Below the pieces are notes generated by a model, which was given only the letters and a program-made list of their open reading frames with translations, searched no databases and was not told the DNA's origin. Positions 1 through 64,000 of a DNA stretch of 64,000 bases are shown piece after piece. The stretch comes from Apilactobacillus bombintestini. Its GTDB lineage: Bacteria > Bacillota > Bacilli > Lactobacillales > Lactobacillaceae. The stretch is taken from NCBI RefSeq assembly GCF_003627035.1, contig NZ_CP032626.1, forward strand, positions 558,001-622,000. The letters run 5' to 3'. Position numbers and translations under genes: made by a program. Every line of letters begins with the position of its first letter. Positions within the stretch are counted from its first letter, which is position 1.

Positions 1-50
1 ATAGAATAATAGAAATCACATGTTTGGGGATTTTGATCAATAAAATTTTC

Positions 51-79
51 TTGCTATTTGTCCTTATAAATAGTAATAT
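51..79 (+). promoter_or_regulatory. rpsO promoter
   Basis: TTGCTA at 51-56 and TATAAT-like TAATAT at 74-79 are separated by 17 bases, a good sigma-A type promoter. It predicts a transcript start near 86 and a leader of about 100 bases before rpsO. Confidence 0.65.
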
Positions 80-85
80 ATTCAA

Positions 86-188
86 AGTAGTTAAAAACTA
101 CGATACCGGTACTTAGTTTTGACGTTATTCTCATCTGACGTATTACTCAGTGCTTGGTATATTTATATTTTGAAAGGTGGGAAACATA
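86..188 (+). promoter_or_regulatory. rpsO 5' leader, possible S15 autoregulatory element
   Basis: The leader holds a 7-bp stem AAAACTA (94-100) / TAGTTTT (114-120) enclosing a TACCGGTA core, followed by a GACG-repeat stretch (121-140). S15 represses its own mRNA through structured leaders in several bacteria. That this is such an element is inferred from position and structure only. Confidence 0.3.
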
Positions 189-458
189 ATGGCTCTAACA
201 CAAGCTAAGAAAAACGACATCATCAAGAAGTATGCTCGTCATGATGGTGATACTGGTTCTGCTGAAGTACAAATTGCTGTACTAACTGCTGACATTAACG
301 AAATTAATGCTCACATGAAAGAACACAAGAAGGATTTCCATTCACAACGTGGTTTGTTGAAGAAAATCGGTCACCGTCGTAACTTACTAAGATACTTACG
401 TAATACTGATGTAAAGCGTTACCGTGATTTAATCAAGAGTTTAGGTTTACGTCGTTAA
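189..458 (+). CDS. rpsO: 30S ribosomal protein S15
   Basis: This encodes S15, a primary 16S rRNA-binding protein of the small-subunit platform that also forms an intersubunit bridge. The 89-residue product matches the usual length and carries the family core [15 protein letters not shown] and [10 protein letters not shown]. An in-frame GTG lies upstream at 177, but AAAGGTGG at 173-180 is a ribosome binding site correctly spaced for the ATG at 189, which gives the canonical MALTQ start. The gene is monocistronic, with its own promoter, a long leader and a strong terminator, as is typical for rpsO next to an RNase J gene in lactobacilli. Confidence 0.97.
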
Positions 459-469
459 TATTTTATTTT

Positions 470-502
470 GGAACTGCTTATCTTGAGCAGTTCCATTTTT
501 TT
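470..502 (+). terminator. rpsO Rho-independent terminator
   Basis: A perfect 9-bp stem GGAACTGCT (470-478) / AGCAGTTCC (486-494) with a 7-base loop is followed by a T-rich run. Confidence 0.9.
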
Positions 503-637
503 ATACATAACTAGTTATCAATTATTAATAAATATAAAAATATGATACACTATAAATAGTTTAAATTGACCGTATTGAAATGAAAATTATTTCTTAAAAA
601 AATACATATAGCAACATTAATTATTATGAGGTGAAAT

Positions 638-2329
638 ATGAAAAATAGTGTAAAACTTATTCCCTTAGGTGGATTAAGGGAAGACGGCAAGAATCTTTAT
701 GCCGTCGAAATTAACGATGGTATTTATGTTTTAGATTGTGGATTGAAATATCCTGAAAATGATATGTTAGGAATTGATGTAGTAATTCCTGATTTTTCAT
801 ACTTAAGAGACAATAAAGAAAAAATCGTTGGTGTATTTCTATCTAATGGAGATATGGATTCAATTGGTGCATTGCCTTACTTTGTAAGTGAATTCGATGT
901 TCCTGTATTTGGATCTAAATTAACCATTGAAATGGCCAAGTATGAAGTAAATGGAAATGCAAAGTCTAAAGGATTCGATAATTTCAATATTATTAATGAA
1001 AAAAGTGAAATTATTTTTGATGATGTAACAGTTAGTTTCTTTAAGACTAGTCATTCAGTTCCTGATTCAATGGGTATTTCATTAGCAATTGATGAAGGAC
1101 AAATTGTTTATACTGGTGATTTCAAATTTGATCCAGCTCTTCGTGATAGATTTGCTACTGATTATGGTTCTATTGCAAAAGTGGGAACAAAGAAAGTTAT
1201 TGCTTTGTTATCAGATTCAGAAAATGCTGATAATCCTTTCCCAATGGCAAGTGAACTTCAAACTGAAAAGTATATCTTAGATACATTTGAAGATAGCAAG
1301 GGACGTGTAATAGTTGCTGCTAACTCAGCTAACTTATTAAGAATCCAACAAATCATGGAAGCAGCTGAAAAATCTGGTAGAAAGATTTTCGTTGGTAAGC
1401 ATCTAGATGCAAAAGTTAGACTTGCTATGAAACTTAATTATCTTAAAGCACCTGATGATTTGTTAATCACTAAATTGAGTGATTTAAAGAAGCTAGAAGA
1501 TAATGAAATTATTATTTTAGCTACTAACCCATCCACAGAACCTATCAATATTGTTCAACGTATGGCAGCTCAACAACAAAGAAATCTAAATATTAAATCA
1601 GGTGACGTTGTATTAATAGCAACTAGCCCAGCACCTGCTATGGATAACAGTATGGCTAAAACAGATGATATGGTTTACCGTGCTGATGGTTCAGTAAAAG
1701 TAATCTCCAATGATTTGAATATTTCAAACCACGCAAGTGCTAGCGATATTCAAATGTTGATTAATTTACTAAAACCTGATTACTTTATCCCTGTAAGTGG
1801 AGAATACATGATGATGAACGAAAGTAAACATGCTGCACTTGAAATGGGTATGGATGAATCTCATGTGTTAATGCTTAATAAGGGTGACACTATTGAATAT
1901 GATGGTGCTAAATTCCACCATGGAAATGCTGTTGAAGCAGGAAATACTATGATTGATGGAATCGGTGTTGGTGATATTGGAAACATCGTATTAAGAGATC
2001 GTAAAGTGTTATCTGAAGATGGAATTTTCATCATTGTAGTTACAATAGACAGAAAGAAAAAGATTATTATTTCTCGTCCTAAGATTACTTCACGTGGATT
2101 TATCTATGTTAAATCTAACAAGAGTCTAATGAATGAAGCATCTGAAATTGTTTCTAAGACTATTCAATTGAACCTTGATAATAAAGAATTTGATTGGAGT
2201 CATTTAAAACAATCAGTTCGTGAAAAGATTAGTCACTTCTTATTTGAAAAGACTAAACGTAGACCAGTTATTCTTCCAGTTATCATGGAAGTTAACCAAC
2301 ATCACAGAAAAAAGAGATCATCAAAATAA
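638..2329 (+). CDS. rnjB: RNase J family protein, degenerate (RNase J2-like)
   Basis: This is a metallo-beta-lactamase/beta-CASP ribonuclease J family protein, 563 residues, full length. The N-terminal LGGLREDGKN, the TGDFKFD motif, the beta-CASP region and the C-terminal GIGDIGNIVLRDR and KTKRRPVILP motifs are intact. The HxHxDH metal-binding signature of active RNase J1 is replaced by NGDMDS (in LSNGDMDSIGALPY), and the histidine of the PIHGEY motif is serine (IPVSGEY). It therefore probably lacks nuclease activity of its own. In Firmicutes RNase J2 pairs with J1 in the RNA degradosome, and that role is inferred here. The ATG at 638 follows GAGGTG. Position after rpsO is conserved in lactobacilli. 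Confidence 0.9.
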   Translation: MKNSVKLIPLGGLREDGKNLYAVEINDGIYVLDCGLKYPENDMLGIDVVIPDFSYLRDNKEKIVGVFLSNGDMDSIGALPYFVSEFDVPVFGSKLTIEMAKYEVNGNAKSKGFDNFNIINEKSEIIFDDVTVSFFKTSHSVPDSMGISLAIDEGQIVYTGDFKFDPALRDRFATDYGSIAKVGTKKVIALLSDSENADNPFPMASELQTEKYILDTFEDSKGRVIVAANSANLLRIQQIMEAAEKSGRKIFVGKHLDAKVRLAMKLNYLKAPDDLLITKLSDLKKLEDNEIIILATNPSTEPINIVQRMAAQQQRNLNIKSGDVVLIATSPAPAMDNSMAKTDDMVYRADGSVKVISNDLNISNHASASDIQMLINLLKPDYFIPVSGEYMMMNESKHAALEMGMDESHVLMLNKGDTIEYDGAKFHHGNAVEAGNTMIDGIGVGDIGNIVLRDRKVLSEDGIFIIVVTIDRKKKIIISRPKITSRGFIYVKSNKSLMNEASEIVSKTIQLNLDNKEFDWSHLKQSVREKISHFLFEKTKRRPVILPVIMEVNQHHRKKRSSK

Positions 2330-2362
2330 TTAGTTAGATGGTATTTGTGAGGAGTGACAGGC

Positions 2363-3280
2363 ATGGATGAATCAAAGTCAAATATCGTGGATACTATCAA
2401 ACAAAATATAAGTGATAAAAAATATCAAGCTGCTGTTAATTTATCACGAGAATATTTAGAAAATCATAAAAGCAGTGCAGCCTTGGTTTTACAAGTTGAG
2501 GCCTTAATTAAATTAAAACAATATGTTATGGCAAAAGAATTGGTGATGGAAGAACCCAATTCTTTTGTTAGTAATTTAGGGGATTTTTTACTTTTAGTAA
2601 AAGTTCTAGTGAAGAACAATGAATTTATTAAGGCTAGGGAAGTGCTTACTAGTTTTGAAGAAAATAATGAAGAGTACTTCGAAAATGGTATGAAAATGTT
2701 GAACGATGCTGAGGAAATGTTTAGAAAGAATTCATCAAAAACTCTTGATGAATTAGCCAAGCAATACTACCATGCAAGTTCGCAAACAACATTGTATAAA
2801 CAGAAAAAAGCTTTTATGAGTGGCCAACATTTGCCATATAAAGAATTTGTTAAATATAGTCGATTTGTTTTGATGGATCCATTTGTTCAACTAATGTTGA
2901 AATCTGAGATTATTGATACACTTAGAAAAATTAATTGTGATGATACTATAGAAATAAATTGGATAGATAATGAAGATAAAAAGATAGTACCTAATCAGTT
3001 AAGTTCTTTGGATGATATGAGTTCATATCAATATATTTTGAAAAGAATTATTAGTGACTACCAAAGCAATCCTGAAAAAATGTATTTGATTAGTAGTTAC
3101 TTTAATCATCAATCTATATTAATGTATCCATTCAACGATGATATTATTAAAGATTTTAAAAACTGGTATGATTTAACAATTCAAGAATATTTAAGGGACC
3201 AAACATACGATACTGCTGATGAACATGGTTACCTAGAATACATTAAATTTATAAAAGATCAGTTTAATTCTATTAAATAG
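2363..3280 (+). CDS. TPR-repeat-like protein of unknown function
   Basis: The product is about 305 residues, mostly helical, acidic and lysine-rich, with tetratricopeptide-like helical pairs in the first 130 residues (for example YQAAVNLSREYLENHKSSAALVLQ in parts). No signal peptide or membrane segment is visible. The ATG at 2363 is chosen over an in-frame GTG at 2354 because TGAGGAG (2348-2354) is spaced 8 bases before it. It starts 33 bases after the RNase J gene and is probably co-transcribed with it. An uncharacterised helical protein commonly sits between rnjB and tuf in lactobacilli. A scaffold or RNA-metabolism partner role is possible but unsupported. Confidence 0.75.
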   Translation: MDESKSNIVDTIKQNISDKKYQAAVNLSREYLENHKSSAALVLQVEALIKLKQYVMAKELVMEEPNSFVSNLGDFLLLVKVLVKNNEFIKAREVLTSFEENNEEYFENGMKMLNDAEEMFRKNSSKTLDELAKQYYHASSQTTLYKQKKAFMSGQHLPYKEFVKYSRFVLMDPFVQLMLKSEIIDTLRKINCDDTIEINWIDNEDKKIVPNQLSSLDDMSSYQYILKRIISDYQSNPEKMYLISSYFNHQSILMYPFNDDIIKDFKNWYDLTIQEYLRDQTYDTADEHGYLEYIKFIKDQFNSIK

Positions 3281-3284
3281 CAAT

Positions 3285-3322
3285 TATTTGTAAATAAAAA
3301 TCACTATAAGTATTTACAAATA
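3285..3322. repeat. Paired 12-bp inverted repeats upstream of tuf
   Basis: TATTTGTAAATA (3285-3296) and its exact reverse complement TATTTACAAATA (3311-3322) flank a 14-base spacer. Each arm is itself nearly palindromic (TATTT-NN-AAATA), so this could be two operator copies or a stem-loop. No T-tract follows, so it is not a standard terminator. Confidence 0.6.
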
Positions 3323-3376
3323 AAAATACAGTAGCTATAATATTAGAGTAATTCTTCTTGAGATTGATATGTGATT

Positions 3377-3404
3377 TTGTCTTTTTGAGAAGATGTAGTA
3401 TAAT
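3377..3404 (+). promoter_or_regulatory. tuf promoter
   Basis: TTGTCT (3377-3382) and a consensus TATAAT (3399-3404) are separated by 16 bases. About 60 bases of leader follow before the strong AGGAGG of tuf. Confidence 0.6.
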
Positions 3405-3470
3405 AAGTTATAAAGATGCATTGGCAATTGTTGATGCAAATCTTTCGAATTTTATAGGAGGTTTTCATAA

Positions 3471-4658
3471 ATGGCAAAAGAACATTATGAAAGAACAAAA
3501 CCCCATGTAAATATTGGTACTATTGGCCATATTGATCATGGTAAGACTACTTTAACTGCAGCTATTACTAAAGTGCTATCAGAAAAAGGTCTAGCTGACG
3601 CTTCTGATTACGCTCAAATCGATGCTGCTCCAGAAGAACGTGAACGTGGTATTACTATCAACACTGCCCACGTTGAATACTCAACTGAAAAGCGTCACTA
3701 CGCTCATATTGATGCCCCAGGACATGCTGACTACGTTAAGAACATGATCACTGGTGCTGCTCAAATGGATGGTGCCATCCTAGTTGTTGCCGCAACTGAT
3801 GGTCCTATGCCACAAACTCGTGAACATATCCTACTTGCTCGCCAAGTTGGTGTTGAACACATCGTTGTATTCTTAAACAAGACTGACTTAGTTGACGATG
3901 ACGAATTAGTTGACTTAGTTGAAATGGAAGTACGTGAATTACTTTCAGAATACGATTACCCTGGTGACGATATTCCTGTAATTCGTGGTTCAGCTCTAAA
4001 GGCTTTACAAGACGACCAAGAACAAAAGGATGTTATCTTACACTTAATGGATGTTGTTGATGAATACATCCCAACTCCACAACGTGATGATTCCAAGCCA
4101 CTATTAATGCCTGTTGAAGATGTATTTACTATCACTGGTCGTGGTACTGTTGCATCTGGTCGTATCGACCGTGGTGTTGTTAAAGTTGGTGACGAAGTTG
4201 AAATCATCGGTCTTGTTGAAGACATCTTGAAGTCAACTGTTACTGGACTAGAAATGTTCCGTAAGACTCTTGACGAAGGTGAAGCTGGTGATAACGTTGG
4301 TATGCTATTACGTGGTATCAACCGTGACCAAGTTGTTCGTGGACAAGTTATTGCTGCTCCAGGTTCAATCAAGACTCACACTAACTTCAAAGCTCAAGTA
4401 TATGCTTTAAGTAAAGACGAAGGTGGTCGTCATACACCATTCTTCTCAAACTACCGTCCTCAATTCTACTTCCATACTACTGATGTTACTGGTGTTATTA
4501 CACTAGGTGACGGTGTAGAAATGGTTATGCCTGGTGATAACGTTGAATTCTCAGTTGAATTAACTAAACCAGTTGCTATTGAACAAGGTACTAAGTTCAC
4601 TATCCGTGAAGGTGGACACACTGTTGGTGCCGGTGTTGTTTCAGACATCGATGACTAA
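3471..4658 (+). CDS. tuf: Translation elongation factor Tu
   Basis: EF-Tu delivers aminoacyl-tRNA to the ribosomal A site as a GTP complex. The 395-residue protein shows G1 GHIDHGKT (residues 19-26), RGITI, DAPGH, NKTD and the beta-barrel domains 2 and 3, with all family motifs intact. Codon use is visibly more biased than in its neighbours (GGT, CGT, GAA, ACT), as expected for one of the most expressed genes, and this bias is what creates long empty antisense reading frames across it. It is monocistronic between its own promoter and terminator, with AGGAGG just before the ATG. Confidence 0.98.
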
Positions 4659-4673
4659 TATTTAAAATAAAAA

Positions 4674-4709
4674 AGAGTTCAGAAATTCGTTTCTGGCTCT
4701 TTTTTTTTC
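4674..4709 (+). terminator. tuf terminator
   Basis: An AGAG-TT-CAGAAA / TTTCTG-G-CTCT stem around a TTCG tetraloop (4674-4700) is followed by about nine T residues. Confidence 0.88.
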
Positions 4710-4736
4710 TGAAAATCATTGAAAATCCTTTATTTA

Positions 4737-4765
4737 TTTACTTTTTTCAAACTATACGTTAGAAT
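4737..4765 (+). promoter_or_regulatory. tig promoter
   Basis: TTTACT (4737-4742) and TAGAAT (4760-4765) are separated by 17 bases. Confidence 0.5.
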
Positions 4766-4827
4766 ATATACGTGCGCAATTAGAAGAAAATTGTAAAAAA
4801 TTATATTTTCATGTCGGAGGGAAAATA

Positions 4828-6132
4828 ATGTCAGCAAAATGGGAAAAGAAAGGCACTAATGATGGAGAATTAACTTTCGAAATTAGTGTTGATCAAGTAA
4901 AAGAAGGATTAGATAAAGCCTTCAACAAGAACAAGAAAAATATTACTGTTCCTGGTTTCCGTAAAGGAAAAGTTTCACGTAAGATTTTTAATGAAATGTA
5001 CGGTGAAGAAGCATTATACCAAGATGCATTAAACATCGTTCTTCCTGAAGCTTACAGTGCAGCTATTAAGGAAACTGGTATTGAACCAGTTGCTCAACCA
5101 GAAGTAAATATTGACAGTCTAGAAAAAGGTAAGCCATGGGTATTAAAGGCTAATGTTACTGTAAAACCTGATGTTGAATTAGGTGACTACAAGGGCATGG
5201 TTGTTGAAAAGCCAAACACTCGTGTATACCAAAAAGACATTGATGCAAAACTAGAAGAAATGCAAAAGAACCAAGCAGAACTTGTTCTAAAAGAAGACAA
5301 GGCTGCTGAAAACGGTGATACTGTTGTTATTGATTTCGACGGTTACGTTGATGGTAAACAATTTGACGGTGGAAAAGCTAACAACTACTCACTAGAATTA
5401 GGTTCAAAATCATTTATTCCAGGATTTGAAGATCAATTAGTTGGTCACAAAGCTGGTGAAGATGTAGATGTTAATGTTACATTCCCAGAAGAATACCAAG
5501 CTAAAGAATTAGCAGGTAAGGAAGCAACATTCAAGACTACTATTCATGAAGTTAAGACTAAGGAAATGCCTAAACTTGACGATGAATTCGCTAAGGATGT
5601 TGACGAAGATGTAGACAGCTTAGACGAACTAAAAGACAAGATTAAGGATCAATTAAAGGATCAAAAGAAGACTGAAGGGGAAAACCAAGTAGAAGATGCT
5701 GCTATCAAGGCTGCAGTTAAGAATGCTACTGTAAAAGAAATTCCTCAAGCTATGATTGATGAAGACACTCAACGTCAAATGGATCAATACTTAGCAGGTA
5801 TGCAACAACAAGGTATCAATGCTCAAATGTACTTCCAATTAACTGGTACAAAGCCAGAAGATTTGAAGAAACAATTTGCTAACGGTGCTGAAGAACGTGT
5901 TAAGACTAACCTTGTTCTTGAAGCAATCGTTAAGGATGCTAAGATTGAAGCAACCCAAGACGAAATTGACCAACAAGTTAAAGACTTAGCTAGCCAATAC
6001 GGTATGAAGGAAGAAGCTGTTCGTGGTGCCTTAACAGATGACATGCTAAAACATGACATTTCAATTCAAAAAGCTGTTAAGTTAATCACTGACAATGCTG
6101 ACCAAGAACCAAAATCAAAGCTAAACAAGTAG
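4828..6132 (+). CDS. tig: Trigger factor (ribosome-associated chaperone)
   Basis: Trigger factor binds the ribosome exit tunnel next to L23 and shields nascent chains; it also has peptidyl-prolyl isomerase activity. The N-terminal ribosome-docking motif GFRKGK is at residues 43-48. An FKBP-like isomerase domain spans roughly 150-245 ([15 protein letters not shown] near its start), and the helical arms and C-terminal domain run to residue 434, the normal length. The ATG follows GGAGGG. The gene is monocistronic with its own promoter and terminator, between tuf and clpX as in other lactobacilli. Confidence 0.97.
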
Positions 6133-6150
6133 TCTAAAAAAACTTGTAGA

Positions 6151-6187
6151 AAAGCCCAATTAACAGTTAGTTAATTGGACTTTTTTT
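6151..6187 (+). terminator. tig terminator
   Basis: The CCAATTAAC (6156-6164) / GTTAATTGG (6170-6178) stem, extended by AAAG/CTTT pairs past one mismatch, is followed by a T run. Confidence 0.9.
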
Positions 6188-6267
6188 ATTGGATACATTA
6201 TTATTTTATGAACTCTGATTATGTGTTATATTAAATATAAACGTTGGAGTTATTGGGGTGAAATTAT

Positions 6268-7509
6268 TTGTTTGAAGATAATGAAGGAAAAGGCCCAGTT
6301 ACTTGTTCTTTCTGCGGAAAATCAGAAGATCAAGTGAAAAAAATGGTCGCCGGACCTGGAGTATACATTTGTAATGAATGTATAGATTTGTGTAAAGATA
6401 TTGTTGATGAAGAATTAGCTCAAGAAGAAAAAGACACTAAATTTAAATCATTAAGTCCTAAGGAAATTGTTTCTAAATTAGACGAATATGTAGTTGGCCA
6501 AGACGATGCTAAAAAGACTTTAGCTGTTGCGGTTTACAACCATTATAAACGTGTTAATAACTTGGATTCTGAAGACGATACTGAATTGCAAAAGAGTAAT
6601 ATTTCTATCATTGGACCTACTGGTTCAGGTAAGACTTATCTAGCTCAATCATTAGCTAATATTTTGAATGTACCATTTGCTATTGCGGATGCTACTTCAT
6701 TAACCGAAGCCGGTTATGTAGGTGAAGATGTTGAAAATATTCTTTTGAAATTACTACAAAATGCTGATTTTGATGTTGAACGTGCTGAAAAGGGAATTAT
6801 TTACGTGGATGAAATAGATAAGATTGCTAAGAAATCTGAAAATGTTTCTATTACTCGTGATGTTTCTGGTGAAGGTGTTCAACAAGCTCTTCTAAAAATT
6901 TTAGAAGGAACTGTAGCAAGTGTTCCACCTAATGGTGGTAGAAAACATCCACAACAAGAAATGATTCAAATTAACACTAAGAATATCTTATTTATCGTAG
7001 GTGGTGCCTTTGATGGTATTCAAGATATCGTTAGAAACCGTCTAGGTGATAAGACTATTGGATTTGGAACTGATTCTAAAGAAGCAGCTCAAGTGGATGA
7101 TAATAATATCATGCAACATGTTATTCCAAGTGATTTGCAACAATTTGGACTAATTCCAGAATTCATTGGTCGTTTACCAATTTTAACTGCATTGAATAAA
7201 TTAACTGAAGATGATTTAGTTCGTATCTTAACTGAACCTAAGAATGCTTTAGTTAAACAATATGTTAAGTTGATGAACATTGATGGTGTAGGTCTAGAAT
7301 TTGAACCTGATGCATTAAAAGAAATGGCTAAGACAGCTATTGAAAGAAAGACTGGTGCACGTGGTTTAAGATCTATTATGGAAGATACAATGCGTGACAT
7401 TATGTACGATATTCCAAGTGAAGATAACGTGGAAAAGGTAGTAGTAACTGCTGATTCAGTAAAGAAACTTGCTGAACCAAAAGTTATTTACAAAAAAGAC
7501 AAAGAATAA
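6268..7509 (+). CDS. clpX: ATP-dependent protease ATP-binding subunit ClpX
   Basis: ClpX is the AAA+ unfoldase that feeds substrates to ClpP. The N-terminal zinc finger has cysteines at 13, 16, 35 and 38 (CSFC...CNEC). Walker A GPTGSGKT lies at about 116-123, the pore loop GYVG at about 149-152 and Walker [11 protein letters not shown] follows. The 413-residue length is normal. It starts at a TTG (6268) behind GGGGTGA; no better ATG is available and the resulting MFEDNEG start matches the family. The clpP gene is not in the window. Confidence 0.96.
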
Positions 7510-7511
7510 TG

Positions 7512-7560
7512 AAAAGTCCTGTAGGAAATGATGAGAATCGTTTTCTATAAGGCTTTTTTA
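7512..7560 (+). terminator. clpX terminator
   Basis: A 16-base imperfect stem, AAAGTCCTGTAGGAAA pairing with TTTTCTATAAGGCTTT with one mismatch, surrounds a 12-base loop and is followed by T residues. Confidence 0.8.
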
Positions 7561-7604
7561 TTTTTATCATAATAAAATAATTTTATATTGTTGGGCGAAT
7601 ATAG

Positions 7605-7633
7605 TTGGCACATATGTTAGAATATAATATATA
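7605..7633 (+). promoter_or_regulatory. ysxC promoter
   Basis: TTGGCA (7605-7610) and TATATA (7628-7633) are separated by 17 bases. An overlapping TATAAT at 7623-7628 would have too short a spacer. Confidence 0.5.
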
Positions 7634-7659
7634 TTTAAAAACGAGAGCGAGTGAGATAA

Positions 7660-8250
7660 ATGGATGTACACAATGTTAATATTGATATAAGTGCTGTAGA
7701 ACCAAAGCAATATCCAAAGAATAGATATCCGGAAATTGCTTTGGTAGGACGTTCAAATGTTGGAAAGTCCTCATTAACAAATGTTTTAATAAATCGTAAT
7801 GGATATGCTAGAACATCTAATAAACCTGGAAAAACACAAACTCTTAATTTTTATAATTTAGATGATAAGTTATTTTTTGTTGATATTCCTGGTTATGGTT
7901 ATGCCAAAATTTCCAAGGCTCAACAAGCTAAGTGGGGAGAAATGATAGAAACCTACTTAACTACTAGAAAACCTCTAAAAGGGGTGGTTTTATTGGTAGA
8001 TGGACGTCGTGCACCTACTGATGATGATTTACAAATGTATGAATTTCTAAAATATTATGAAATTCCAACTCTTATTTTAGCTACTAAAATGGATAAAACT
8101 CCTAAGAGTAAGTGGAATAAGGAAGTTAGTTTATTAAATAAGTCTATTGATTTAAGAGATGGCGACGAAATTCAATTATTCTCAGCACAAAGTAAGTATG
8201 GAAAAGAACAAGTCTGGGAATGGATCGAAAATAAAACGGAGGTACATTAA
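7660..8250 (+). CDS. ysxC: Ribosome biogenesis GTPase YsxC/EngB
   Basis: This essential TRAFAC GTPase acts late in 50S subunit assembly. The 196-residue protein has G1 GRSNVGKS at residues 30-37, G3 DIPGYG starting at residue 75 and G4 TKMD near 143. GKTQTLNFY in the switch I region is typical of the family. It starts with ATG after GAGTGAG. Its stop codon directly abuts the TTG start of the next gene, so the two are translationally close. Its position after clpX is standard for Bacilli. Confidence 0.95.
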
Positions 8251-8523
8251 TTGGAATTTAACGAATATCAAAAAGCAGCTAATAAGACATTACACGGAAA
8301 TGAACAAGTTTTGACTAATTGTGCTTTAGGTTTAGCCAGTGAAACTGGTCAAGTCGTTGATTTAGTTAAAAAGTATACATTTCATGGCGATAAATTAGAC
8401 AGAGAACAAATGGTTAAAGAAATGGGAGACGTTCTTTGGTATTTATCACAAATTGCAGAATGGAATAATATTGATTTTGAAGAAGTTGCTGAATTCAATA
8501 TTAATCGTCTAAATAAAAAGTAA
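8251..8523 (+). CDS. MazG-like nucleotide pyrophosphohydrolase domain protein
   Basis: This 90-residue all-alpha protein resembles MazG-like pyrophosphohydrolases, which hydrolyse nucleoside triphosphates with magnesium. The helix with ASETGQVVDLVKK and the later EMGDVLWYLSQIAEW correspond to the two acidic motifs of the family. In the usual GEAGEVADL form the second acid is Glu, whereas here it is Gln (ETGQ), so metal binding may be altered. It starts at TTG immediately after the ysxC stop, with GGAGGT inside the end of ysxC, so it is co-transcribed. The substrate cannot be told from sequence. Confidence 0.8.
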   Translation: MEFNEYQKAANKTLHGNEQVLTNCALGLASETGQVVDLVKKYTFHGDKLDREQMVKEMGDVLWYLSQIAEWNNIDFEEVAEFNINRLNKK

Positions 8524-8525
8524 AA

Positions 8526-8560
8526 AAAGGGCTTCACAATTAAATTGTGAAGCCTAAATT
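8526..8560. terminator. Bidirectional terminator between MazG-like gene and small minus-strand gene
   Basis: A 10-bp perfect stem GGCTTCACAA / TTGTGAAGCC with a 5-base loop has an A run on its left and a T-rich flank on its right. It can end transcripts from both the ysxC operon and the converging small gene. Confidence 0.8.
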
Positions 8561-8566
8561 TTACTG

Positions 8567-8704
8567 TTATTTCTTTTTCTTTTTATCTGATTTTTTATCC
8601 TTATGTTTTAAGAATTTATCACGTTTTTTATCGTTAGAATCAATTCTAGCAAATTTATCAAACATTGCATTTAAGTCATTATTTCTTTGAATGTTTAAAC
8701 CCAT
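8567..8704 (-). CDS. Small lysine-rich protein, SPJ_0845-like
   Basis: This is a 45-residue basic protein, too short for most ORF callers. It starts MGLNIQRNNDLNAMFDKFAR and ends in a lysine-rich tail with ten Lys in the last 14 residues. AAGGAG is spaced 9 bases before the ATG at 8704; an ATG four codons upstream is too close to it. A good promoter and a bidirectional terminator frame it. The N-terminal half resembles, from memory, the small SPJ_0845-type proteins of lactic acid bacteria; the function is unknown. I infer it is real from the complete transcription unit. Confidence 0.7.
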   Translation of the reverse strand: MGLNIQRNNDLNAMFDKFARIDSNDKKRDKFLKHKDKKSDKKKKK

Positions 8705-8731
8705 TGTATGCATCTCCTTATTTTATGATAT

Positions 8732-8760
8732 ATAATATCAAAATAGCAGAGTTTTGTCAT
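8732..8760 (-). promoter_or_regulatory. Promoter of small minus-strand gene
   Basis: Reading the minus strand, ATGACA (8760-8755) and TATTAT (8737-8732) are separated by 17 bases, 28 bases before the start codon. Confidence 0.6.
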
Positions 8761-8779
8761 ATTGAAAACGATTTTCAAT
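8761..8779. promoter_or_regulatory. Palindrome between the small gene and uvrC
   Basis: ATTGAAAA-CGA-TTTTCAAT is a perfect 8-bp inverted repeat. It abuts the minus-strand -35 element on one side and the uvrC ribosome binding site on the other. It is a candidate operator; it does not match the LexA box. Confidence 0.45.
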
Positions 8780-8792
8780 TGAGGTGATAATT

Positions 8793-10580
8793 ATGGCAAC
8801 TCCACATATTGAACATAAATTAACTTTGCTTCCCGATTTACCAGGATGTTATTTAATGAAAAACAAACTGGGAAAAATTATATATGTTGGGAAAGCAAAA
8901 AACTTAAAGAATCGTGTTAGATCATACTTCAAAAGTAGTCATGAAGGAAAGACTGCTAAATTAGTGTCACAGATTCGTGACTTCGAAACTATTATAACAT
9001 CAACTGATAAAGAAGCTTTCTTATTAGAAATTACTTTAATTCAAAAGCATCGTCCTTATTACAATATACAATTAAAACAAGGACACGGTGGATATCCATA
9101 TATTAAGATAACTAACGAAACGGATCCACAAATCAAAATAGCCAATACTATTAAAAGAGATGGTGGTTATTACTTCGGTCCATATCCTAATGTATATGCT
9201 GCTGATGAAACATTAAATTTCCTACAAAAGGTATATCCTTTAAGAAGATGTAATGGATTTCAAAATCGTCCTTGCTTGTACTATCACATGGGACAATGTT
9301 TGGGAGCATGTTTTAAAAAGGTTCATAAGTCAGTATATGATGAACAAATTAAACATATTAAATCATTTTTGAATGGTGATGTAAGTATAGCAAAGGAAAT
9401 GTTAACAAAGAAAATGTTAGATGCTTCCAAAGATTTGCAATACGAACGTGCTGCTGAAATTCGTGATCAATTAAAATATATTGAAATTACCGTAGAAAAG
9501 CAAAAGATTATTTCTAATGATTATACACATAGAGATATCTTTAATTATTATGTAAATCACGGATGGATTTCAATTCAAATTTTCTTTATTAGACAAGCAC
9601 GACTACTTAAACGTGTTAAGAGAACCTTTCCTATTGCTGATACAGCTAAGGAATCTATGGAAAACTTTATTGTACAATTCTATTCACAAGAAAATCACCA
9701 ACTTCCTAAAGAAATTTTGGTTCCTGAAAGTTTGGATACGAATTTAATATCTGATACGCTAGATGTAGCAGTTCGTGTACCTAAGCGTGGTCAAAAGAAA
9801 GACCTATTAGATATGGCTGAAAAGAATGCCAAATTAGTCTTAGATGAAAAATTCCGTTTAATGGAATTAGATAATATTAAGACAGTTGGTGCAATGGACG
9901 AATTATGTGTAGCATTGAGTATTCCAAAGGGTCGTACAATAGAGGCATTTGACCATTCTCATATTCAAGGAGCAGATTTAGTTTCTGCCATGGTACAATT
10001 TGTAGATGGAAAGCCAAATAAGAATGCTTACCGTAAATATAAACTACGTAATGAAGACCATGCTGACGAAGCAGCAAGTACTCGAGAAGTTATACGTCGT
10101 AGATACACTAGATTGTTGAAAGAACATGCTGCTATGCCAGACTTAATTTTAATGGATGGTGGAGATATCCAGTTAAACGCGGTAAAGGATGTTTTGGAAA
10201 ATGAATTAGGATTATCTATTCCGGTTGCAGGGATGGTTAAAAATGATAAACATAAGACTGCTGATCTATTATTCGGAGAATTAGATGAGCATGTTTCTCT
10301 AAATCCTAGAAGCCAAGCATTTTACTTAGTACAAAGAGTACAAGATGAAGTCCATCGCTTTGCTATTAATTTCCATCGTCAAGTTCATACTAAGCATTCA
10401 TTAAGTTCTGAATTAGATACTATTGAAGGAGTTGGACCTAAAACTAGAAATAAGCTTTTGAATGAATTTAAATCTATGAAGAAAATTTCGGAAGCTTCAT
10501 TGGATAAAATTGAATCATTAGGTATTCCAACTCAAACTGCAAAAAATATTAAATATACTTTAAGTAACATTGAAAAATGA
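8793..10580 (+). CDS. uvrC: Excinuclease ABC subunit C
   Basis: UvrC makes both incisions around a bulky DNA lesion after UvrAB loading. The 595-residue protein has an N-terminal GIY-YIG nuclease (GCYLMKNKLGKIIYVGKAKNLKNRVRSYF in parts, residues about 15-45), a UVR motif near 200-235 (ERAAEIRDQLKYI), the RNase H-like C-terminal nuclease (FDHSHIQGADLVSAMVQF) and terminal helix-hairpin-helix motifs (IEGVGPKTRNKLL). The ATG at 8793 is preferred over GTG 8784 because GAGGTGA is at 8781-8787. uvrA and uvrB are not in the window. Confidence 0.96.
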   Translation: MATPHIEHKLTLLPDLPGCYLMKNKLGKIIYVGKAKNLKNRVRSYFKSSHEGKTAKLVSQIRDFETIITSTDKEAFLLEITLIQKHRPYYNIQLKQGHGGYPYIKITNETDPQIKIANTIKRDGGYYFGPYPNVYAADETLNFLQKVYPLRRCNGFQNRPCLYYHMGQCLGACFKKVHKSVYDEQIKHIKSFLNGDVSIAKEMLTKKMLDASKDLQYERAAEIRDQLKYIEITVEKQKIISNDYTHRDIFNYYVNHGWISIQIFFIRQARLLKRVKRTFPIADTAKESMENFIVQFYSQENHQLPKEILVPESLDTNLISDTLDVAVRVPKRGQKKDLLDMAEKNAKLVLDEKFRLMELDNIKTVGAMDELCVALSIPKGRTIEAFDHSHIQGADLVSAMVQFVDGKPNKNAYRKYKLRNEDHADEAASTREVIRRRYTRLLKEHAAMPDLILMDGGDIQLNAVKDVLENELGLSIPVAGMVKNDKHKTADLLFGELDEHVSLNPRSQAFYLVQRVQDEVHRFAINFHRQVHTKHSLSSELDTIEGVGPKTRNKLLNEFKSMKKISEASLDKIESLGIPTQTAKNIKYTLSNIEK

Positions 10581-10589
10581 TGCTAAGTA

Positions 10590-10618
10590 TTTACTGAGTT
10601 AAAAAATACAGTTATACT
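10590..10618 (+). promoter_or_regulatory. obg promoter
   Basis: TTTACT (10590-10595) and TATACT (10613-10618) are separated by 17 bases. Confidence 0.5.
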
Positions 10619-10652
10619 AAACTATAAAATAAAAAGATAGAGCGGAGATAAA

Positions 10653-11945
10653 ATGTTTGTAGATCAAGTAAAAATTAATGTTAAATCAGGAAAGGGAGGT
10701 AACGGAATCGTTGCCTTCAGAAGAGAAAAATATGTTCCTAATGGTGGACCTGCCGGAGGAGACGGTGGTCGCGGTGGAAGTGTTATCTTTGCCGTAGAAA
10801 CCGGAATGAGTACCTTAATGGACTTTAGATATAAACGTAAATTTAAGGCCGACAACGGTGCTGATGGTGGAAATAAAAAAATGACCGGTAAAAGTGCCGA
10901 TGATTTATATATTTATGTACCAGAAGGAACTTCAGTATATGATGACAATACTAATAAGTTATTGTTTGATTTAGTAAACCCAGATGATAAATTCGTAGCC
11001 CTAAAAGGTGGCCGTGGAGGTCGTGGAAACACTCACTTTGCTTCTGCTAAGAATTCAGCACCTGAAATTGCTGAAAATGGTGAACCTGGTGAAGAATTAA
11101 ACGTACGACTAGAACTAAAAATGTTAGCTGATGTTGGTTTAGTAGGATTCCCATCGGTAGGTAAATCTACTTTGCTTTCTACTATTACAACAGCTAAGCC
11201 TAAAGTTGCTCAATATCATTTCACTACATTAGTTCCTAATCTAGGAATGGTAAGATTGGATGATGGTCGTGACTTTGTTATTGCTGACTTACCAGGACTT
11301 ATCGAAGGTGCATCATCTGGTGTTGGTTTAGGATTCAAATTTCTAAGACACGTAGAAAGAACTAGAGTTATTTTGCATCTAGTTGATATGAGTGGCCAAG
11401 AAGGCAGAAGTCCTTATGAAGATTACAAGAAGATTAATGATGAATTATCCAAATATGATGATAATTTATTAAAACGTCCACAAATTGTGGTTGCCACAAA
11501 GATGGATATGCCTGATTCAGAAGATAATCTAGCAGAGTTTAAAGAACAAATTAAACAAGATGATGTAGCATATGAAGTTCTTCCTATTTCATCTGTAACT
11601 CATAAAGGATTAAAGGAATTAATTAGTAAGACTTCAGACTTACTAGAAACAACTCCTAAATTCCCAATTACTGATGTGGAAGATGTTAAAGACGATGAAG
11701 TTGAATACAATGCTGATGAAGAAGCACCATTTAACATCAAACGTGATGAAGACGGTGTATGGGTATTGTATGGAGATAAGATTGAAAAACTATTCCAAAT
11801 GACTGATACTACTCATGATCAAAGTATGTTACGTTTCGCAAGACAACTTAGAGGAATGGGTGTAGATGATGCACTAAGAAAACACGGTGCTAAAGATGGC
11901 GACTTAGTTTCTATCTTAGACTTTACATTTACTTTCGTGGATTAA
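10653..11945 (+). CDS. obg: GTPase Obg/CgtA
   Basis: Obg is an essential GTPase that binds late 50S intermediates and is linked to stress and ppGpp. The glycine-rich Obg fold fills residues 1-158 ([27 protein letters not shown]), followed by a GTPase domain with [17 protein letters not shown] and ATKMD, and an OCT domain at the C-terminus ([15 protein letters not shown]). The 430-residue length is normal. Own promoter and terminator; the start is an ATG behind AGCGGAG. Confidence 0.96.
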
Positions 11946-11952
11946 TTAAAAT

Positions 11953-11977
11953 GATGGGGTAATCCCATCTTTTTTTA
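11953..11977 (+). terminator. obg terminator
   Basis: GATGGG (11953-11958) / CCCATC (11964-11969) with a 5-base loop is followed by eight T residues. Confidence 0.82.
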
Positions 11978-11979
11978 TG

Positions 11980-11988
11980 TGCTACAAT
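11980..11988 (+). promoter_or_regulatory. rnz extended -10 promoter
   Basis: TGC followed by TACAAT (11983-11988) forms an extended -10 element directly after the obg terminator. The -35 region is weak. It would drive rnz-recJ-apt. Confidence 0.45.
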
Positions 11989-12030
11989 TTATATATATGT
12001 TTAACGCTTATAGAAAAGGAAAAATGATTT

Positions 12031-12966
12031 ATGCAATTAGAATTTTTAGGAACTGGGTCAGGAGTCCCTGGTAAATTTAGAAATGTATCTTCAACTGCTT
12101 TAAAACTACTAGATGAATGTAATTCAGTCTGGTTATTTGATTGTGGGGAAGGAACTCAACAACAAATTTTAAGAACTAACTTAAAGCCAAGAAAAATTAA
12201 TAAAATATTTATAACTCATTTACATGGGGATCATATTTTTGGTTTGCCTGGTTTATTGAGTTCTAGATCATTTCAAGGTGGAAATACACCACTAACTATA
12301 TATGGCCCAAAAGGGATTAAAGATTTTGTTAGAGTTAGTTTAAGCGTGTCACAAACTAAACTATCCTATAAAATTAATTATGTAGAAATAAAACAACCAG
12401 GAGTTATTTTGGATGATGATAAATTTAAAGTAACCATTGGTAGATTAGATCATCAAATTGCTTCATATGGTTTTAGAGTAGAAGAAAAGGATCATCCAGG
12501 TGAACTTTTAGTGGATAAATTAAAAGAAGCCGGTATTCCATCAGGACCTGTATATGGAAAAATTAAGAACGGCCAAACTGTTACTTTAGATGATGGAAGA
12601 GTGATTGATGGTAAACAATACATTGGACCTGCACAAAAAGGACGTACTGTAACTATTATCGGAGATACTAGAAGTAATCTTTCCAGTTATAATTTGGCAC
12701 AAAATGCCGATGTATTAGTTCACGAAAGTACTTTTGGTAAAGGTGAAAGTCGTTTAGCACACAGTTATTATCATTCTACTAATATGCAAGCTGCTAAATT
12801 AGCTAAAAAGGCTGGAGTACACAAATTATTATTAACTCATATCTCTGCAAGATACACAGGTGGTATGGCATATGAACTACAAAAGCAAGCCAGATCTATT
12901 TTCCCTAACTCTAGAGTAGTAAAGGATTTTGACATAATAGATATTCCATTTGATAAAAATAATTAA
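12031..12966 (+). CDS. rnz: Ribonuclease Z (tRNA 3'-endonuclease)
   Basis: RNase Z cleaves the 3' trailer from tRNA precursors that lack an encoded CCA. The 311-residue metallo-beta-lactamase protein has the metal motif [12 protein letters not shown], an early FDCGEGTQ, the exosite region ([13 protein letters not shown]) and the later HESTF and LLTHISARY motifs. This suits the window's tRNA-Ser, whose 3' end lacks encoded CCA. It is the first gene of a compact run with recJ (13 bases between) and apt (17 bases). Confidence 0.95.
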
Positions 12967-12979
12967 AAGGGTTGATTGA

Positions 12980-15286
12980 ATGCTATCCGCAAATTTTAAT
13001 TGGAAACATAAAAATACTGATGTTTCTGAAGACGCCATAAATATTGGTAAGAAAATAGGTATTAGTTCAGCAATTGTCGAATCATTAATCCAACGTGGTT
13101 ATGATGATGAAGAGAAAATAAATTCATTTCTAAATCCACAATTAAGTGATTTAAGAGATCCGTTTTTATTACATGATATGAAGAAAGCATGTGACCGTAT
13201 AAAAACTGCTATCGAAAATAATGAAAAAATTACCGTTTATGGTGATTACGATGCTGATGGAATAACTAGTACTTCGGTTATGTATGAAACCCTACAAAAT
13301 TTAGGGGCTAACGTAGACTATTTTGTTCCTAATCGTTTTACTGATGGTTATGGTCCTAATCCAGATGTTTATAAACGATTGATAAATGATGGAACTAATT
13401 TAGTGGTTACGGTTGACAACGGAGTGTCTGGTAATGAATCAGTGGCTGTAGCTAATGAATTAGGTTGTGATGTAATTATTACTGATCACCACGAATTGCC
13501 TGATAAATTACCAGATGCTTATGCAATTGTACATGCTAGATATCCAGGGGATGAGTATCCTTTTGGTGAATTTTCTGGAGTAGGAATTGCATTTAAAGTG
13601 GCAACAGCCTTATTAGATGAAGTACCAGAAGAATATTTAGATTTAGCTGCTATTGGAACGGTAGCAGATTTAGTGTCATTAACCGATGAAAACCGTATTT
13701 TAGTTAAATATGGTTTACAAATGATTGCTAATACAGAACGCCCAGGATTATATAGTTTAGGAAAATTAGCCGGCTTAAAAGGTGAGTTAAACGAAGAAAG
13801 TATAAGCTTTGGTTTAGCACCTCGTTTGAATGCTTTGGGACGCATGGGTGATGCAAGTAGTGGAGTAGAACTTTTAACTACTTTTGATGATGAAAAAGCT
13901 GATGCATTAGCTCATGATACAGAAGAACAAAACAAAAGACGTCGCAAATTTGTAGAAGATATTACTACGGAAGCTGTAATACAAGCACAAACCCAAAATG
14001 ATGATGCAGTGCAAGTCGTATATGGCCAAAATTGGCACGAAGGTGTAGTTGGAATTGTGGCAAGTAGATTGGTAGAAAAATTCCAAAAGCCTAGCTTAGT
14101 GCTTAATTTAGACTCAAATACTGGGATATTAAAGGGATCTGGAAGAAGTGTAGAAGGATTTAATTTATTTGATGCACTAAATGGTGTTAGAGATAAAATG
14201 ATATCATTTGGTGGTCATGCAATGGCTGTTGGTCTAAGTGTTGATGAAGAACATATAAACGAAATTAGTCAACATTTAAATGAATATGCAAAAACACATA
14301 AATTAGATGCAAATGCTAAGTCAGATTTATTAATATCTGGAAGATTAAAATGTGAAGATGTTAATGAAGAATTGTTTAATCAACTTCAATTGTTAGCACC
14401 TTTTGGAACCGATAATGAATATCCGGTGTTTGAATTTAGTCCTAATATGGTTACTAATATTCAAACTATGGGTAAAGATAATAGTCATTTGAAGTTTCAA
14501 ATGGTAGATAAGCAAGGTAAGGTTAATGTATTAGCATTTAAGCATGGCTCACAAGCTAATGACTTAATCAATAACTGTGATAATGTTTTAGTGGCTGGAC
14601 ATTTAGACAAAAATACTTGGCGTGGTAAAACTACTATACAAATCATGTTAGATGATATGCGTAGTAGTGGTATTGAGATAATTGATAAACGTACACACGT
14701 ATTAGCTAAGGAAATGTTTAAGCCAACTGGAAATTACATTTTCTTTAGTGAAAAGCTATATAAAAAGTTAAGTCCGTTTGTGAACAATAATTCTACTAGT
14801 AGCCTATATTCCAATTTGTCTTCACAGGATAAATTTGATAATATATTAATTGTCGATTGTCCAAATGATGTGTCGCATCTAGAAGATGCTTTGAGTAAAA
14901 TTAGTTTTAATAGCGTGACATTTTATCTATTTAAAAATCATTATATTTTTAAAAAAGGGATGCCAAATCGTACACAATATGCTAAACTATTTAAGTTCAT
15001 TAAGACGCATAACGATATTCAGATACATGATAAGATAAACAAAATTGGTAGTTATTTAGATATCGATGTACAAACATTAATTTTTATGATTAATGTATTT
15101 AATGATTTAAATTTTGTTTATATAGAAAATGGAATTATGAATTATAATCCTGATCTGGTTAATACAGCTTTAACTGAAAGCCGAGTATACCAGGATAGAG
15201 AGAAACAAATTGAAACTGAGAAGAAACTTTTAGCTGTTAGTGGTGAAAAGTTTAAGCAAAACGTTCGAATTTGTTTGGATAAGTGA
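12980..15286 (+). CDS. recJ: Single-stranded-DNA-specific exonuclease RecJ
   Basis: RecJ degrades single-stranded DNA 5' to 3' in recombination and mismatch or base-excision repair. The DHH-family core shows VYGDYDADGITSTS (near residue 80), VTVDNGVSG and ITDHHELPD. The DHHA1 motif GGHAMAVGL follows near 410, then an OB-like region. The 768 residues include the long C-terminal extension of lactobacillar RecJ proteins. The ATG lies behind AAAAGGGTTGA. It is co-transcribed with rnz and apt. Confidence 0.95.
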   Translation: MLSANFNWKHKNTDVSEDAINIGKKIGISSAIVESLIQRGYDDEEKINSFLNPQLSDLRDPFLLHDMKKACDRIKTAIENNEKITVYGDYDADGITSTSVMYETLQNLGANVDYFVPNRFTDGYGPNPDVYKRLINDGTNLVVTVDNGVSGNESVAVANELGCDVIITDHHELPDKLPDAYAIVHARYPGDEYPFGEFSGVGIAFKVATALLDEVPEEYLDLAAIGTVADLVSLTDENRILVKYGLQMIANTERPGLYSLGKLAGLKGELNEESISFGLAPRLNALGRMGDASSGVELLTTFDDEKADALAHDTEEQNKRRRKFVEDITTEAVIQAQTQNDDAVQVVYGQNWHEGVVGIVASRLVEKFQKPSLVLNLDSNTGILKGSGRSVEGFNLFDALNGVRDKMISFGGHAMAVGLSVDEEHINEISQHLNEYAKTHKLDANAKSDLLISGRLKCEDVNEELFNQLQLLAPFGTDNEYPVFEFSPNMVTNIQTMGKDNSHLKFQMVDKQGKVNVLAFKHGSQANDLINNCDNVLVAGHLDKNTWRGKTTIQIMLDDMRSSGIEIIDKRTHVLAKEMFKPTGNYIFFSEKLYKKLSPFVNNNSTSSLYSNLSSQDKFDNILIVDCPNDVSHLEDALSKISFNSVTFYLFKNHYIFKKGMPNRTQYAKLFKFIKTHNDIQIHDKINKIGSYLDIDVQTLIFMINVFNDLNFVYIENGIMNYNPDLVNTALTESRVYQDREKQIETEKKLLAVSGEKFKQNVRICLDK

Positions 15287-15303
15287 AAGGAAGTTATTGA
15301 CTA

Positions 15304-15822
15304 ATGGCACTTGATTTGCATGATTATGTTGCAAGTTATGAAAATTTTCCAGAACCTGGTGTCTTATTTAGAGACATTTCACCACTTATGGAAGATGGAA
15401 AAGCATACCATCAAGCTACTGATGAAATAGTTAAGTATGCTAAAGAAAAAAAGGTCGACTTAATTGTTGGTCCTGAAGCTCGTGGCTTTATTGTGGGTTG
15501 CCCAGTTGCTTATGATTTAGGCATTGGATTTGTACCTGCAAGAAAGAAAGGTAAATTACCAGGTGAAACAGTAGAAGCTTCATATGGTTTGGAATATGGA
15601 AAATCCTCTTTATACCTTCATGCTGATGCTGTTAAACCAGGCCAACGAGTATTAATCACCGACGATTTACTTGCTACTGGTGGTACTATTGAAGCTACAA
15701 TTAAACTAGTTGAACAACTTGGTGGAATTGTAGTAGGTACTGCATTTATTATTGAAATTGAAGCTCTAAAAGGTAGAGAAAAAATAAAAGATTACGATAT
15801 ACTAAGTCTTTTAAAATATTAA
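15304..15822 (+). CDS. apt: Adenine phosphoribosyltransferase
   Basis: Apt salvages adenine to AMP using PRPP. The 172-residue protein has [22 protein letters not shown] and the PRPP-binding loop [13 protein letters not shown]. It sits 17 bases after recJ, the same recJ-apt pairing seen widely in Firmicutes, where apt often precedes rel. Here rel is about 42 kb away. Start ATG behind AAAGGAAG. Confidence 0.96.
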
Positions 15823-15829
15823 CAATTAT

Positions 15830-15857
15830 GGAATGTGCCTTAGTGGCGCATTCTTTT
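15830..15857 (+). terminator. apt terminator
   Basis: GAATGTGCC (15831-15839) / GGCGCATTC with one G-T pair and a 5-base loop is followed by TTTTAT. It ends just before the tRNA gene. Confidence 0.75.
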
Positions 15858-15859
15858 AT

Positions 15860-15947
15860 GGAGAGTTGGCAGAGCGGTAATGCATCGGACTCGAAATCCG
15901 ACGAACCGGTTTTTCCCGGCGGGCAGGTTCGACTCCTGTACTCTCCT
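15860..15947 (+). tRNA. tRNA-Ser (anticodon CGA)
   Basis: The acceptor stem GGAGAGT (15860-15866) pairs perfectly with ACTCTCC (15940-15946). The anticodon arm TCGGA-CTCGAAA-TCCGA puts CGA at the anticodon, so it reads UCG. A long variable arm (CCGG-loop-CCGG) is typical of serine tRNA, and the T loop is TTCGACT. No CCA is encoded, so RNase Z and a CCA-adding enzyme are needed. The discriminator base read from the DNA is T, whereas bacterial tRNA-Ser usually carries G. The strand and ends are clear; the gene has its own downstream terminator. Confidence 0.95.
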
Positions 15948-15980
15948 TTAAACAGTGTTCATATGTTTTCATATGATGCT

Positions 15981-16017
15981 AAAATCATTGGTAATCTAGG
16001 ATTATCAATGATTTTTT
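15981..16017 (+). terminator. tRNA-Ser terminator
   Basis: A roughly 14-bp stem (15982-15995 with 16001-16014, AAATCATTGGTAAT / ATTATCAATGATTT, one G-T pair) is followed by a T-rich tail. Confidence 0.85.
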
Positions 16018-16020
16018 ATT

Positions 16021-16390
16021 TATATAAGTTGCTGAATTAATATCAAAGGGCATTCAAAAGATCATTCAATTTTTTGTTAAAAATTAAGATAATTAGTAAG
16101 CTTTTTAACAGCATCCTTATTAACTGCTTTTGGTGAACAATAGTGGACTATTTAATGAAAAAAGCTTTTAATTTATTTTGTAATAATTGGTATTTTAGGT
16201 TGCTTGTTAACTGATCTTATTAATGAATATATCAATAATAGATTTATAACTTTATTATTAATTTTATAATATAAGCAAAAAAGAAAAAATTTATGGATTC
16301 AATAAATTAATTGTCACCACCAAGTTCAAAACAATTATTTTCTGAATTTTGGTGGCTGCATCCAAAATAATAAAAATGTTTAATTATTTA
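16021..16390. other. Gene-free stretch with probable decayed coding remnants
   Basis: No intact gene is visible. On the minus strand 16148-16077 reads in frame as a protein-like C-terminus ending KDAVKKLTNYLNF and a stop, without a start codon. On the plus strand an ATG at 16155 opens a frame that, after a one-base shift near 16160, reads as a hydrophobic, lipoprotein-like peptide up to a stop at 16269. A hairpin CCACCAA (16317-16323) / TTGGTGG (16349-16355) lies further on without a T tract. I read this as decayed accessory DNA; the remnants are too short to name. Confidence 0.4.
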
Positions 16391-16395
16391 AAAAG

Positions 16396-16427
16396 GCCTA
16401 CTAATTTAATTATTAGTAGGTTTTTTA
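16396..16427. terminator. Orphan terminator upstream of mvaS
   Basis: CCTACTAAT (16397-16405) / ATTAGTAGG (16412-16420) is preceded by A residues and followed by six T residues. It could work in both directions. The tRNA already has a terminator and mvaS starts after this one, so no visible gene accounts for it. Confidence 0.8.
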
Positions 16428-16440
16428 TTACGCGTATTTT

Positions 16441-16469
16441 TTGTTATCATTAAGGAACCATAGTATAAT
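16441..16469 (+). promoter_or_regulatory. mvaS promoter
   Basis: TTGTTA (16441-16446) and consensus TATAAT (16464-16469) have a 17-base spacer. Confidence 0.7.
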
Positions 16470-16505
16470 TATTATATTAAAAAATGGAAAGTGTGGATTG
16501 TCATT

Positions 16506-17672
16506 ATGAGTGTTGGAATTGATAAAATGAGTTTTTTCTCTTCAGATATGTATTTAGACATGGTTGATTTAGCTAATGCAAGAAATGAAGATCCTAATAA
16601 ATACTTAATTGGTATTGGTCAAAAGAAACAAGCGGTTATACCTAACACACAAGATGTTGTAACCATGGCTGCTAATGCCTGTGAAAAAATTATTGATGAC
16701 GATAATCGTAAGAAAATTGATTTAATAATTTTTGGAACTGAAACAGGTGTAGATAACTCTAAGTCTGCGGCTATTTATTTACAAAACATGCTAGGATTAA
16801 GCAGACGTGCAAGAGCTTTCGAAGTTAAACAAGCTTGTTATGGAGCTACTGCTGGACTTCAAATGGCTAAAGAGTATGTAACTAACCATCCAGACAAACA
16901 AGCATTGGTTATTGGAGCAGATATTGCCAGATATGGAATTAAAACACCTGGAGAAGTAACTCAAGGTGGCGGTGCTATGGCAATGGTAGTTTCATCTAAT
17001 CCATCCATGTTAGAATTCGAAGGCCCAAGTACATTCTATTCAGATGATATTATGGACTTTTGGCGCCCTTTATACCGTACTGAAGCAGTTGTTGATGGTC
17101 ATTATTCCAATGATGTTTATGTTAAGTTCTTTAAAAACACTTGGGATGAATATAAGAAGATTACGGGATTATCTATAGATGACTTTAAGGCAATGACTTT
17201 CCATCTTCCATACACCAAGATGGGGATTAAAGGTTTGAGAGCCATTTTAAATGAAGCTGATGAAGATAAACAAGAACATCTTAAGCAAGAATTCGAATAC
17301 GGTAGAAAATATAATGAAAATGTTGGTAATTTATATACTGGATCATTATATTTGAATGTATTGTCATTATTGAATAATTCAACAGACTTACAAACAGGGG
17401 ACCGAATTGGATTGTTTAGTTACGGATCAGGTGCCCAAGGAGAATTCTTCTCTATGAAGTTGAAGGACGGATTTAAGAATGATCAATTAGCTGATCAAAT
17501 AGATACCGACTTGAAGAATAGAAAACGAGTTTCAGTTGAAGAATATGAACGCATTTTTAATAACTGGATTCCTATTAAAGATGGCGATATTAATTTGGAT
17601 TATGAAAATGACAGTGCTGATTTCTTCTTGAAAGGTGTTAAGAATCACCAAAGAATCTATGGTAGAAAGTAG
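16506..17672 (+). CDS. mvaS: Hydroxymethylglutaryl-CoA synthase
   Basis: MvaS condenses acetyl-CoA and acetoacetyl-CoA to HMG-CoA, the entry to the mevalonate pathway for isoprenoids, and so feeds UppS in this same window. The thiolase-fold protein has Glu79 (FGTETGVDNSKS) and nucleophile Cys111 (KQACYGATAG), exactly the bacterial family numbering when the ATG at 16506 is used. A GTG five codons upstream is rejected because it overlaps the ribosome binding region. The length of 388 residues is normal. The next gene ndt follows after 9 bases. Confidence 0.95.
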   Translation: MSVGIDKMSFFSSDMYLDMVDLANARNEDPNKYLIGIGQKKQAVIPNTQDVVTMAANACEKIIDDDNRKKIDLIIFGTETGVDNSKSAAIYLQNMLGLSRRARAFEVKQACYGATAGLQMAKEYVTNHPDKQALVIGADIARYGIKTPGEVTQGGGAMAMVVSSNPSMLEFEGPSTFYSDDIMDFWRPLYRTEAVVDGHYSNDVYVKFFKNTWDEYKKITGLSIDDFKAMTFHLPYTKMGIKGLRAILNEADEDKQEHLKQEFEYGRKYNENVGNLYTGSLYLNVLSLLNNSTDLQTGDRIGLFSYGSGAQGEFFSMKLKDGFKNDQLADQIDTDLKNRKRVSVEEYERIFNNWIPIKDGDINLDYENDSADFFLKGVKNHQRIYGRK

Positions 17673-17681
17673 GATATAATT

Positions 17682-18122
17682 ATGAATTTATATTTAGCAG
17701 GACCTTTTTTTGATGATGAACAAATTGATAGGGTGGAACGTGTAGAAAAAGCCTTAAATCAAAATACGACTGTGGATAATTTTTTCAGTCCTAGATTGTC
17801 TACTGTGGATAAAAGTCTTGAAGTCGGTAGTGATGAATGGTCTAAAGCAGTATTTAAGCTGGACGTTGATGAAATAAAAAAAGCTGATGCAGTTATCGCA
17901 ATTATCGACTTTGTTGACGACAATGTTGATAGCGGCACAGCTTTTGAAATTGGATATGCACATGCTATTAATAAGCCTGTTATTTTATTCCATGAAAAAA
18001 GTGGTAACGTTAATTTGATGCTATCTAATGGTTCAAATTCTTATTTAACAACAATTGATGATATTGTTAAATTTGATTTTGTAAAAATACCTGAATATAA
18101 ATACAACGGTAAAGTATTTTAA
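17682..18122 (+). CDS. ndt: Nucleoside 2-deoxyribosyltransferase
   Basis: This enzyme transfers deoxyribose between purine and pyrimidine bases, a salvage activity common in lactobacilli. The 146-residue protein has the N-terminal YLAGPFF, the catalytic Glu89 in [12 protein letters not shown] and a C-terminal YNGKVF resembling the active-site tail of the Lactobacillus enzymes. It follows mvaS by 9 bases and is probably co-transcribed. Its stop codon overlaps the lexA stop on the other strand, and no terminator separates them. Substrate range (purine-only type I or general type II) is not decided by the sequence. Confidence 0.88.
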
Positions 18123-18754
18123 AAGATTGAATCACGATATAGGCCAACTACTTTACCCAAAACAGTTACTTTGTTTAAAATAATTGGGTCCATATTATCG
18201 TTTTCTGGTTGCAATCTGTAATGATCCTTTTCCTTAAAGAATCGTTTGCAGGTTGCTTCGTTATCTTCAGTCATAGCGATAACAATATCACCATTTTCTG
18301 CGGTGGATTGTTTTTTAACAATTACTTTATCACCATTTAATATTCCGATATTAATCATGCTTTCACCTTGAATGGTTAGCATAAAAATGTCACTGGAATT
18401 TTCATACTGATCGGGTAAAGAGAAATATTCGGATGTGTCTTCAACAGCTAGAATAGGTTCTCCGGCTGCAACAGTTCCAAGTACAGGAATTTTTCCAGGA
18501 TGTGAGTTTACACCCATTTTTTTCATACCAAGTTCGGTGATTTCTATCGCTCTTGGTTTTGCTGGATTTTTGACGATATATCCTTTTTTCTCTAATCTAC
18601 TTAAATGACCGTGAACAGTTGATGTTGATGATAAGCCAACAGCTTCACATATTTCTCTAACAGTTGGAGGATAACCTTGGTTGTTGATTCTTTTCCAAAT
18701 AAATTTTAAAATAGCTAATTGTTTAGAAGATTTTTCTTCTTTTGAAAAGGCCAT
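18119..18754 (-). CDS. lexA: SOS repressor LexA
   Basis: LexA represses DNA-damage genes and cleaves itself when stimulated by RecA filaments. The 211-residue protein has an N-terminal winged helix (residues 1-70), the Ala97-Gly98 cleavage site in GTVAAGEP, and the catalytic dyad Ser132 (QGESM) and Lys170, 38 residues apart as in the family. The start ATG lies behind ATGAGGTA. It is divergent from ynzC-yneF with a LexA box between, matching the Bacillus lexA/yneA-ynzC arrangement without yneA and yneB. The 3' end overlaps ndt by 4 bases. Confidence 0.96.
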
Positions 18755-18780
18755 ATGAATACCTCATTTCATCGTGTATA

Positions 18781-18809
18781 TTATCAATAATATAGCACAT
18801 AGTTAAAAT
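18781..18809 (+). promoter_or_regulatory. ynzC promoter, adjacent to LexA box
   Basis: TTATCA (18781-18786) and TAAAAT (18804-18809) have a 17-base spacer. The LexA box at 18811-18824 then covers the start of transcription, so LexA would repress both directions. Confidence 0.5.
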
Positions 18810-18824
18810 AAAAACAAATGTTCG
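18789..18824 (-). promoter_or_regulatory. lexA promoter with LexA (SOS) box
   Basis: Read on the minus strand, CGAACATTTGTTTT (18824-18811) matches the Gram-positive LexA box CGAAC-N4-GTTCG in its left half, with a weaker right half. The lexA -35 TTGTTT (18817-18812) lies inside it, followed after 17 bases by an extended -10, TGC-TATATT (TATATT at 18794-18789). This gives autorepression. Confidence 0.75.
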
Positions 18825-18840
18825 TAAGGAAGTGATATAA

Positions 18841-19092
18841 ATGTCAGAAGATCCAATTTTAAAGAAACTTATTCCTAGAATTAATGAGTTAGCTCATAAA
18901 GCTAAATCCGATGGATTAACCAAACAAGAAGAAGCTGAAAGAGCTGACCTTAGAAAAAAGTATTTGAAACGCTTTAAGGAAAACATGAGAAGCCAAATTG
19001 AAATGGTACAAGTGTACAACAAATCTGGAAAGGAAGTTACTCCAGAAAAAGTTAAAGATGTTCAAAGAAAGAAAGGTTTACGAGACGATTAA
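18841..19092 (+). CDS. ynzC: DUF896 family protein YnzC
   Basis: This small 83-residue, highly charged, helical protein matches the YnzC/UPF0291 (DUF896) family, for example INELAHKAKSDGLTKQEEAERADLRKKYLKRFKENMRSQI in parts, a helical hairpin. B. subtilis ynzC belongs to the LexA-controlled yneA operon; the LexA box here points the same way. The molecular function is unknown. Start ATG behind AAGGAAGTGA. yneF follows 70 bases after, before a shared terminator. Confidence 0.9.
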   Translation: MSEDPILKKLIPRINELAHKAKSDGLTKQEEAERADLRKKYLKRFKENMRSQIEMVQVYNKSGKEVTPEKVKDVQRKKGLRDD

Positions 19093-19162
19093 AACTTTTT
19101 TTGAATTTAGTAATTAATTTGTGTAAAATTAATTGTATAAAGTAATGGGAGGAGGAAAACCT

Positions 19163-19381
19163 ATGTCCACATTCTTATGGATTATTTTAGTTATCGTTGC
19201 CTTATTAGTAGGTGTAGCCGGTGGATTTTTCATGGCTCGTAAGTACATGGAAAAGTATTTAAAGGATAATCCCCCAATTAACAAGGATCAATTAAGAGCA
19301 ATGATGTTGCAAATGGGTCAAAAGCCTTCAGCTAAGAAACTAAACCAAATGATGAACAGCATGAAAGCTCATGCTAAATAA
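19163..19381 (+). CDS. yneF: YneF family small membrane protein
   Basis: This 72-residue protein of the UPF0154 family has one N-terminal transmembrane helix ([20 protein letters not shown], residues about 4-24) and a basic cytoplasmic tail with the family motif [21 protein letters not shown]. The ATG at 19163 is preceded by GGGAGGAGG at 19147-19155, ruling out an earlier in-frame start. It is downstream of ynzC. Function is unknown although the family is very widely conserved in Firmicutes. Confidence 0.92.
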
Positions 19382-19382
19382 T

Positions 19383-19417
19383 AAAAAAGGACTTAAATTT
19401 GATTTAAGTCCTTTTTT
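19383..19417. terminator. Bidirectional terminator between yneF and plsC
   Basis: GGACTTAAAT (19389-19398) / ATTTAAGTCC (19402-19411) has an A run before and a T run after, so it serves both converging genes. Confidence 0.9.
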
Positions 19418-20047
19418 CTATTTATTTTTTTGCTTTGCAGGATCTACATAATGGAAACTAGGGTCAATTTCATCATCTAACTTATCAAAAGCATCTTGCA
19501 TTTGCTTTTCAATCATCTTTTGACCTTCCTCATTAATCTTTACATTCTTATCTAAATAAATGGGGTCACCAAAATTAATAATAGCATCTTTTCTTGAGAA
19601 TAATGTTTTAAAGGTTAAAGGTCCTTGATAAACAGCTGGAAGAAGAGGCTTCTTAGATAATTTAGCAATCAAAGTAGCTCCACCCTTTAAAGTTTGAGAA
19701 TGTCTAGTTCCAGAAGGGAAAATGATTAGTGATTTATCACTTTTTTGTAAAACTTTGACAGGTTCTTTAATAACAGATGGGCCTGGATTTTCTCTATCTA
19801 CGCTTAATACGTTTGCGTGTACTAAGATATATCTTAAAAAGGGATTTTTAAAAAGTTCTTTTTTTGCCATAAAAGCAAATTCTCTTGGACTTGCTGCTAG
19901 GGCGAAATACAAAGGATCAAACCATGTTCTGTGGGGTGCAACTAAAATGTAGTTACCTTCCGGAATCCTTTGCTTATTTTTAAATTTAGGCATTCCATTA
20001 ATTGGATACAAAATAATTCTTGCAAGTATCTTTAAAAAAGAATACAT
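19418..20047 (-). CDS. plsC: 1-acyl-sn-glycerol-3-phosphate acyltransferase
   Basis: PlsC-type acyltransferases convert lysophosphatidic acid to phosphatidic acid, the precursor used by CdsA in this window. The 209-residue protein has the HX4D motif APHRTWFD (His39, Asp44), the FPSGTRH motif near 110 in place of FPEGTR and an N-terminal hydrophobic segment. It is a single gene reading against yneF, with the shared terminator just after its stop. The Ser replacing Glu in the EGTR motif is a variation seen in many homologues; the exact acyl acceptor is inferred. Confidence 0.88.
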   Translation of the reverse strand: MYSFLKILARIILYPINGMPKFKNKQRIPEGNYILVAPHRTWFDPLYFALAASPREFAFMAKKELFKNPFLRYILVHANVLSVDRENPGPSVIKEPVKVLQKSDKSLIIFPSGTRHSQTLKGGATLIAKLSKKPLLPAVYQGPLTFKTLFSRKDAIINFGDPIYLDKNVKINEEGQKMIEKQMQDAFDKLDDEIDPSFHYVDPAKQKNK

Positions 20048-20132
20048 ACTATAAACTCCTCTCGTACTTTATAATTTAATAGTATTCTATTATCATTATA
20101 CTATGCAAGAAAAAATAAGGTAGGTTATTTCA

Positions 20133-20891
20133 TTGAATGATTTTTTGAAAGAAAATGAGCGAATTGATGAACTATATAGTAATGAAGTAAAGATTATACA
20201 AAATCCTAATGTATTCTCATTTTCCTTGGATGCTGTCCTGCTGGCTGAATTTGCAAAAGTGCCAGCTAAGGCTAAATCTAAGATTGTAGATTTGTGTGCT
20301 GGAAATGGTGCAGTAGGACTATTTATGTCACATAAGACACGTGGAAAAATAGTTGAAGTGGAGTTGCAGGATAAGTTAGCTGACATGGCTCAGAGAAGTG
20401 TCGAATTAAATGATTTAACAAATAAAATAACAATAGTAAACGACGATTTATCTAATGCATTTGAACATATAGATAAAGATTCAGTGGACATGATAACTTG
20501 TAATCCACCATATTTCCCTGATATAAAGAGTAGCAAAAAAAATCCTAATCCATATTTAGCTATTGCAAGACATGAAATAACCACTAATTTATCTTCAATA
20601 CTGGAAATTTGTGAAGGATTGTTAAAAACTAACGGTAAAGCGTTTTTTGTTTATAGACCAGATCGATTACCTGAGTTGATAAATGTGATGTCAGATCATC
20701 ATGTAATGCCTAAAAAGTTACAATTTGTATACCCAAGAATGGGAAAAGACGCAAATATAGTACTAATTGAAGGCATAAAGAGCGGCAAAAAGGGTGGCTT
20801 AAAAGTTTTACCACCAATTTATGTATATAAAGAAAATTCAAATGAATATACTAGTTATATAAGGGAAGTACTCTATGGAAAAAACAAATAA
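20133..20891 (+). CDS. tRNA1(Val) A37 N6-methyltransferase family protein
   Basis: This is a 252-residue Rossmann-fold SAM methyltransferase of the YabB/TrmN6 type. The SAM loop VDLCAGNGAVGLF and the catalytic CNPPYFPD motif of N6-adenine methyltransferases are clear, as is the early NVFSFSLDAVLLAEF. It starts at TTG 20133 behind AAGGTAGG, with no ATG in a suitable position. The last 17 bases overlap the next gene, a GIY-YIG protein, which is the conserved yabB-yazA pairing of Firmicutes. The tRNA target is inferred from the family. Confidence 0.88.
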   Translation: MNDFLKENERIDELYSNEVKIIQNPNVFSFSLDAVLLAEFAKVPAKAKSKIVDLCAGNGAVGLFMSHKTRGKIVEVELQDKLADMAQRSVELNDLTNKITIVNDDLSNAFEHIDKDSVDMITCNPPYFPDIKSSKKNPNPYLAIARHEITTNLSSILEICEGLLKTNGKAFFVYRPDRLPELINVMSDHHVMPKKLQFVYPRMGKDANIVLIEGIKSGKKGGLKVLPPIYVYKENSNEYTSYIREVLYGKNK

Positions 20892-21165
20892 TTATTTTAT
20901 GTATGTTTTATTGTGTGGAGATAACTCCTTGTATGGTGGCTTTACCACTGATTTAAAGCATCGGCTTAAGCAGCATCAAACTGGAAAAGGTGCAAAATAT
21001 ACAAAATCTCACTTACCAGTAAAAATGATATTTTCTAAACAATTTGATACTAAGCATGATGCATTGAGTGCAGAATATCATTTTAAACATCAAAGTAGGA
21101 AAAAGAAGATTGAATATTTAATCGAACAAGGAATTAATGTTAAACAATATGGCTTAAAAGTTTAA
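20875..21165 (+). CDS. yazA: GIY-YIG domain protein YazA (UPF0213)
   Basis: This 96-residue protein is a single GIY-YIG nuclease-fold domain (MYVLLCGDNSLYGGFTTDLKHRLKQH in parts), with YVLLC and LYGGFT as the two signature strands, the arginine at about position 30 and Glu near residue 67 (SAEYHFK). Standalone GIY-YIG proteins of this family have no settled role, and nuclease activity is uncertain. It overlaps the upstream methyltransferase gene by 17 bases, indicating translational coupling. Confidence 0.9.
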   Translation: MEKTNNYFMYVLLCGDNSLYGGFTTDLKHRLKQHQTGKGAKYTKSHLPVKMIFSKQFDTKHDALSAEYHFKHQSRKKKIEYLIEQGINVKQYGLKV

Positions 21166-21179
21166 GAATCATTATAAAA

Positions 21180-21188
21180 TGTTATAAT
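21180..21188 (+). promoter_or_regulatory. D-lactate dehydrogenase extended -10 promoter
   Basis: TGT-TATAAT (TATAAT 21183-21188) is an extended -10 element; the -35 region is weak (TTTAAG). Confidence 0.55.
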
Positions 21189-21225
21189 GAATTCGATAGA
21201 TGAATTTGTATTGGAGGTTTCTAAA

Positions 21226-22224
21226 TTGAAAATTATTGCTTATGGAATCAGAAATGATGAAAAGCCATTCTTAGAAGAATGGAAACAAAACAATCCGGAA
21301 GTGGAAGTAAAAGTTGAAACCAAACTTCTAGATTCATCAACAGTAGACGAAGCTAAAGGCTTTGATGGTGTTGTTGCATACCAACAAAAACCATATACTG
21401 CTGAAATCTTAGACAAATTAGGTGAATTTGGTATTAAGTCACTTTCTCTACGTAACGTTGGTGTTGATAACGTTGATGCTGATGCTGCTAAGAGAAACAA
21501 CATTACTGTAACTAATGTTCCTGCTTACTCACCAAATGCTATTGCTGAATTAGCAATCACAGAAATTATGCGTTTACTAAGAAACACTAAACGCTTTGAA
21601 GATAAGCAACGTTCTGGTGACTTAAGATGGGCTCCAGAAATTGCTGAAGAATTAAACAAGAAGACTGTTGGTGTTCTTGGTACAGGTAGAATTGGTCGTG
21701 TACTTATCGACATCTGCCGTGGATTTGGTGCTAAGGTAATTGGTTACGATCCATTTAGAAACCCTGAATTGGACAAACAAGGTATCTATGTTGATACACC
21801 TGATGAATTATTCAAACAATCAGATATTATTTCTTTACATGCTCCAGCTGTAAAGGAAAATGAACACATCGTTAATGAACACACATTATCATTAATGAAA
21901 GATGGTTCATACATTATCAACGCTGCTAGAGGTTCACTAGTTGATACTGATGCATTAATTAAGGCATTAGATAGTGGCAAATTAGCAGGTGCTGCATTAG
22001 ATACTTACGAAGATGAAGTTGGTGTATTTAACGTTAACTTCGATAGCTTCGATGATATCTCAGACGACAGATTAAAGAACTTAATGAAACGTGACAATGT
22101 TTTAGTAAGTCCACACATTGCTTTCTACACTAAGACAGCTGTTAAGAACATGGTTCAATTATCAATGGATGCCAACCGTGACTTAATTAACACTGGTAAA
22201 TCAGATAAAATTGTTGAACTTTAA
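21226..22224 (+). CDS. ldhD: D-lactate dehydrogenase (D-2-hydroxyacid dehydrogenase)
   Basis: This enzyme reduces pyruvate to D-lactate and reoxidises NADH at the end of lactic fermentation. The start is TTG 21226, 8 bases after GGAGG (21213-21217), giving a 333-residue protein that begins MKIIAYGIRNDEKPF, the length and start of Lactobacillus D-LDH. The NAD motif GVLGTGRIG, the catalytic Arg in NAARGSLVDT, the Glu in YEDEVGVF and the His in SPHIAFYTK are all present. YQQ and LRNVGVDN are typical substrate-pocket segments. Codon bias is strong, so it is well expressed. It is monocistronic. Confidence 0.94.
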   Translation: MKIIAYGIRNDEKPFLEEWKQNNPEVEVKVETKLLDSSTVDEAKGFDGVVAYQQKPYTAEILDKLGEFGIKSLSLRNVGVDNVDADAAKRNNITVTNVPAYSPNAIAELAITEIMRLLRNTKRFEDKQRSGDLRWAPEIAEELNKKTVGVLGTGRIGRVLIDICRGFGAKVIGYDPFRNPELDKQGIYVDTPDELFKQSDIISLHAPAVKENEHIVNEHTLSLMKDGSYIINAARGSLVDTDALIKALDSGKLAGAALDTYEDEVGVFNVNFDSFDDISDDRLKNLMKRDNVLVSPHIAFYTKTAVKNMVQLSMDANRDLINTGKSDKIVEL

Positions 22225-22231
22225 TTTTCTC

Positions 22232-22260
22232 TTGATTATTTAGAAAGTTTAAGATACAAT
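22232..22260 (+). promoter_or_regulatory. rpsB promoter
   Basis: TTGATT (22232-22237) and TACAAT (22255-22260) have a 17-base spacer, predicting a leader of about 115 bases. Confidence 0.65.
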
Positions 22261-22266
22261 AATATT

Positions 22267-22371
22267 CGGTATTTATTACCAATTCACACCTGACGCGATA
22301 GATTAGACGGTGCTTTTAAATAAGTTTCTGATCTATGAGACCGTTAGGGAGGAAAAAACTATTTTTGGAGG
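22267..22371 (+). promoter_or_regulatory. Structured rpsB leader, candidate S2 autoregulatory element
   Basis: A small hairpin GGTA-loop-TACC (22268-22280) precedes a long one. Its outer stem is CCTGACG (22289-22295) / CGTTAGG (22342-22348), and its inner stem is ATAGATTAGA (22298-22307) / TCTGATCTAT (22327-22336). The outer stem overlaps an AGGGAGG ribosome-binding-like sequence at 22346-22352, upstream of the true GGAGGG at 22366-22371. Ribosomal protein S2 commonly represses its own mRNA, but the ligand here is inferred. Confidence 0.5.
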
Positions 22372-22380
22372 GCTATTAAC

Positions 22381-23127
22381 ATGGCTGTTATTTCTATGAA
22401 ACAATTACTAGAAGCTGGTGTACATTTTGGTCACCAAACTCGTCGTTGGAATCCTAAGATGAAGAAATACATCTTTACCCAACGTAACGGTATTTACATT
22501 ATCGATTTACAAAAGACTGTAAAGATGATTGATAGTGCATACAACTACATGAAGGATGAAGCTGCTAAGGGCGCTGTTGTACTATTTGTTGGTACTAAGA
22601 AGCAAGCACAAGATTCAATCCAAGAAGAAGCTGAACGCGCTGGTCAATTTTACGTTAACCATCGTTGGTTAGGTGGAACTTTAACTAACTGGGATACTAT
22701 TCAAAAACGTATCAACTACTTAAAGGATCTTAAGAAGATGGCAGAAGATGGCACTTTCGAAAGATTACCTAAGAAGGAAGTTTCTCTTCTAAAGAAGAAG
22801 ACTGACAAGCTTGAAAAATTCCTTGGTGGTATTGAAGATATGCCTAAGGTTCCAGATGTTATGTTTGTTGTTGATCCTCGTAAAGAACAAATTGCTGTTC
22901 ACGAAGCTCACAAACTAAACATTCCTATCGTTGCTATGGTTGATACTAACACTGATCCTGATGACATTGATGTTATTATTCCATCAAACGATGACGCTAT
23001 TCGTGCCGTTCGTTTAATTACTTCTAAGATGGCTGATGCTATCATCGAAGGTAACCAAGGTGAAGAAAACGTTAGCGAAAAGACTTTTGAAAACGCTGAT
23101 GAAAAAAATGAAAGTGAAGACAAATAA
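22381..23127 (+). CDS. rpsB: 30S ribosomal protein S2
   Basis: S2 is a late-assembling small-subunit protein. The 248-residue product starts [33 protein letters not shown] in parts and contains [18 protein letters not shown] and the C-terminal [23 protein letters not shown], all family signatures. Strong codon bias fits high expression. It is paired with tsf, as in nearly all bacteria, but a strong terminator lies between the two genes. Confidence 0.97.
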
Positions 23128-23159
23128 TATTTTAATATATTAACTTGTTTGAACACTTA

Positions 23160-23211
23160 GGCTGACTCATGTTTTTGGACCGATAAGGCCTGGGATGAGT
23201 CGGCCTTTTTT
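23160..23211 (+). terminator. Terminator between rpsB and tsf
   Basis: GGCTGACTCAT (23160-23170) / ATGAGTCGGCC (23195-23205) with one G-T pair and a 24-base loop is followed by T residues. tsf begins only 31 bases on, so read-through probably sets the S2 to EF-Ts ratio. Confidence 0.85.
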
Positions 23212-23241
23212 ATTGATAAGAATAATAAGGAGGCCATTAAA

Positions 23242-24117
23242 ATGGCAAAAATTACTGCTGCTCAAGTAAAGAATTTACGTGACAAGACAAGTGTAGGTAT
23301 GATGGACGCTAAGAAAGCTTTAGTTGCTTCAGATGGTGACGAAAAGAAAGCTCTTGAATTCCTACGTGAAAAAGGTATTGCAAAGGCTCAAAAGAAGAGT
23401 GACAAAGTTGCTGCCGCTGGTTTAACACGTGTTGTTGAAAACGGAAACGACGCTGCTATCGTTGAAGTTAATGCTGAAACTGACTTCGTTTCAGGTAACG
23501 ATGACTTTAAGAACTTAATTGACTTAATTGCTGCTAAGATTCTTGAAGCAAAACCTGCAAACGTTGAAGAAGCTTTAGCTTTAGATGTTGATGGTGAAAC
23601 TATTAATGATAAAATCATTAACACTACTCAAATCACTGGTGAAAAGATTACTCTACGTCGTTTCACTGTTCTTACAAAAGGTGACGACGAAAGCTTTGGT
23701 TACTACTTACACAACCAAGGTTTAATCGGTGCTTTAGTACAAGTTAAGAATGCTGATGAAACTGTTGCTAAACATGTTGCTATGCACGTTGCTGCAACTA
23801 AGCCAGAATACTTAACTAAAGACGATGTTCCAAGTGACAGATTAGCTTCTGAAAAGGAAACATTGAAGAAGGAAGCTCTAAACGAAGGTAAACCTGAAAA
23901 GATTGTTGAAAAGATGGTTGAAGGTCGTTTACACAAATTCTTATCTGAAATTTGTTTAGCTGATCAAGAATTCGTTATGGATTCTGACAAGACTGTAGCT
24001 GAATACGTAAAGGACAATGGCGGTGAATTATCTGCATTTGTTCGTTACGAAGTTGGTGAAGGTATTGAAAAACAAGAACAAAGCTTTGTTGACGAAGTAA
24101 ACAGTCAAATTAAATAA
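23242..24117 (+). CDS. tsf: Translation elongation factor Ts
   Basis: EF-Ts is the guanine nucleotide exchange factor for EF-Tu. The 291-residue protein starts with a UBA-like domain (VKNLRDKTSVGMMDAKKAL), followed by the TDFVSGNDDF motif that contacts EF-Tu and two core subdomains (HVAAT, CLADQEFVMD). It starts at ATG behind AAGGAGG, downstream of rpsB and an intervening terminator, with no obvious promoter in the 31-base gap. It is therefore probably expressed by read-through from rpsB. Confidence 0.97.
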   Translation: MAKITAAQVKNLRDKTSVGMMDAKKALVASDGDEKKALEFLREKGIAKAQKKSDKVAAAGLTRVVENGNDAAIVEVNAETDFVSGNDDFKNLIDLIAAKILEAKPANVEEALALDVDGETINDKIINTTQITGEKITLRRFTVLTKGDDESFGYYLHNQGLIGALVQVKNADETVAKHVAMHVAATKPEYLTKDDVPSDRLASEKETLKKEALNEGKPEKIVEKMVEGRLHKFLSEICLADQEFVMDSDKTVAEYVKDNGGELSAFVRYEVGEGIEKQEQSFVDEVNSQIK

Positions 24118-24123
24118 AAAATT

Positions 24124-24152
24124 AAAAGGATACTTAAAAGTATCCTTTTTTT
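24124..24152 (+). terminator. tsf terminator
   Basis: GGATACT (24128-24134) / AGTATCC (24139-24145), extended by A-T pairs, is followed by seven T residues. Confidence 0.88.
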
Positions 24153-24209
24153 ATACATATTTTCAATTAAATTAATTGTACTTATAATCTGTTTTTACTT
24201 TCTATATTA

Positions 24210-24218
24210 TGCTAAAAT
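24210..24218 (+). promoter_or_regulatory. pyrH extended -10 promoter
   Basis: TGC-TAAAAT (TAAAAT 24213-24218) is an extended -10; the -35 region TGTTTT at 24190-24195 is weak. Confidence 0.4.
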
Positions 24219-24243
24219 TAAGGTAATGATTATGACTATGTAA

Positions 24244-24981
<738 letters not shown>

Positions 24982-24984
24982 GAA

Positions 24985-25548
24985 ATGGCAAGTCAAAAGG
25001 AAATTTTAGATAACGCTAAATCAAAAATGCAAAAATCAATTGCATCATTAAGAAAAGAATTAGCTACTATCAGAGCAGGACGTGCTAATTCAAGTTTACT
25101 AAATGGTGTTCAAGTAGAATATTACGGTGTACCAACTCCATTAAATCAAATTGCTTCTATAACTGTCCCAGAAGCAAGAGTTATTATGGTTAGCCCATAT
25201 GACAAGAGTGCTTTAGACAATATTGAAAAAGGTATTCTAGAAGCTGATATTGGAATTAATCCTGCTAATGATGGTGACAATATTAGATTAGTAGTCCCAC
25301 AATTGACTGAAGAACGTAGAAAAGAAGTTTCTAAGAAGGTTAAGGCTACTGGAGAACAAGGTAAAGTTGCTATCAGAAATGTTCGTAGAGAAGCTATGGA
25401 CGCCGTTAAAAAGGGTAACAAGGATGACGAATTTAGTGATGATGTAGCTCATGATCTTGAAAACCGTGTACAAAAATTAACTGATGACCAAATCAAAGAA
25501 TTAGAATCAGTTGTAGATGATAAAGAACAAGAAGTAATGAACGGATAA
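24985..25548 (+). CDS. frr: Ribosome recycling factor
   Basis: RRF splits the post-termination ribosome with EF-G. The 187-residue protein has the three-helix bundle with LRKELATIRAGRANSSLL and the beta domain VEYYGVPTPLNQIASI, PLTEERRKE-like QLTEERRKEVSKK and RNVRREAMD. All conserved elements are present. It is co-transcribed with pyrH. In many lactobacilli uppS follows directly; here an unrecognised gene intervenes. Confidence 0.97.
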   Translation: MASQKEILDNAKSKMQKSIASLRKELATIRAGRANSSLLNGVQVEYYGVPTPLNQIASITVPEARVIMVSPYDKSALDNIEKGILEADIGINPANDGDNIRLVVPQLTEERRKEVSKKVKATGEQGKVAIRNVRREAMDAVKKGNKDDEFSDDVAHDLENRVQKLTDDQIKELESVVDDKEQEVMNG

Positions 25549-25572
25549 TATTAATTTAGGAGGAGCCACAAT

Positions 25573-25971
25573 ATGCAAGAAAAAGAAGTCACTCCAGGTA
25601 CTGAAGAATTTGGAAAAATGGTCTTCAAATTAAATGGAGACATGAATGACGATACCAAAGGTGCTCTAGCATACAATGGTAATCAACTGGAAGAAATTCA
25701 AGATGGTGTTTTCGTAATGCCAGTATTTGTTACTGATAAATTTAATCTTTTCTTGATTGTTTCTAAGTTAATTGAAAATGATTGGATTGTTGCATTTACT
25801 CAAGCAACTATTGAAAATGAAACAGAAGTTACTGATTTAAGTGATCCAATTCCTACTGGAAAAGGTTTAAATATGTTAGGTGAACAAAGTGCTGCTGATG
25901 CTAATCAATTACTAAAGTATTTTGAAACTTTAGCTGATAGTAATCGTGGTGAATGGAGATTAATCCAATAA
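25573..25971 (+). CDS. Unrecognised acidic protein between frr and uppS
   Basis: I do not recognise this gene. It encodes a 132-residue acidic protein with a mixed strand and helix pattern, no cysteine, no signal peptide and no clear membrane helix; the KFNLFLIVSKLIENDWIVAF segment is hydrophobic but broken by charges. A textbook AGGAGG (25559-25564) precedes the ATG, and codon use matches its neighbours, so it is likely expressed with pyrH-frr, 24 bases after frr. A weak terminator follows it. A role linked to translation or cell-envelope lipid synthesis would be guesswork from the neighbours. Confidence 0.8.
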   Translation: MQEKEVTPGTEEFGKMVFKLNGDMNDDTKGALAYNGNQLEEIQDGVFVMPVFVTDKFNLFLIVSKLIENDWIVAFTQATIENETEVTDLSDPIPTGKGLNMLGEQSAADANQLLKYFETLADSNRGEWRLIQ

Positions 25972-25988
25972 AATAAACTTTATGAGTA

Positions 25989-26018
25989 AGGGTGAGGATT
26001 TATTCTCATCCTTTATTT
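25989..26018 (+). terminator. Weak terminator before uppS
   Basis: GGGTGAG (about 25990-25996) / CTCATCC with one G-T pair and an A-T extension is followed by TTTATTTG. The T tract is poor, so read-through into uppS is likely. Confidence 0.55.
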
Positions 26019-26037
26019 GTATAAAATAGGTGGTATT

Positions 26038-26796
26038 ATGTTTAAATTTAAGAAAAAGGCGAATGTGCAGTTAGATACAAACAACATTCCCAATCATATA
26101 GCTATTATTATGGACGGTAACGGTCGTTGGGCTCAAAAAAGACATCTACCAAGAATTGCTGGACATAAGCAAGGTATGAATGTAGTTAAAAAAATAACTA
26201 AATCAGCAAGTGATTTGGGTGTTAAAGTATTAACTTTGTACGCATTTTCTACAGAAAATTGGAAAAGACCAGATCAAGAAGTTAATTATTTGATGAGTCT
26301 TCCAGAGAAATTTTTTAATACATTTGTTCCTGATTTAGTGAAGAATAATGTGAAGGTAAACGTTATGGGATACACTGATATGCTTCCTAAATCAACACAA
26401 AAAGCAATTAATGATGCCATTGAAGACACAAAAGATTGTACAGGAATGATTTTAAATTTTGCGTTGAACTATGGTAGCCAAGATGAAATAGTTACAGCAG
26501 TTCAAAAAATATCACAAAAAGTGGTCGATGGTGAACTATCTGTTAGTGATATTTCTAAGAAGACTGTTGATAATAATTTAATGACTGCGGATTTAAATGA
26601 ATTTGCTAACCCTGATTTGTTAATTAGAACTAGTGGTGAAGAAAGATTATCCAATTTTCTACTATGGCAATTGGCTTACAGTGAATTTGTTTTCGATGAT
26701 ACTATGTGGCCTGATTTCACTGATGAAAGCTTAAAAAAGTGTATTAGTGAATTTCAACAAAGACATCGTCGTTTTGGTGGATTAAAAAACAAGTAA
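26038..26796 (+). CDS. uppS: Isoprenyl transferase (undecaprenyl diphosphate synthase)
   Basis: This cis-prenyltransferase builds undecaprenyl diphosphate, the lipid carrier for peptidoglycan and teichoic acids. The 252-residue protein has the signature IIMDGNGRWA, the AGHKQGM motif, TLYAFSTENWKRP and the C-terminal LIRTSGEERLSNFLLWQ. The ATG at 26038 follows AGGTGG; an upstream in-frame start at 26017 lies within the preceding terminator and is unlikely. It is followed 14 bases on by cdsA, the usual uppS-cdsA-rseP-proS order. Confidence 0.95.
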   Translation: MFKFKKKANVQLDTNNIPNHIAIIMDGNGRWAQKRHLPRIAGHKQGMNVVKKITKSASDLGVKVLTLYAFSTENWKRPDQEVNYLMSLPEKFFNTFVPDLVKNNVKVNVMGYTDMLPKSTQKAINDAIEDTKDCTGMILNFALNYGSQDEIVTAVQKISQKVVDGELSVSDISKKTVDNNLMTADLNEFANPDLLIRTSGEERLSNFLLWQLAYSEFVFDDTMWPDFTDESLKKCISEFQQRHRRFGGLKNK

Positions 26797-26810
26797 TTTA
26801 GGAGAATAAT

Positions 26811-27602
26811 ATGAAAACTAGAGTTTTAACAGCTATTATTGCCTTAATGATATTTGTTCCAATTGTATTATTAGGTGGTATATTTATAGAAATTGGTGCA
26901 ATTGCATTAGGAATTGTTGCCATGTCAGAAATTTTAATTATGAAGAAAAAATTGGTAGTTTCACCTGAAGCTATATTATCTTTTCTAGGTGTATTTTTAT
27001 TGATTGCACCAGATAAGTGGTTCAGTGGTATTTTCCATTCTTTCTTATCAGTTAATTTCATTTTTTATGTAATAGTAATGCTATTATTGCTAAGAAATGT
27101 GTTTACTAAAAACATGTTTTCTTTTGATGATGCGGGAGTAATTACACTAGCTATGCTATACATAGGTACTGGATTCCATTATTTTGTAGAAACTAGAAAT
27201 GCTGGAATTGCCGTATTGTTTTATGCACTATTCATCGTTTGGTTAACTGATAGTGGTGCTTATATTTTTGGTAAGCAATTTGGTAAAAACAAATTAGCTC
27301 CACATGTTAGTCCTAATAAAACTTGGGAAGGATCTATTTGTGGTTCATTGCTAGGAACAATTGTTGGAACTATATGGATGTGCGCATTCCATATTGGAAA
27401 TGTTTCTGTTGTTTCAGCTATTATCATCACTTTGATTCTATCTGTATTTGGACAATTAGGAGATTTAGTAGAATCAGCGCTAAAAAGATACTATCAAGTT
27501 AAAGATTCTGGTAAAATTCTACCAGGACATGGTGGTATTTTAGATAGATTTGATAGTTTATTATTTGTAATACCATTGTTGCATGTTTTTGGAATTATAT
27601 AA
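26811..27602 (+). CDS. cdsA: Phosphatidate cytidylyltransferase
   Basis: CdsA makes CDP-diacylglycerol from phosphatidic acid and CTP in the cytoplasmic membrane. The 263-residue protein has about eight hydrophobic helices and the family signature at 146-180 or so, with TDSGAYIFGK, KNKLAPHVSPNKTWEG and the downstream GQLGDLVESALKR and LPGHGGILDRFDS. Start ATG behind TAGGAGA. It lies between uppS and rseP with short gaps, in one operon. Confidence 0.95.
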   Translation: MKTRVLTAIIALMIFVPIVLLGGIFIEIGAIALGIVAMSEILIMKKKLVVSPEAILSFLGVFLLIAPDKWFSGIFHSFLSVNFIFYVIVMLLLLRNVFTKNMFSFDDAGVITLAMLYIGTGFHYFVETRNAGIAVLFYALFIVWLTDSGAYIFGKQFGKNKLAPHVSPNKTWEGSICGSLLGTIVGTIWMCAFHIGNVSVVSAIIITLILSVFGQLGDLVESALKRYYQVKDSGKILPGHGGILDRFDSLLFVIPLLHVFGII

Positions 27603-27619
27603 AATAAGGAGCGATGCAA

Positions 27620-28891
27620 ATGGTTATAACTATTTTGGCGTTCATAATTGTTTTTGGAATTTTAGTATTTGTGCATGAATTTGGTCACTTTATTGTGGCT
27701 AAAAAATCCGGAATTATGGTAAGAGAGTTTTCTATAGGTATGGGTCCTAAGATAATTTATTATCGTCATAATGAGACTACTTACACTATTAGAATTTTAC
27801 CATTGGGTGGATATGTAAGAATGGCTGGAATAGCCGATGATGATTCACAAGAATTATCACCAGGAACTCCGGTAACTCTTAAATTAAATGACAAAAATGA
27901 AGTAGTACAAATTAATACTAGTAAAAAGCAACATGTGTTAGATGGATTGCCATTGGAAGTTACTGATGCTGATTTGCAACACAACTTATGGATTGAAGGA
28001 TATCAAGATAACAGTGAAGAAGTTACAAGATATAAGGTAAACCATGATGCATTAATGGTTGAACATGACGGTACTAAAGTACAAATTGCGCCAGAAGATG
28101 TTCAATTTCAAAATGCTCCTGTTTTGAAGAAAATGATTACCAATGCTGCTGGAATATTTAACAATGTTATTTTGGCTATTGTTGCATTTTCGTTATTAGC
28201 TTTTCTTCAAGGAGGAGTAGCTAGTAACAGTAATTCAGTACAACCATTAAATACAAATTCAGTAGCTAGAGATGCTGGAATTCAAAATGGTGATCAAATT
28301 ATTAGTATAGATAATGTAAAGACTAATAATTGGACTGAATTAAGTAAAGCGGTTCAAAATAGACCTAATAAAAAAGTAAATGTAAAAGTTAAGAGAAATA
28401 ATAAAATTAGACAATATACTTTCAAAACTAGTTCACAAAAAGTGAATGGAAAATCAATCGGAATGATTGGCATTAACAATACACGAGATAAATCATTTTA
28501 TGCTAAGTTAACCTATGGCTTTAGAGAAACTTGGAATATGACTAAGGCACTAGTGAGTGAATTGGCATACATGGTAAGCGGTCATTTTAGCTTAAATGAT
28601 TTAGGAGGACCGGTAGCAATATTTGCAACCACTTCTAAAGCTACTAGTATGGGTATTGATGGAGTCGTTTATTTTATCGCATTCTTATCTATTAATTTAG
28701 CAATTATGAATTTGATTCCTATTCCTGCCTTAGATGGTGGTAAAATATTATTAAATATTATTGAAGCCATCAGAGGGAAACCAACTTCTGAAAATGTTGA
28801 AACTATTGTTACTTTAATTGGTTTTGCATTTCTAGTAATTCTAATGTTATTAGTAACTGTAAATGATATTCAAAGATACTTTTTACATTAA
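27620..28891 (+). CDS. rseP: Site-2 zinc metalloprotease RseP
   Basis: RseP-type proteases cut transmembrane substrates inside the bilayer, clearing remnant signal peptides and regulating stress factors. The active-site HEFGH falls in the first transmembrane helix (His19-His23), a PDZ domain lies in the middle (AGIQNGDQIISIDN) and the second motif NLIPIPALDGG is near the C-terminus. The ATG at 27620 (MVITILAF) is preferred to one two codons earlier, which is only two bases from AAGGAG. The region between the first helix and the PDZ domain is long, as usual in Lactobacillaceae. Confidence 0.94.
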   Translation: MVITILAFIIVFGILVFVHEFGHFIVAKKSGIMVREFSIGMGPKIIYYRHNETTYTIRILPLGGYVRMAGIADDDSQELSPGTPVTLKLNDKNEVVQINTSKKQHVLDGLPLEVTDADLQHNLWIEGYQDNSEEVTRYKVNHDALMVEHDGTKVQIAPEDVQFQNAPVLKKMITNAAGIFNNVILAIVAFSLLAFLQGGVASNSNSVQPLNTNSVARDAGIQNGDQIISIDNVKTNNWTELSKAVQNRPNKKVNVKVKRNNKIRQYTFKTSSQKVNGKSIGMIGINNTRDKSFYAKLTYGFRETWNMTKALVSELAYMVSGHFSLNDLGGPVAIFATTSKATSMGIDGVVYFIAFLSINLAIMNLIPIPALDGGKILLNIIEAIRGKPTSENVETIVTLIGFAFLVILMLLVTVNDIQRYFLH

Positions 28892-28912
28892 CAAGTTATA
28901 AGGAGATTTTTT

Positions 28913-30622
28913 ATGAAACAATCAAAAATGTTAATCCCAACACTTAAGGAAGCTCCTAAAGGGGCCGAAGCACTTAGTCATAAGTTGATGTTACGTGCCG
29001 GATATATTAAACAAGTTTCTGCTGGTATGTATGCATACTTACCACTAGCTTACAGAGTTATTTCTAATATTGAACGTATTATTAGAAAAGAAATGGATAG
29101 CATTAATGCTAATGAAACATTAATGCCTGCTGTTTTACCAGCTAAGCTATGGGAAGAATCTGGACGTTTAAGTACTTATGGTCCAGAATTATTTAAGTTA
29201 AAGAATCGTCATGACACAGATTTTATTTTAGGACCTACTCATGAAGAAACTTATACTTCATTGATTAGAGATACTATTAAGTCATATAAGAAACTTCCAT
29301 TAGTTTTATATCAAATCCAACCAAAATATCGTGATGAAGATCGTCCACGCTATGGTTTGTTGCGTTGTCGTGAATTTTTAATGAAGGATGCTTATTCATT
29401 CTCCATCGATGATGATGACTTAAACCGTATTTATGATGAAATGGAAAATGCATACAGAGATATTTTTGACCAAGTAGGATTAAATTACCGCACTATTATT
29501 GGTGATGGTGGAGCAATGGGTGGATCTGATTCAATTGAATTTTCTGCTCCTGCTGCAGTAGGTGAAGATACTATTGTTTACTCAGATAAGAGTAATTATG
29601 CAGCTAACTTGGAAATGGCAAAGAGTAAGTATGTTTCTGACAAGAAAGATGTTGAAATGAAGCCACTAGAAAAGGTAAGTACTCCTGATGTAAAAACTAT
29701 TGAACAAGTAGCTAAACATTTTGATACTGACATGAGTAATGTTGTTAAGAGTGTATTGTTCATGGCTGATGAAAAGCCAGTATTAGTGTTAGTACGTGGT
29801 GATCATGAAGTTAACGAAATTAAGGTTAAGAATTACTTAAATGCTTCCTTATTTGACTTTGCTAATGATGAACAAATTAAAGAATATGCTAATACTGTAA
29901 AAGGTTACGTAGGACCATTTAATTTGGATGACAATGTAACTGTATTGGCTGATAACTATGTTAAAGATATGACTAATGCATATGTTGGTGCTGGTGAAAA
30001 CGAAGCTCACTATGCAAACTTCAATGCTGAAAGAGATATTTCTGATGTTAAATTTGACGACTTTAGAATGGTTGAAGAAGGTGAAGTTTCACCTGATGGT
30101 TCTGGAGTATTAAAATACACTAGAGGTATTGAAATTGCTCATATCTTCAAGCTAGGTACTAGATACTCTAAAGATCTAAATGCAAACGTTTTAGATCAAA
30201 ATGGTCGTCAAAAGCCTGTAGTTATGGGATGCTATGGTATTGGTATTAGTCGTTTATTGACTGCTATTGCTGAACAACAAGCTGATGAAAATGGTTTAAT
30301 TTGGCCTAAATCCATTTCACCATTTGATGTACATTTGATTCCAGTTAATATCAAGAACGAAACTCAAATGAAGGTAGCAAACGAATTAGAAAAAGAATTA
30401 GAAGATAAGGGATACGATGTATTAACTGATGATCGTAAGGAAAGAGCCGGTGTTAAATTTGCTGATTCTGACTTAATCGGTCTACCAATTAGAGTTACTG
30501 TTGGTAAGAAAGCTAGTGAAGGTATCGTAGAAATTAAGATTAGAAAAACTGGCGAAACAGTAGAAGTTAAACAAGAAGAAGTAGTTAATACTGTTTCTAT
30601 CCTATTTAAAGATTTGAAGTAG
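28913..30622 (+). CDS. proS: Prolyl-tRNA synthetase
   Basis: ProRS charges tRNA-Pro and is a class II synthetase. The 569-residue bacterial-type protein has motif 1 and 2 ([31 protein letters not shown]), a YbaK-like editing insertion at about 230-410 ([26 protein letters not shown] in parts) and motif 3 [11 protein letters not shown], then the anticodon-binding domain. Start ATG behind AAGGAG, 21 bases after rseP. No T-box leader is visible here; a terminator follows. Confidence 0.96.
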
Positions 30623-30627
30623 TCAGA

Positions 30628-30657
30628 AAGGTCAGTTCAGTAAACTGGCCTTTTTTG
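30628..30657 (+). terminator. proS terminator
   Basis: AAGGTCAGTT (30628-30637) / AACTGGCCTT (30643-30652) with one T-G pair is followed by T residues. polC starts 24 bases later, so some read-through is likely. Confidence 0.85.
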
Positions 30658-30680
30658 GTGATAGAACTGGAGGTTTTATA

Positions 30681-33600
30681 TTGTTAAACCAGGAAGAGTT
30701 GTTTAAAAAATTATTAAATCAACTACAATTATCGGATCAAGTTGATAGTGATAATTTTAAGAACGGTCAAATCGAAAAGATAGATATTCATAGAAAATCT
30801 AATATGTGGCAATTTTATTTAAAATTACCTAAGATAATGGACTATAAATCTTTTGTTGATTTTTATAGTCGTATGCAAGCTACTTTTGATGAAATTGCAA
30901 CAACTAGAATAAAAATTAATGCTGATAATAATGAATTTGATAATAAAATTTTAGGAGATTATTGGGAATGGGTTGTAAAGCATGCTGATGTTTCTGATTC
31001 CATAAGAAATGAACTATTACAACATGAAGCTCCAAAATTAAATGATAAACGTGTGCAATTATTAGCTGAAAATGAGATCGTAAAAAACTTTTTGGTAGAA
31101 AAAGCCGTTAGTCCAATTGAGGATTTGTATCAAAATATGGGATTCCCTAAATTTCACATTAATGTTCTAGTGGATGAAACAGCTTCACAAGAAAAAATTA
31201 AAGATTTTAAAGCTGAAAAAGAAAAACGTGATGCTGAATTAGCTAAAAAAGCTATGAAGGCAATCAAAGAATCTGCTAATAAACGTGAGAAAAAGGGTGC
31301 TGAATCAGTACCAAAAGGTAAAGTTCAAATTGGAAGAAAAATCAAAGATGATATTGAAATAACTAAGATGGCTGATATCGTTCAAGAAGAACGTTTAGTA
31401 GTAGTTAATGGACACATCTTTAGCAAAGAAATTCGTTCACTTCGTTCAGGAAGACAATTAATGATTTTGAAGATTACTGATTATTCATCATCAATTGAAG
31501 TAAAGAAGTTTTCTAATAACGAAACTGATGAAGCTAACTTTGCAGCTCTTCAAGAAGGAGACTGGATTAAAGTTCGTGGTGGAGTTCAAGAAGATAATTA
31601 CAGTCATGAATTAACTTTGAATGCTTACGATATTAATCCACTTCATCATGAAGGAAGACAAGATACCGCTGATGATAAACGTGTGGAATTGCATTTACAC
31701 ACTACTATGAGTCAAATGGATGCTACTAATGGAATTGAGGAATATGTACAAAGAGCAAAAGATTGGAATCATCCAGCTATCGCTATTACTGATCATGCTG
31801 CTGTACAAGGATTCCCATTTGCATACAGTGCTGCACAAAAAGCAGGAATTAAAATGCTTTATGGTGTTGAAGCTAATGTAGTGGATGACGGGGTTCCTAT
31901 TACATTTAATGCTGATGATCGTAAGTTATATGATGCTACTTATGTAGTATTTGATATTGAAACTACGGGATTATCTGCAATTTATGACAAGGTTATCGAA
32001 GTTTCTGCCGTAAAAATGCAACATAACAATGTTATCGATCAGTTTGAAGAATTTATTGATCCAGGATTTCATTTATCTGAATTCACAACTAAATTAACTT
32101 CTATCACTGATGATATGGTTAAAGGCTCCAAGTCAGAAGAAGAAGTGTTTAAACTATTTAGAAAATTCTGTGGTGATAACGTAGTAGTTGGTCATAACGT
32201 TACATTTGATGTGGGATTCATGAATGTTGGTTATAAGAGATATGGGATGGATGAAATTCAAAATCCTATTATCGATACATTACCATTAGCAAGATTCTTA
32301 TACCCACACTATAAGAGTTATCGTTTAAATACTTTAGCTAAAAAGTTTGATGTTTCATTGGAACACCATCACCGTGCTGTTTATGATGCGGAAAGTACTG
32401 GTCATTTGAATTATATCTTCTTAAAAGATGCCGAAGAACGATATGGCATTACTAAGGTTAGCGAATTAAATGATCATATGACTGAAAATGATGCATACAA
32501 ACATGCTAGACCATTCCATGCGATATTAATGGCTAAGACACAAGCTGGATTAAAGAACATGTTTAAGCTAGTTTCACTTTCTAACGTTAAATACTTCTAT
32601 CGTGTTCCTAGAATTCCTCGTAGTGTGCTAGAAAAGTATAGAGAAGGACTATTAATTGGTTCAGCTTGTTCTAGTGGTGAAGTCTTCATGTCTATGTTGC
32701 AAAAAGGAAAAGAAGAAGCTAAAAAGAAAGCTGAATTTTATGATTACTTGGAAGTTCAACCAAGTGCGGCATATCAACCAATGATTGATTCAGAGTTAAT
32801 TCATGGAGAAAGTCATTTACATGAATTAATTCAAAATATGGTGGATATGGGTAAAGAAATGGATAAACCGGTGGTTGCAACTGGGGATGTTCATTATCTA
32901 GACCCTCAAGATTACATTTATCGTAAAATCTTAATTCATTCACAGGGTGGAGCTAACCCATTGAATCGTGAAAGATTGCCTAAGGTACCATTCCTAACTA
33001 CTAATGAAATGTTAGAAGATTTCAATTACTTAGGCGAAGATGTTAGTCATGAGATTGTAGTAACTAATACGCAAAAGATAGCTAATATGATTGATGACGA
33101 TATCCATCCTGTGTTGGATAGATTGTACACACCTCATATGAAAGGTGCGGAAGATGAAATCAGAAACAGTACAATGGATAAAGCCCATGAATTGTATGGT
33201 GATCCATTGCCTGAATTGATTCAAAAACGATTAGATAGAGAATTAAAGAGTATTATCGGAAATGGTTTCTCCGTTATTTATTTAATCGCCAAGCGTCTGG
33301 TAGCTAAGAGTAATAAAGATGGATATTTGGTAGGGTCTCGTGGTTCTGTTGGATCCAGTTTAGTTGCTACTATGGCTGGAATTACTGAAGTTAATCCATT
33401 GCCACCACATTATCGTTGTCCAAATTGTAAATACTCTAAATTCTTTACTAAAGGAGAATATGGTTCAGGATTTGACCTACCTCATAAGAAATGTCCTAAA
33501 TGTGGAACTTTAATGATTGGTGACGGTCATAATATTCCTTTCGAAACATTCTTAGGATTTAGTGGTAACAAGGTTCCTGATATTGATTTGAACTTCTCTG

Positions 33601-35006
33601 GTGACTATCAACCAATTGCACATAACTATCTAAAAGTTTTGTTCGGTGAAAATAACGTATATCGTGCCGGTACTATTGGTACAGTTGCAGATAAAACTGC
33701 TTATGGATATGTTAAGGCATATGAACGTGATACTGAACAAACCATAAGAACAGCTGAAATTGATAGGTTAGCTAAAGGTGATACTGGGGTTAAAAGAACT
33801 ACTGGACAACATCCAGCCGGTATCATCATTGTGCCTGACGATATGGATATTTATGACTTTACACCTATACAATATCCAGCCGATGATCAAAATGCTGCAT
33901 GGGAAACTACTCATTTTGATTTCCATTCTATTCACGATAATATTTTGAAGATGGATGTTTTGGGACATGATGATCCTACTATGATCAGAATGCTTCAAGA
34001 TTTATCAGGTGTTGATCCACAAACTATTCCAATGGATGATCCTGGTGTTATGGGATTATTCTCTGGAACAGATACTATTGGAGTTACCGAGGATCAAATA
34101 CAATCTAAGACAGGTACATTAGGTGTTCCAGAATTTGGAACTAAATTTGTTAGAGGGATGTTAGAACAAACTAAGCCTGAAAACTTCTCTCAACTATTAC
34201 AAATTTCTGGTTTATCACATGGTACTGACGTATGGTTAGGAAATGCTGATGAGTTAATTAAGGAAGGAAAAGCTACTATCGCCAACGTTATTGGTTGTCG
34301 TGATAACATTATGACCGACTTAATTAACTGGGGATTAGATTCTGAAACCTCATTTCAAATAATGGAATATGTACGTAAAGGTAGAGGTATTAAGGACGAA
34401 TGGATGAAGAAAATGCATGAAGCAAATATTCCTCAATGGTATATTGATTCATGTTTGAAGATTAAATACATGTTCCCTAGAGCCCATGCTGCTGCATATG
34501 TTTTAATGGCTTTGCGTGTGGCATACTTTAAGGTATACTTCCCATTGGTTTACTACTGTGCATATTTCTCAGTTCGTGCCGATGATTTTGATTTAGTTTC
34601 TATGTGTAAAGGAAAAGAAGCAGTTAAAAAGCGCATGAAAGAAATTAACGATATGGGAAATGATGCTTCTGCTAAAGATAAGAACTTATTAACAGTACTT
34701 GAATTAGCTAATGAAATGATGGAACGTGGATTCGGCTTTGAAATGGTTGATTTAAATCGTTCTGATGCCGAAGAATGGTTAATTGATGGTAATAAATTGA
34801 TTGCTCCATTTAGATCCATTCCTGGTTTAGGATTAAACGTTGCAAAGCAAATTGTTGCTGCACGTGAAGATAAGAAATTCATTTCAAAAGAAGACATTTC
34901 CAAACGTGGTAAAGTATCTAAGAAATTGATTGAATTTATGACTGAAAATCATATAATTGATGACTTACCTGATGAAAATCAATTGAGTCTATTTGATATG
35001 ATGTAG
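30681..35006 (+). CDS. polC: DNA polymerase III subunit alpha, PolC type
   Basis: PolC is the Gram-positive replicative polymerase with built-in proofreading. The 1,441-residue protein has an N-terminal OB-type region, a PHP domain split by the exonuclease ([14 protein letters not shown] near 335), a DnaQ-like 3'-5' exonuclease ([17 protein letters not shown] near 420-585), a zinc-binding pair (CPNC...CPKC near 913-940) and polymerase aspartates in [12 protein letters not shown]. It starts at TTG 30681, 7 bases after GGAGG; no ATG fits. It has a terminator just upstream and no strong promoter of its own, so it probably depends on read-through. Confidence 0.97.
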
Positions 35007-35011
35007 TTATA

Positions 35012-35040
35012 TTGAAATATCATTATTTATGTGGTACTAT
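35012..35040 (+). promoter_or_regulatory. rimP-nusA operon promoter
   Basis: TTGAAA (35012-35017) and TACTAT (35035-35040) have a 17-base spacer. Transcription would start near 35047, about 20 bases before a terminator hairpin. Confidence 0.65.
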
Positions 35041-35067
35041 AAATAATGATTTATATCTGGTGGAAAG

Positions 35068-35094
35068 GAGTGAGCAGAAATGCTCGCTCTTTTT
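35068..35094 (+). terminator. Leader terminator/attenuator of the rimP-nusA operon
   Basis: GAGTGAGCA (35068-35076) pairs with TGCTCGCTC (35081-35089) over a GAAA tetraloop, followed by T-rich sequence. It sits between the operon promoter and rimP. The stem takes in the GAG of a Shine-Dalgarno sequence and most of the start codon of the leader ORF. In B. subtilis this operon is attenuated by its own NusA at a leader terminator; the same logic is inferred here. Confidence 0.85.
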
Positions 35095-35109
35095 ATTGGA
35101 TTTTTTTAG
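35080..35109 (+). CDS. Nine-residue leader peptide upstream of rimP
   Basis: ATG CTC GCT CTT TTT ATT GGA TTT TTT TAG encodes MLALFIGFF. AAAGGAG at 35064-35070 is ideally spaced (9 bases) before the ATG. The start codon lies in the loop and right arm of the terminator hairpin, and the TAG stop is part of the TAGGAGG that is the rimP ribosome binding site. A ribosome here would open the hairpin and finish on the rimP start region. Existence is inferred from layout; no protein evidence can be seen. Confidence 0.5.
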   Translation: MLALFIGFF

Positions 35110-35120
35110 GAGGCGTATCA

Positions 35121-35594
35121 TTGAGCGAAGTTACAGAAACGGTTAAAAAATTAGTAACCCCAATTCTTGATAATCACGGATTCTATTTATATGATATTGA
35201 ATTCGTTAATGAAAATAAGAATTGGTATTTGAGAGTTTATGTGGATAAAGACAATGGAATTACTATTGAAGATTGTGCATTAGTATCTGATGAATTAAGC
35301 GAAAAGCTAGATTCAATGGATCCTGATCCAATTCCTCAAGCTTACTTTCTAGAAGTCTCTTCTCCAGGAGCAGAAAGACCTCTCAACAAACCTGAACATT
35401 TTAAAGAGGCCGTGGGTAAGTATATTCATGTTTCTTTATATGCTCCTATAGAAAAACAAAAAGTTTATGAAGGTACATTAAAAGAACTTAATGACGATGA
35501 TATCGTATTAACAATTAACTTAAAGGGTCGCATTAAAGATATAAAAATACCAAAGAAATCAATTGCAAAAGCAAGATTAGCAATTAAATTTTAA
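35121..35594 (+). CDS. rimP: Ribosome maturation factor RimP
   Basis: RimP assists early 30S assembly. The 157-residue protein has a KH-like N-terminal domain with LYDIEFVNENKNWYLRVYVDKDNGITIEDC and VSSPGAERPL, and an SH3-like C-terminal domain. The TTG at 35121 is spaced 7 bases after AGGAGG (35108-35113). An in-frame start at 35046 would run through the leader terminator and is rejected. It is the first gene of the nusA-infB operon, 17 bases before nusA. Confidence 0.94.
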   Translation: MSEVTETVKKLVTPILDNHGFYLYDIEFVNENKNWYLRVYVDKDNGITIEDCALVSDELSEKLDSMDPDPIPQAYFLEVSSPGAERPLNKPEHFKEAVGKYIHVSLYAPIEKQKVYEGTLKELNDDDIVLTINLKGRIKDIKIPKKSIAKARLAIKF

Positions 35595-35611
35595 TTAAGG
35601 AGAATTTAACA

Positions 35612-36697
35612 ATGAGTAAAGAACTTTTAGGCGCATTAGATGCCTTAGAAAATGATAAAGGTATTTCTAAGGAAACAGTTATTGATGCTTTGGAAGCAGC
35701 ATTAACTTCTGCCTACAAGCGTAATTATAATCAAGCACAAAACGTGGAAGTTTCTTTTGATGAAAAGAAGGGAAACATTCATGTTTATGCTGTAAAAGAA
35801 GTAGTTAACGAAGTAGTAGATGCAAGATTAGAATGCAGCTTAGCTGACGCACTACAATTAAACCGTGGTTATGAAATCGGTGACGAAATTCGTTTTGAAG
35901 TTACTCCAAAGAACTTTGGACGTATTGCTGCACAAACTGCAAAACAAGTTATTATGCAACGTGTTCGTGAAGCTGAAAGAACTATCGTTTACAACAAGTA
36001 CAGTAAATACCAAGATGAATTAATCACTGGTGAAGTTGAAAGACAAGACAATCGTTTTGTATACGTTAACCTAGGTAAGGTAGAAGCTGTTATGCCTAAA
36101 GGTGACCAAATGCCTAACGAAGAATACCGTCCACAAGACCACATCAAGGTATATGTTAACCGTGTTGAAGATGCTACTAAGGGACCTCAAATTTTCGTAA
36201 GTCGTACTGCACCTGGTCTATTGAAACGATTATTTGAAGAAGAAGTTCCTGAAATTTATGACGGAACTGTTGAAATTGTTTCAATTGCTAGAGAAGCTGG
36301 TGATCGCGCTAAGGTTGCTGTTAGATCCAATAATGAAGATATAGATCCAGTTGGTACAACAGTTGGTCCAAGAGGACAACGTGTTCAAACCATCGTTAAT
36401 GAATTAGGTGGAGAAAACATGGATATTGTTCAATGGACAGAAGATCCTGCTGAATTTATTGCTAATTCATTAAATCCATCTGAAGTAGTAGATGTTATTT
36501 TTGATGATGAAAATGAACATGCATGTACTGTAGTTGTTCCTGATTACCAATTATCATTAGCAATTGGTAAGCGTGGTCAAAATGCTAGATTAGCTGCTAA
36601 ATTAACAGGTTACAAGATTGATATTAAATCTGAATCAGAAGCTGATGATTTAGACAATGAATCAGAAGTCGATGAAGATGTCGATAACGAAGAATAA
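35612..36697 (+). CDS. nusA: Transcription termination/antitermination protein NusA
   Basis: NusA binds RNA polymerase and stimulates pausing and hairpin termination. The 361-residue protein has the N-terminal polymerase-binding domain, an S1 domain at about 135-200 (LITGEVERQDNRFVYVNLGKVEAVMP in parts), and two KH domains (VGPRGQRVQTIVNEL and AIGKRGQNARLAAKLTGYKIDI). It lacks the acidic repeats of enterobacterial NusA, as is normal in Firmicutes, and ends in a short acidic tail. It may regulate its own operon through the leader terminator upstream of rimP. Confidence 0.97.
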   Translation: MSKELLGALDALENDKGISKETVIDALEAALTSAYKRNYNQAQNVEVSFDEKKGNIHVYAVKEVVNEVVDARLECSLADALQLNRGYEIGDEIRFEVTPKNFGRIAAQTAKQVIMQRVREAERTIVYNKYSKYQDELITGEVERQDNRFVYVNLGKVEAVMPKGDQMPNEEYRPQDHIKVYVNRVEDATKGPQIFVSRTAPGLLKRLFEEEVPEIYDGTVEIVSIAREAGDRAKVAVRSNNEDIDPVGTTVGPRGQRVQTIVNELGGENMDIVQWTEDPAEFIANSLNPSEVVDVIFDDENEHACTVVVPDYQLSLAIGKRGQNARLAAKLTGYKIDIKSESEADDLDNESEVDEDVDNEE

Positions 36698-36720
36698 CGA
36701 ATTAAAGGAGTGATAATTCA

Positions 36721-37020
36721 ATGAGAACAAGAAAAGTTCCAATGAGAAAAGATGTTGTTACAGGTGAAATGGCTCCAAAAAAGGAATTAGTTAGAATCGT
36801 TAGAGATAAAGAAGGAAATGTCTCCATTGATGAAACGGGTAAAAAGTCTGGTAGAGGCGCTTATGTTTCTATAGATGTAGAAGTTGCAAAAAAAGCTAAA
36901 GAAGAAAAGAAACTTGATGAAGTCTTTTCAGTTGACTTAAGCGAAGATTTCTATAATGATTTAATTGCTTATGTAGATCATAAGCAAGCTAGAAAAGAAC
37001 TATTCAACAATGACAAATAA
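36721..37020 (+). CDS. ylxR: YlxR family RNA-binding protein
   Basis: This 99-residue protein (DUF448) has the family signature MRKDVVTGEMAPKKELVRIV and KKSGRGAYVS. YlxR homologues are RNA-binding, and the B. subtilis protein has been reported to modulate RNase P. It starts with ATG behind AAAGGAGTGA and its end overlaps the start of the next gene by 11 bases, indicating translational coupling. The position between nusA and the L7Ae-like gene is universal in Firmicutes. Confidence 0.94.
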   Translation: MRTRKVPMRKDVVTGEMAPKKELVRIVRDKEGNVSIDETGKKSGRGAYVSIDVEVAKKAKEEKKLDEVFSVDLSEDFYNDLIAYVDHKQARKELFNNDK

Positions 37021-37327
37021 AGATAAGTTATTAAATTTTATTGGAATTGCAAAGCGTGCTGGTAAGATTACTACCGGCGAAGATATATTACTCGGAGCAA
37101 TCCGTAAGAGAAAAATTAAATTTCTTATAATTGCTGCTGATTCTGGAAAAGCTAGTTTCAAGAAATTTACAGATAAAGCAAACTATTATGCAATTGATAC
37201 TAATACTGTCCTTACAAAAGAAGATATTAGCAAAGCAATTGGAGTTCCAAGAACAATCATTGGAATAACTGATAATGGATTTGCTAAACGGTTGAAAGAA
37301 ATGACAAATAACTGCAAAGGAACGTGA
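37010..37327 (+). CDS. rplGA: L7Ae-family ribosomal protein YlxQ
   Basis: This 105-residue RNA-binding protein of the L7Ae/L30e family recognises kink-turns. The core [29 protein letters not shown] and [12 protein letters not shown] is typical; the RAGK segment contacts RNA. In B. subtilis YlxQ binds kink-turn RNA but its cellular role is open. It overlaps ylxR by 11 bases and ends 4 bases before the infB start codon. Confidence 0.93.
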
Positions 37328-37331
37328 TGGT

Positions 37332-39572
37332 ATGGGAAAAAAGAGAATTTATGAATTATCAAAAGAAATAAAAGTAGAAAGCAAAAAGATTATTGATGAA
37401 GCTAACAAGAAAGGCTTTAACGTAAAAAATCATATGTCTACTTTAGATCCTCATGAAGAAAAAGCAATTCGTGATGCTTTTTCATCAAAGAAGAAGAACA
37501 ATTCTCAAGCTTCTAACAATAAGCAAAATAAAAACAAGAAGCCAAATAATAATTCAAACCACAATGTGAAAAATAATCACAGTGATAACAACAATCATAG
37601 TAATAATCATGGTAATAACAATAACCATGGCGGTAATAATAATCACCGCAATAATGATTCTTCTAACAACTTTAAGAAGGGTAAGAAGAACAAGAAGAAA
37701 TTTAATAAGAGAAACAATCGCCATAATCGCTTTGCTGGTATGTACACTAAGAACCAACGTATTAGACAAAACCATAAGCAAAAGAAAGCACCAGAAAGAA
37801 AAGAACGTCCATTACCAGAAACTCTTGTTTACACTGTAGGTATGAACGCACAAGAAATTGGTAAGATTATCCATAGAGAACCAGCAGAAATTGTTAAGAA
37901 ATTATTTATGCTAGGTATTATGGTTAACCAAAATATTTCTCTAGATAAGGATACTATTGAACTTCTTGCTGAAGACTACGGTATTAAAGCTGAAGAAAAA
38001 CAAGAAGTAAATGTTTCTGATATTGATAAGTTCTTCGAAGAAGAAGAAGAAAATACTGATTATCAAGAATCACGTGCACCAGTTGTTACAATCATGGGAC
38101 ACGTTGACCATGGTAAGACTACTTTACTTGATTACTTGAGAAATTCACATATTACAGCTGGTGAAGCTGGAGGAATTACTCAAGCTATCGGTGCTTACCA
38201 ATTAAAGAGAAATGGTAAGACAATTACATTCTTAGATACACCGGGACATGCTGCCTTCACTGCTATGCGTGCTCGTGGTGCTGATATTACTGATATCACT
38301 GTATTGGTAGTTGCTGCTGATGATGGTGTTATGCCACAAACTGTAGAAGCTATTGATCACGCTAAAGCAGCTAAGACTCCAATTATTGTTGCAATTAACA
38401 AGATTGATAAGCCAGGTGCTAACCCTAACCATGTAATTGAACAATTAGCAAACTATGAATTAATCCCAGAAGACTGGGGTGGAGATACTATCTTTGTTGA
38501 AATTTCAGCTAAGATGGGTACCAATGTTGATGAATTGCTAGATATGATTCTATTACAATCCGATGTTATGGAATTACAAGCTAACCCTAAACAACATGCC
38601 GCTGGTTCAGTTATTGAAGCTCGTCTAGATCGTGGTCGTGGTCCTGTTGCTACTCTATTAGTACAACAAGGTACTATGCACGTTGGTGATCCAATCGTTG
38701 TTGGTGATACTTTCGGACGTGTAAGAACTATGAATAATGAAAAGGGTATTGAATTGGATGCTGCTAAACCATCAACTCCAATTGAAATTACTGGTTTAAA
38801 TGACGTGCCTGAAGCAGGTGATCGTTTCGTCGTATTTGATGATGAAAAGACTGCTCGTGCTGCCGGTGAAGAACGTGCTAAAGAAGCACAAATGGAAGAA
38901 CGTAAGAAGAACAATAGTGTTACTCTAGACAACTTATTCGAATCTCTAAAAGAAGGAGAAATGAAAGAAGTTGCTGTAATTATTAAAGCTGATGTTCAAG
39001 GTTCCGTTGAAGCACTAAGTGGAAGCTTAAAGAAGATTGATGTTGAAGGTGTTAAGGTTAACATCGTGCACAGTTCTGTTGGTGCTATTAACGAAAGTGA
39101 TGTTGCTTTAGCTGAAGCAAGTAACGCTATTATCCTAGGATTTAACGTTCGTGCTACATCTCAAGCAAAAGACCAAGCAGATGCTGATAATGTTGATATT
39201 CGTCTACATCAAGTTATCTACGATGCTATTGATGAAGTTGAATCAGCAATGAAGGGTCTACTTGCTCCTAAGTACAAGGAAGTAGTTACTGGTGAAGTTG
39301 AAGTAAGACAATTATACAAGGCTTCAAAAGTTGGTACCATTGCTGGTGGAATGGTTACAAATGGTGTAGTTAAGAAAGATAGTAAAGTTCGTTTGATTCG
39401 TGATAATGTGGTTATTTACACAGGTGAATTAAACAGTTTGAAGCGTTTCAAAGACGATGCTAAAGAAGTTAAGCAAGGATTTGAATGTGGTCTTACTATC
39501 GAAAACTACAACGATATTAAGGAAGGCGACGTTATCGAAGCCTACGAAATGAAAGAAGTTCCTGCTGAATAA
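37332..39572 (+). CDS. infB: Translation initiation factor IF-2
   Basis: IF-2 positions initiator tRNA and promotes subunit joining. The 746-residue protein has an N-terminal IF2N motif ([24 protein letters not shown] in parts), a low-complexity linker at about residues 57-135 made mainly of Asn, Lys and His, then a second IF2N motif near 165, the G domain ([20 protein letters not shown]) and domains II-IV with the conserved [21 protein letters not shown] in parts. The linker replaces the Ala/Glu/Lys-rich linker of many relatives. The ATG at 37332 is chosen because the preceding gene ends 4 bases earlier. Confidence 0.97.
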
Positions 39573-39586
39573 AGGAGTGAATAGTA

Positions 39587-39940
39587 ATGGCTCAATACAG
39601 AGTTGGAAGACTAGAACAAGAAATCCAAAAAGAAGTAAATGATATTTTATTGAAACGTGTGAGAGATCCTCGTGTTCAAGGAGTTACTATTACTGGTGTA
39701 GATGTTACTGGAGACTTACAACAAGCTACTATTTATTACAGTATTTTATCTGATAAAGAAAGAGACGAGGATAAAACACAAAAGGGCTTGGATAAAGCTA
39801 CTCCTTTAATTAGAGGAGAACTAGGTGCAAGATTAAGCATTTACAGAACTCCTGAACTTACTTTTAAATTAGATGAATCTATTCAATATGGAAGTAAAAT
39901 TGATAGATTAATCAATAAATTAAAACAAGAAGATCGTTAA
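39587..39940 (+). CDS. rbfA: Ribosome-binding factor A
   Basis: RbfA binds the 30S neck during late maturation and cold adaptation. The 117-residue KH-type protein has the family segments VGRLEQEIQKEVNDIL, VRDPRVQGVTITGVDVTGDLQ in parts and RTPELTFKLDESIQYGSKIDRLI. It is the last gene of the rimP operon, 14 bases after infB and followed by a strong terminator. Start ATG behind AAAGGAGTG. Confidence 0.96.
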   Translation: MAQYRVGRLEQEIQKEVNDILLKRVRDPRVQGVTITGVDVTGDLQQATIYYSILSDKERDEDKTQKGLDKATPLIRGELGARLSIYRTPELTFKLDESIQYGSKIDRLINKLKQEDR

Positions 39941-39944
39941 GATT

Positions 39945-39977
39945 TAAAAAGACCCGTATTATACGGGTCTTTTTTTA
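39945..39977. terminator. rbfA terminator
   Basis: GACCCGTAT (39951-39959) / ATACGGGTC (39961-39969), in effect a 7-bp stem with a 5-base loop, is flanked by A residues on the left and seven T residues on the right. Confidence 0.9.
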
Positions 39978-40007
39978 TTCAGAATAATTAAAGAAGATTT
40001 TTCACTA

Positions 40008-40016
40008 TGATATAAT
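40008..40016 (+). promoter_or_regulatory. truB extended -10 promoter
   Basis: TGA-TATAAT (TATAAT 40011-40016) is an extended consensus -10; TTAAAG at 39988-39993 is a weak -35. Confidence 0.55.
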
Positions 40017-40051
40017 TTTAACTAAATGATTTATAAGGAGAACGGATAATA

Positions 40052-40963
40052 ATGGACGGAATAATTCCTTTATACAAAGAAAAAGGCATGACTAGTTTCG
40101 CTTGTGTTAGTAAACTACGCGGAATTTTAAAAATGAAAAGAATAGGTCATAGTGGAACTCTTGATCCTAATGTAGAAGGAGTATTACCTATTTGCTTAGG
40201 AAAAGCTACTAAATTAGTACAATATTTAATGGCATCAGGTAAAGTTTATCGTGGAAGTATTACGATAGGATTTTCTACAACTACAGAAGATTTAGATGGG
40301 GAAGTAGTGGATACGAAACCATTGAATGAAAAGCTAAGTGATGATAGGATTAATGAACTATTAGCATCTTTTGTTTCAGATGATTTAATTCAAATTCCAC
40401 CTATGTTCTCAGCTGTAAAGGTTAATGGTAAGCGTTTATATGAATATGCACGTAATCATGAGGAAGTAAAAAGACCTGAAAGACATGTTCAAATTAAATA
40501 TTTTAAGCAAACTAAACCTAGTGAATATGATGCTGAAAAACATGAACAAAAGATTTATTTTGAAGTAGGTTGCGGTAAAGGAACTTACGTAAGAACTTTA
40601 GCAGTGGATTTTGGTAGAAAAATAGGGATGCCTGCTGTTATGTCTAGCTTAACTAGAATTAAGAGTGGGGGATTTGATATATCTGAAACTGTAAAGTTAG
40701 CTGATATTCAAAAGGCAGCTGATGAAGGTAAGCTAGATGGTATTGTTCGTTCACTAGATTCTGCATTACAACAGTTTGAACATATTGAACTAGATGATAA
40801 TCAGTGGAAAATGGTAAAAAATGGTGGCTTTTTATACAGTAATGAATTAGATGCCCACAATAATAAGTGTGTTCTTACCTACGAAGGTGGAGTTAAGGCG
40901 TTATATTACTGGGATGAAAATAAAGAAGTATATAAACCAGAGAAAATGTTTAGTAATAAATAG
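40052..40963 (+). CDS. truB: tRNA pseudouridine-55 synthase
   Basis: TruB makes the universal pseudouridine 55 in the tRNA T loop. The 303-residue protein has the catalytic-Asp motif HSGTLDPNVEGVLP, the KxYRG motif (VYRGSITIG) and a C-terminal PUA-like region (GGFLYSNELD). It is co-transcribed with ribF, which begins 11 bases after its stop. Start ATG behind AAGGAGAA. Confidence 0.96.
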   Translation: MDGIIPLYKEKGMTSFACVSKLRGILKMKRIGHSGTLDPNVEGVLPICLGKATKLVQYLMASGKVYRGSITIGFSTTTEDLDGEVVDTKPLNEKLSDDRINELLASFVSDDLIQIPPMFSAVKVNGKRLYEYARNHEEVKRPERHVQIKYFKQTKPSEYDAEKHEQKIYFEVGCGKGTYVRTLAVDFGRKIGMPAVMSSLTRIKSGGFDISETVKLADIQKAADEGKLDGIVRSLDSALQQFEHIELDDNQWKMVKNGGFLYSNELDAHNNKCVLTYEGGVKALYYWDENKEVYKPEKMFSNK

Positions 40964-40974
40964 GAGATTTGATT

Positions 40975-41913
40975 ATGAAAATAGTGAATATACATCACCC
41001 AATAGATGATGACTTTAGAAATGATGCCAAAGTGGTTTTGGCAATGGGTTACTTCGATGGTATTCATTTAGGACATCAAGAAGTAATTAATCGAGCCAAA
41101 GAAATTGCTAATCAAAAGCATTTACCATTAGCAGTGTTAACTTATGACCATAAACCAGCAGTAGTCTACAAACAACTAAGTCCACATGAACGTAGAAACA
41201 TAATTATGAATGATGAAAAAATGAAGTTTATGGAATCAATGGGTGTGGATAAAGTATTTTTAGTAAATTACAGTTTTAATTTTCAAAATCAAACGCCACA
41301 AGAATTTGTAGATAATTATTTAATTAAATTTAATGTAGACACAGTAGTTGCTGGTTCTGATCATACTTACGGTGCTAAAGACGCAACTATGGACTTATTA
41401 CCTAAATATGCAAAGAACAGATTTGATGTAGTGTCTGTTGACTTAAAGAAATTTAAGTATGAAAAGGTAAGTTCTACTAGAATAAGAAGAAATTTAGATG
41501 ATGGTCATATAAAAACGGTTAATGAATTAATGGGTCGACCATTTCATACAGTGGGTACAGTAGTACATGGATTGGCTAGAGGTAGAAAACTAGGATATCC
41601 TACCGCAAATATTGAACATGATGAATTACAATGGTTACCAGCTATAGGAATATATGTAGTAAATGTCCACATCGGCAATGATATATATCATGGTATGGCA
41701 TCCATAGGTAGAAATGTTACTTTTGGAAATAGTAATCCTATTACTGTAGAAATTAATTTATTGGATTTTGATAATAATATCTATGGAGAAGTAGTAGGAA
41801 TTGATTGGCTATATCGCATCCGTGGAGAAGTTAAATTTGAGGGTGTAGATAAGCTAATTGAACAGTTAAAAGATGATGAAGATTTTACTAGAATGTTTTT
41901 TAAAAATAACTAG
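40975..41913 (+). CDS. ribF: Bifunctional riboflavin kinase/FAD synthetase
   Basis: RibF converts riboflavin to FMN and then FAD. The N-terminal adenylyltransferase domain shows GYFDGIHLGHQEVI, DHTYG and the STRIRR motif; the C-terminal kinase domain has GRKLGYPTANI and NPITVEINLLDFD. The 312-residue length is normal. The ATG at 40975 is 8 bases after AGGAG; a TTG two codons earlier is too close. It is paired with truB as in most Bacilli. Confidence 0.96.
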   Translation: MKIVNIHHPIDDDFRNDAKVVLAMGYFDGIHLGHQEVINRAKEIANQKHLPLAVLTYDHKPAVVYKQLSPHERRNIIMNDEKMKFMESMGVDKVFLVNYSFNFQNQTPQEFVDNYLIKFNVDTVVAGSDHTYGAKDATMDLLPKYAKNRFDVVSVDLKKFKYEKVSSTRIRRNLDDGHIKTVNELMGRPFHTVGTVVHGLARGRKLGYPTANIEHDELQWLPAIGIYVVNVHIGNDIYHGMASIGRNVTFGNSNPITVEINLLDFDNNIYGEVVGIDWLYRIRGEVKFEGVDKLIEQLKDDEDFTRMFFKNN

Positions 41914-41921
41914 CATTTTTC

Positions 41922-41950
41922 TTGACTTATAATTAGGGCTTTGGTACATT
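41922..41950 (+). promoter_or_regulatory. hrcA operon promoter
   Basis: TTGACT (41922-41927) and TACATT (41945-41950) have a 17-base spacer; transcription would start a few bases before the CIRCE operator. Confidence 0.7.
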
Positions 41951-41961
41951 ATATATTGTAG

Positions 41962-41997
41962 TTAGCACTTATTCATTGCGACTGCTAATCGTGCTAA
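41962..41997. promoter_or_regulatory. CIRCE operator (HrcA binding site) with an extra half-site
   Basis: TTAGCACTT (41962-41970), a 9-base spacer and GACTGCTAA (41980-41988) match CIRCE (TTAGCACTC-N9-GAGTGCTAA) with two differences. A further GTGCTAA (41991-41997) is an exact complement of the left TTAGCAC, spaced 22 bases from it. This is direct evidence that HrcA represses the operon. Confidence 0.9.
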
Positions 41998-42016
41998 TTT
42001 TAAGGAGTGATCGGAT

Positions 42017-43057
42017 ATGCTTACTGAAAGAGAGAAGATGATTTTGCAAATCATTGTTAATGATTATACAAAATCTGGTATTCCTGTTGGTTCTAAGGCA
42101 TTATCCAATCAATTACCAATTCATGTCAGTTCTGCTACGGTTAGAAATGAGATGGCTTATTTAGAGCAAATTGGTTTGATAACTAAAAATCATTCATCAT
42201 CGGGAAGGGTTCCTTCAATTGAAGGTTATCGCTATTATGTTGATAATTTATTAAATCCTAATCCCATTGATAGTAATGATATGACGATTATCCAAAATTC
42301 GTTATCTGGAAGGTTTAAGAAGATTGATGAAATTGTTCAGCAATCTGCTAATATTCTTTCTAATTTAACTAATTACACAGCTTTAACATTAAAGCCTGAA
42401 CAAGGAGCAGTACCAAAATTAGGAAGCTTTAAATTAGTTTCACTAGGTAGTCATCAAGTTATGGCTATTTTGGTTACTGAAAATGGTGAAGTTGTTAATC
42501 AAGTATTTCATATATCGGATGAAATTAATGGAGAAAATCTTGATCCTATCGTAAGAATGATTAATGATAAATTAGCTGGTAAACCTCTTAATGAAGTGTT
42601 TAATAAATTGAAGGCAGAAATTGCTCCTGAAATTATTAAATATGTAAAGAATCCAGATAATATAGTTCAAACCATTGGTGATGTTTTGAATGAAGCTTCT
42701 AAGAATCAGTTCTATATCGGTGGAGAATTGAATCTATTAAGTTTTACTGATAATAATGATGTCAGTTATCTAAAACCAATATACTCATTACTAAATGATT
42801 CTGATGATGCGTATAAGGTTATAAAAAGTTCTGACAATTCAGTTTCTGTAAAAATTGGACCTGAACTTAGCAACGAACTTTTGAAGAATTATAGTGTTAT
42901 TACAGGATCTTATGATGTTGGTCAATATGGTAAAGGTGTTATAGCCGTTCTAGGTCCTACTAGAATGCCATATTCCCGAGTTATTGGGATTGTAGATGGC
43001 TTCAGAAATGAGTTATCTAAGAGACTGAAAGATTATTACGATAAATACAATCAGTAA
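42017..43057 (+). CDS. hrcA: Heat-inducible transcription repressor HrcA
   Basis: HrcA represses class I heat-shock genes by binding CIRCE and needs GroEL for folding. The 346-residue protein has an N-terminal winged helix (LTEREKMILQIIVNDYTKSGIPVGSK in parts, VSSATVRNEMAYLEQIGLI) and the C-terminal motif GQYGKGVIAVLGPTRMPYSRVIGIVD in parts. It heads hrcA-grpE-dnaK-dnaJ directly behind a CIRCE site, so it represses itself. Confidence 0.96.
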   Translation: MLTEREKMILQIIVNDYTKSGIPVGSKALSNQLPIHVSSATVRNEMAYLEQIGLITKNHSSSGRVPSIEGYRYYVDNLLNPNPIDSNDMTIIQNSLSGRFKKIDEIVQQSANILSNLTNYTALTLKPEQGAVPKLGSFKLVSLGSHQVMAILVTENGEVVNQVFHISDEINGENLDPIVRMINDKLAGKPLNEVFNKLKAEIAPEIIKYVKNPDNIVQTIGDVLNEASKNQFYIGGELNLLSFTDNNDVSYLKPIYSLLNDSDDAYKVIKSSDNSVSVKIGPELSNELLKNYSVITGSYDVGQYGKGVIAVLGPTRMPYSRVIGIVDGFRNELSKRLKDYYDKYNQ

Positions 43058-43071
43058 AAGGAGGCATTAAT

Positions 43072-43653
43072 TTGGCAAACAAGAAGGATGATGAAAAGGA
43101 TTTAAAAAAATCCGTAAATGAAAGTGATGCAGCTAAAGAAAAAGGCGCTGACAAAAAGGCTGATAAGAAAGCTAAAAAAGGCACCAAAAAAGATGCATTA
43201 AAGGATAAGGTTGATGAACTTCAACAAAAAGTTGATGAAGTTTCAGATAAATACCTTAGAGCTGAAGCGGAAATGCAAAATATGCAAAACCGTTTCAAGC
43301 GTGAACGCGCTGACATTTACAAATATGATGGCCAAAAGTTAGCTACTAGCATTTTACCCGCTATTGATAACTTACAACGTGCATTGGATGTTGAAGTTAC
43401 TGATAAGGGTGGTAGCCAATTAAAACAAGGTGTTGAACTTGTTTTAAACCATTTCCAAAAAGCATTGTCTGAAAATGGTATTGAAGAAATTGATGCTTTA
43501 AACAAGGAATTTGACCCTACTTTATGTCAAGCAGTTAAAACTGTTCCTGCTGATGATGATCATAAAGCAGATACAGTGGTTGAAATTTTACAAAAAGGCT
43601 ATAAACTATCAGATCGTGTTATTAGACCATGTATGGTTGTAGTTGCACAATAA
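43072..43653 (+). CDS. grpE: Nucleotide exchange factor GrpE
   Basis: GrpE releases ADP from DnaK. The 193-residue protein has a lysine/aspartate-rich disordered N-terminus (to about residue 45), a long coiled coil ([32 protein letters not shown] in parts) and the C-terminal beta domain ([18 protein letters not shown]). It starts at TTG 43072 behind AAGGAGG, 14 bases after hrcA. dnaK follows after 22 bases. Confidence 0.95.
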
Positions 43654-43675
43654 AAAGATAAAGGAGAGATTCATA

Positions 43676-45547
43676 ATGGCAAGTAACAAAATTATTGGAA
43701 TTGATTTAGGTACTACTAACTCAGCTGTTGCTGTTCTAGAAGGTAAAGAACCTAAGATTATTACAAACCCAGAAGGTTCACGTACAACACCTTCAGTTGT
43801 TGCATTCAAAGACGGTGAACCACAAGTTGGTGCTGTTGCAAAGCGTCAAATGATTACTAACCCTAACACTATTTCATCAATTAAGAGTCACATGGGTGAA
43901 GAAGGATACACTGTTGATGTTGATGGTAAGAAGTACACACCACAACAAATTTCAGCAATGATTCTACAATACATCAAGGGCTTTGCTGAAGATTACTTAG
44001 GTGATACTGTAAGCCAAGCTGTTATTACTGTTCCTGCATACTTTAATGATGCACAAAGACAAGCTACTAAGGATGCCGGTAAGATTGCTGGTTTGGATGT
44101 AAAACGTATCATTAACGAACCAACTGCCGCATCATTAGCATATGGTCTAGACAAACAAGACAAAGATGAAAAAGTTCTTGTATATGACCTTGGTGGTGGT
44201 ACTTTTGATGTTTCCGTTCTAGAATTAGGTGACGGTGTATTCCAAGTACTATCAACTAATGGTGATACTCATTTAGGTGGGGATGACTTCGATAAGCGTG
44301 TTATGAACTACCTAATTGATCAATTCAAGCAAGAAAACGGAATTGATTTATCAAATGATAAGATGGCATTACAAAGATTAAAGGATGCTTCTGAAAAGGC
44401 TAAGAAGGACTTATCAGGTGTTTCTGAAACTGAAATTAGCTTGCCATTTATCTCATCTGGTGAAAATGGTCCACTTCACTTACAAACTACTTTAACTCGT
44501 GCTAAGTTCAATGAACTAACTTCAGACTTAGTTGACAAGACTAAGGTTGCTTTTGACAATGCATTGAAGGATGCTGGATTAAGCACTTCAGACATTGATG
44601 AAGTTATCTTAAATGGTGGTTCAACTCGTATTCCAGCTGTTCAAGAAGCTGTTAAGAACTGGACTGGTAAGGAACCAAACCACTCAATCAACCCTGATGA
44701 AGCCGTTGCTTTAGGTGCCGCTGTTCAAGGTGGTGTATTGACTGGTGATGTTAAGGATGTTGTTCTACTAGATGTTACTCCACTATCATTAGGTATTGAA
44801 ACTATGGGTGGTGTATTCACTAAGTTAATCGATAGAAATACAACTATTCCAACTTCTAAGTCACAAGTATTCTCAACTGCTGCTGATAACCAACCAGCCG
44901 TAGACATTCACGTACTACAAGGTGAACGTCCAATGGCAGCTGATAACAAGACTTTAGGTCAATTCCAACTAACTGACATTCCAGCTGCACCTCGTGGTGT
45001 TCCTCAAATCGAAGTTAAGTTCGATATTGATAAGAACGGTATTGTTAATGTTTCTGCTAAGGATAAAGGTACTGGTAAGGAACAAAAGATTACCATCAAG
45101 GACTCAAATGGTCTATCAGATGATGAAATCAAACGTATGATGGACGAAGCTAAGAAGAACGAAGCTTCTGACAAGAAACGTAAGGAAGAAGTTGACTTGA
45201 AGAACGAAGTTGACCAATTAATCTTCCAAACTGATAAGACATTGAAGGAAGTTGACGGTAAGGTTTCAGAAGATGAAATCAAGAAGGCTAAAGATGCAGA
45301 AGATGCATTGAAGAAGGCTAAGGACGACAACAACCTAGATGATATGAAGGCTAAGAAGGACGAATTGAGTAAACAAGTTCAAGCATTAGCTGTTAAGTTA
45401 TATCAACAAAAACAAGCTGATGGCCAAGGCTCAGATCAATCAGCTCAAGGCAATGCAAACAATTCATCAAACGGTAATGGAAATGATGACAACACTGTTG
45501 ATGGTGATTTCCACGAAGTTCATGATGATGACAAAAACAATAAGTAA
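43676..45547 (+). CDS. dnaK: Chaperone protein DnaK
   Basis: DnaK is the Hsp70 chaperone. The 623-residue protein begins [18 protein letters not shown], has the phosphate loops ([19 protein letters not shown]), the [10 protein letters not shown] adenosine site and the [13 protein letters not shown] linker and substrate-domain start. The lid ends in an Asn/Gly/Gln-rich tail. The ATG at 43676 follows AAGGAGAG; an earlier in-frame ATG at 43643 lies inside grpE and is rejected. Codon bias is strong. A terminator separates it from dnaJ. Confidence 0.97.
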
Positions 45548-45562
45548 TTATATTACTTACTA

Positions 45563-45603
45563 AAAAGGTCAAAGTCTGACTTGTTGGGCTTTGACCTTTT
45601 ATT
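45563..45603 (+). terminator. Terminator between dnaK and dnaJ
   Basis: A perfect 12-bp stem AAAAGGTCAAAG (45563-45574) / CTTTGACCTTTT (45589-45600) with a 14-base loop. dnaJ starts 27 bases later, so it likely lowers dnaJ expression relative to dnaK. Confidence 0.82.
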
Positions 45604-45629
45604 TAAAAATTAAAACGTGGGGGATAAAA

Positions 45630-46790
45630 ATGGCAGAAAAGGATTATTATTCAATTCTTGGTATCTCAAAGGATGCCAGTCAAGACGACATTAAACACGC
45701 ATACCGTAAAATGTCTAAAAAGTATCATCCCGATATTAACAAAGCGCCTGGAGCAGAACAAAAGTTTAAGGAAATTAATGAAGCATACGAAGTGCTAAGT
45801 GACGAAAACAAACGTCGTAACTATGACCAATTTGGTTCTGCTGACGGTCCAGCCGGAGGCGGCTTTGGCGGCGGAGCCGGTGGCTTCGGCGGTGGAGCTG
45901 GCGGCTTCTCCGGTTTCGGAGGCGGCGGCTTCGATGATATCTTTAGTCAATTCTTCGGTGGTGGCGGAGGAAGAGCTCAAAGAGATCCTAACGCTCCACA
46001 AAAAGGTAGAGATTTACAATACCAAATGACTGTTAACTTCGAAGATGCTGTTTCTGGAAAGACAACCACCATCCGTTATGGACGTGAAACTCAATGTGAT
46101 AAATGTCATGGTACAGGTGCTAAAGAAGGTACCCAACCACAAACATGTCACCAATGTAATGGTAGTGGTTACGTAACCAGTGTACAAAATACACCATTAG
46201 GCAGAATGCAAACTCAACATCCATGTCCTACTTGTGGTGGAACTGGTAAAGAAATTAAAGAAAAGTGCACTAAGTGTGGCGGAAGTGGTCATACAAACGA
46301 AAGTCATGAAGTTGAAGTTAAGATTCCTGCTGGTATTGATGATGGTCAACAAATGCGTTTACAAGGCCAAGGTGAAGCTGGTAAGAACGGTGGACCTTAT
46401 GGTGACTTGTTTATTGTATTCAGAGTAAAGCCAAGCAAGGATTTCCAACGTCATGGTGCTGACTTAAGTTATAACCAAAATATTTCATTTACACAAGCTA
46501 CATTGGGTAGCACTATTAAGGTTAAGACAGTATACGGAAACGTAGAAATGAAAGTTCCTGCTGGTACTCAATCTGGAACTACATTTAGATTAAGAGGTAA
46601 AGGTATGCCTCGTTTGAATAGTAGTTCTAAAGGTGACGAACTAGTTACTGTTAATATTGTTACTCCAAAGGGATTAAACAAACAACAAAAGCAAGCCTTA
46701 AAGGCATTTGCTGAATTAAGTGGTGAAAAAGACTATAAAGATGGTGGCTTCTTTGACAAATTAAAGGACGCCATGAATGGTAAAAAATAG
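45630..46790 (+). CDS. dnaJ: Chaperone protein DnaJ
   Basis: DnaJ stimulates DnaK ATP hydrolysis and presents substrates. The 386-residue type I Hsp40 has a J domain with the HPD motif (YHPDIN), a Gly/Phe-rich segment (about residues 72-115), four zinc motifs ([32 protein letters not shown]) and the C-terminal substrate domains. The ATG at 45630 follows GTGGGGGAT; an in-frame ATG at 45591 lies in the terminator. The Gly/Phe-rich stretch is locally GC-rich compared with the rest of the window. Confidence 0.97.
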
Positions 46791-46804
46791 TCTATAATTT
46801 TTAA

Positions 46805-46852
46805 AAAGTCTAACTAAAGTAATTTATTATTACTAAGGTTAGACTTTTTTAT
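46805..46852 (+). terminator. dnaJ terminator
   Basis: An AGTCTAACT / GGTTAGACT stem plus an inner AGTAAT / ATTACT stem around a small internal loop is followed by a T run. Confidence 0.85.
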
Positions 46853-46872
46853 TTGTATATGTATGAATTAGT

Positions 46873-46901
46873 TTGTAGAAATTTTGTTGGGTTGTTATAA
46901 T
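46873..46901 (+). promoter_or_regulatory. lepA promoter
   Basis: TTGTAG (46873-46878) and an extended -10, TGT-TATAAT (TATAAT 46896-46901), have a 17-base spacer. Confidence 0.65.
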
Positions 46902-46938
46902 TAATAATAATATAAACGTTGAAAGTAGGAATGACATA

Positions 46939-48780
46939 ATGGACATTAATAAAATGAAGGAGCATCAAAAATACATTCGAAACTTTTCGATTGTAGCGCA
47001 TATTGATCATGGTAAGTCTACTTTAGCAGATCGTATTTTGGAAATGACAGATACAGTTGCTAAACGTGATATGCAAAATCAATTGCTTGATGACATGGAA
47101 CTAGAACGTGAAAGAGGAATCACCATTAAATTGAATGCGGTAGAATTAAACTACCATTCAAAAGATGGACATGACTATGAGTTTCATTTAATTGATACGC
47201 CAGGACATGTGGATTTCTCTTATGAAGTATCAAGAAGTTTGGCCGCTTGTGAAGGGGCAATATTAGTAGTTGATGCTGCACAAGGTGTTGAAGCACAAAC
47301 ACTAGCTAACGTTTACCTAGCTATTGATGATGATTTGGAAATCGTTCCAGTAGTTAATAAGATTGATTTGCCATCTGCTGAACCTGATAAGGTTAAAAAA
47401 GAAGTAGAAGATATCATCGGTATTGATGCGGAAGATGCCGTACTAACTAGTGCCAAAAAAGGTATTGGTATAGAAGAACTATTAGAAAAAATAGTACATG
47501 ATGTTCCTGCTCCACAAGGTGATATTGAGGCACCACTTAAAGCTTTAGTATTTGATTCTGTATATGATGATTACCGTGGGGTAGTATTGAGTGTACGTTT
47601 ACATGATGGAATTGTTAAACCTGGTGACAAAATTCGCTTGATGAACAGTGGAAGCGAATATGAAGTTACTGAAGTAGGTGTAAACTCACCTCATCCTGTA
47701 AAAAGAGATTACTTAATGGCAGGAGATGTAGGATACATTACTGCAAGCATTAAGGATATTAACCAAACTCGAGTAGGTGATACAGTTACTAACGCTGATC
47801 ATCCGGCTGAAAAGGCATTGCCTGGTTACCGTGAAATGGAACCTATGGTATATTCTGGTTTATATCCAACCGATAATGCTAAATTCGGTGATTTAAGAGA
47901 ATCCTTGGAAAAACTTAAATTAAACGATGCTGCTCTTGAATTTGAACCAGAATCATCTCAAGCCCTAGGATTTGGTTTTAGATGTGGATTCTTAGGTATG
48001 CTTCATATGGATGTTGTTCAAGAACGATTAGAAAGAGAATTCAATCTTGATTTGATCACTACTGCACCTTCAGTTACTTATCATGTATTTACTACTGATG
48101 GAGAAACTAAGGATGTGGAAAATCCTTCTGAAATGCCTGATGCATCAGAAATTAAATCGGTAGAAGAACCATACGTTAAAGCAACTGTTATGGTACCAAA
48201 TGATTATGTAGGTGCCGTAATGGAACTATGTCAATCTCGTCGTGGTAAGTTTGATACTATGGAATACGTGGATGATTATCGTGTTAACATTGTATATTCA
48301 ATGCCATTATCAGAAATTATTTTCGACTTCTTCGATAATCTTAAATCCGCTACCCGTGGATATGCTTCACTAGATTATGAATTAGGTAAGTATATGCCTT
48401 CTGATTTAGTAAAGATTGATATTTTACTAAATGGTGAAAAGGTGGATGCTTTAAGTTTTATTTCTCATCGTCAATTTGCTGCTAGTCGTGCTAGAGTAAT
48501 TGTTGAAAAACTAAAGAACATTATTCCACGTCAAAACTTTGAAATTCCAGTACAAGCTGCTATTGGTGCTAAGATTATTGCTAGAACTAATATTAAGGCT
48601 TACCGTAAAGATGTTACCGCGCATCTATATGGTGGTGACCGTACTAGAAGAATGAAGTTACTAGAAAAACAAAAAGCCGGTAAGAAGCGTATGAAGGCTG
48701 TAGGTAAGGTTGATATACCACAAGCAGCATTCATGGCTGTATTACAAACTGATGAAGAAGACACAGATGCTAAAAGATAA
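46939..48780 (+). CDS. lepA: Elongation factor 4 (LepA)
   Basis: LepA is a ribosomal GTPase that back-translocates or rescues stalled ribosomes and helps 30S assembly. The 613-residue protein has G1 [30 protein letters not shown] and the characteristic C-terminal domain with AIGAKIIAR and [23 protein letters not shown] in parts. Start ATG behind AAAGTAGGAATGA. It has its own promoter and terminator and follows dnaJ as in other lactobacilli. Confidence 0.97.
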
Positions 48781-48792
48781 TTAATTATTTAA

Positions 48793-48828
48793 AAAGACTT
48801 ACTTATTTATTAAAAAGTAAGTCTTTTT
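48793..48828 (+). terminator. lepA terminator
   Basis: AAAGACTTACTT / AAGTAAGTCTTT, a perfect 12-bp stem with an 8-base loop, is followed by T residues. Confidence 0.9.
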
Positions 48829-48917
48829 TGTATCCATATTAATTACTTTCTGAGTATTAAATTTATGTTAAAAAAAGCATAATGTTTTGTAATACCAATT
48901 AAAAATACCTTTATTAA

Positions 48918-48926
48918 TGCTATAAT
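48918..48926 (+). promoter_or_regulatory. Extended -10 promoter of the large wall-polymer gene
   Basis: TGC-TATAAT (TATAAT 48921-48926) is an ideal extended -10. The -35 region is weak. It starts a leader of about 75 bases that ends in AAGGAGG (48994-49000). Confidence 0.6.
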
Positions 48927-49007
48927 TAAACCAGTATATCTATATATTAATAATAAAATTAAATTAAATACTTTTTTATTTACAACAATAAATAAGGAGG
49001 ATAAAAA

Positions 49008-52000
49008 ATGACAGAACCATATTTGTCTGTAATAGTGGCTTGTTACAACGAACAAGATTATGTTGAACAATGCTTGGATTCTATTGCAAATACTAATTTT
49101 CCTTTAGAAAATATGGAAGTCTTAATGGTTGATGATGATTCAACTGATGAAACTTCTGCAATAATTGATAAGTATGCTGAAAAATATAAATGTTTTAGAG
49201 CATTACATAAAACAAACGGTGGGATTAGTTCTACTAGAAATTATGGGATGAAACATGCTAGAGGTAAGTATATTGCCTTTGTTGATGGCGATGATATTGT
49301 TCCTAGTGATGCTTATTCAAATTTAATTTATAAAGCACGTAAAAATCAATCAGATGTAGTAGCTGGCTTTGTTAAGAGATTTGATAAGGATCGTTATGAA
49401 AATTCATTCTTACATTCATTTGCTATTCATGATGATTATGATGATACTAACCTAGACGATAATCATGATTTACTTTACGATACTACAGTTTGGAATAAGA
49501 TTTATCGTCGTCAATTCTTAGTTGAAAATAATATTAAATTTATTGAAGGGATGATTTATGAAGATATTCCATTTACTTTGGAAGTTCATTTAAAATCCAA
49601 GAAAACTTCAATTATTGAAAATGTAGTTTATGAATGGAGATGGAGAGAAAGTACTGATTCCATCACACAAACTAGAAATGCTTTAGATAATTTCGAAAGT
49701 CGTTTAAAGGCATTAAAGATTAGTTTGGATATGTTACATAAATTTGGATATTCAGATCAAAGTAGTTTAGTTAAAGACTTTAAGTTCAAAGCCATTCGAC
49801 TAGATATTAATTTGTTTATTGAGAATTTAGGAGACAACGAAGAAGAATATATTTACTCCGTTCAAAGATTGGTTTACAAATTCCTTCGTGATTGGAATTT
49901 ATGGGATTCAGAACTATTTAATAAACTATCCTTGAAACAACAAACCATGTATTATGGCATTAAAAAATCCAACTATGATTTAATTAATCAATTCACTTAT
50001 AGAAAAACTATTGGTATTTTTAAATCAAGTTGGCGTGGTCATAAGTACAGCTTCATAACTCCAGAGCTAGAAGACGATTTTGGCCTAAAGAAGTTTTTAA
50101 CTTTAGATCAAAATAATTCTCCTATTGATCAAATAATAAGAAATGTTAATGTAACATCTATTACTGATGGTCAATTTGAAATGCGTGGAGCTTTTAAGAT
50201 GCATGAAATGCCATTATTCAAACGTTGGTTTAAAGATGGCAATGTTAATGAAGTTCTAAAAGCAAGCATAATAAATGTAAAGAACGATAAAGTTATACCA
50301 GCTAACATTGAAAGACGTGGAACTCATCTTTTAAGAAAAATCATGAAGCCTAAAGCCATGTATAAGGATGCTAGTTACAATTTATCTTTTGATATAAATA
50401 AAGCCATTAGAAAATTAGGTGCTGGTACCTGGAAAATTAAAATAATCGACAAAATGGATAATCAATATTGGGTTGAAGATTTTGCTGCATTACCAGGTAA
50501 GAAAGCCTCAAACAAGAAATTTATACCTTATGAAAATAATGGATATAAAGTAATCACTAAATTTAATGGTATTGATCAATTAGTATTTAATGTCATCAAA
50601 TTAGATTCACAAGTGGTAGAAACTCCCGTAGTTGAATCACCACGAGTAGTAAAAGACAGTGTTTACTTTGAAGTTAAAAATGCTGATATATCTAATTTAA
50701 ATGCTGTATTAGTAGATGCTGATGATAATGCCATTTATTCTGAAGAAAATGCGGATAATGGTTTCAAATTTGAAATAAGTAAAATACATGAATTGTTTTT
50801 AAATAAAAAAGCATCATTGATTTTACGTGACAATTTAACTAATGCTCATATTAAATACAATTTCTCATCTGAAAAATTAAATCAACAAGTAAATCTTCCT
50901 AATAACTGTTCATTATCCATGTACTATGGTGATACTAGAATGGTTATGTTATATGAAAGAACTCCACTTACTGCTAAGAGCATCACTGTAACAGGTGACA
51001 ATGTTCTTCATTTTGAAGCTGACATGCATAATTTTGTTAATGACGCAGATGTGTTAATGAAGAACAGTAGGGTTGAAATGATTAGCGAAGATAAAAAGAA
51101 TCGCTTAGTTTTAGATTCAGATGCTAATAATTTAAGCTTAGATAATGATGTTCTTTCATTTAAGTTACCATTAACTGATGAAAATAAAGAACAACTTAAT
51201 GTATTAAAAGGTAATTATGAATTTAAAGTATATTTATACGTTGTAGATCATATTAATGTTTACCGTATTAAGTACACTAAGAATTGTTTAACTAGTGAAG
51301 TTAAATTACCAGTAACTAATAAACAAAAAATTTATTATAAATTTAATAAAGATAAGTCACATAATATTGTTTTGAATATAAAACAACCATTTAGTAGCTG
51401 GATTGATTCTACTAAGGGATTGAGATCATTCTCATACTCTGTTTTATATCCTATTATGCGTTTCTTGCCTTTAAGAAATATTATGATTTTTGATTCATAT
51501 TGGTCCAGTAAGTATGACAGTAACGAAAGACTTATGTATGAATATTTAGTTGAAAATCATCCGGAAGTTAAACCAGTTTGGTTCTTTAACAACATTCAAA
51601 CTCCTATTGAAGGGGACGCTAAAAAGGTTAAAGTTAATAGTTTTATGTACTGGTATTATTTAGCAGTATCTAGATATATTGTACAAAATACTAATATGCC
51701 AAACCGTTATGCTAAAAGAAGCGGTCAAATTGAAGTAGAAACTTTACATGGTACTTTCTTAAAGCACATGGGTTATGATGAACCTCACTTCAGATTAGCA
51801 ACTAAGAAAATTCAAAATCGTTTTGCTAAACGTAATCGTCGTTGGGATTACATGGTAGTTCCTTCAGATTATATGGAAAAGACAGCATCTCAAGCATTTA
51901 ATTATGAGCAACAAATAATTAAGTCTGGTTTCCCTAGAAATGATGAATTATACACTAATGATAATAGTGCGTACATTAATTCTGTTAAGGAAAAGTTGGG

Positions 52001-54038
52001 CATCCCATTAAACAAACGAGTTATTTTGTACGCTCCTACTTATCGTGAAGAAGAAGGATTTGACTTTAAATTAAATCTAGATAAGATGCAAGATAAACTT
52101 TCTGATAGTTATGTCTTGTTAGTTCGTCTTCATTACTTTGTAGCTCATTCTAATAGTTTTTACAGTAATCCTGGATTTGTGTTTGATGTAAGTGACTATA
52201 ACAACATTAATGATTTGTATCTAATTAGTGATGCAATGGTTACTGATTATTCTTCAGTGATGTTTGATTATGCCCACTTGAAACGTCCAATGATTTTCTA
52301 TGCTTACGATAAGGATTGGTATTTAGATGAGGATAATCGTGGTGTTTACCTTGATTATGACAAGCAAATGCCAGGACCTATTGTTAAAAATGAAGATGAT
52401 TTGATAGATAGAATCAGACATTTGGATGCTGTTTACGATAACTATTCAGATAAATTAAACCAATTTGCTGATGAGTTTGCTCAATATGGTCGTAAAGGGG
52501 ATGCTACTGCACAAGTTGTAGAAACAGTCCTAAACACTGATGTAGATGAATTAGATCAAGAACCTGATAATAAATTATTGTTTAAGAAGATTGGTCATAT
52601 TCTAAATACCAACTTCCTACAAGCAATGATTTTAAACTGGTTGTCTGAAGTATTACCAAAGAAAGATAATCTAATTATGTTTGAAAGTTTCTTTGGTAGA
52701 CAATATTCAGATAATCCTAAAGCTATATATGAATACATTAAAAAGCATTATCCAGGTTATAAATTATGCTGGAACGTAAATAAAGATTATAAAGAATACT
52801 TTGATGAAAATAATATTCCTTATGTTATTCGTTTTAGCTATCTAGGAATTTGGAAACAAGCCAGAGCTAAGTACTGGATTACTAACTGTAGAAGACCATT
52901 CAGATGGAAGCCTGGTAGAAATGTTCGAATGCTACAAACATGGCATGGAACACCATTAAAGACATTGGCTGCCGATGTTATGAAAGTTACAATGCCTGGT
53001 GTTAATGCAACTATGTATCATAAGGATGTATTCCGCGATAACAAACGTTGGGATTGTTTAATTACTCCTAACATGTATTCTGCAAAGATAATGCATAGAG
53101 CATTCAGAATGAATGCAAATCAATTGCAATTTGATGGATATCCAAGAAATGATATATTAATTAATCATACTGAAGATGATGTAAAGAGAATTAAAAACAA
53201 TTTAGGTATTGATAGTAATAAGAAAGTTGTTTTGTATGCACCAACTTGGCGTGATAATGAATATATTAAGACTAGTGAATATACAGCACAGTTACATTTA
53301 GATTTAGAAAAGATAAAACAACATTATGACAATGTAATTGTATTAGTTAGAACTCACTACATGATTTCTAATCAATTAGACTTAAGTGCTTATTCAGATA
53401 TGGCTATGGATGTTAGTCAATATGAAGACATCGCTGAATTATATTTAATTAGTGATGTATTGATTACTGATTATTCTTCAGTTATGTTTGATTATGCAAC
53501 ATTACAAAGACCAATTATCTTCTTTACTTACGATTTGGATGCATATGCAAATGAAATTAGAGGATTCTACTTTGACTTTGTTAAAGAAGCACCAGGTCCA
53601 CTAGTAAAAACCACAGATGACGTTATAAAGGAATTAGATAAGGCATTTGAAGACGATTGGAAACCAAACGATAATTATCGTAAATTTATTGATAAGTACG
53701 CTGGCTGGATGGATGGAAAATCATCAGCTAGAACAGTTAAGAAATTGTTTAGTTCACATAGTTTAGAAATGTCTTACAGTGATGACTTAGAAAAACTAGG
53801 TTTATCTGAAGAGATGACAATTGCTGATGGGGCTGCTTTGTGGAATGAAGATAAAGATTTTGCAGACAGTTCAGATAGAAACTTCGCCTTTAACTTTGAT
53901 GGAGATAATCAAGTAGTTAAGGTAGAAAAGGTAATGCAATTAGCTGATCCTGAATTTGAAGAAAGAATTGGAATGCAATTTGCCTTAATTCAATTGAATA
54001 ATGATCATTATTGGGTAAGAATTAATGATTTAAGATAG
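49008..54038 (+). CDS. Trifunctional-looking glycosyltransferase / double CDP-glycerol glycerophosphotransferase
   Basis: This 1,676-residue protein joins several modules. Residues 1-235 are a family-2 glycosyltransferase with DDDST (from Asp42) and VDGDD (Asp93-Asp96). Residues 236-820 form a long strand-rich linker. Residues 820-1175 are a TagF-like glycerophosphotransferase with LHGTFLK (His914), APTYREE and TDYSS (1079-1083). Residues 1215-1585 are a second TagF-like module with WHGTPLK (His1313), APTWRDNE and TDYSS (1487-1491). About 1600-1676 resembles an SH3-like domain ending YWVRINDL. All three active sites look intact. No signal peptide or transmembrane helix is evident, so it should act at the inner membrane face on teichoic-acid-type polymers. 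It stands alone with its own promoter and terminator. The polymer made is inferred. Confidence 0.88.
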   Translation: MTEPYLSVIVACYNEQDYVEQCLDSIANTNFPLENMEVLMVDDDSTDETSAIIDKYAEKYKCFRALHKTNGGISSTRNYGMKHARGKYIAFVDGDDIVPSDAYSNLIYKARKNQSDVVAGFVKRFDKDRYENSFLHSFAIHDDYDDTNLDDNHDLLYDTTVWNKIYRRQFLVENNIKFIEGMIYEDIPFTLEVHLKSKKTSIIENVVYEWRWRESTDSITQTRNALDNFESRLKALKISLDMLHKFGYSDQSSLVKDFKFKAIRLDINLFIENLGDNEEEYIYSVQRLVYKFLRDWNLWDSELFNKLSLKQQTMYYGIKKSNYDLINQFTYRKTIGIFKSSWRGHKYSFITPELEDDFGLKKFLTLDQNNSPIDQIIRNVNVTSITDGQFEMRGAFKMHEMPLFKRWFKDGNVNEVLKASIINVKNDKVIPANIERRGTHLLRKIMKPKAMYKDASYNLSFDINKAIRKLGAGTWKIKIIDKMDNQYWVEDFAALPGKKASNKKFIPYENNGYKVITKFNGIDQLVFNVIKLDSQVVETPVVESPRVVKDSVYFEVKNADISNLNAVLVDADDNAIYSEENADNGFKFEISKIHELFLNKKASLILRDNLTNAHIKYNFSSEKLNQQVNLPNNCSLSMYYGDTRMVMLYERTPLTAKSITVTGDNVLHFEADMHNFVNDADVLMKNSRVEMISEDKKNRLVLDSDANNLSLDNDVLSFKLPLTDENKEQLNVLKGNYEFKVYLYVVDHINVYRIKYTKNCLTSEVKLPVTNKQKIYYKFNKDKSHNIVLNIKQPFSSWIDSTKGLRSFSYSVLYPIMRFLPLRNIMIFDSYWSSKYDSNERLMYEYLVENHPEVKPVWFFNNIQTPIEGDAKKVKVNSFMYWYYLAVSRYIVQNTNMPNRYAKRSGQIEVETLHGTFLKHMGYDEPHFRLATKKIQNRFAKRNRRWDYMVVPSDYMEKTASQAFNYEQQIIKSGFPRNDELYTNDNSAYINSVKEKLGIPLNKRVILYAPTYREEEGFDFKLNLDKMQDKLSDSYVLLVRLHYFVAHSNSFYSNPGFVFDVSDYNNINDLYLISDAMVTDYSSVMFDYAHLKRPMIFYAYDKDWYLDEDNRGVYLDYDKQMPGPIVKNEDDLIDRIRHLDAVYDNYSDKLNQFADEFAQYGRKGDATAQVVETVLNTDVDELDQEPDNKLLFKKIGHILNTNFLQAMILNWLSEVLPKKDNLIMFESFFGRQYSDNPKAIYEYIKKHYPGYKLCWNVNKDYKEYFDENNIPYVIRFSYLGIWKQARAKYWITNCRRPFRWKPGRNVRMLQTWHGTPLKTLAADVMKVTMPGVNATMYHKDVFRDNKRWDCLITPNMYSAKIMHRAFRMNANQLQFDGYPRNDILINHTEDDVKRIKNNLGIDSNKKVVLYAPTWRDNEYIKTSEYTAQLHLDLEKIKQHYDNVIVLVRTHYMISNQLDLSAYSDMAMDVSQYEDIAELYLISDVLITDYSSVMFDYATLQRPIIFFTYDLDAYANEIRGFYFDFVKEAPGPLVKTTDDVIKELDKAFEDDWKPNDNYRKFIDKYAGWMDGKSSARTVKKLFSSHSLEMSYSDDLEKLGLSEEMTIADGAALWNEDKDFADSSDRNFAFNFDGDNQVVKVEKVMQLADPEFEERIGMQFALIQLNNDHYWVRINDLR

Positions 54039-54045
54039 AAAAAGA

Positions 54046-54076
54046 AGCTGGTTATTTTATAACCAGCTCTTTTTTT
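54046..54076 (+). terminator. Terminator of the large wall-polymer gene
   Basis: AGCTGGTTAT (54046-54055) / ATAACCAGCT (54059-54068) is followed by a T run. Confidence 0.9.
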
Positions 54077-54084
54077 AACCAAAA

Positions 54085-54098
54085 TAAAATCGCTTACA
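54085..54098. promoter_or_regulatory. Candidate cre (CcpA) site
   Basis: TAAAATCGCTTACA agrees with the cre consensus TGWAANCGNTNWCA at 13 of 14 positions. It lies about 20 bases upstream of the -35 of the membrane-protein gene, where CcpA often activates rather than represses. Confidence 0.5.
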
Positions 54099-54375
54099 TT
54101 TTTTTACTAAAAAGGGTTTATTTTATTTGGTAAATGGTTTATAATTTATTTTGTTATAAAGTTCACAAACGAAATATTAAAAAACGTATCTTATGAAAGT
54201 ATATAAATTCTTTATTTTATGCTTGATTTTATAAGGTTTAGTGTTAATATTTATGTGATTAAAAGAGTATATTTTTTATTAAGTTAACTTTTTTAATCCG
54301 CTTCATGTGTTTGTGATAGATAAATTTTTCACAATTAAAAATAACAAAAATAATTAGGTAAGGAGTATCTTTATC
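54099..54375 (+). other. Long AT-rich leader region before the membrane-protein gene
   Basis: Two candidate promoters are visible: TTTATT (54117-54122) with TATAAT (54140-54145), 17-base spacer; and TTGATT (54223-54228) with extended TGT-TAATAT (TAATAT 54245-54250), 16-base spacer. The leader would be about 120 to 225 bases. No coding remnant or clear riboswitch is seen. A TTGTGA...TCACAA inverted repeat sits at 54311-54334. Confidence 0.45.
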
Positions 54376-55116
54376 ATGCAAAATGGTGCAAATGTAAAAA
54401 AGACCAAAAGAACTATCTCATGGACTAGTGCGATTATTTATTTTGTAATCTCTCTAATCATTAACTCCCTAGGTAATGTATTAACTTTAGTAACAAGTGC
54501 TAAAATTCATCCTGCATTCCTAGGATCAGCTTACTGGACTGCTGCTGAAAATAACCTTGGATATGCCGTATTAGGCGATGGAAAATGGGTATTATTCTGG
54601 GCCTTCTTCGGACTAGGAATGCTTATCACCGTTTTAAACTCTATTTTAGTTGGAAAATGGAGCTGGTCTAGAGTTATCGGTAACGCAGCTTTCTTAGGAC
54701 CTTTCTCATTATTGATCAACTACTTTAATGGAATTGTTACTAACTGGTTACCAGATGCAAAAGGAACAGTAATGGTAGTATTATATGTCCTATTAAACTT
54801 CGTAGGTGTATCATTTATTGCCATCGCAATTTCTATTTACCAACGTGTAAATATTGCACTACATCCTGCTGATGATTTGATGCAAATTCTTAGATTTAAG
54901 TACTGTAAAGGTAATGCCGCAACAGCAATGTGGTTCTCATACATTCCACCAACTATTATGGCAATTATTGCTATTATTATTACTCATGAATTTAACAACT
55001 TCGGAATTGGAACAATCTTCGCTTTCTTATTCCAAGGTGGAATTACTGGACTAGCTGATAGACATATCTTTAAATCATTGAAACATCAAGCTATTGACGT
55101 TGGTTCAGTAAAATAA
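54376..55116 (+). CDS. Polytopic membrane protein, YczE/YitT-like
   Basis: This 246-residue integral membrane protein has about five transmembrane helices (around residues 20-42, 70-95, 105-125, 138-160 and 195-230) and an N-terminus rich in Lys and Thr. It resembles the YczE/YyaS/YitT group of uncharacterised membrane proteins of Firmicutes; HPADDLMQILRFKY is a striking cytoplasmic or loop motif. The transported substrate, if any, is unknown. GTAAGGAG precedes the ATG. It is monocistronic, with a long leader and a candidate cre site, suggesting carbon-source control. Confidence 0.75.
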   Translation: MQNGANVKKTKRTISWTSAIIYFVISLIINSLGNVLTLVTSAKIHPAFLGSAYWTAAENNLGYAVLGDGKWVLFWAFFGLGMLITVLNSILVGKWSWSRVIGNAAFLGPFSLLINYFNGIVTNWLPDAKGTVMVVLYVLLNFVGVSFIAIAISIYQRVNIALHPADDLMQILRFKYCKGNAATAMWFSYIPPTIMAIIAIIITHEFNNFGIGTIFAFLFQGGITGLADRHIFKSLKHQAIDVGSVK

Positions 55117-55128
55117 TAAATCAAAGAA

Positions 55129-55177
55129 AAGCATCTTGTTTCTGTAGGAAAAAAACAGAGGTAAGATGCTTTTTTTA
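55129..55177 (+). terminator. Terminator of the membrane-protein gene
   Basis: GCATCTT-GTTTCTGT pairs with ACAGAGG-TAAGATGC with small mismatches around an A-rich loop, followed by seven T residues. Confidence 0.85.
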
Positions 55178-55191
55178 ATGCATTTAACTAG

Positions 55192-55220
55192 TGGACAATT
55201 TGCCCAACTTAATATAAAAT
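55192..55220 (+). promoter_or_regulatory. Promoter upstream of the small gene before prmA
   Basis: TGGACA (55192-55197) and TAAAAT (55215-55220) have a 17-base spacer. Confidence 0.55.
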
Positions 55221-55291
55221 TTAAGTAGAATGATTTTATGGACAGAGTAAGGTATAATGAGATATTTAAAAGAATCGGAGGTGTTGAATCA

Positions 55292-55609
55292 ATGTTAGAT
55301 AGAACTAAAAGATTTTTAAGGGATAATGGTTACTATTATAAGAAAACATATATTAGACCACTTTTAGCTCCCGATAATGTTTACGTATTTAGATTTGGAA
55401 AAAAACGCTTAGACAACCGGTTAATTATTAGATACGGTCATAAATGGACTGGAAGACAAAAAATAAATGAAATTGATTTAAGACTTCACAAACAAAAACA
55501 TCCTAGAATATTTAAGGATGAAAATTCATTGTTGCTATACTTAGAAAGTCACTTGCACGAACACGAAGAAAAGTTAGAGCAATTAAGGCAACAAAAAAAG
55601 TCTAAATAG
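55292..55609 (+). CDS. Small basic protein of unknown function upstream of prmA
   Basis: I do not recognise this gene. It encodes a 105-residue basic, tyrosine- and arginine-rich protein (LRDNGYYYKKTYIRPLLAPDN in parts) with a mixed strand and helix pattern and a C-terminal helix rich in Glu, Gln and Lys. The ATG at 55292 is 8 bases after CGGAGGTG (55276-55283). An in-frame ATG at 55238 would extend it by 18 residues but has no ribosome binding site, and the extension would encode the Shine-Dalgarno as RIGGVE. Its own promoter and terminator suggest a separate unit from prmA. Confidence 0.7.
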   Translation: MLDRTKRFLRDNGYYYKKTYIRPLLAPDNVYVFRFGKKRLDNRLIIRYGHKWTGRQKINEIDLRLHKQKHPRIFKDENSLLLYLESHLHEHEEKLEQLRQQKKSK

Positions 55610-55621
55610 TTAGGCCTACTG

Positions 55622-55649
55622 GGTGTGTCCTTTTGGATGCACTTTTTTT
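55622..55649 (+). terminator. Terminator before prmA
   Basis: GTGTGTCC / GGATGCAC with two G-T pairs and a TTTT loop is followed by seven T residues. Confidence 0.75.
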
Positions 55650-55677
55650 GTAAAAATATAAAATGAGGTATTAAAAG

Positions 55678-56562
55678 ATGGAATGGACAGAATTATCAGT
55701 TTTAACAAATGAAGAATCACAAGATGCAGTTATTAATATTTTGATGGATTTTGGATCACTGGGTGTAGAATTAGACACTTTAGATGATGGAACACTAAGT
55801 ATTAACTCATATTTCCCAGAAAATTTTGATATTAATTCTAAAATTCCAGATATTCAAAAAAGAGTAGATGAATTAAAAGACTTTGGTTTAAACCCTGGCA
55901 AAGGAAAGGTAGTAACTAAAGGTTTGAATGATGAAAAATGGAGTACAGAATGGGAAAAATACTACCATGCCACAAGAATTACTAAATTCTTAACCATTTC
56001 TCCAGTATGGGAAGATTATAAAAAGGTTAATGAAAACGAAATAGTCTTAAAATTAGACCCTAAAAAAGCTTTTGGTACAGGTGTCCATCCAACTACAGTA
56101 CTATGCTTACAAGCTATTGAAGATGTTATAAGAGAAGGTGAATCAATTCTAGATATTGGGACTGGTTCAGGTATATTAAGTATAGCTGCTAAACGATTAG
56201 GAGCAGGTGAAATCGAAGCGTATGATTATGATGATGATGCAGTAGAATCAGCAAAACATAATGTCGCATTGAATGGCTTTGCAGATGAAATAAAAGTGGG
56301 CAAAAATAGTCTATTAGATGGTATTGATAAAAAAGTAGATATGATTTTTGCAAATATGCTACCTGAAGCAGTATTACCTTTGATTCCTCAATCAGTTAAT
56401 AATTTAGTTGATGGTGGAAAGATTATAATTTCTGGAATTATTAAAGATAAATTGAATATAACTAACGAAACCTTAGAGAAAAATGATTTTGTAATTGATC
56501 AAGTAAGAACGTTAGGTGATTGGTGTGGAATTATTGCACATCGTAGAAAGGAGGATGAATAA
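55678..56562 (+). CDS. prmA: Ribosomal protein L11 methyltransferase
   Basis: PrmA trimethylates ribosomal protein L11. The 294-residue protein has the substrate-recognition N-terminal domain, then the SAM-binding domain with LDPKKAFGTGVHPTT, ILDIGTGSGILSIAA and the catalytic-site segment DMIFANML. It is somewhat shorter than the roughly 315 residues common in the family, mainly in the N-terminal half. rsmE starts at the base after its stop codon, the usual prmA-rsmE pair. Start ATG behind ATGAGGT. Confidence 0.94.
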   Translation: MEWTELSVLTNEESQDAVINILMDFGSLGVELDTLDDGTLSINSYFPENFDINSKIPDIQKRVDELKDFGLNPGKGKVVTKGLNDEKWSTEWEKYYHATRITKFLTISPVWEDYKKVNENEIVLKLDPKKAFGTGVHPTTVLCLQAIEDVIREGESILDIGTGSGILSIAAKRLGAGEIEAYDYDDDAVESAKHNVALNGFADEIKVGKNSLLDGIDKKVDMIFANMLPEAVLPLIPQSVNNLVDGGKIIISGIIKDKLNITNETLEKNDFVIDQVRTLGDWCGIIAHRRKEDE

Positions 56563-57306
56563 TTGCAACATTATTTTATTGATAAAGCACTAAAAAATAA
56601 TCAAGAATTTGAATTAACTTCTGATATTGCTCATCATTTTATAGCTGTTTTGCGTTCTAAAGAAGATAGCAAATTTGAAATTGTTGATGAAAACCATCAT
56701 TTATTTATTGCTAAAGTAATCGATAGTGAAAACAAAATTGCAAAGGTAATAGAAGAAAAAGATAAAAATGTGGAATTACCAGCTGATGTTACGATTATTT
56801 GTGGTCTTCCTAAAAAAGAAAAAGCAGAATTGATTGTACAAAAGTCTACTGAACTTGGAGTCAGTCGTATTATATTTACGCCTACAGATTGGGCAATTGC
56901 TAAATGGGATAAGAAGGCTAATAAAAAGATTAGTCGTTTTAAAAAGATTGCTCATAGTGCTGCTGAACAATCACATAGAAATAAGATACCTGAAGTTGAA
57001 TATATTTCATCTATCAAGGAATTAGATAATTATGAATTTGATCATAAATTAATAGCATATGAAGAATCAGCTAAACAGGGTGAAAAATCTGATTTGATGA
57101 AGACATTAGATAACACTCATGCTGGTGAAAGTATAGCTATGTTGTTTGGCCCAGAAGGTGGCATTTCACCTAAAGAAATTGAACAATTAAAGACAATGGG
57201 ATATACAACTTGTGGATTAGGTCCTAGAATTTTAAGAACAGAAACTGCACCTTTTTACTTTTTATCTGTAGTATCTGCTAATATGGAATTAAAATCTCTA
57301 AACTAA
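56563..57306 (+). CDS. rsmE: 16S rRNA m3U1498 methyltransferase
   Basis: RsmE methylates U1498 of 16S rRNA. The 247-residue SPOUT-fold protein has an N-terminal PUA-like domain, the KAELIVQKSTELGV helix and the knot motifs LFGPEGGISPKEIEQL and LGPRILRTETAPF. It starts at TTG 56563 directly after the prmA stop, with AAGGAGGATG just upstream. It is followed 36 bases later by rel. Confidence 0.95.
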   Translation: MQHYFIDKALKNNQEFELTSDIAHHFIAVLRSKEDSKFEIVDENHHLFIAKVIDSENKIAKVIEEKDKNVELPADVTIICGLPKKEKAELIVQKSTELGVSRIIFTPTDWAIAKWDKKANKKISRFKKIAHSAAEQSHRNKIPEVEYISSIKELDNYEFDHKLIAYEESAKQGEKSDLMKTLDNTHAGESIAMLFGPEGGISPKEIEQLKTMGYTTCGLGPRILRTETAPFYFLSVVSANMELKSLN

Positions 57307-57342
57307 GAATAATTTAAATCATACCGGAAGAAGGTTAGAGAA

Positions 57343-59571
57343 GTGTCTAAGCATAAAGTTTGGTCTGCAGATGACTTATTTAAAGAAATATCAAGTTACA
57401 TGAATAAAGAACATGTTCAAATAGTAAAAAAAGCATATGAATTTGCATCGATTTGTCATAAAAATCAATTTAGACAATCTGGTGAACCCTATATAGTTCA
57501 TCCAATTCAAGTAGCAAGTATTTTGTCTACTTTAAGAATGGATCCAGAAACTATTAGTGCAGGCCTTTTACATGATGTGGTAGAAGACACTGGAGCCGAA
57601 CTATCAGATATAAAAGAACTATTTGGTGATGATATTAGTCTAATAGTCGATGGTGTAACTAAATTAGGAAAAATTAAGTATAAGTCTAACCAAGAACAAT
57701 TGGCTGAAAATCATCGTAAATTGTTGCTAGCAATGTGTAAAGATATCAGAGTTATGATTGTTAAATTAGCTGATAGATTGCATAACATGAGAACATTGAA
57801 ACATTTAAAGCCTGAAAAGCAACGTAGAATTTCTAGAGAAACTTTGGAGATTTATGCACCATTAGCTGATAGATTAGGTATTGGTACTATTAAGTGGGAA
57901 TTGGAAGATATATCACTAAGATATTTAAATCCTCAACAATACTACCGAATAGTAAATCTTATGAATTCTAAGCGTAATGAAAGAGTTGCATACATTGCTG
58001 AGGCTGTTAAAGAAGTTCAAAGACAAGTTAAGCAAATGGGTTTAAAGAATGTCGAAGTATATGGTAGACCAAAACACTTATATTCCATTTATAGAAAAAT
58101 GGTAATTAAAAAGAAGCAATTTAAACAAATTTATGATTTACTTGCAGTTAGATGCATTGTAGATTCTATAAAAGATTGTTACGCAGTGTTGGGTGCTATA
58201 CACACTAAGTGGTCACCTATGCCAGGAAGATTTAAGGACTATATTGCAATGCCTAAAGCCAATATGTATCAATCATTGCATACTACAGTTATTGGACCTG
58301 GTGGTAGACCTCTAGAAGTACAAATTCGTACTAAGAAAATGCACAAGGTTGCAGAATATGGGGTTGCTGCTCACTGGGCATACAAAGAAGGAGTTACTGA
58401 TGAGGTTAAGCAATCATCAGATAACAATCGTTTAAATTGGTTTAAGCGCATTATTGAAATGCAAGAAGATGCAGATAGTGCTTCTGACTTTATGGAAGGT
58501 GTAAAAGGTGATTTATTTGGTGATCACGTTTATGCATTTACTCCACAAGGGGATGTACTAGAACTTCCAAAAGGTGCCGGTCCTCTAGACATGGCTTATT
58601 TGATTCATACTGATATAGGTAATCATACAGTTGGATCTAGAGTTAATGGAAAAATTGAACCATTGGATTATCAAATTGAAACTGGTGACATTGTTGAAAT
58701 TATGACTTCTAGTAGTTCTGCTGGTCCAAGTCAAGATTGGGTTAAGCTAGTATCTACTAGTCGAGCTAAACATAAAATTAGACAATATTTTAAAGCTAGA
58801 GATAGAGAAAAAAATGTAGCTGCTGGTAAAGAAATTTTAACTAAAGCTATTAAAGAATCTGGATATGAAGTAAATGATATTCTAACCAAAGAAAATATGG
58901 ATAGAGTATTGAAGAAAACATATCATAATCATGAAGATGACATATACGCCGAACTCGGTTTTGGAAATAAACAACCTACAGGAATTATTAATTTATTGAC
59001 TGCAGATATCAGAGATAAAGCTGAAAAGAAGCGTATGGAACAACAGCAAAAAGACATTTTGGAAAATCATCAAACAATTGAGAAAAATGTCGATGAAGTT
59101 AATAAATCTAATAAAAGAAAGAAATCCTCTGATGGAATTGTTATTGAGGGTGTAGATAATCTTTTAGTTAGATTAAGTCATTGCTGTTCTCCAGTACCTG
59201 GTGACAAGGTGGTCGGATATATTACTAAAGGACGTGGAGTTTCTGTTCATAGAGCTGATTGTCCAAATATACTAAAAGACCATGAACGTCTAGTTAGCGT
59301 TAGATGGAACATTGCAGATGATGATCATACTTTGTTTAATGCTAATGTTGAAGTACAAGGATACAACCGCAACAATTTATTAAATGATGTTATTAAAAAA
59401 GTCAGTGCAATGTGTCGTCAAATTAATTCAGTAGAAGGAAAGGTAGATCATGAAAAAACAGCTACCATTTCTTTGAAACTTGGAATTAAGAATGTTCAAC
59501 AACTTGAAATGATTATTGATCATATGAAGAATATACCTGATGTATATGTTGTAAAAAGACCATTTATGTAA
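57343..59571 (+). CDS. rel: Bifunctional (p)ppGpp synthetase/hydrolase Rel
   Basis: Rel makes and degrades the alarmone ppGpp in the stringent response. The 742-residue protein has an intact HD hydrolase site (LLHDVVEDT, His77-Asp78, Glu81-Asp82), a synthetase domain with YGRPKHLYSIYRKM and RFKDYIAMPKANMYQSLH in parts, a TGS domain (VYAFTPQGDVLELPKGAGPLDMAY in parts), a Cys-containing segment (SHCCSPVPGD) and an ACT domain. The RFKD synthetase motif and intact HD site mark it as bifunctional. It starts at GTG 57343 behind AAGAAGG. dtd follows after 13 bases, the standard rel-dtd pair. Confidence 0.96.
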   Translation: MSKHKVWSADDLFKEISSYMNKEHVQIVKKAYEFASICHKNQFRQSGEPYIVHPIQVASILSTLRMDPETISAGLLHDVVEDTGAELSDIKELFGDDISLIVDGVTKLGKIKYKSNQEQLAENHRKLLLAMCKDIRVMIVKLADRLHNMRTLKHLKPEKQRRISRETLEIYAPLADRLGIGTIKWELEDISLRYLNPQQYYRIVNLMNSKRNERVAYIAEAVKEVQRQVKQMGLKNVEVYGRPKHLYSIYRKMVIKKKQFKQIYDLLAVRCIVDSIKDCYAVLGAIHTKWSPMPGRFKDYIAMPKANMYQSLHTTVIGPGGRPLEVQIRTKKMHKVAEYGVAAHWAYKEGVTDEVKQSSDNNRLNWFKRIIEMQEDADSASDFMEGVKGDLFGDHVYAFTPQGDVLELPKGAGPLDMAYLIHTDIGNHTVGSRVNGKIEPLDYQIETGDIVEIMTSSSSAGPSQDWVKLVSTSRAKHKIRQYFKARDREKNVAAGKEILTKAIKESGYEVNDILTKENMDRVLKKTYHNHEDDIYAELGFGNKQPTGIINLLTADIRDKAEKKRMEQQQKDILENHQTIEKNVDEVNKSNKRKKSSDGIVIEGVDNLLVRLSHCCSPVPGDKVVGYITKGRGVSVHRADCPNILKDHERLVSVRWNIADDDHTLFNANVEVQGYNRNNLLNDVIKKVSAMCRQINSVEGKVDHEKTATISLKLGIKNVQQLEMIIDHMKNIPDVYVVKRPFM

Positions 59572-59584
59572 GGAGTGTTAGATA

Positions 59585-60031
59585 GTGCGGGTAGTTTTAC
59601 AAAGAGTAAAAAAGGCCAGCGTATCTGTAGATGATGATATTATTGGAAGTATTAACCAAGGATATCTTTTATTGGTTGGAGTAAAGGATTCAGATACTAA
59701 AGATGATATAGATTATCTAGTGAGAAAGATTACCAACTTAAGAATTTTTGCTGATGAAAATGGGAAAACTAACTTAAGCCTAAAAGATGTAGATGGAGAT
59801 ATTTTATCAGTATCTCAATTTACGTTGTATGCAAGTACTAAAAAGGGTAATCGTCCTTCATTTGTTAACGCAGGAAAACCAGATTATGCAAGTAAAATGT
59901 ATGATGTATTTAATCAAGAATTAATTAATGCTGGTAATCATGTTGAAACAGGTGAATTCGGGGCAGACATGCAAGTTTCATTGCAGAACGATGGACCTTT
60001 CACTATTATTTTTGATACAGAAAACAAATAA
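59585..60031 (+). CDS. dtd: D-aminoacyl-tRNA deacylase
   Basis: Dtd removes D-amino acids (and glycine from tRNA-Ala) mischarged on tRNA. The 148-residue protein starts [17 protein letters not shown] and has the catalytic SQFTLYA motif and the C-terminal NDGPFTI motif with the chirality-filter Gly-Pro. It starts at GTG 59585 behind AAGGAGTG, 13 bases after rel. Confidence 0.96.
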
Positions 60032-60054
60032 AGAGCTGTTAAAGCTCTTTTTTA
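60031..60054 (+). terminator. rel-dtd terminator
   Basis: AAGAGCT (60031-60037) / AGCTCTT (60043-60049) with a 5-base loop is followed by T residues. The stem abuts the dtd stop codon. Confidence 0.85.
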
Positions 60055-60069
60055 ATTGGAGGAAAGAAA

Positions 60070-60699
60070 ATGGATATTATTTGGGATTTTGACGGAACTA
60101 TTATGGATACTTATCCTATAATGACAGAAGCATTTGTTAATGCACTAGTGGATATGGGAATTGATGACATAGAAATTGATGATTATGATATTAATCTAGT
60201 AATGCGTCGCCATTCATTGGGAACTTGTCTTCAAAAATATGCTGCTCACTTTAATATTGATAAGGACAAATTACAAGAAATTTATAACAGTTATGAAAAT
60301 GATGGAATTTTACAAGCAACTCCATTCTTAAATGTAGATAAGGCTCTACAACAAAATATAAATAATGGGGGACGTAATTTCTTACTAACACACCGCGGAC
60401 AATCAGCATTATCTTTATTAGATAAATATGATTTTTCCAAGTACTTTACTGATAAAATAACAAAGGACCAGGACTTTCCAAGAAAGCCTGATCCTACATC
60501 AATTTCTTATTTAATTAAAAATAATAATATTTCACCTGAAAAATGTATAATGCTAGGAGACCGTCGATTAGATGTAGATGCCGGCCATAATGCAGGCATT
60601 AAATCTTGTTTATTCGATCCAGATAGCATGATTAATTCTACAGGTGATCCTGAATTAACTATTAATAACTACTATGATTTTATTCATAGAAATGATTAA
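60070..60699 (+). CDS. HAD-superfamily phosphatase
   Basis: This 209-residue haloacid dehalogenase-like protein has motif I DFDGTIMD (Asp6 and Asp8), motif II THRG, Lys in FPRKPDP and motif IV GDRRLDVDAG. The layout with a helical cap after motif I fits phosphoglycolate phosphatase-like or beta-phosphoglucomutase-like subfamilies; the substrate is not clear. It follows the rel-dtd terminator by about 15 bases. Its stop codon overlaps that of the opposite-strand kinase gene, and no terminator is visible there. Start ATG behind TTGGAGGAAAG. Confidence 0.85.
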   Translation: MDIIWDFDGTIMDTYPIMTEAFVNALVDMGIDDIEIDDYDINLVMRRHSLGTCLQKYAAHFNIDKDKLQEIYNSYENDGILQATPFLNVDKALQQNINNGGRNFLLTHRGQSALSLLDKYDFSKYFTDKITKDQDFPRKPDPTSISYLIKNNNISPEKCIMLGDRRLDVDAGHNAGIKSCLFDPDSMINSTGDPELTINNYYDFIHRND

Positions 60700-61547
60700 A
60701 ATTGATTTAAAATACGATCTACAGACATTTTGAACATTCCGCCAAATAGTACGTAATGCATTAATAAATAGAAAAATTGGTAGTATTTAATTCTATTTTG
60801 CCAACCTTCATCTAAAGGATATTCTTTATTATAAGCACTGTAGAAGTTATCATCGAATCCACCAAAGACTGTGGAAACACCAATATCAAATTCTCTGTCA
60901 CCAAAGTAAACGTCAGGGTCAATTAACATACCTTTACCGTCATTGGTGAAGGTAAAGTTTCCAGACCAGAAATCACCATGAAGAAGGGATGGTTCTGGTT
61001 TATGATTTTTCATATCAACATAAAATTGTTGTTTTAAATTATTATATTTATTGATGTCATCTGTGGTGAAACCACCTTTATCTATAGCCATTTGTACCAA
61101 TGGATCTAATCTTTGCTTGGTAAAGAAAGTGGTCCATGAATCTTGCCAAGTGTTGTTTTTAGGGATTCTGCCCATTTTAAAATCGTTATCCAAACCAAAT
61201 TTATCATTATGGCATTCATGAACTTTTGCTAGCATGGTTCCAATTTGGCTTTGGTCACCAAATGGAGATAAGTTTAGCCATTTTTGAATTAGATAGCCAT
61301 CGCCGTCAATTTCACCATAATCAACGATTTCAGGAACACGGCAATGTTCACCTAGCATTTTAAGACCTTGTACTTCATGTGCAAAAAATTCTTTTCCTTT
61401 TTGAGGTTGGACTTTCATAAAGTATTGTTGACCATTTGCGATTACTTCATATGAATCATTAATATCTCCACCAGAAACGGGGCGGATATTTTCGATATTA
61501 GAAATAGGTAATTGTTTTAGCCAATCTTTAGTTAAGTTCTTCATCAT
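60696..61547 (-). CDS. Fructosamine kinase/aminoglycoside phosphotransferase family protein
   Basis: This protein-kinase-fold protein (283 residues from the ATG at 61547) matches the fructosamine kinase family. It has a nucleotide loop region VSGGDINDSYEV, Lys in YFMKVQP, the catalytic-loop motif LLHGDFWSGNFTF and the metal-binding LIDPDVYFGDREFDIG. Relatives phosphorylate ketosamines (Amadori products) so they can be broken down, so it may repair glycated proteins or use glycated amines. Two ATG codons in a row follow GAGGTGATAA and the first is used here. It faces the HAD gene tail to tail. Confidence 0.85.
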   Translation of the reverse strand: MMKNLTKDWLKQLPISNIENIRPVSGGDINDSYEVIANGQQYFMKVQPQKGKEFFAHEVQGLKMLGEHCRVPEIVDYGEIDGDGYLIQKWLNLSPFGDQSQIGTMLAKVHECHNDKFGLDNDFKMGRIPKNNTWQDSWTTFFTKQRLDPLVQMAIDKGGFTTDDINKYNNLKQQFYVDMKNHKPEPSLLHGDFWSGNFTFTNDGKGMLIDPDVYFGDREFDIGVSTVFGGFDDNFYSAYNKEYPLDEGWQNRIKYYQFFYLLMHYVLFGGMFKMSVDRILNQF

Positions 61548-61565
61548 ATTTATCACCTCAATGTC

Positions 61566-61594
61566 ATTGTACAAGTTAATAATTTGTTAGTAAA
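61566..61594 (-). promoter_or_regulatory. Promoter of the fructosamine-kinase-like gene
   Basis: On the minus strand, TTTACT (61594-61589) and TACAAT (61571-61566) have a 17-base spacer. Confidence 0.5.
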
Positions 61595-61606
61595 ATATAA
61601 GTTTTC

Positions 61607-61635
61607 TTGACTTTTTAGCCAAATTACATTAATCT
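61607..61635 (+). promoter_or_regulatory. hisS-aspS promoter
   Basis: TTGACT (61607-61612) and TAATCT (61630-61635) have a 17-base spacer and precede the T-box leader. Confidence 0.5.
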
Positions 61636-61641
61636 AAATTT

Positions 61642-61867
61642 AAATAGAATAATTGCTGATGAAAAAAGAAAAGTACGGATGTTTCCCGATAAAGAGAGCG
61701 CTAGTTTGCTGAAATAGCGACGAGAATATTTCGGAAAAGACACTTTTGAGGCTGGTAATTTTTAATTACCCGTTGTATATACGTTACATATGAGTAAAAA
61801 AAAGGTGGTACCGTGCTTTTTGCGCCCTTGTCTAAACTATTATTTGTTTAGATAAGGGCTTTTTTTA
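61642..61867 (+). promoter_or_regulatory. T-box riboswitch controlling hisS-aspS
   Basis: Stem I closes with AAAAGT (61669-61674) / ACTTTT (61742-61747) and CCCGA (61684-61688) / TCGG (61731-61734). The 3' side of the internal loop between them reads AAAAGAC, giving the specifier GAC (61739-61741, Asp) followed by a purine; the overlapping triplet CAC (61741-61743) is a His codon. The T-box sequence GGTGGTACCGTG is at 61804-61815. The terminator stem 61824-61837 / 61846-61859 is followed by seven T residues. Uncharged tRNA should favour the antiterminator and switch on the synthetase genes. Confidence 0.92.
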
Positions 61868-61901
61868 TTCAATTATATCTTATTAAAATGGAGGAATTAT
61901 C

Positions 61902-63188
61902 ATGCGATATCAACGTCCAAAGGGTACAGCAGATATTTTACCTGGCGATTCTGAACAATGGCAATACATTGAAAAGACCGCAAGAGATTTATTTGCTAAC
62001 TATCGTTACCAAGAAATAAGAACACCAATGTTTGAAAATTTTGATGTTTTCTCTAGAACTTCTGGGGAAACTTCAGATATTGTAACTAAAGAAATGTATG
62101 ATTTTCATGATAAAGGTGATAGACATATTACACTTAGACCAGAAGGTACTGCAGGTGTAGTAAGAGCCTTTGTTGAAAACAAATTATATGGTCCAGATAC
62201 TCAAAAACCAGTAAAACTTTACTACATGGGACCTATGTTCAGATATGAAAGACCTCAATCAGGTCGTTTAAGAGAATTCCACCAAATTGGTGTAGAAGCC
62301 TTTGGTAGTGAATCCCCTGAACTAGATGTAGAAGTTATCGCTATGGCAGTTAACTTACTTAAAAAGTTAGGCATTAATGATTTAAGAATTGCTATTAACA
62401 CTTTAGGTGATAAGGAAACAAGAGCTGCATATCGTAAAGCTTTAATTGACTATCTAGAACCTCACTTTGATGAATTAAGTGATGATTCTAAAGAAAGATT
62501 ACACAAGAACCCACTTCGTGTATTAGATAGTAAAGATCCAGATGATCAACTTATTGTTGATGGTGCACCATCTATCTTGGATTACTTAACAGACGATGCT
62601 CAAAAGCATTTTGACAAAGTAACCGGCTTATTAGATGATTTAGGCATCAAATACTCAGTTGATTACACTATGGTTAGAGGATTGGATTACTACAACCACA
62701 CAATCTTTGAAATTATGACTAACTCAAAGGCCTTGGGTGAAGGATACACTACAGTTTGTGCTGGTGGTCGTTATGATGGACTAGTTAATGAATTAGGTGG
62801 ACCTGAAGTTTCTGGTGTTGGTTTTGGATTGGGAGTAGAAAGGTTATTACTTCTAATGAATGCCGAAAAGATTGAATTCCCTGCAGAAAATGCTCTTGAT
62901 GCATATGTAGTTGGAATTAGTGATGATGCAAGCTTGGAAGCACTAAAAGTGGTACAAGCTTTAAGAGCTCAAGGATTTACTGCAGATAAAGATTATCTAG
63001 ACAGAAAACCAAAAGCTCAATTTAAGAGCGCTAATAAGTTAAATGCTAAATTCACCTTAACAATCGGTGATAAAGAATTAGAAAATCATTCTATTCATAT
63101 GAAGAACATGGCTGATGGAAATGAAATCAGTGTGGACATCGATGATGTTAAAAATGATTTTAAGGATTTAGTAAATAAAAGTTTTTAA
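61902..63188 (+). CDS. hisS: Histidyl-tRNA synthetase
   Basis: HisRS charges tRNA-His; it is a class IIa synthetase. The 428-residue protein starts [20 protein letters not shown], has motif 2 ([24 protein letters not shown] in parts), the His-specific [12 protein letters not shown] motif and motif 3 [14 protein letters not shown], then the anticodon-binding domain. It begins 35 bases after the T-box terminator, behind TGGAGGA, and precedes aspS by 18 bases, the normal hisS-aspS operon. Confidence 0.97.
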
Positions 63189-63206
63189 TATAAAAGGAGA
63201 TTTATT

Positions 63207-64000
63207 ATGAATCGAACAACATATTGTGGTTTAGTAGATGAAAGCTACTTAAACAAAGAAGTTTGCTTAGATGGCTGGGTAGCAAAGCGTCGTGATTTAG
63301 GAAAATTAATTTTCATTGATTTAAGAGATCGTGAAGGTATCGTTCAATTAGTATTTAGTGACAAGAACAGTGCAGAAGCACTAAAAGTTGCTGACGATAT
63401 TAGAAATGAATACGTAATTGAAGTAAAGGGTACTGTTGTTGCTAGAAGTGAAAAAGAAGTAAACCCAGATATGAAGACTGGTAAAATCGAAGTCGACGTT
63501 TCTGAAGTTAAAATTCTAAACAAATCAGTAACTCCTCCATTCGATATTAAGAATGACATTACTGCTTCAGAAGAAACTAAGTTAAAGTATCGTTACCTTG
63601 ATTTAAGAAGACCTGAAGTACAAAAGGGTATTATCTTAAGAAGTAAGATTATGAGATCAGTACATTCATACTTTGACGACAATGGATTTATTGATGTTGA
63701 AACTCCAAATCTTACTGTATCTACTCCTGAAGGTGCTCGTGATTACTTAGTTCCATCTCGTTTATACCATGGCTCATTCTATGCACTACCTCAATCACCT
63801 CAATTATTTAAACAATTATTGATGGGTGCTGGATTTGACCGTTACTACCAAATTGCTCGTTGTTTTAGAGACGAAGACTTACGTGGTGACCGTCAACCAG
63901 AATTTACTCAAATCGATATGGAAACTTCATTCTTGAAGCCAGAAGAAATCCAAGATATTACTGAAGGCTTAATCAAGAAAGTAATGAAGGATACCTTAAA
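63207..64000 (+). CDS. aspS: Aspartyl-tRNA synthetase (3' end beyond the window)
   Basis: This is the first 264 codons of AspRS, open at the window edge. It has the N-terminal OB-fold anticodon-binding domain ([28 protein letters not shown] in parts), motif 1 ([14 protein letters not shown]) with [23 protein letters not shown] in parts, and motif 2 ([23 protein letters not shown] in parts). The bacterial-type insertion and motif 3 would lie beyond 64000. The ATG at 63207 follows AAAAGGAGA. It is co-transcribed with hisS under the T-box. The class II catalytic domain marks it as a bacterial-type enzyme. Confidence 0.95.

Follow-up and report, generated by a model that had tools for sequence, protein, structure and literature searches.

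In model Gram-positive bacteria, the polymerisation and glycosylation of wall teichoic acid (WTA) are performed by separate proteins. Among the closest described systems, TagF2 of Lactiplantibacillus pentosus has 1,675 residues and is encoded in a tagD-tagF1-tagF2 locus; its length and WTA type were given, but not its domain order (PMC12090711). In L. plantarum WCFS1, deletion of tagF1-tagF2 abolishes glycerol WTA, and this 941-aa TagF2, jointly with TagF1, is the only form for which we found mutant data (PMC3511166); here too, the published description covers length and WTA type and does not give the GT2-TagF-TagF order. The L. plantarum glycerol WTA examined contains alpha-linked glucose in its glycerol-phosphate backbone (PMC9396385). 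Gram-negative capsule GT-A/TagF fusions transfer sugar and glycerol phosphate alternately, with beta linkages (PMC5974469), and the activity of Bcs3 depends on a polymer-binding SH3b domain at its C-terminus (PMC10299916).

The present analysis concerns a window of 64,000 nucleotides (558001-622000) in the single-contig genome of Apilactobacillus bombintestini (1.289 Mb). An ORF on the + strand starts with ATG, forms one intact open frame and encodes a 1,676-aa protein with a family-2 glycosyltransferase (GT2) domain and two TagF-like modules (GP1 and GP2). The original prediction regarded this system as possibly undescribed. This no longer applies to the long protein as such, which is known from several related bacteria, has generic names in database entries and is called TagF2 in one paper (PMC12090711). 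However, its GT2-TagF-TagF make-up and its product seem undescribed, as neither appears in any paper that we found. Searches of the open-access literature yielded no description of a double-TagF fusion with an RmlT/TarS-like part; the literature searched also yielded no biochemistry of this protein or any close homologue and no account of Apilactobacillus WTA. On re-checking, the predicted coordinates of the ORF and its motifs were exact, and the features are as follows.

48899..48926, + strand: promoter-like site TTAAAA-16-TATAAT with TG, -10 at 48921-48926; unproven
48995..49000, + strand: ribosome-binding site AGGAGG, 7 bases before the ATG
49008..54038, + strand: whole gene, long TagF2 type, GT2/TagF-like/TagF-like protein of 1,676 aa
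49008..49997, + strand: residues 1-330, GT-A fold, family-2 glycosyltransferase with helical extension, TarP/TarS/RmlT-like
49284..49292, + strand: GT2 DxD motif D93-G-D95
50115..50942, + strand: residues 370-645, beta-sandwich domains like the RmlT/TarS C-terminal part (fold match)
50961..51377, + strand: residues 652-790, beta domain preceding module 1, aligned with the TarL N-terminal part (fold match)
51405..52541, + strand: residues 800-1178, TagF-like module GP1 (H914, H1042, TDYSS 1079)
51747..51749, + strand: codon H914 of GP1, equivalent of TagF H444
52131..52133, + strand: codon H1042 of GP1, equivalent of the second catalytic His of TagF
52575..53762, + strand: residues 1190-1585, TagF-like module GP2 (H1313, H1450, TDYSS 1487), TarF/TagF1-related
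52944..52946, + strand: codon H1313, aligned with TagF H444, the position mutated in 3l7j
53355..53357, + strand: codon H1450, aligned with the His mutated to Ala in 3l7m
53766..54035, + strand: residues 1587-1676, small C-terminal beta domain, possibly SH3-like (pLDDT mostly 85-94)
54046..54076, + strand: intrinsic terminator, 10-pair stem and T run; clear

The gene had been assigned its own promoter and terminator. The terminator is clear from its hairpin and T run; however, the promoter is unproven because promoter-like matches in the region were fewer than in shuffled sequence. A sequencing error or chance ORF was ruled out by the intact gene in 15 of 16 genomes of the genus. A DUF6198-like membrane protein (54376-55116; match below the cut-off) is encoded 3' of the gene and is followed by a 123-aa protein (55238-55609), an order retained across the genus and in Philodulcilactobacillus.

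Pfam matched Glycos_transf_2 (PF00535) at residues 7-170 (E 1e-34) and Glyphos_transf (PF04464) twice, in two stretches (E 2.6e-211; 701.6 bits in total, cut-off 22.1). Together with the ORF, these matches bear out the prediction of GT2 and two complete TagF-like modules in one chain. The GT2 catalytic residues are present (DxD, D93 and D95; ED, E185 and D186), and the HGT-LK histidines (914 and 1313), TDYSS (1079 and 1487) and APTYRE/APTWRD are exactly as predicted. Neither module lacks a catalytic histidine: GP1 has H914/H1042, and GP2 has H1313/H1450. The two modules are 33% identical, and the histidines of GP1 fall on the positions of those of GP2. With motifs intact in one chain and conserved across genera, all three sites look active, as originally proposed. 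In a phmmer search of the PDB, GP2 aligned with Staphylococcus epidermidis TagF over 411 residues (E 1.8e-98 for the whole sequence). The best NCBIfam match of both modules was TarF. However, the modules alone scored 286.8 and 390.5 bits against the TarF equivalog (NF041712; threshold 550 bits), and the whole-chain score of 658 bits is the sum of the two modules; therefore, the protein is not filed as TarF. The TarL equivalog (NF041713; threshold 1000 bits) gave 207 bits, and the resemblance to TarL is one of fold only. The TarS C-terminal domain profile PF18674 did not match residues 231-801, and the C-terminal tail had no significant Pfam or PDB sequence match, so that sequence searches did not confirm the proposed SH3-like nature.

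Two AlphaFold models were built from 16-sequence alignments: model 1 covers residues 1-1185 (pLDDT 78.5, pTM 0.63), and model 2 covers residues 786-1676 (pLDDT 79.8, pTM 0.58). In model 1, residues 3-530/640 matched RmlT/TarS (Z ~30, 440-448 aligned, rmsd ~9-11), with the RmlT match extending over 448 residues (model 3-532, up to 642). The GT-A part matched TarP (Z 29.8, 305 aligned, rmsd 3.8) and TarS 1-349 (Z 30.6, 338 aligned), while residues 652-1176 matched TarL (8va1; Z 26.5, rmsd 12.6) and residues 796-1181 matched TagF (Z ~30.6). The rmsd values above 9 for RmlT, TarS and TarL indicate that the domains are flexed. Since the VIA-align list for model 1 was dominated by the GT-A domain, missing other folds are uninformative there. 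In model 2, GP1 matched TagF with Z 41.7 (rmsd 2.6-3.5 over 375-381 residues); the Cps3D row and many GT-B proteins match the region that contains GP2, and the alignment of GP2 with TagF is by sequence. Thus, the models suggest a chain of RmlT/TarS-like, TarL-like and TarF-like parts with a small beta tail. The predicted N-terminal half combines the features of a WTA glycosyltransferase, namely a GT-A fold with following beta domains and the DxD and ED residues. The tail was modelled confidently as a small beta domain and, by analogy with the Bcs3 SH3b domain, may bind the polymer and be needed for activity.

The gene had been described as standing alone, with no linked CDP-glycerol supply gene or exporter. 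This is correct inside the window only. At ~624.0-627.3 kb, which is 2 kb outside the window, there is a tagB-tagG-tagF cluster, separated from the gene by 12 kb in the downstream direction. In relatives, the gene is next to tag genes; the claim of isolation is therefore withdrawn. In this cluster, genes for a 395-aa TagB-like and a 407-aa TarF/TagF1-like protein flank the TagG permease gene. Genome-wide, Glyphos_transf modules occur in only three genes, the 1,676-aa gene (two modules) and these two, and the 1,676-aa protein is the sole multi-module glycerophosphotransferase. Candidates elsewhere are tagD (479173), tagA (1057574), tagO (1009592; a second PF00953 match at 518603 may be mraY) and tagH (963248; 303 bits, slightly below the cut-off of 320). 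An isolated system without WTA genes is ruled out by these searches. No TarI gene above the cut-off was found in the genome; therefore, CDP-ribitol is unlikely and a ribitol polymer is disfavoured.

An orthologue is present in 16/16 Apilactobacillus genomes. In A. micheneri (G009; L056 8001-13033), the gene is split by a frameshift into 1,443 + 269 aa, which represents a pseudogene or a sequencing error. The intact long version occurs in ~33/398 Lactobacillaceae genomes from six genera, and the others had a TagF-type match only or none at the strict threshold used. The carriers include Apilactobacillus spp., Philodulcilactobacillus myokoensis, Pediococcus parvulus, P. damnosus, P. cellicola and P. 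pentosaceus, Lactiplantibacillus modestisalitolerans and one L. plantarum strain, and, outside the family, Sporolactobacillus spathodeae. The domain order GT2-TagF-TagF is the same in Apilactobacillus, Pediococcus, Lactiplantibacillus, Philodulcilactobacillus and Sporolactobacillus, whereas the actinobacterial matches listed have GT2 and a single TagF module.

In G064, the gene order is hisS-aspS-X-tagB-tagG-tagF, in which X is the gene for the long protein. X adjoins tagG and tagH in Pediococcus and forms tagD1-tagF1-X in Lactiplantibacillus. The case for a function in WTA is made most strongly by these three separate contexts, in each of which X directly adjoins WTA genes. In Apilactobacillus, X is flanked by lepA and the DUF6198/prmA genes, and tagBGF follows 12-18 kb downstream in the same direction. 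The order GT2-MID-GP1-GP2 is found within tag loci in L. plantarum EGD-AQ4 and L. modestisalitolerans, whereas a distance of 12 kb makes the linkage looser in the window genome. Immediately upstream of X, A. ozensis, A. xinyiensis and Philodulcilactobacillus carry a second GT2-TagF gene of 744-767 aa (L049 6918-9158; L048 3558-5792; L045 6882-9185), which is absent from the window genome. L. plantarum tag loci (L060 14656-17949; L154 13851-17189) also contain a neighbour of 1,097-1,112 aa with TarS_C1 and two TagF-like modules; the 1,097-aa form matches PF18674 (3.5e-15), and this neighbour is probably the 1,092-residue TagF2 of PMC12090711.

Since the three active sites are intact and show conservation between genera, and since the protein is linked to WTA genes, polymerisation and glycosylation in one polypeptide is the best reading. 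We propose that the protein is a putative WTA polymerase with a built-in glycosyltransferase, with a probability of approximately 0.7. From the domain order, conserved motifs, predicted folds, linkage to tag genes and separate pathway genes in the genome, we infer its substrates, step order, processivity, the placement of the sugar in a side chain or the backbone, and the division of labour between the modules. TagO, TagA and TagB would make the primed lipid-linked linkage unit, and the 407-aa TarF-like TagF may start the chain with one or more glycerol phosphates. Extension from CDP-glycerol would follow, via one or both TagF-like modules of the large protein. During growth, its RmlT/TarS-like N-terminal half would transfer a sugar from a nucleotide-sugar donor with inversion (beta linkage), and this sugar is more likely to be a side group than part of the backbone. 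Polymer binding or the joining of subunits is a probable role of the beta-rich parts, and TagGH would export the product. The original prediction had one enzyme prime, extend and decorate the polymer. Extension and decoration agree with our reading; however, the protein need not prime because there is a separate TagB and there are TagO and TagA candidates. The pathway is complete without priming by this protein, for which polymerase is a natural role to propose. Some findings argue against this assignment: the 407-aa TagF could itself be the polymerase, the models derive from only 16 sequences with rmsd above 9 for RmlT and TarL, and two of the three sites are dead in one genus, g28.

In the three g28 orthologues (L131, L133, L134; genes at L145 8786-13849, L146 8793-13868 and L147 8750-13813), the GT2 DxD reads DSR, and GP1 lacks both histidines and the TDYSS serine(s); GP2, in contrast, remains intact and is conserved better than any other part. 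Every other full-length orthologue checked retained the catalytic residues, and in one further row Ser replaces the Thr of GP1 TDYSS. Thus, not all sites are needed everywhere. The g28 genes always adjoin a gene for a 765-769-aa GT2-TagF protein and one for a 302-313-aa protein, for which the one tested had no Pfam match. The joint loss hints, at the level of sequence, that GT2 and GP1 may serve one step and GP2 another. We speculate, with considerable doubt, that three working sites in one Gram-positive polypeptide assemble a glycosylated WTA repeat that needs two distinct phosphate transfers, with GT2 and GP1 paired on one step and GP2 on the other.

The history of the modules was examined in a tree of 34 modules. 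GP1 formed one clade across all genera (support 100/99), as did GP2 (97/92), with congruent species orders, and GP2 grouped with stand-alone TagF1/TarF proteins (99/97). An AU test rejected the grouping of GP1 with GP2 (p 0.0047), and the internal duplication suggested originally is not tenable. The inclusion of the four longest branches gave a similar but less stable picture. These results indicate that two already different modules were joined before the genera split or that the whole gene later spread among genera. The mobilizable Pediococcus damnosus plasmid pL21532-3 (L141, 30 kb) carries a related gene that spans 92% of the query and is annotated in its first part only.

The most serious alternative, which we nevertheless consider rather unlikely, is that the sugar enters the backbone: the enzyme would make poly(glycosyl-glycerol phosphate) by alternating transfer, and its two TagF modules would use different acceptors, sugar and glycerol. 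The Gram-negative capsule fusions work in this manner with beta linkages (PMC5974469), and sugar is found in the L. plantarum WTA backbone (PMC9396385). The alpha linkage of that backbone glucose counts against our own reading, since an inverting GT2 should give a beta linkage. The joint loss of GT2 and GP1 in g28 is as expected for a one-step pair. In contrast, the resemblance of the N-terminal half to the side-chain enzymes RmlT/TarS extends to its beta domains, and known capsule polymerases manage with a single TagF module. It appears improbable that only one TagF module is catalytic in practice while the other serves as a scaffold or acceptor-binding domain. The g28 chain, which is kept with a degenerate GT2 and GP1, is consistent with this; however, the other intact orthologues checked all keep both histidines of both modules, GP1 equals GP2 in conservation (mean identity 61.7 vs 60.8%), and the GT2-TagF gene adjoining the g28 genes may compensate. 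A second, non-WTA glycopolymer (capsule-like or an exopolysaccharide), with WTA made by tagB-tagF407, is very doubtful: the full tag set lies apart from the gene and fragments and relatives occur on plasmids, as in P. damnosus, but the gene is joined directly to tagB-tagG-tagF, tagGH or tagD1-tagF1 in several genera, adjoins no other exporter or polymerisation gene within the window and is conserved throughout Apilactobacillus.

If the polymerase-glycosyltransferase reading is correct, the fusion would link decoration directly to chain elongation. With RmlT/TarS-, TarL- and TarF-like parts fused in a conserved chain, the coupling of the two steps would become directly testable in harmless food and bee bacteria, and the fusion would explain how some lactobacilli and pediococci make complex WTA from few genes. 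Genus g28, with two of three sites dead together, offers a natural comparison for assigning the modules.

The protein shares its TagF-like fold, both catalytic histidines and motifs with TagF of S. epidermidis (3l7i) and TarF/TarL of S. aureus. However, these proteins have one TagF module each and no intact RmlT/TarS-like half, although S. epidermidis TagF also has a weak GT2-like N-terminal region; moreover, TarL uses CDP-ribitol, the supply of which is unlikely in this host. The GT-A fold is shared with Listeria monocytogenes RmlT and S. aureus TarS/TarP, and RmlT and TarS also have beta domains after it (Z ~30 over residues 3-530 or more); in contrast, these enzymes are 17-20% identical to the 1,676-aa protein and stand alone, unfused to a polymerase. 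Gram-negative capsule polymerases (PMC5974469) and Bcs3 (PMC10299916) similarly join a glycosyl- or ribosyltransferase to a TagF-like module in one chain, but have one such module, other accessory domains and a capsule on another lipid anchor. Lactiplantibacillus TagF2 has the same length class and locus type, as in the 1,678-aa orthologue in tagD1-tagF1-X of L. plantarum EGD-AQ4 (L060), whereas the window gene lies 12 kb from tagBGF and the WCFS1 form is shorter. From its length and locus, we infer that the 1,675-aa L. pentosus TagF2 has the same domains.
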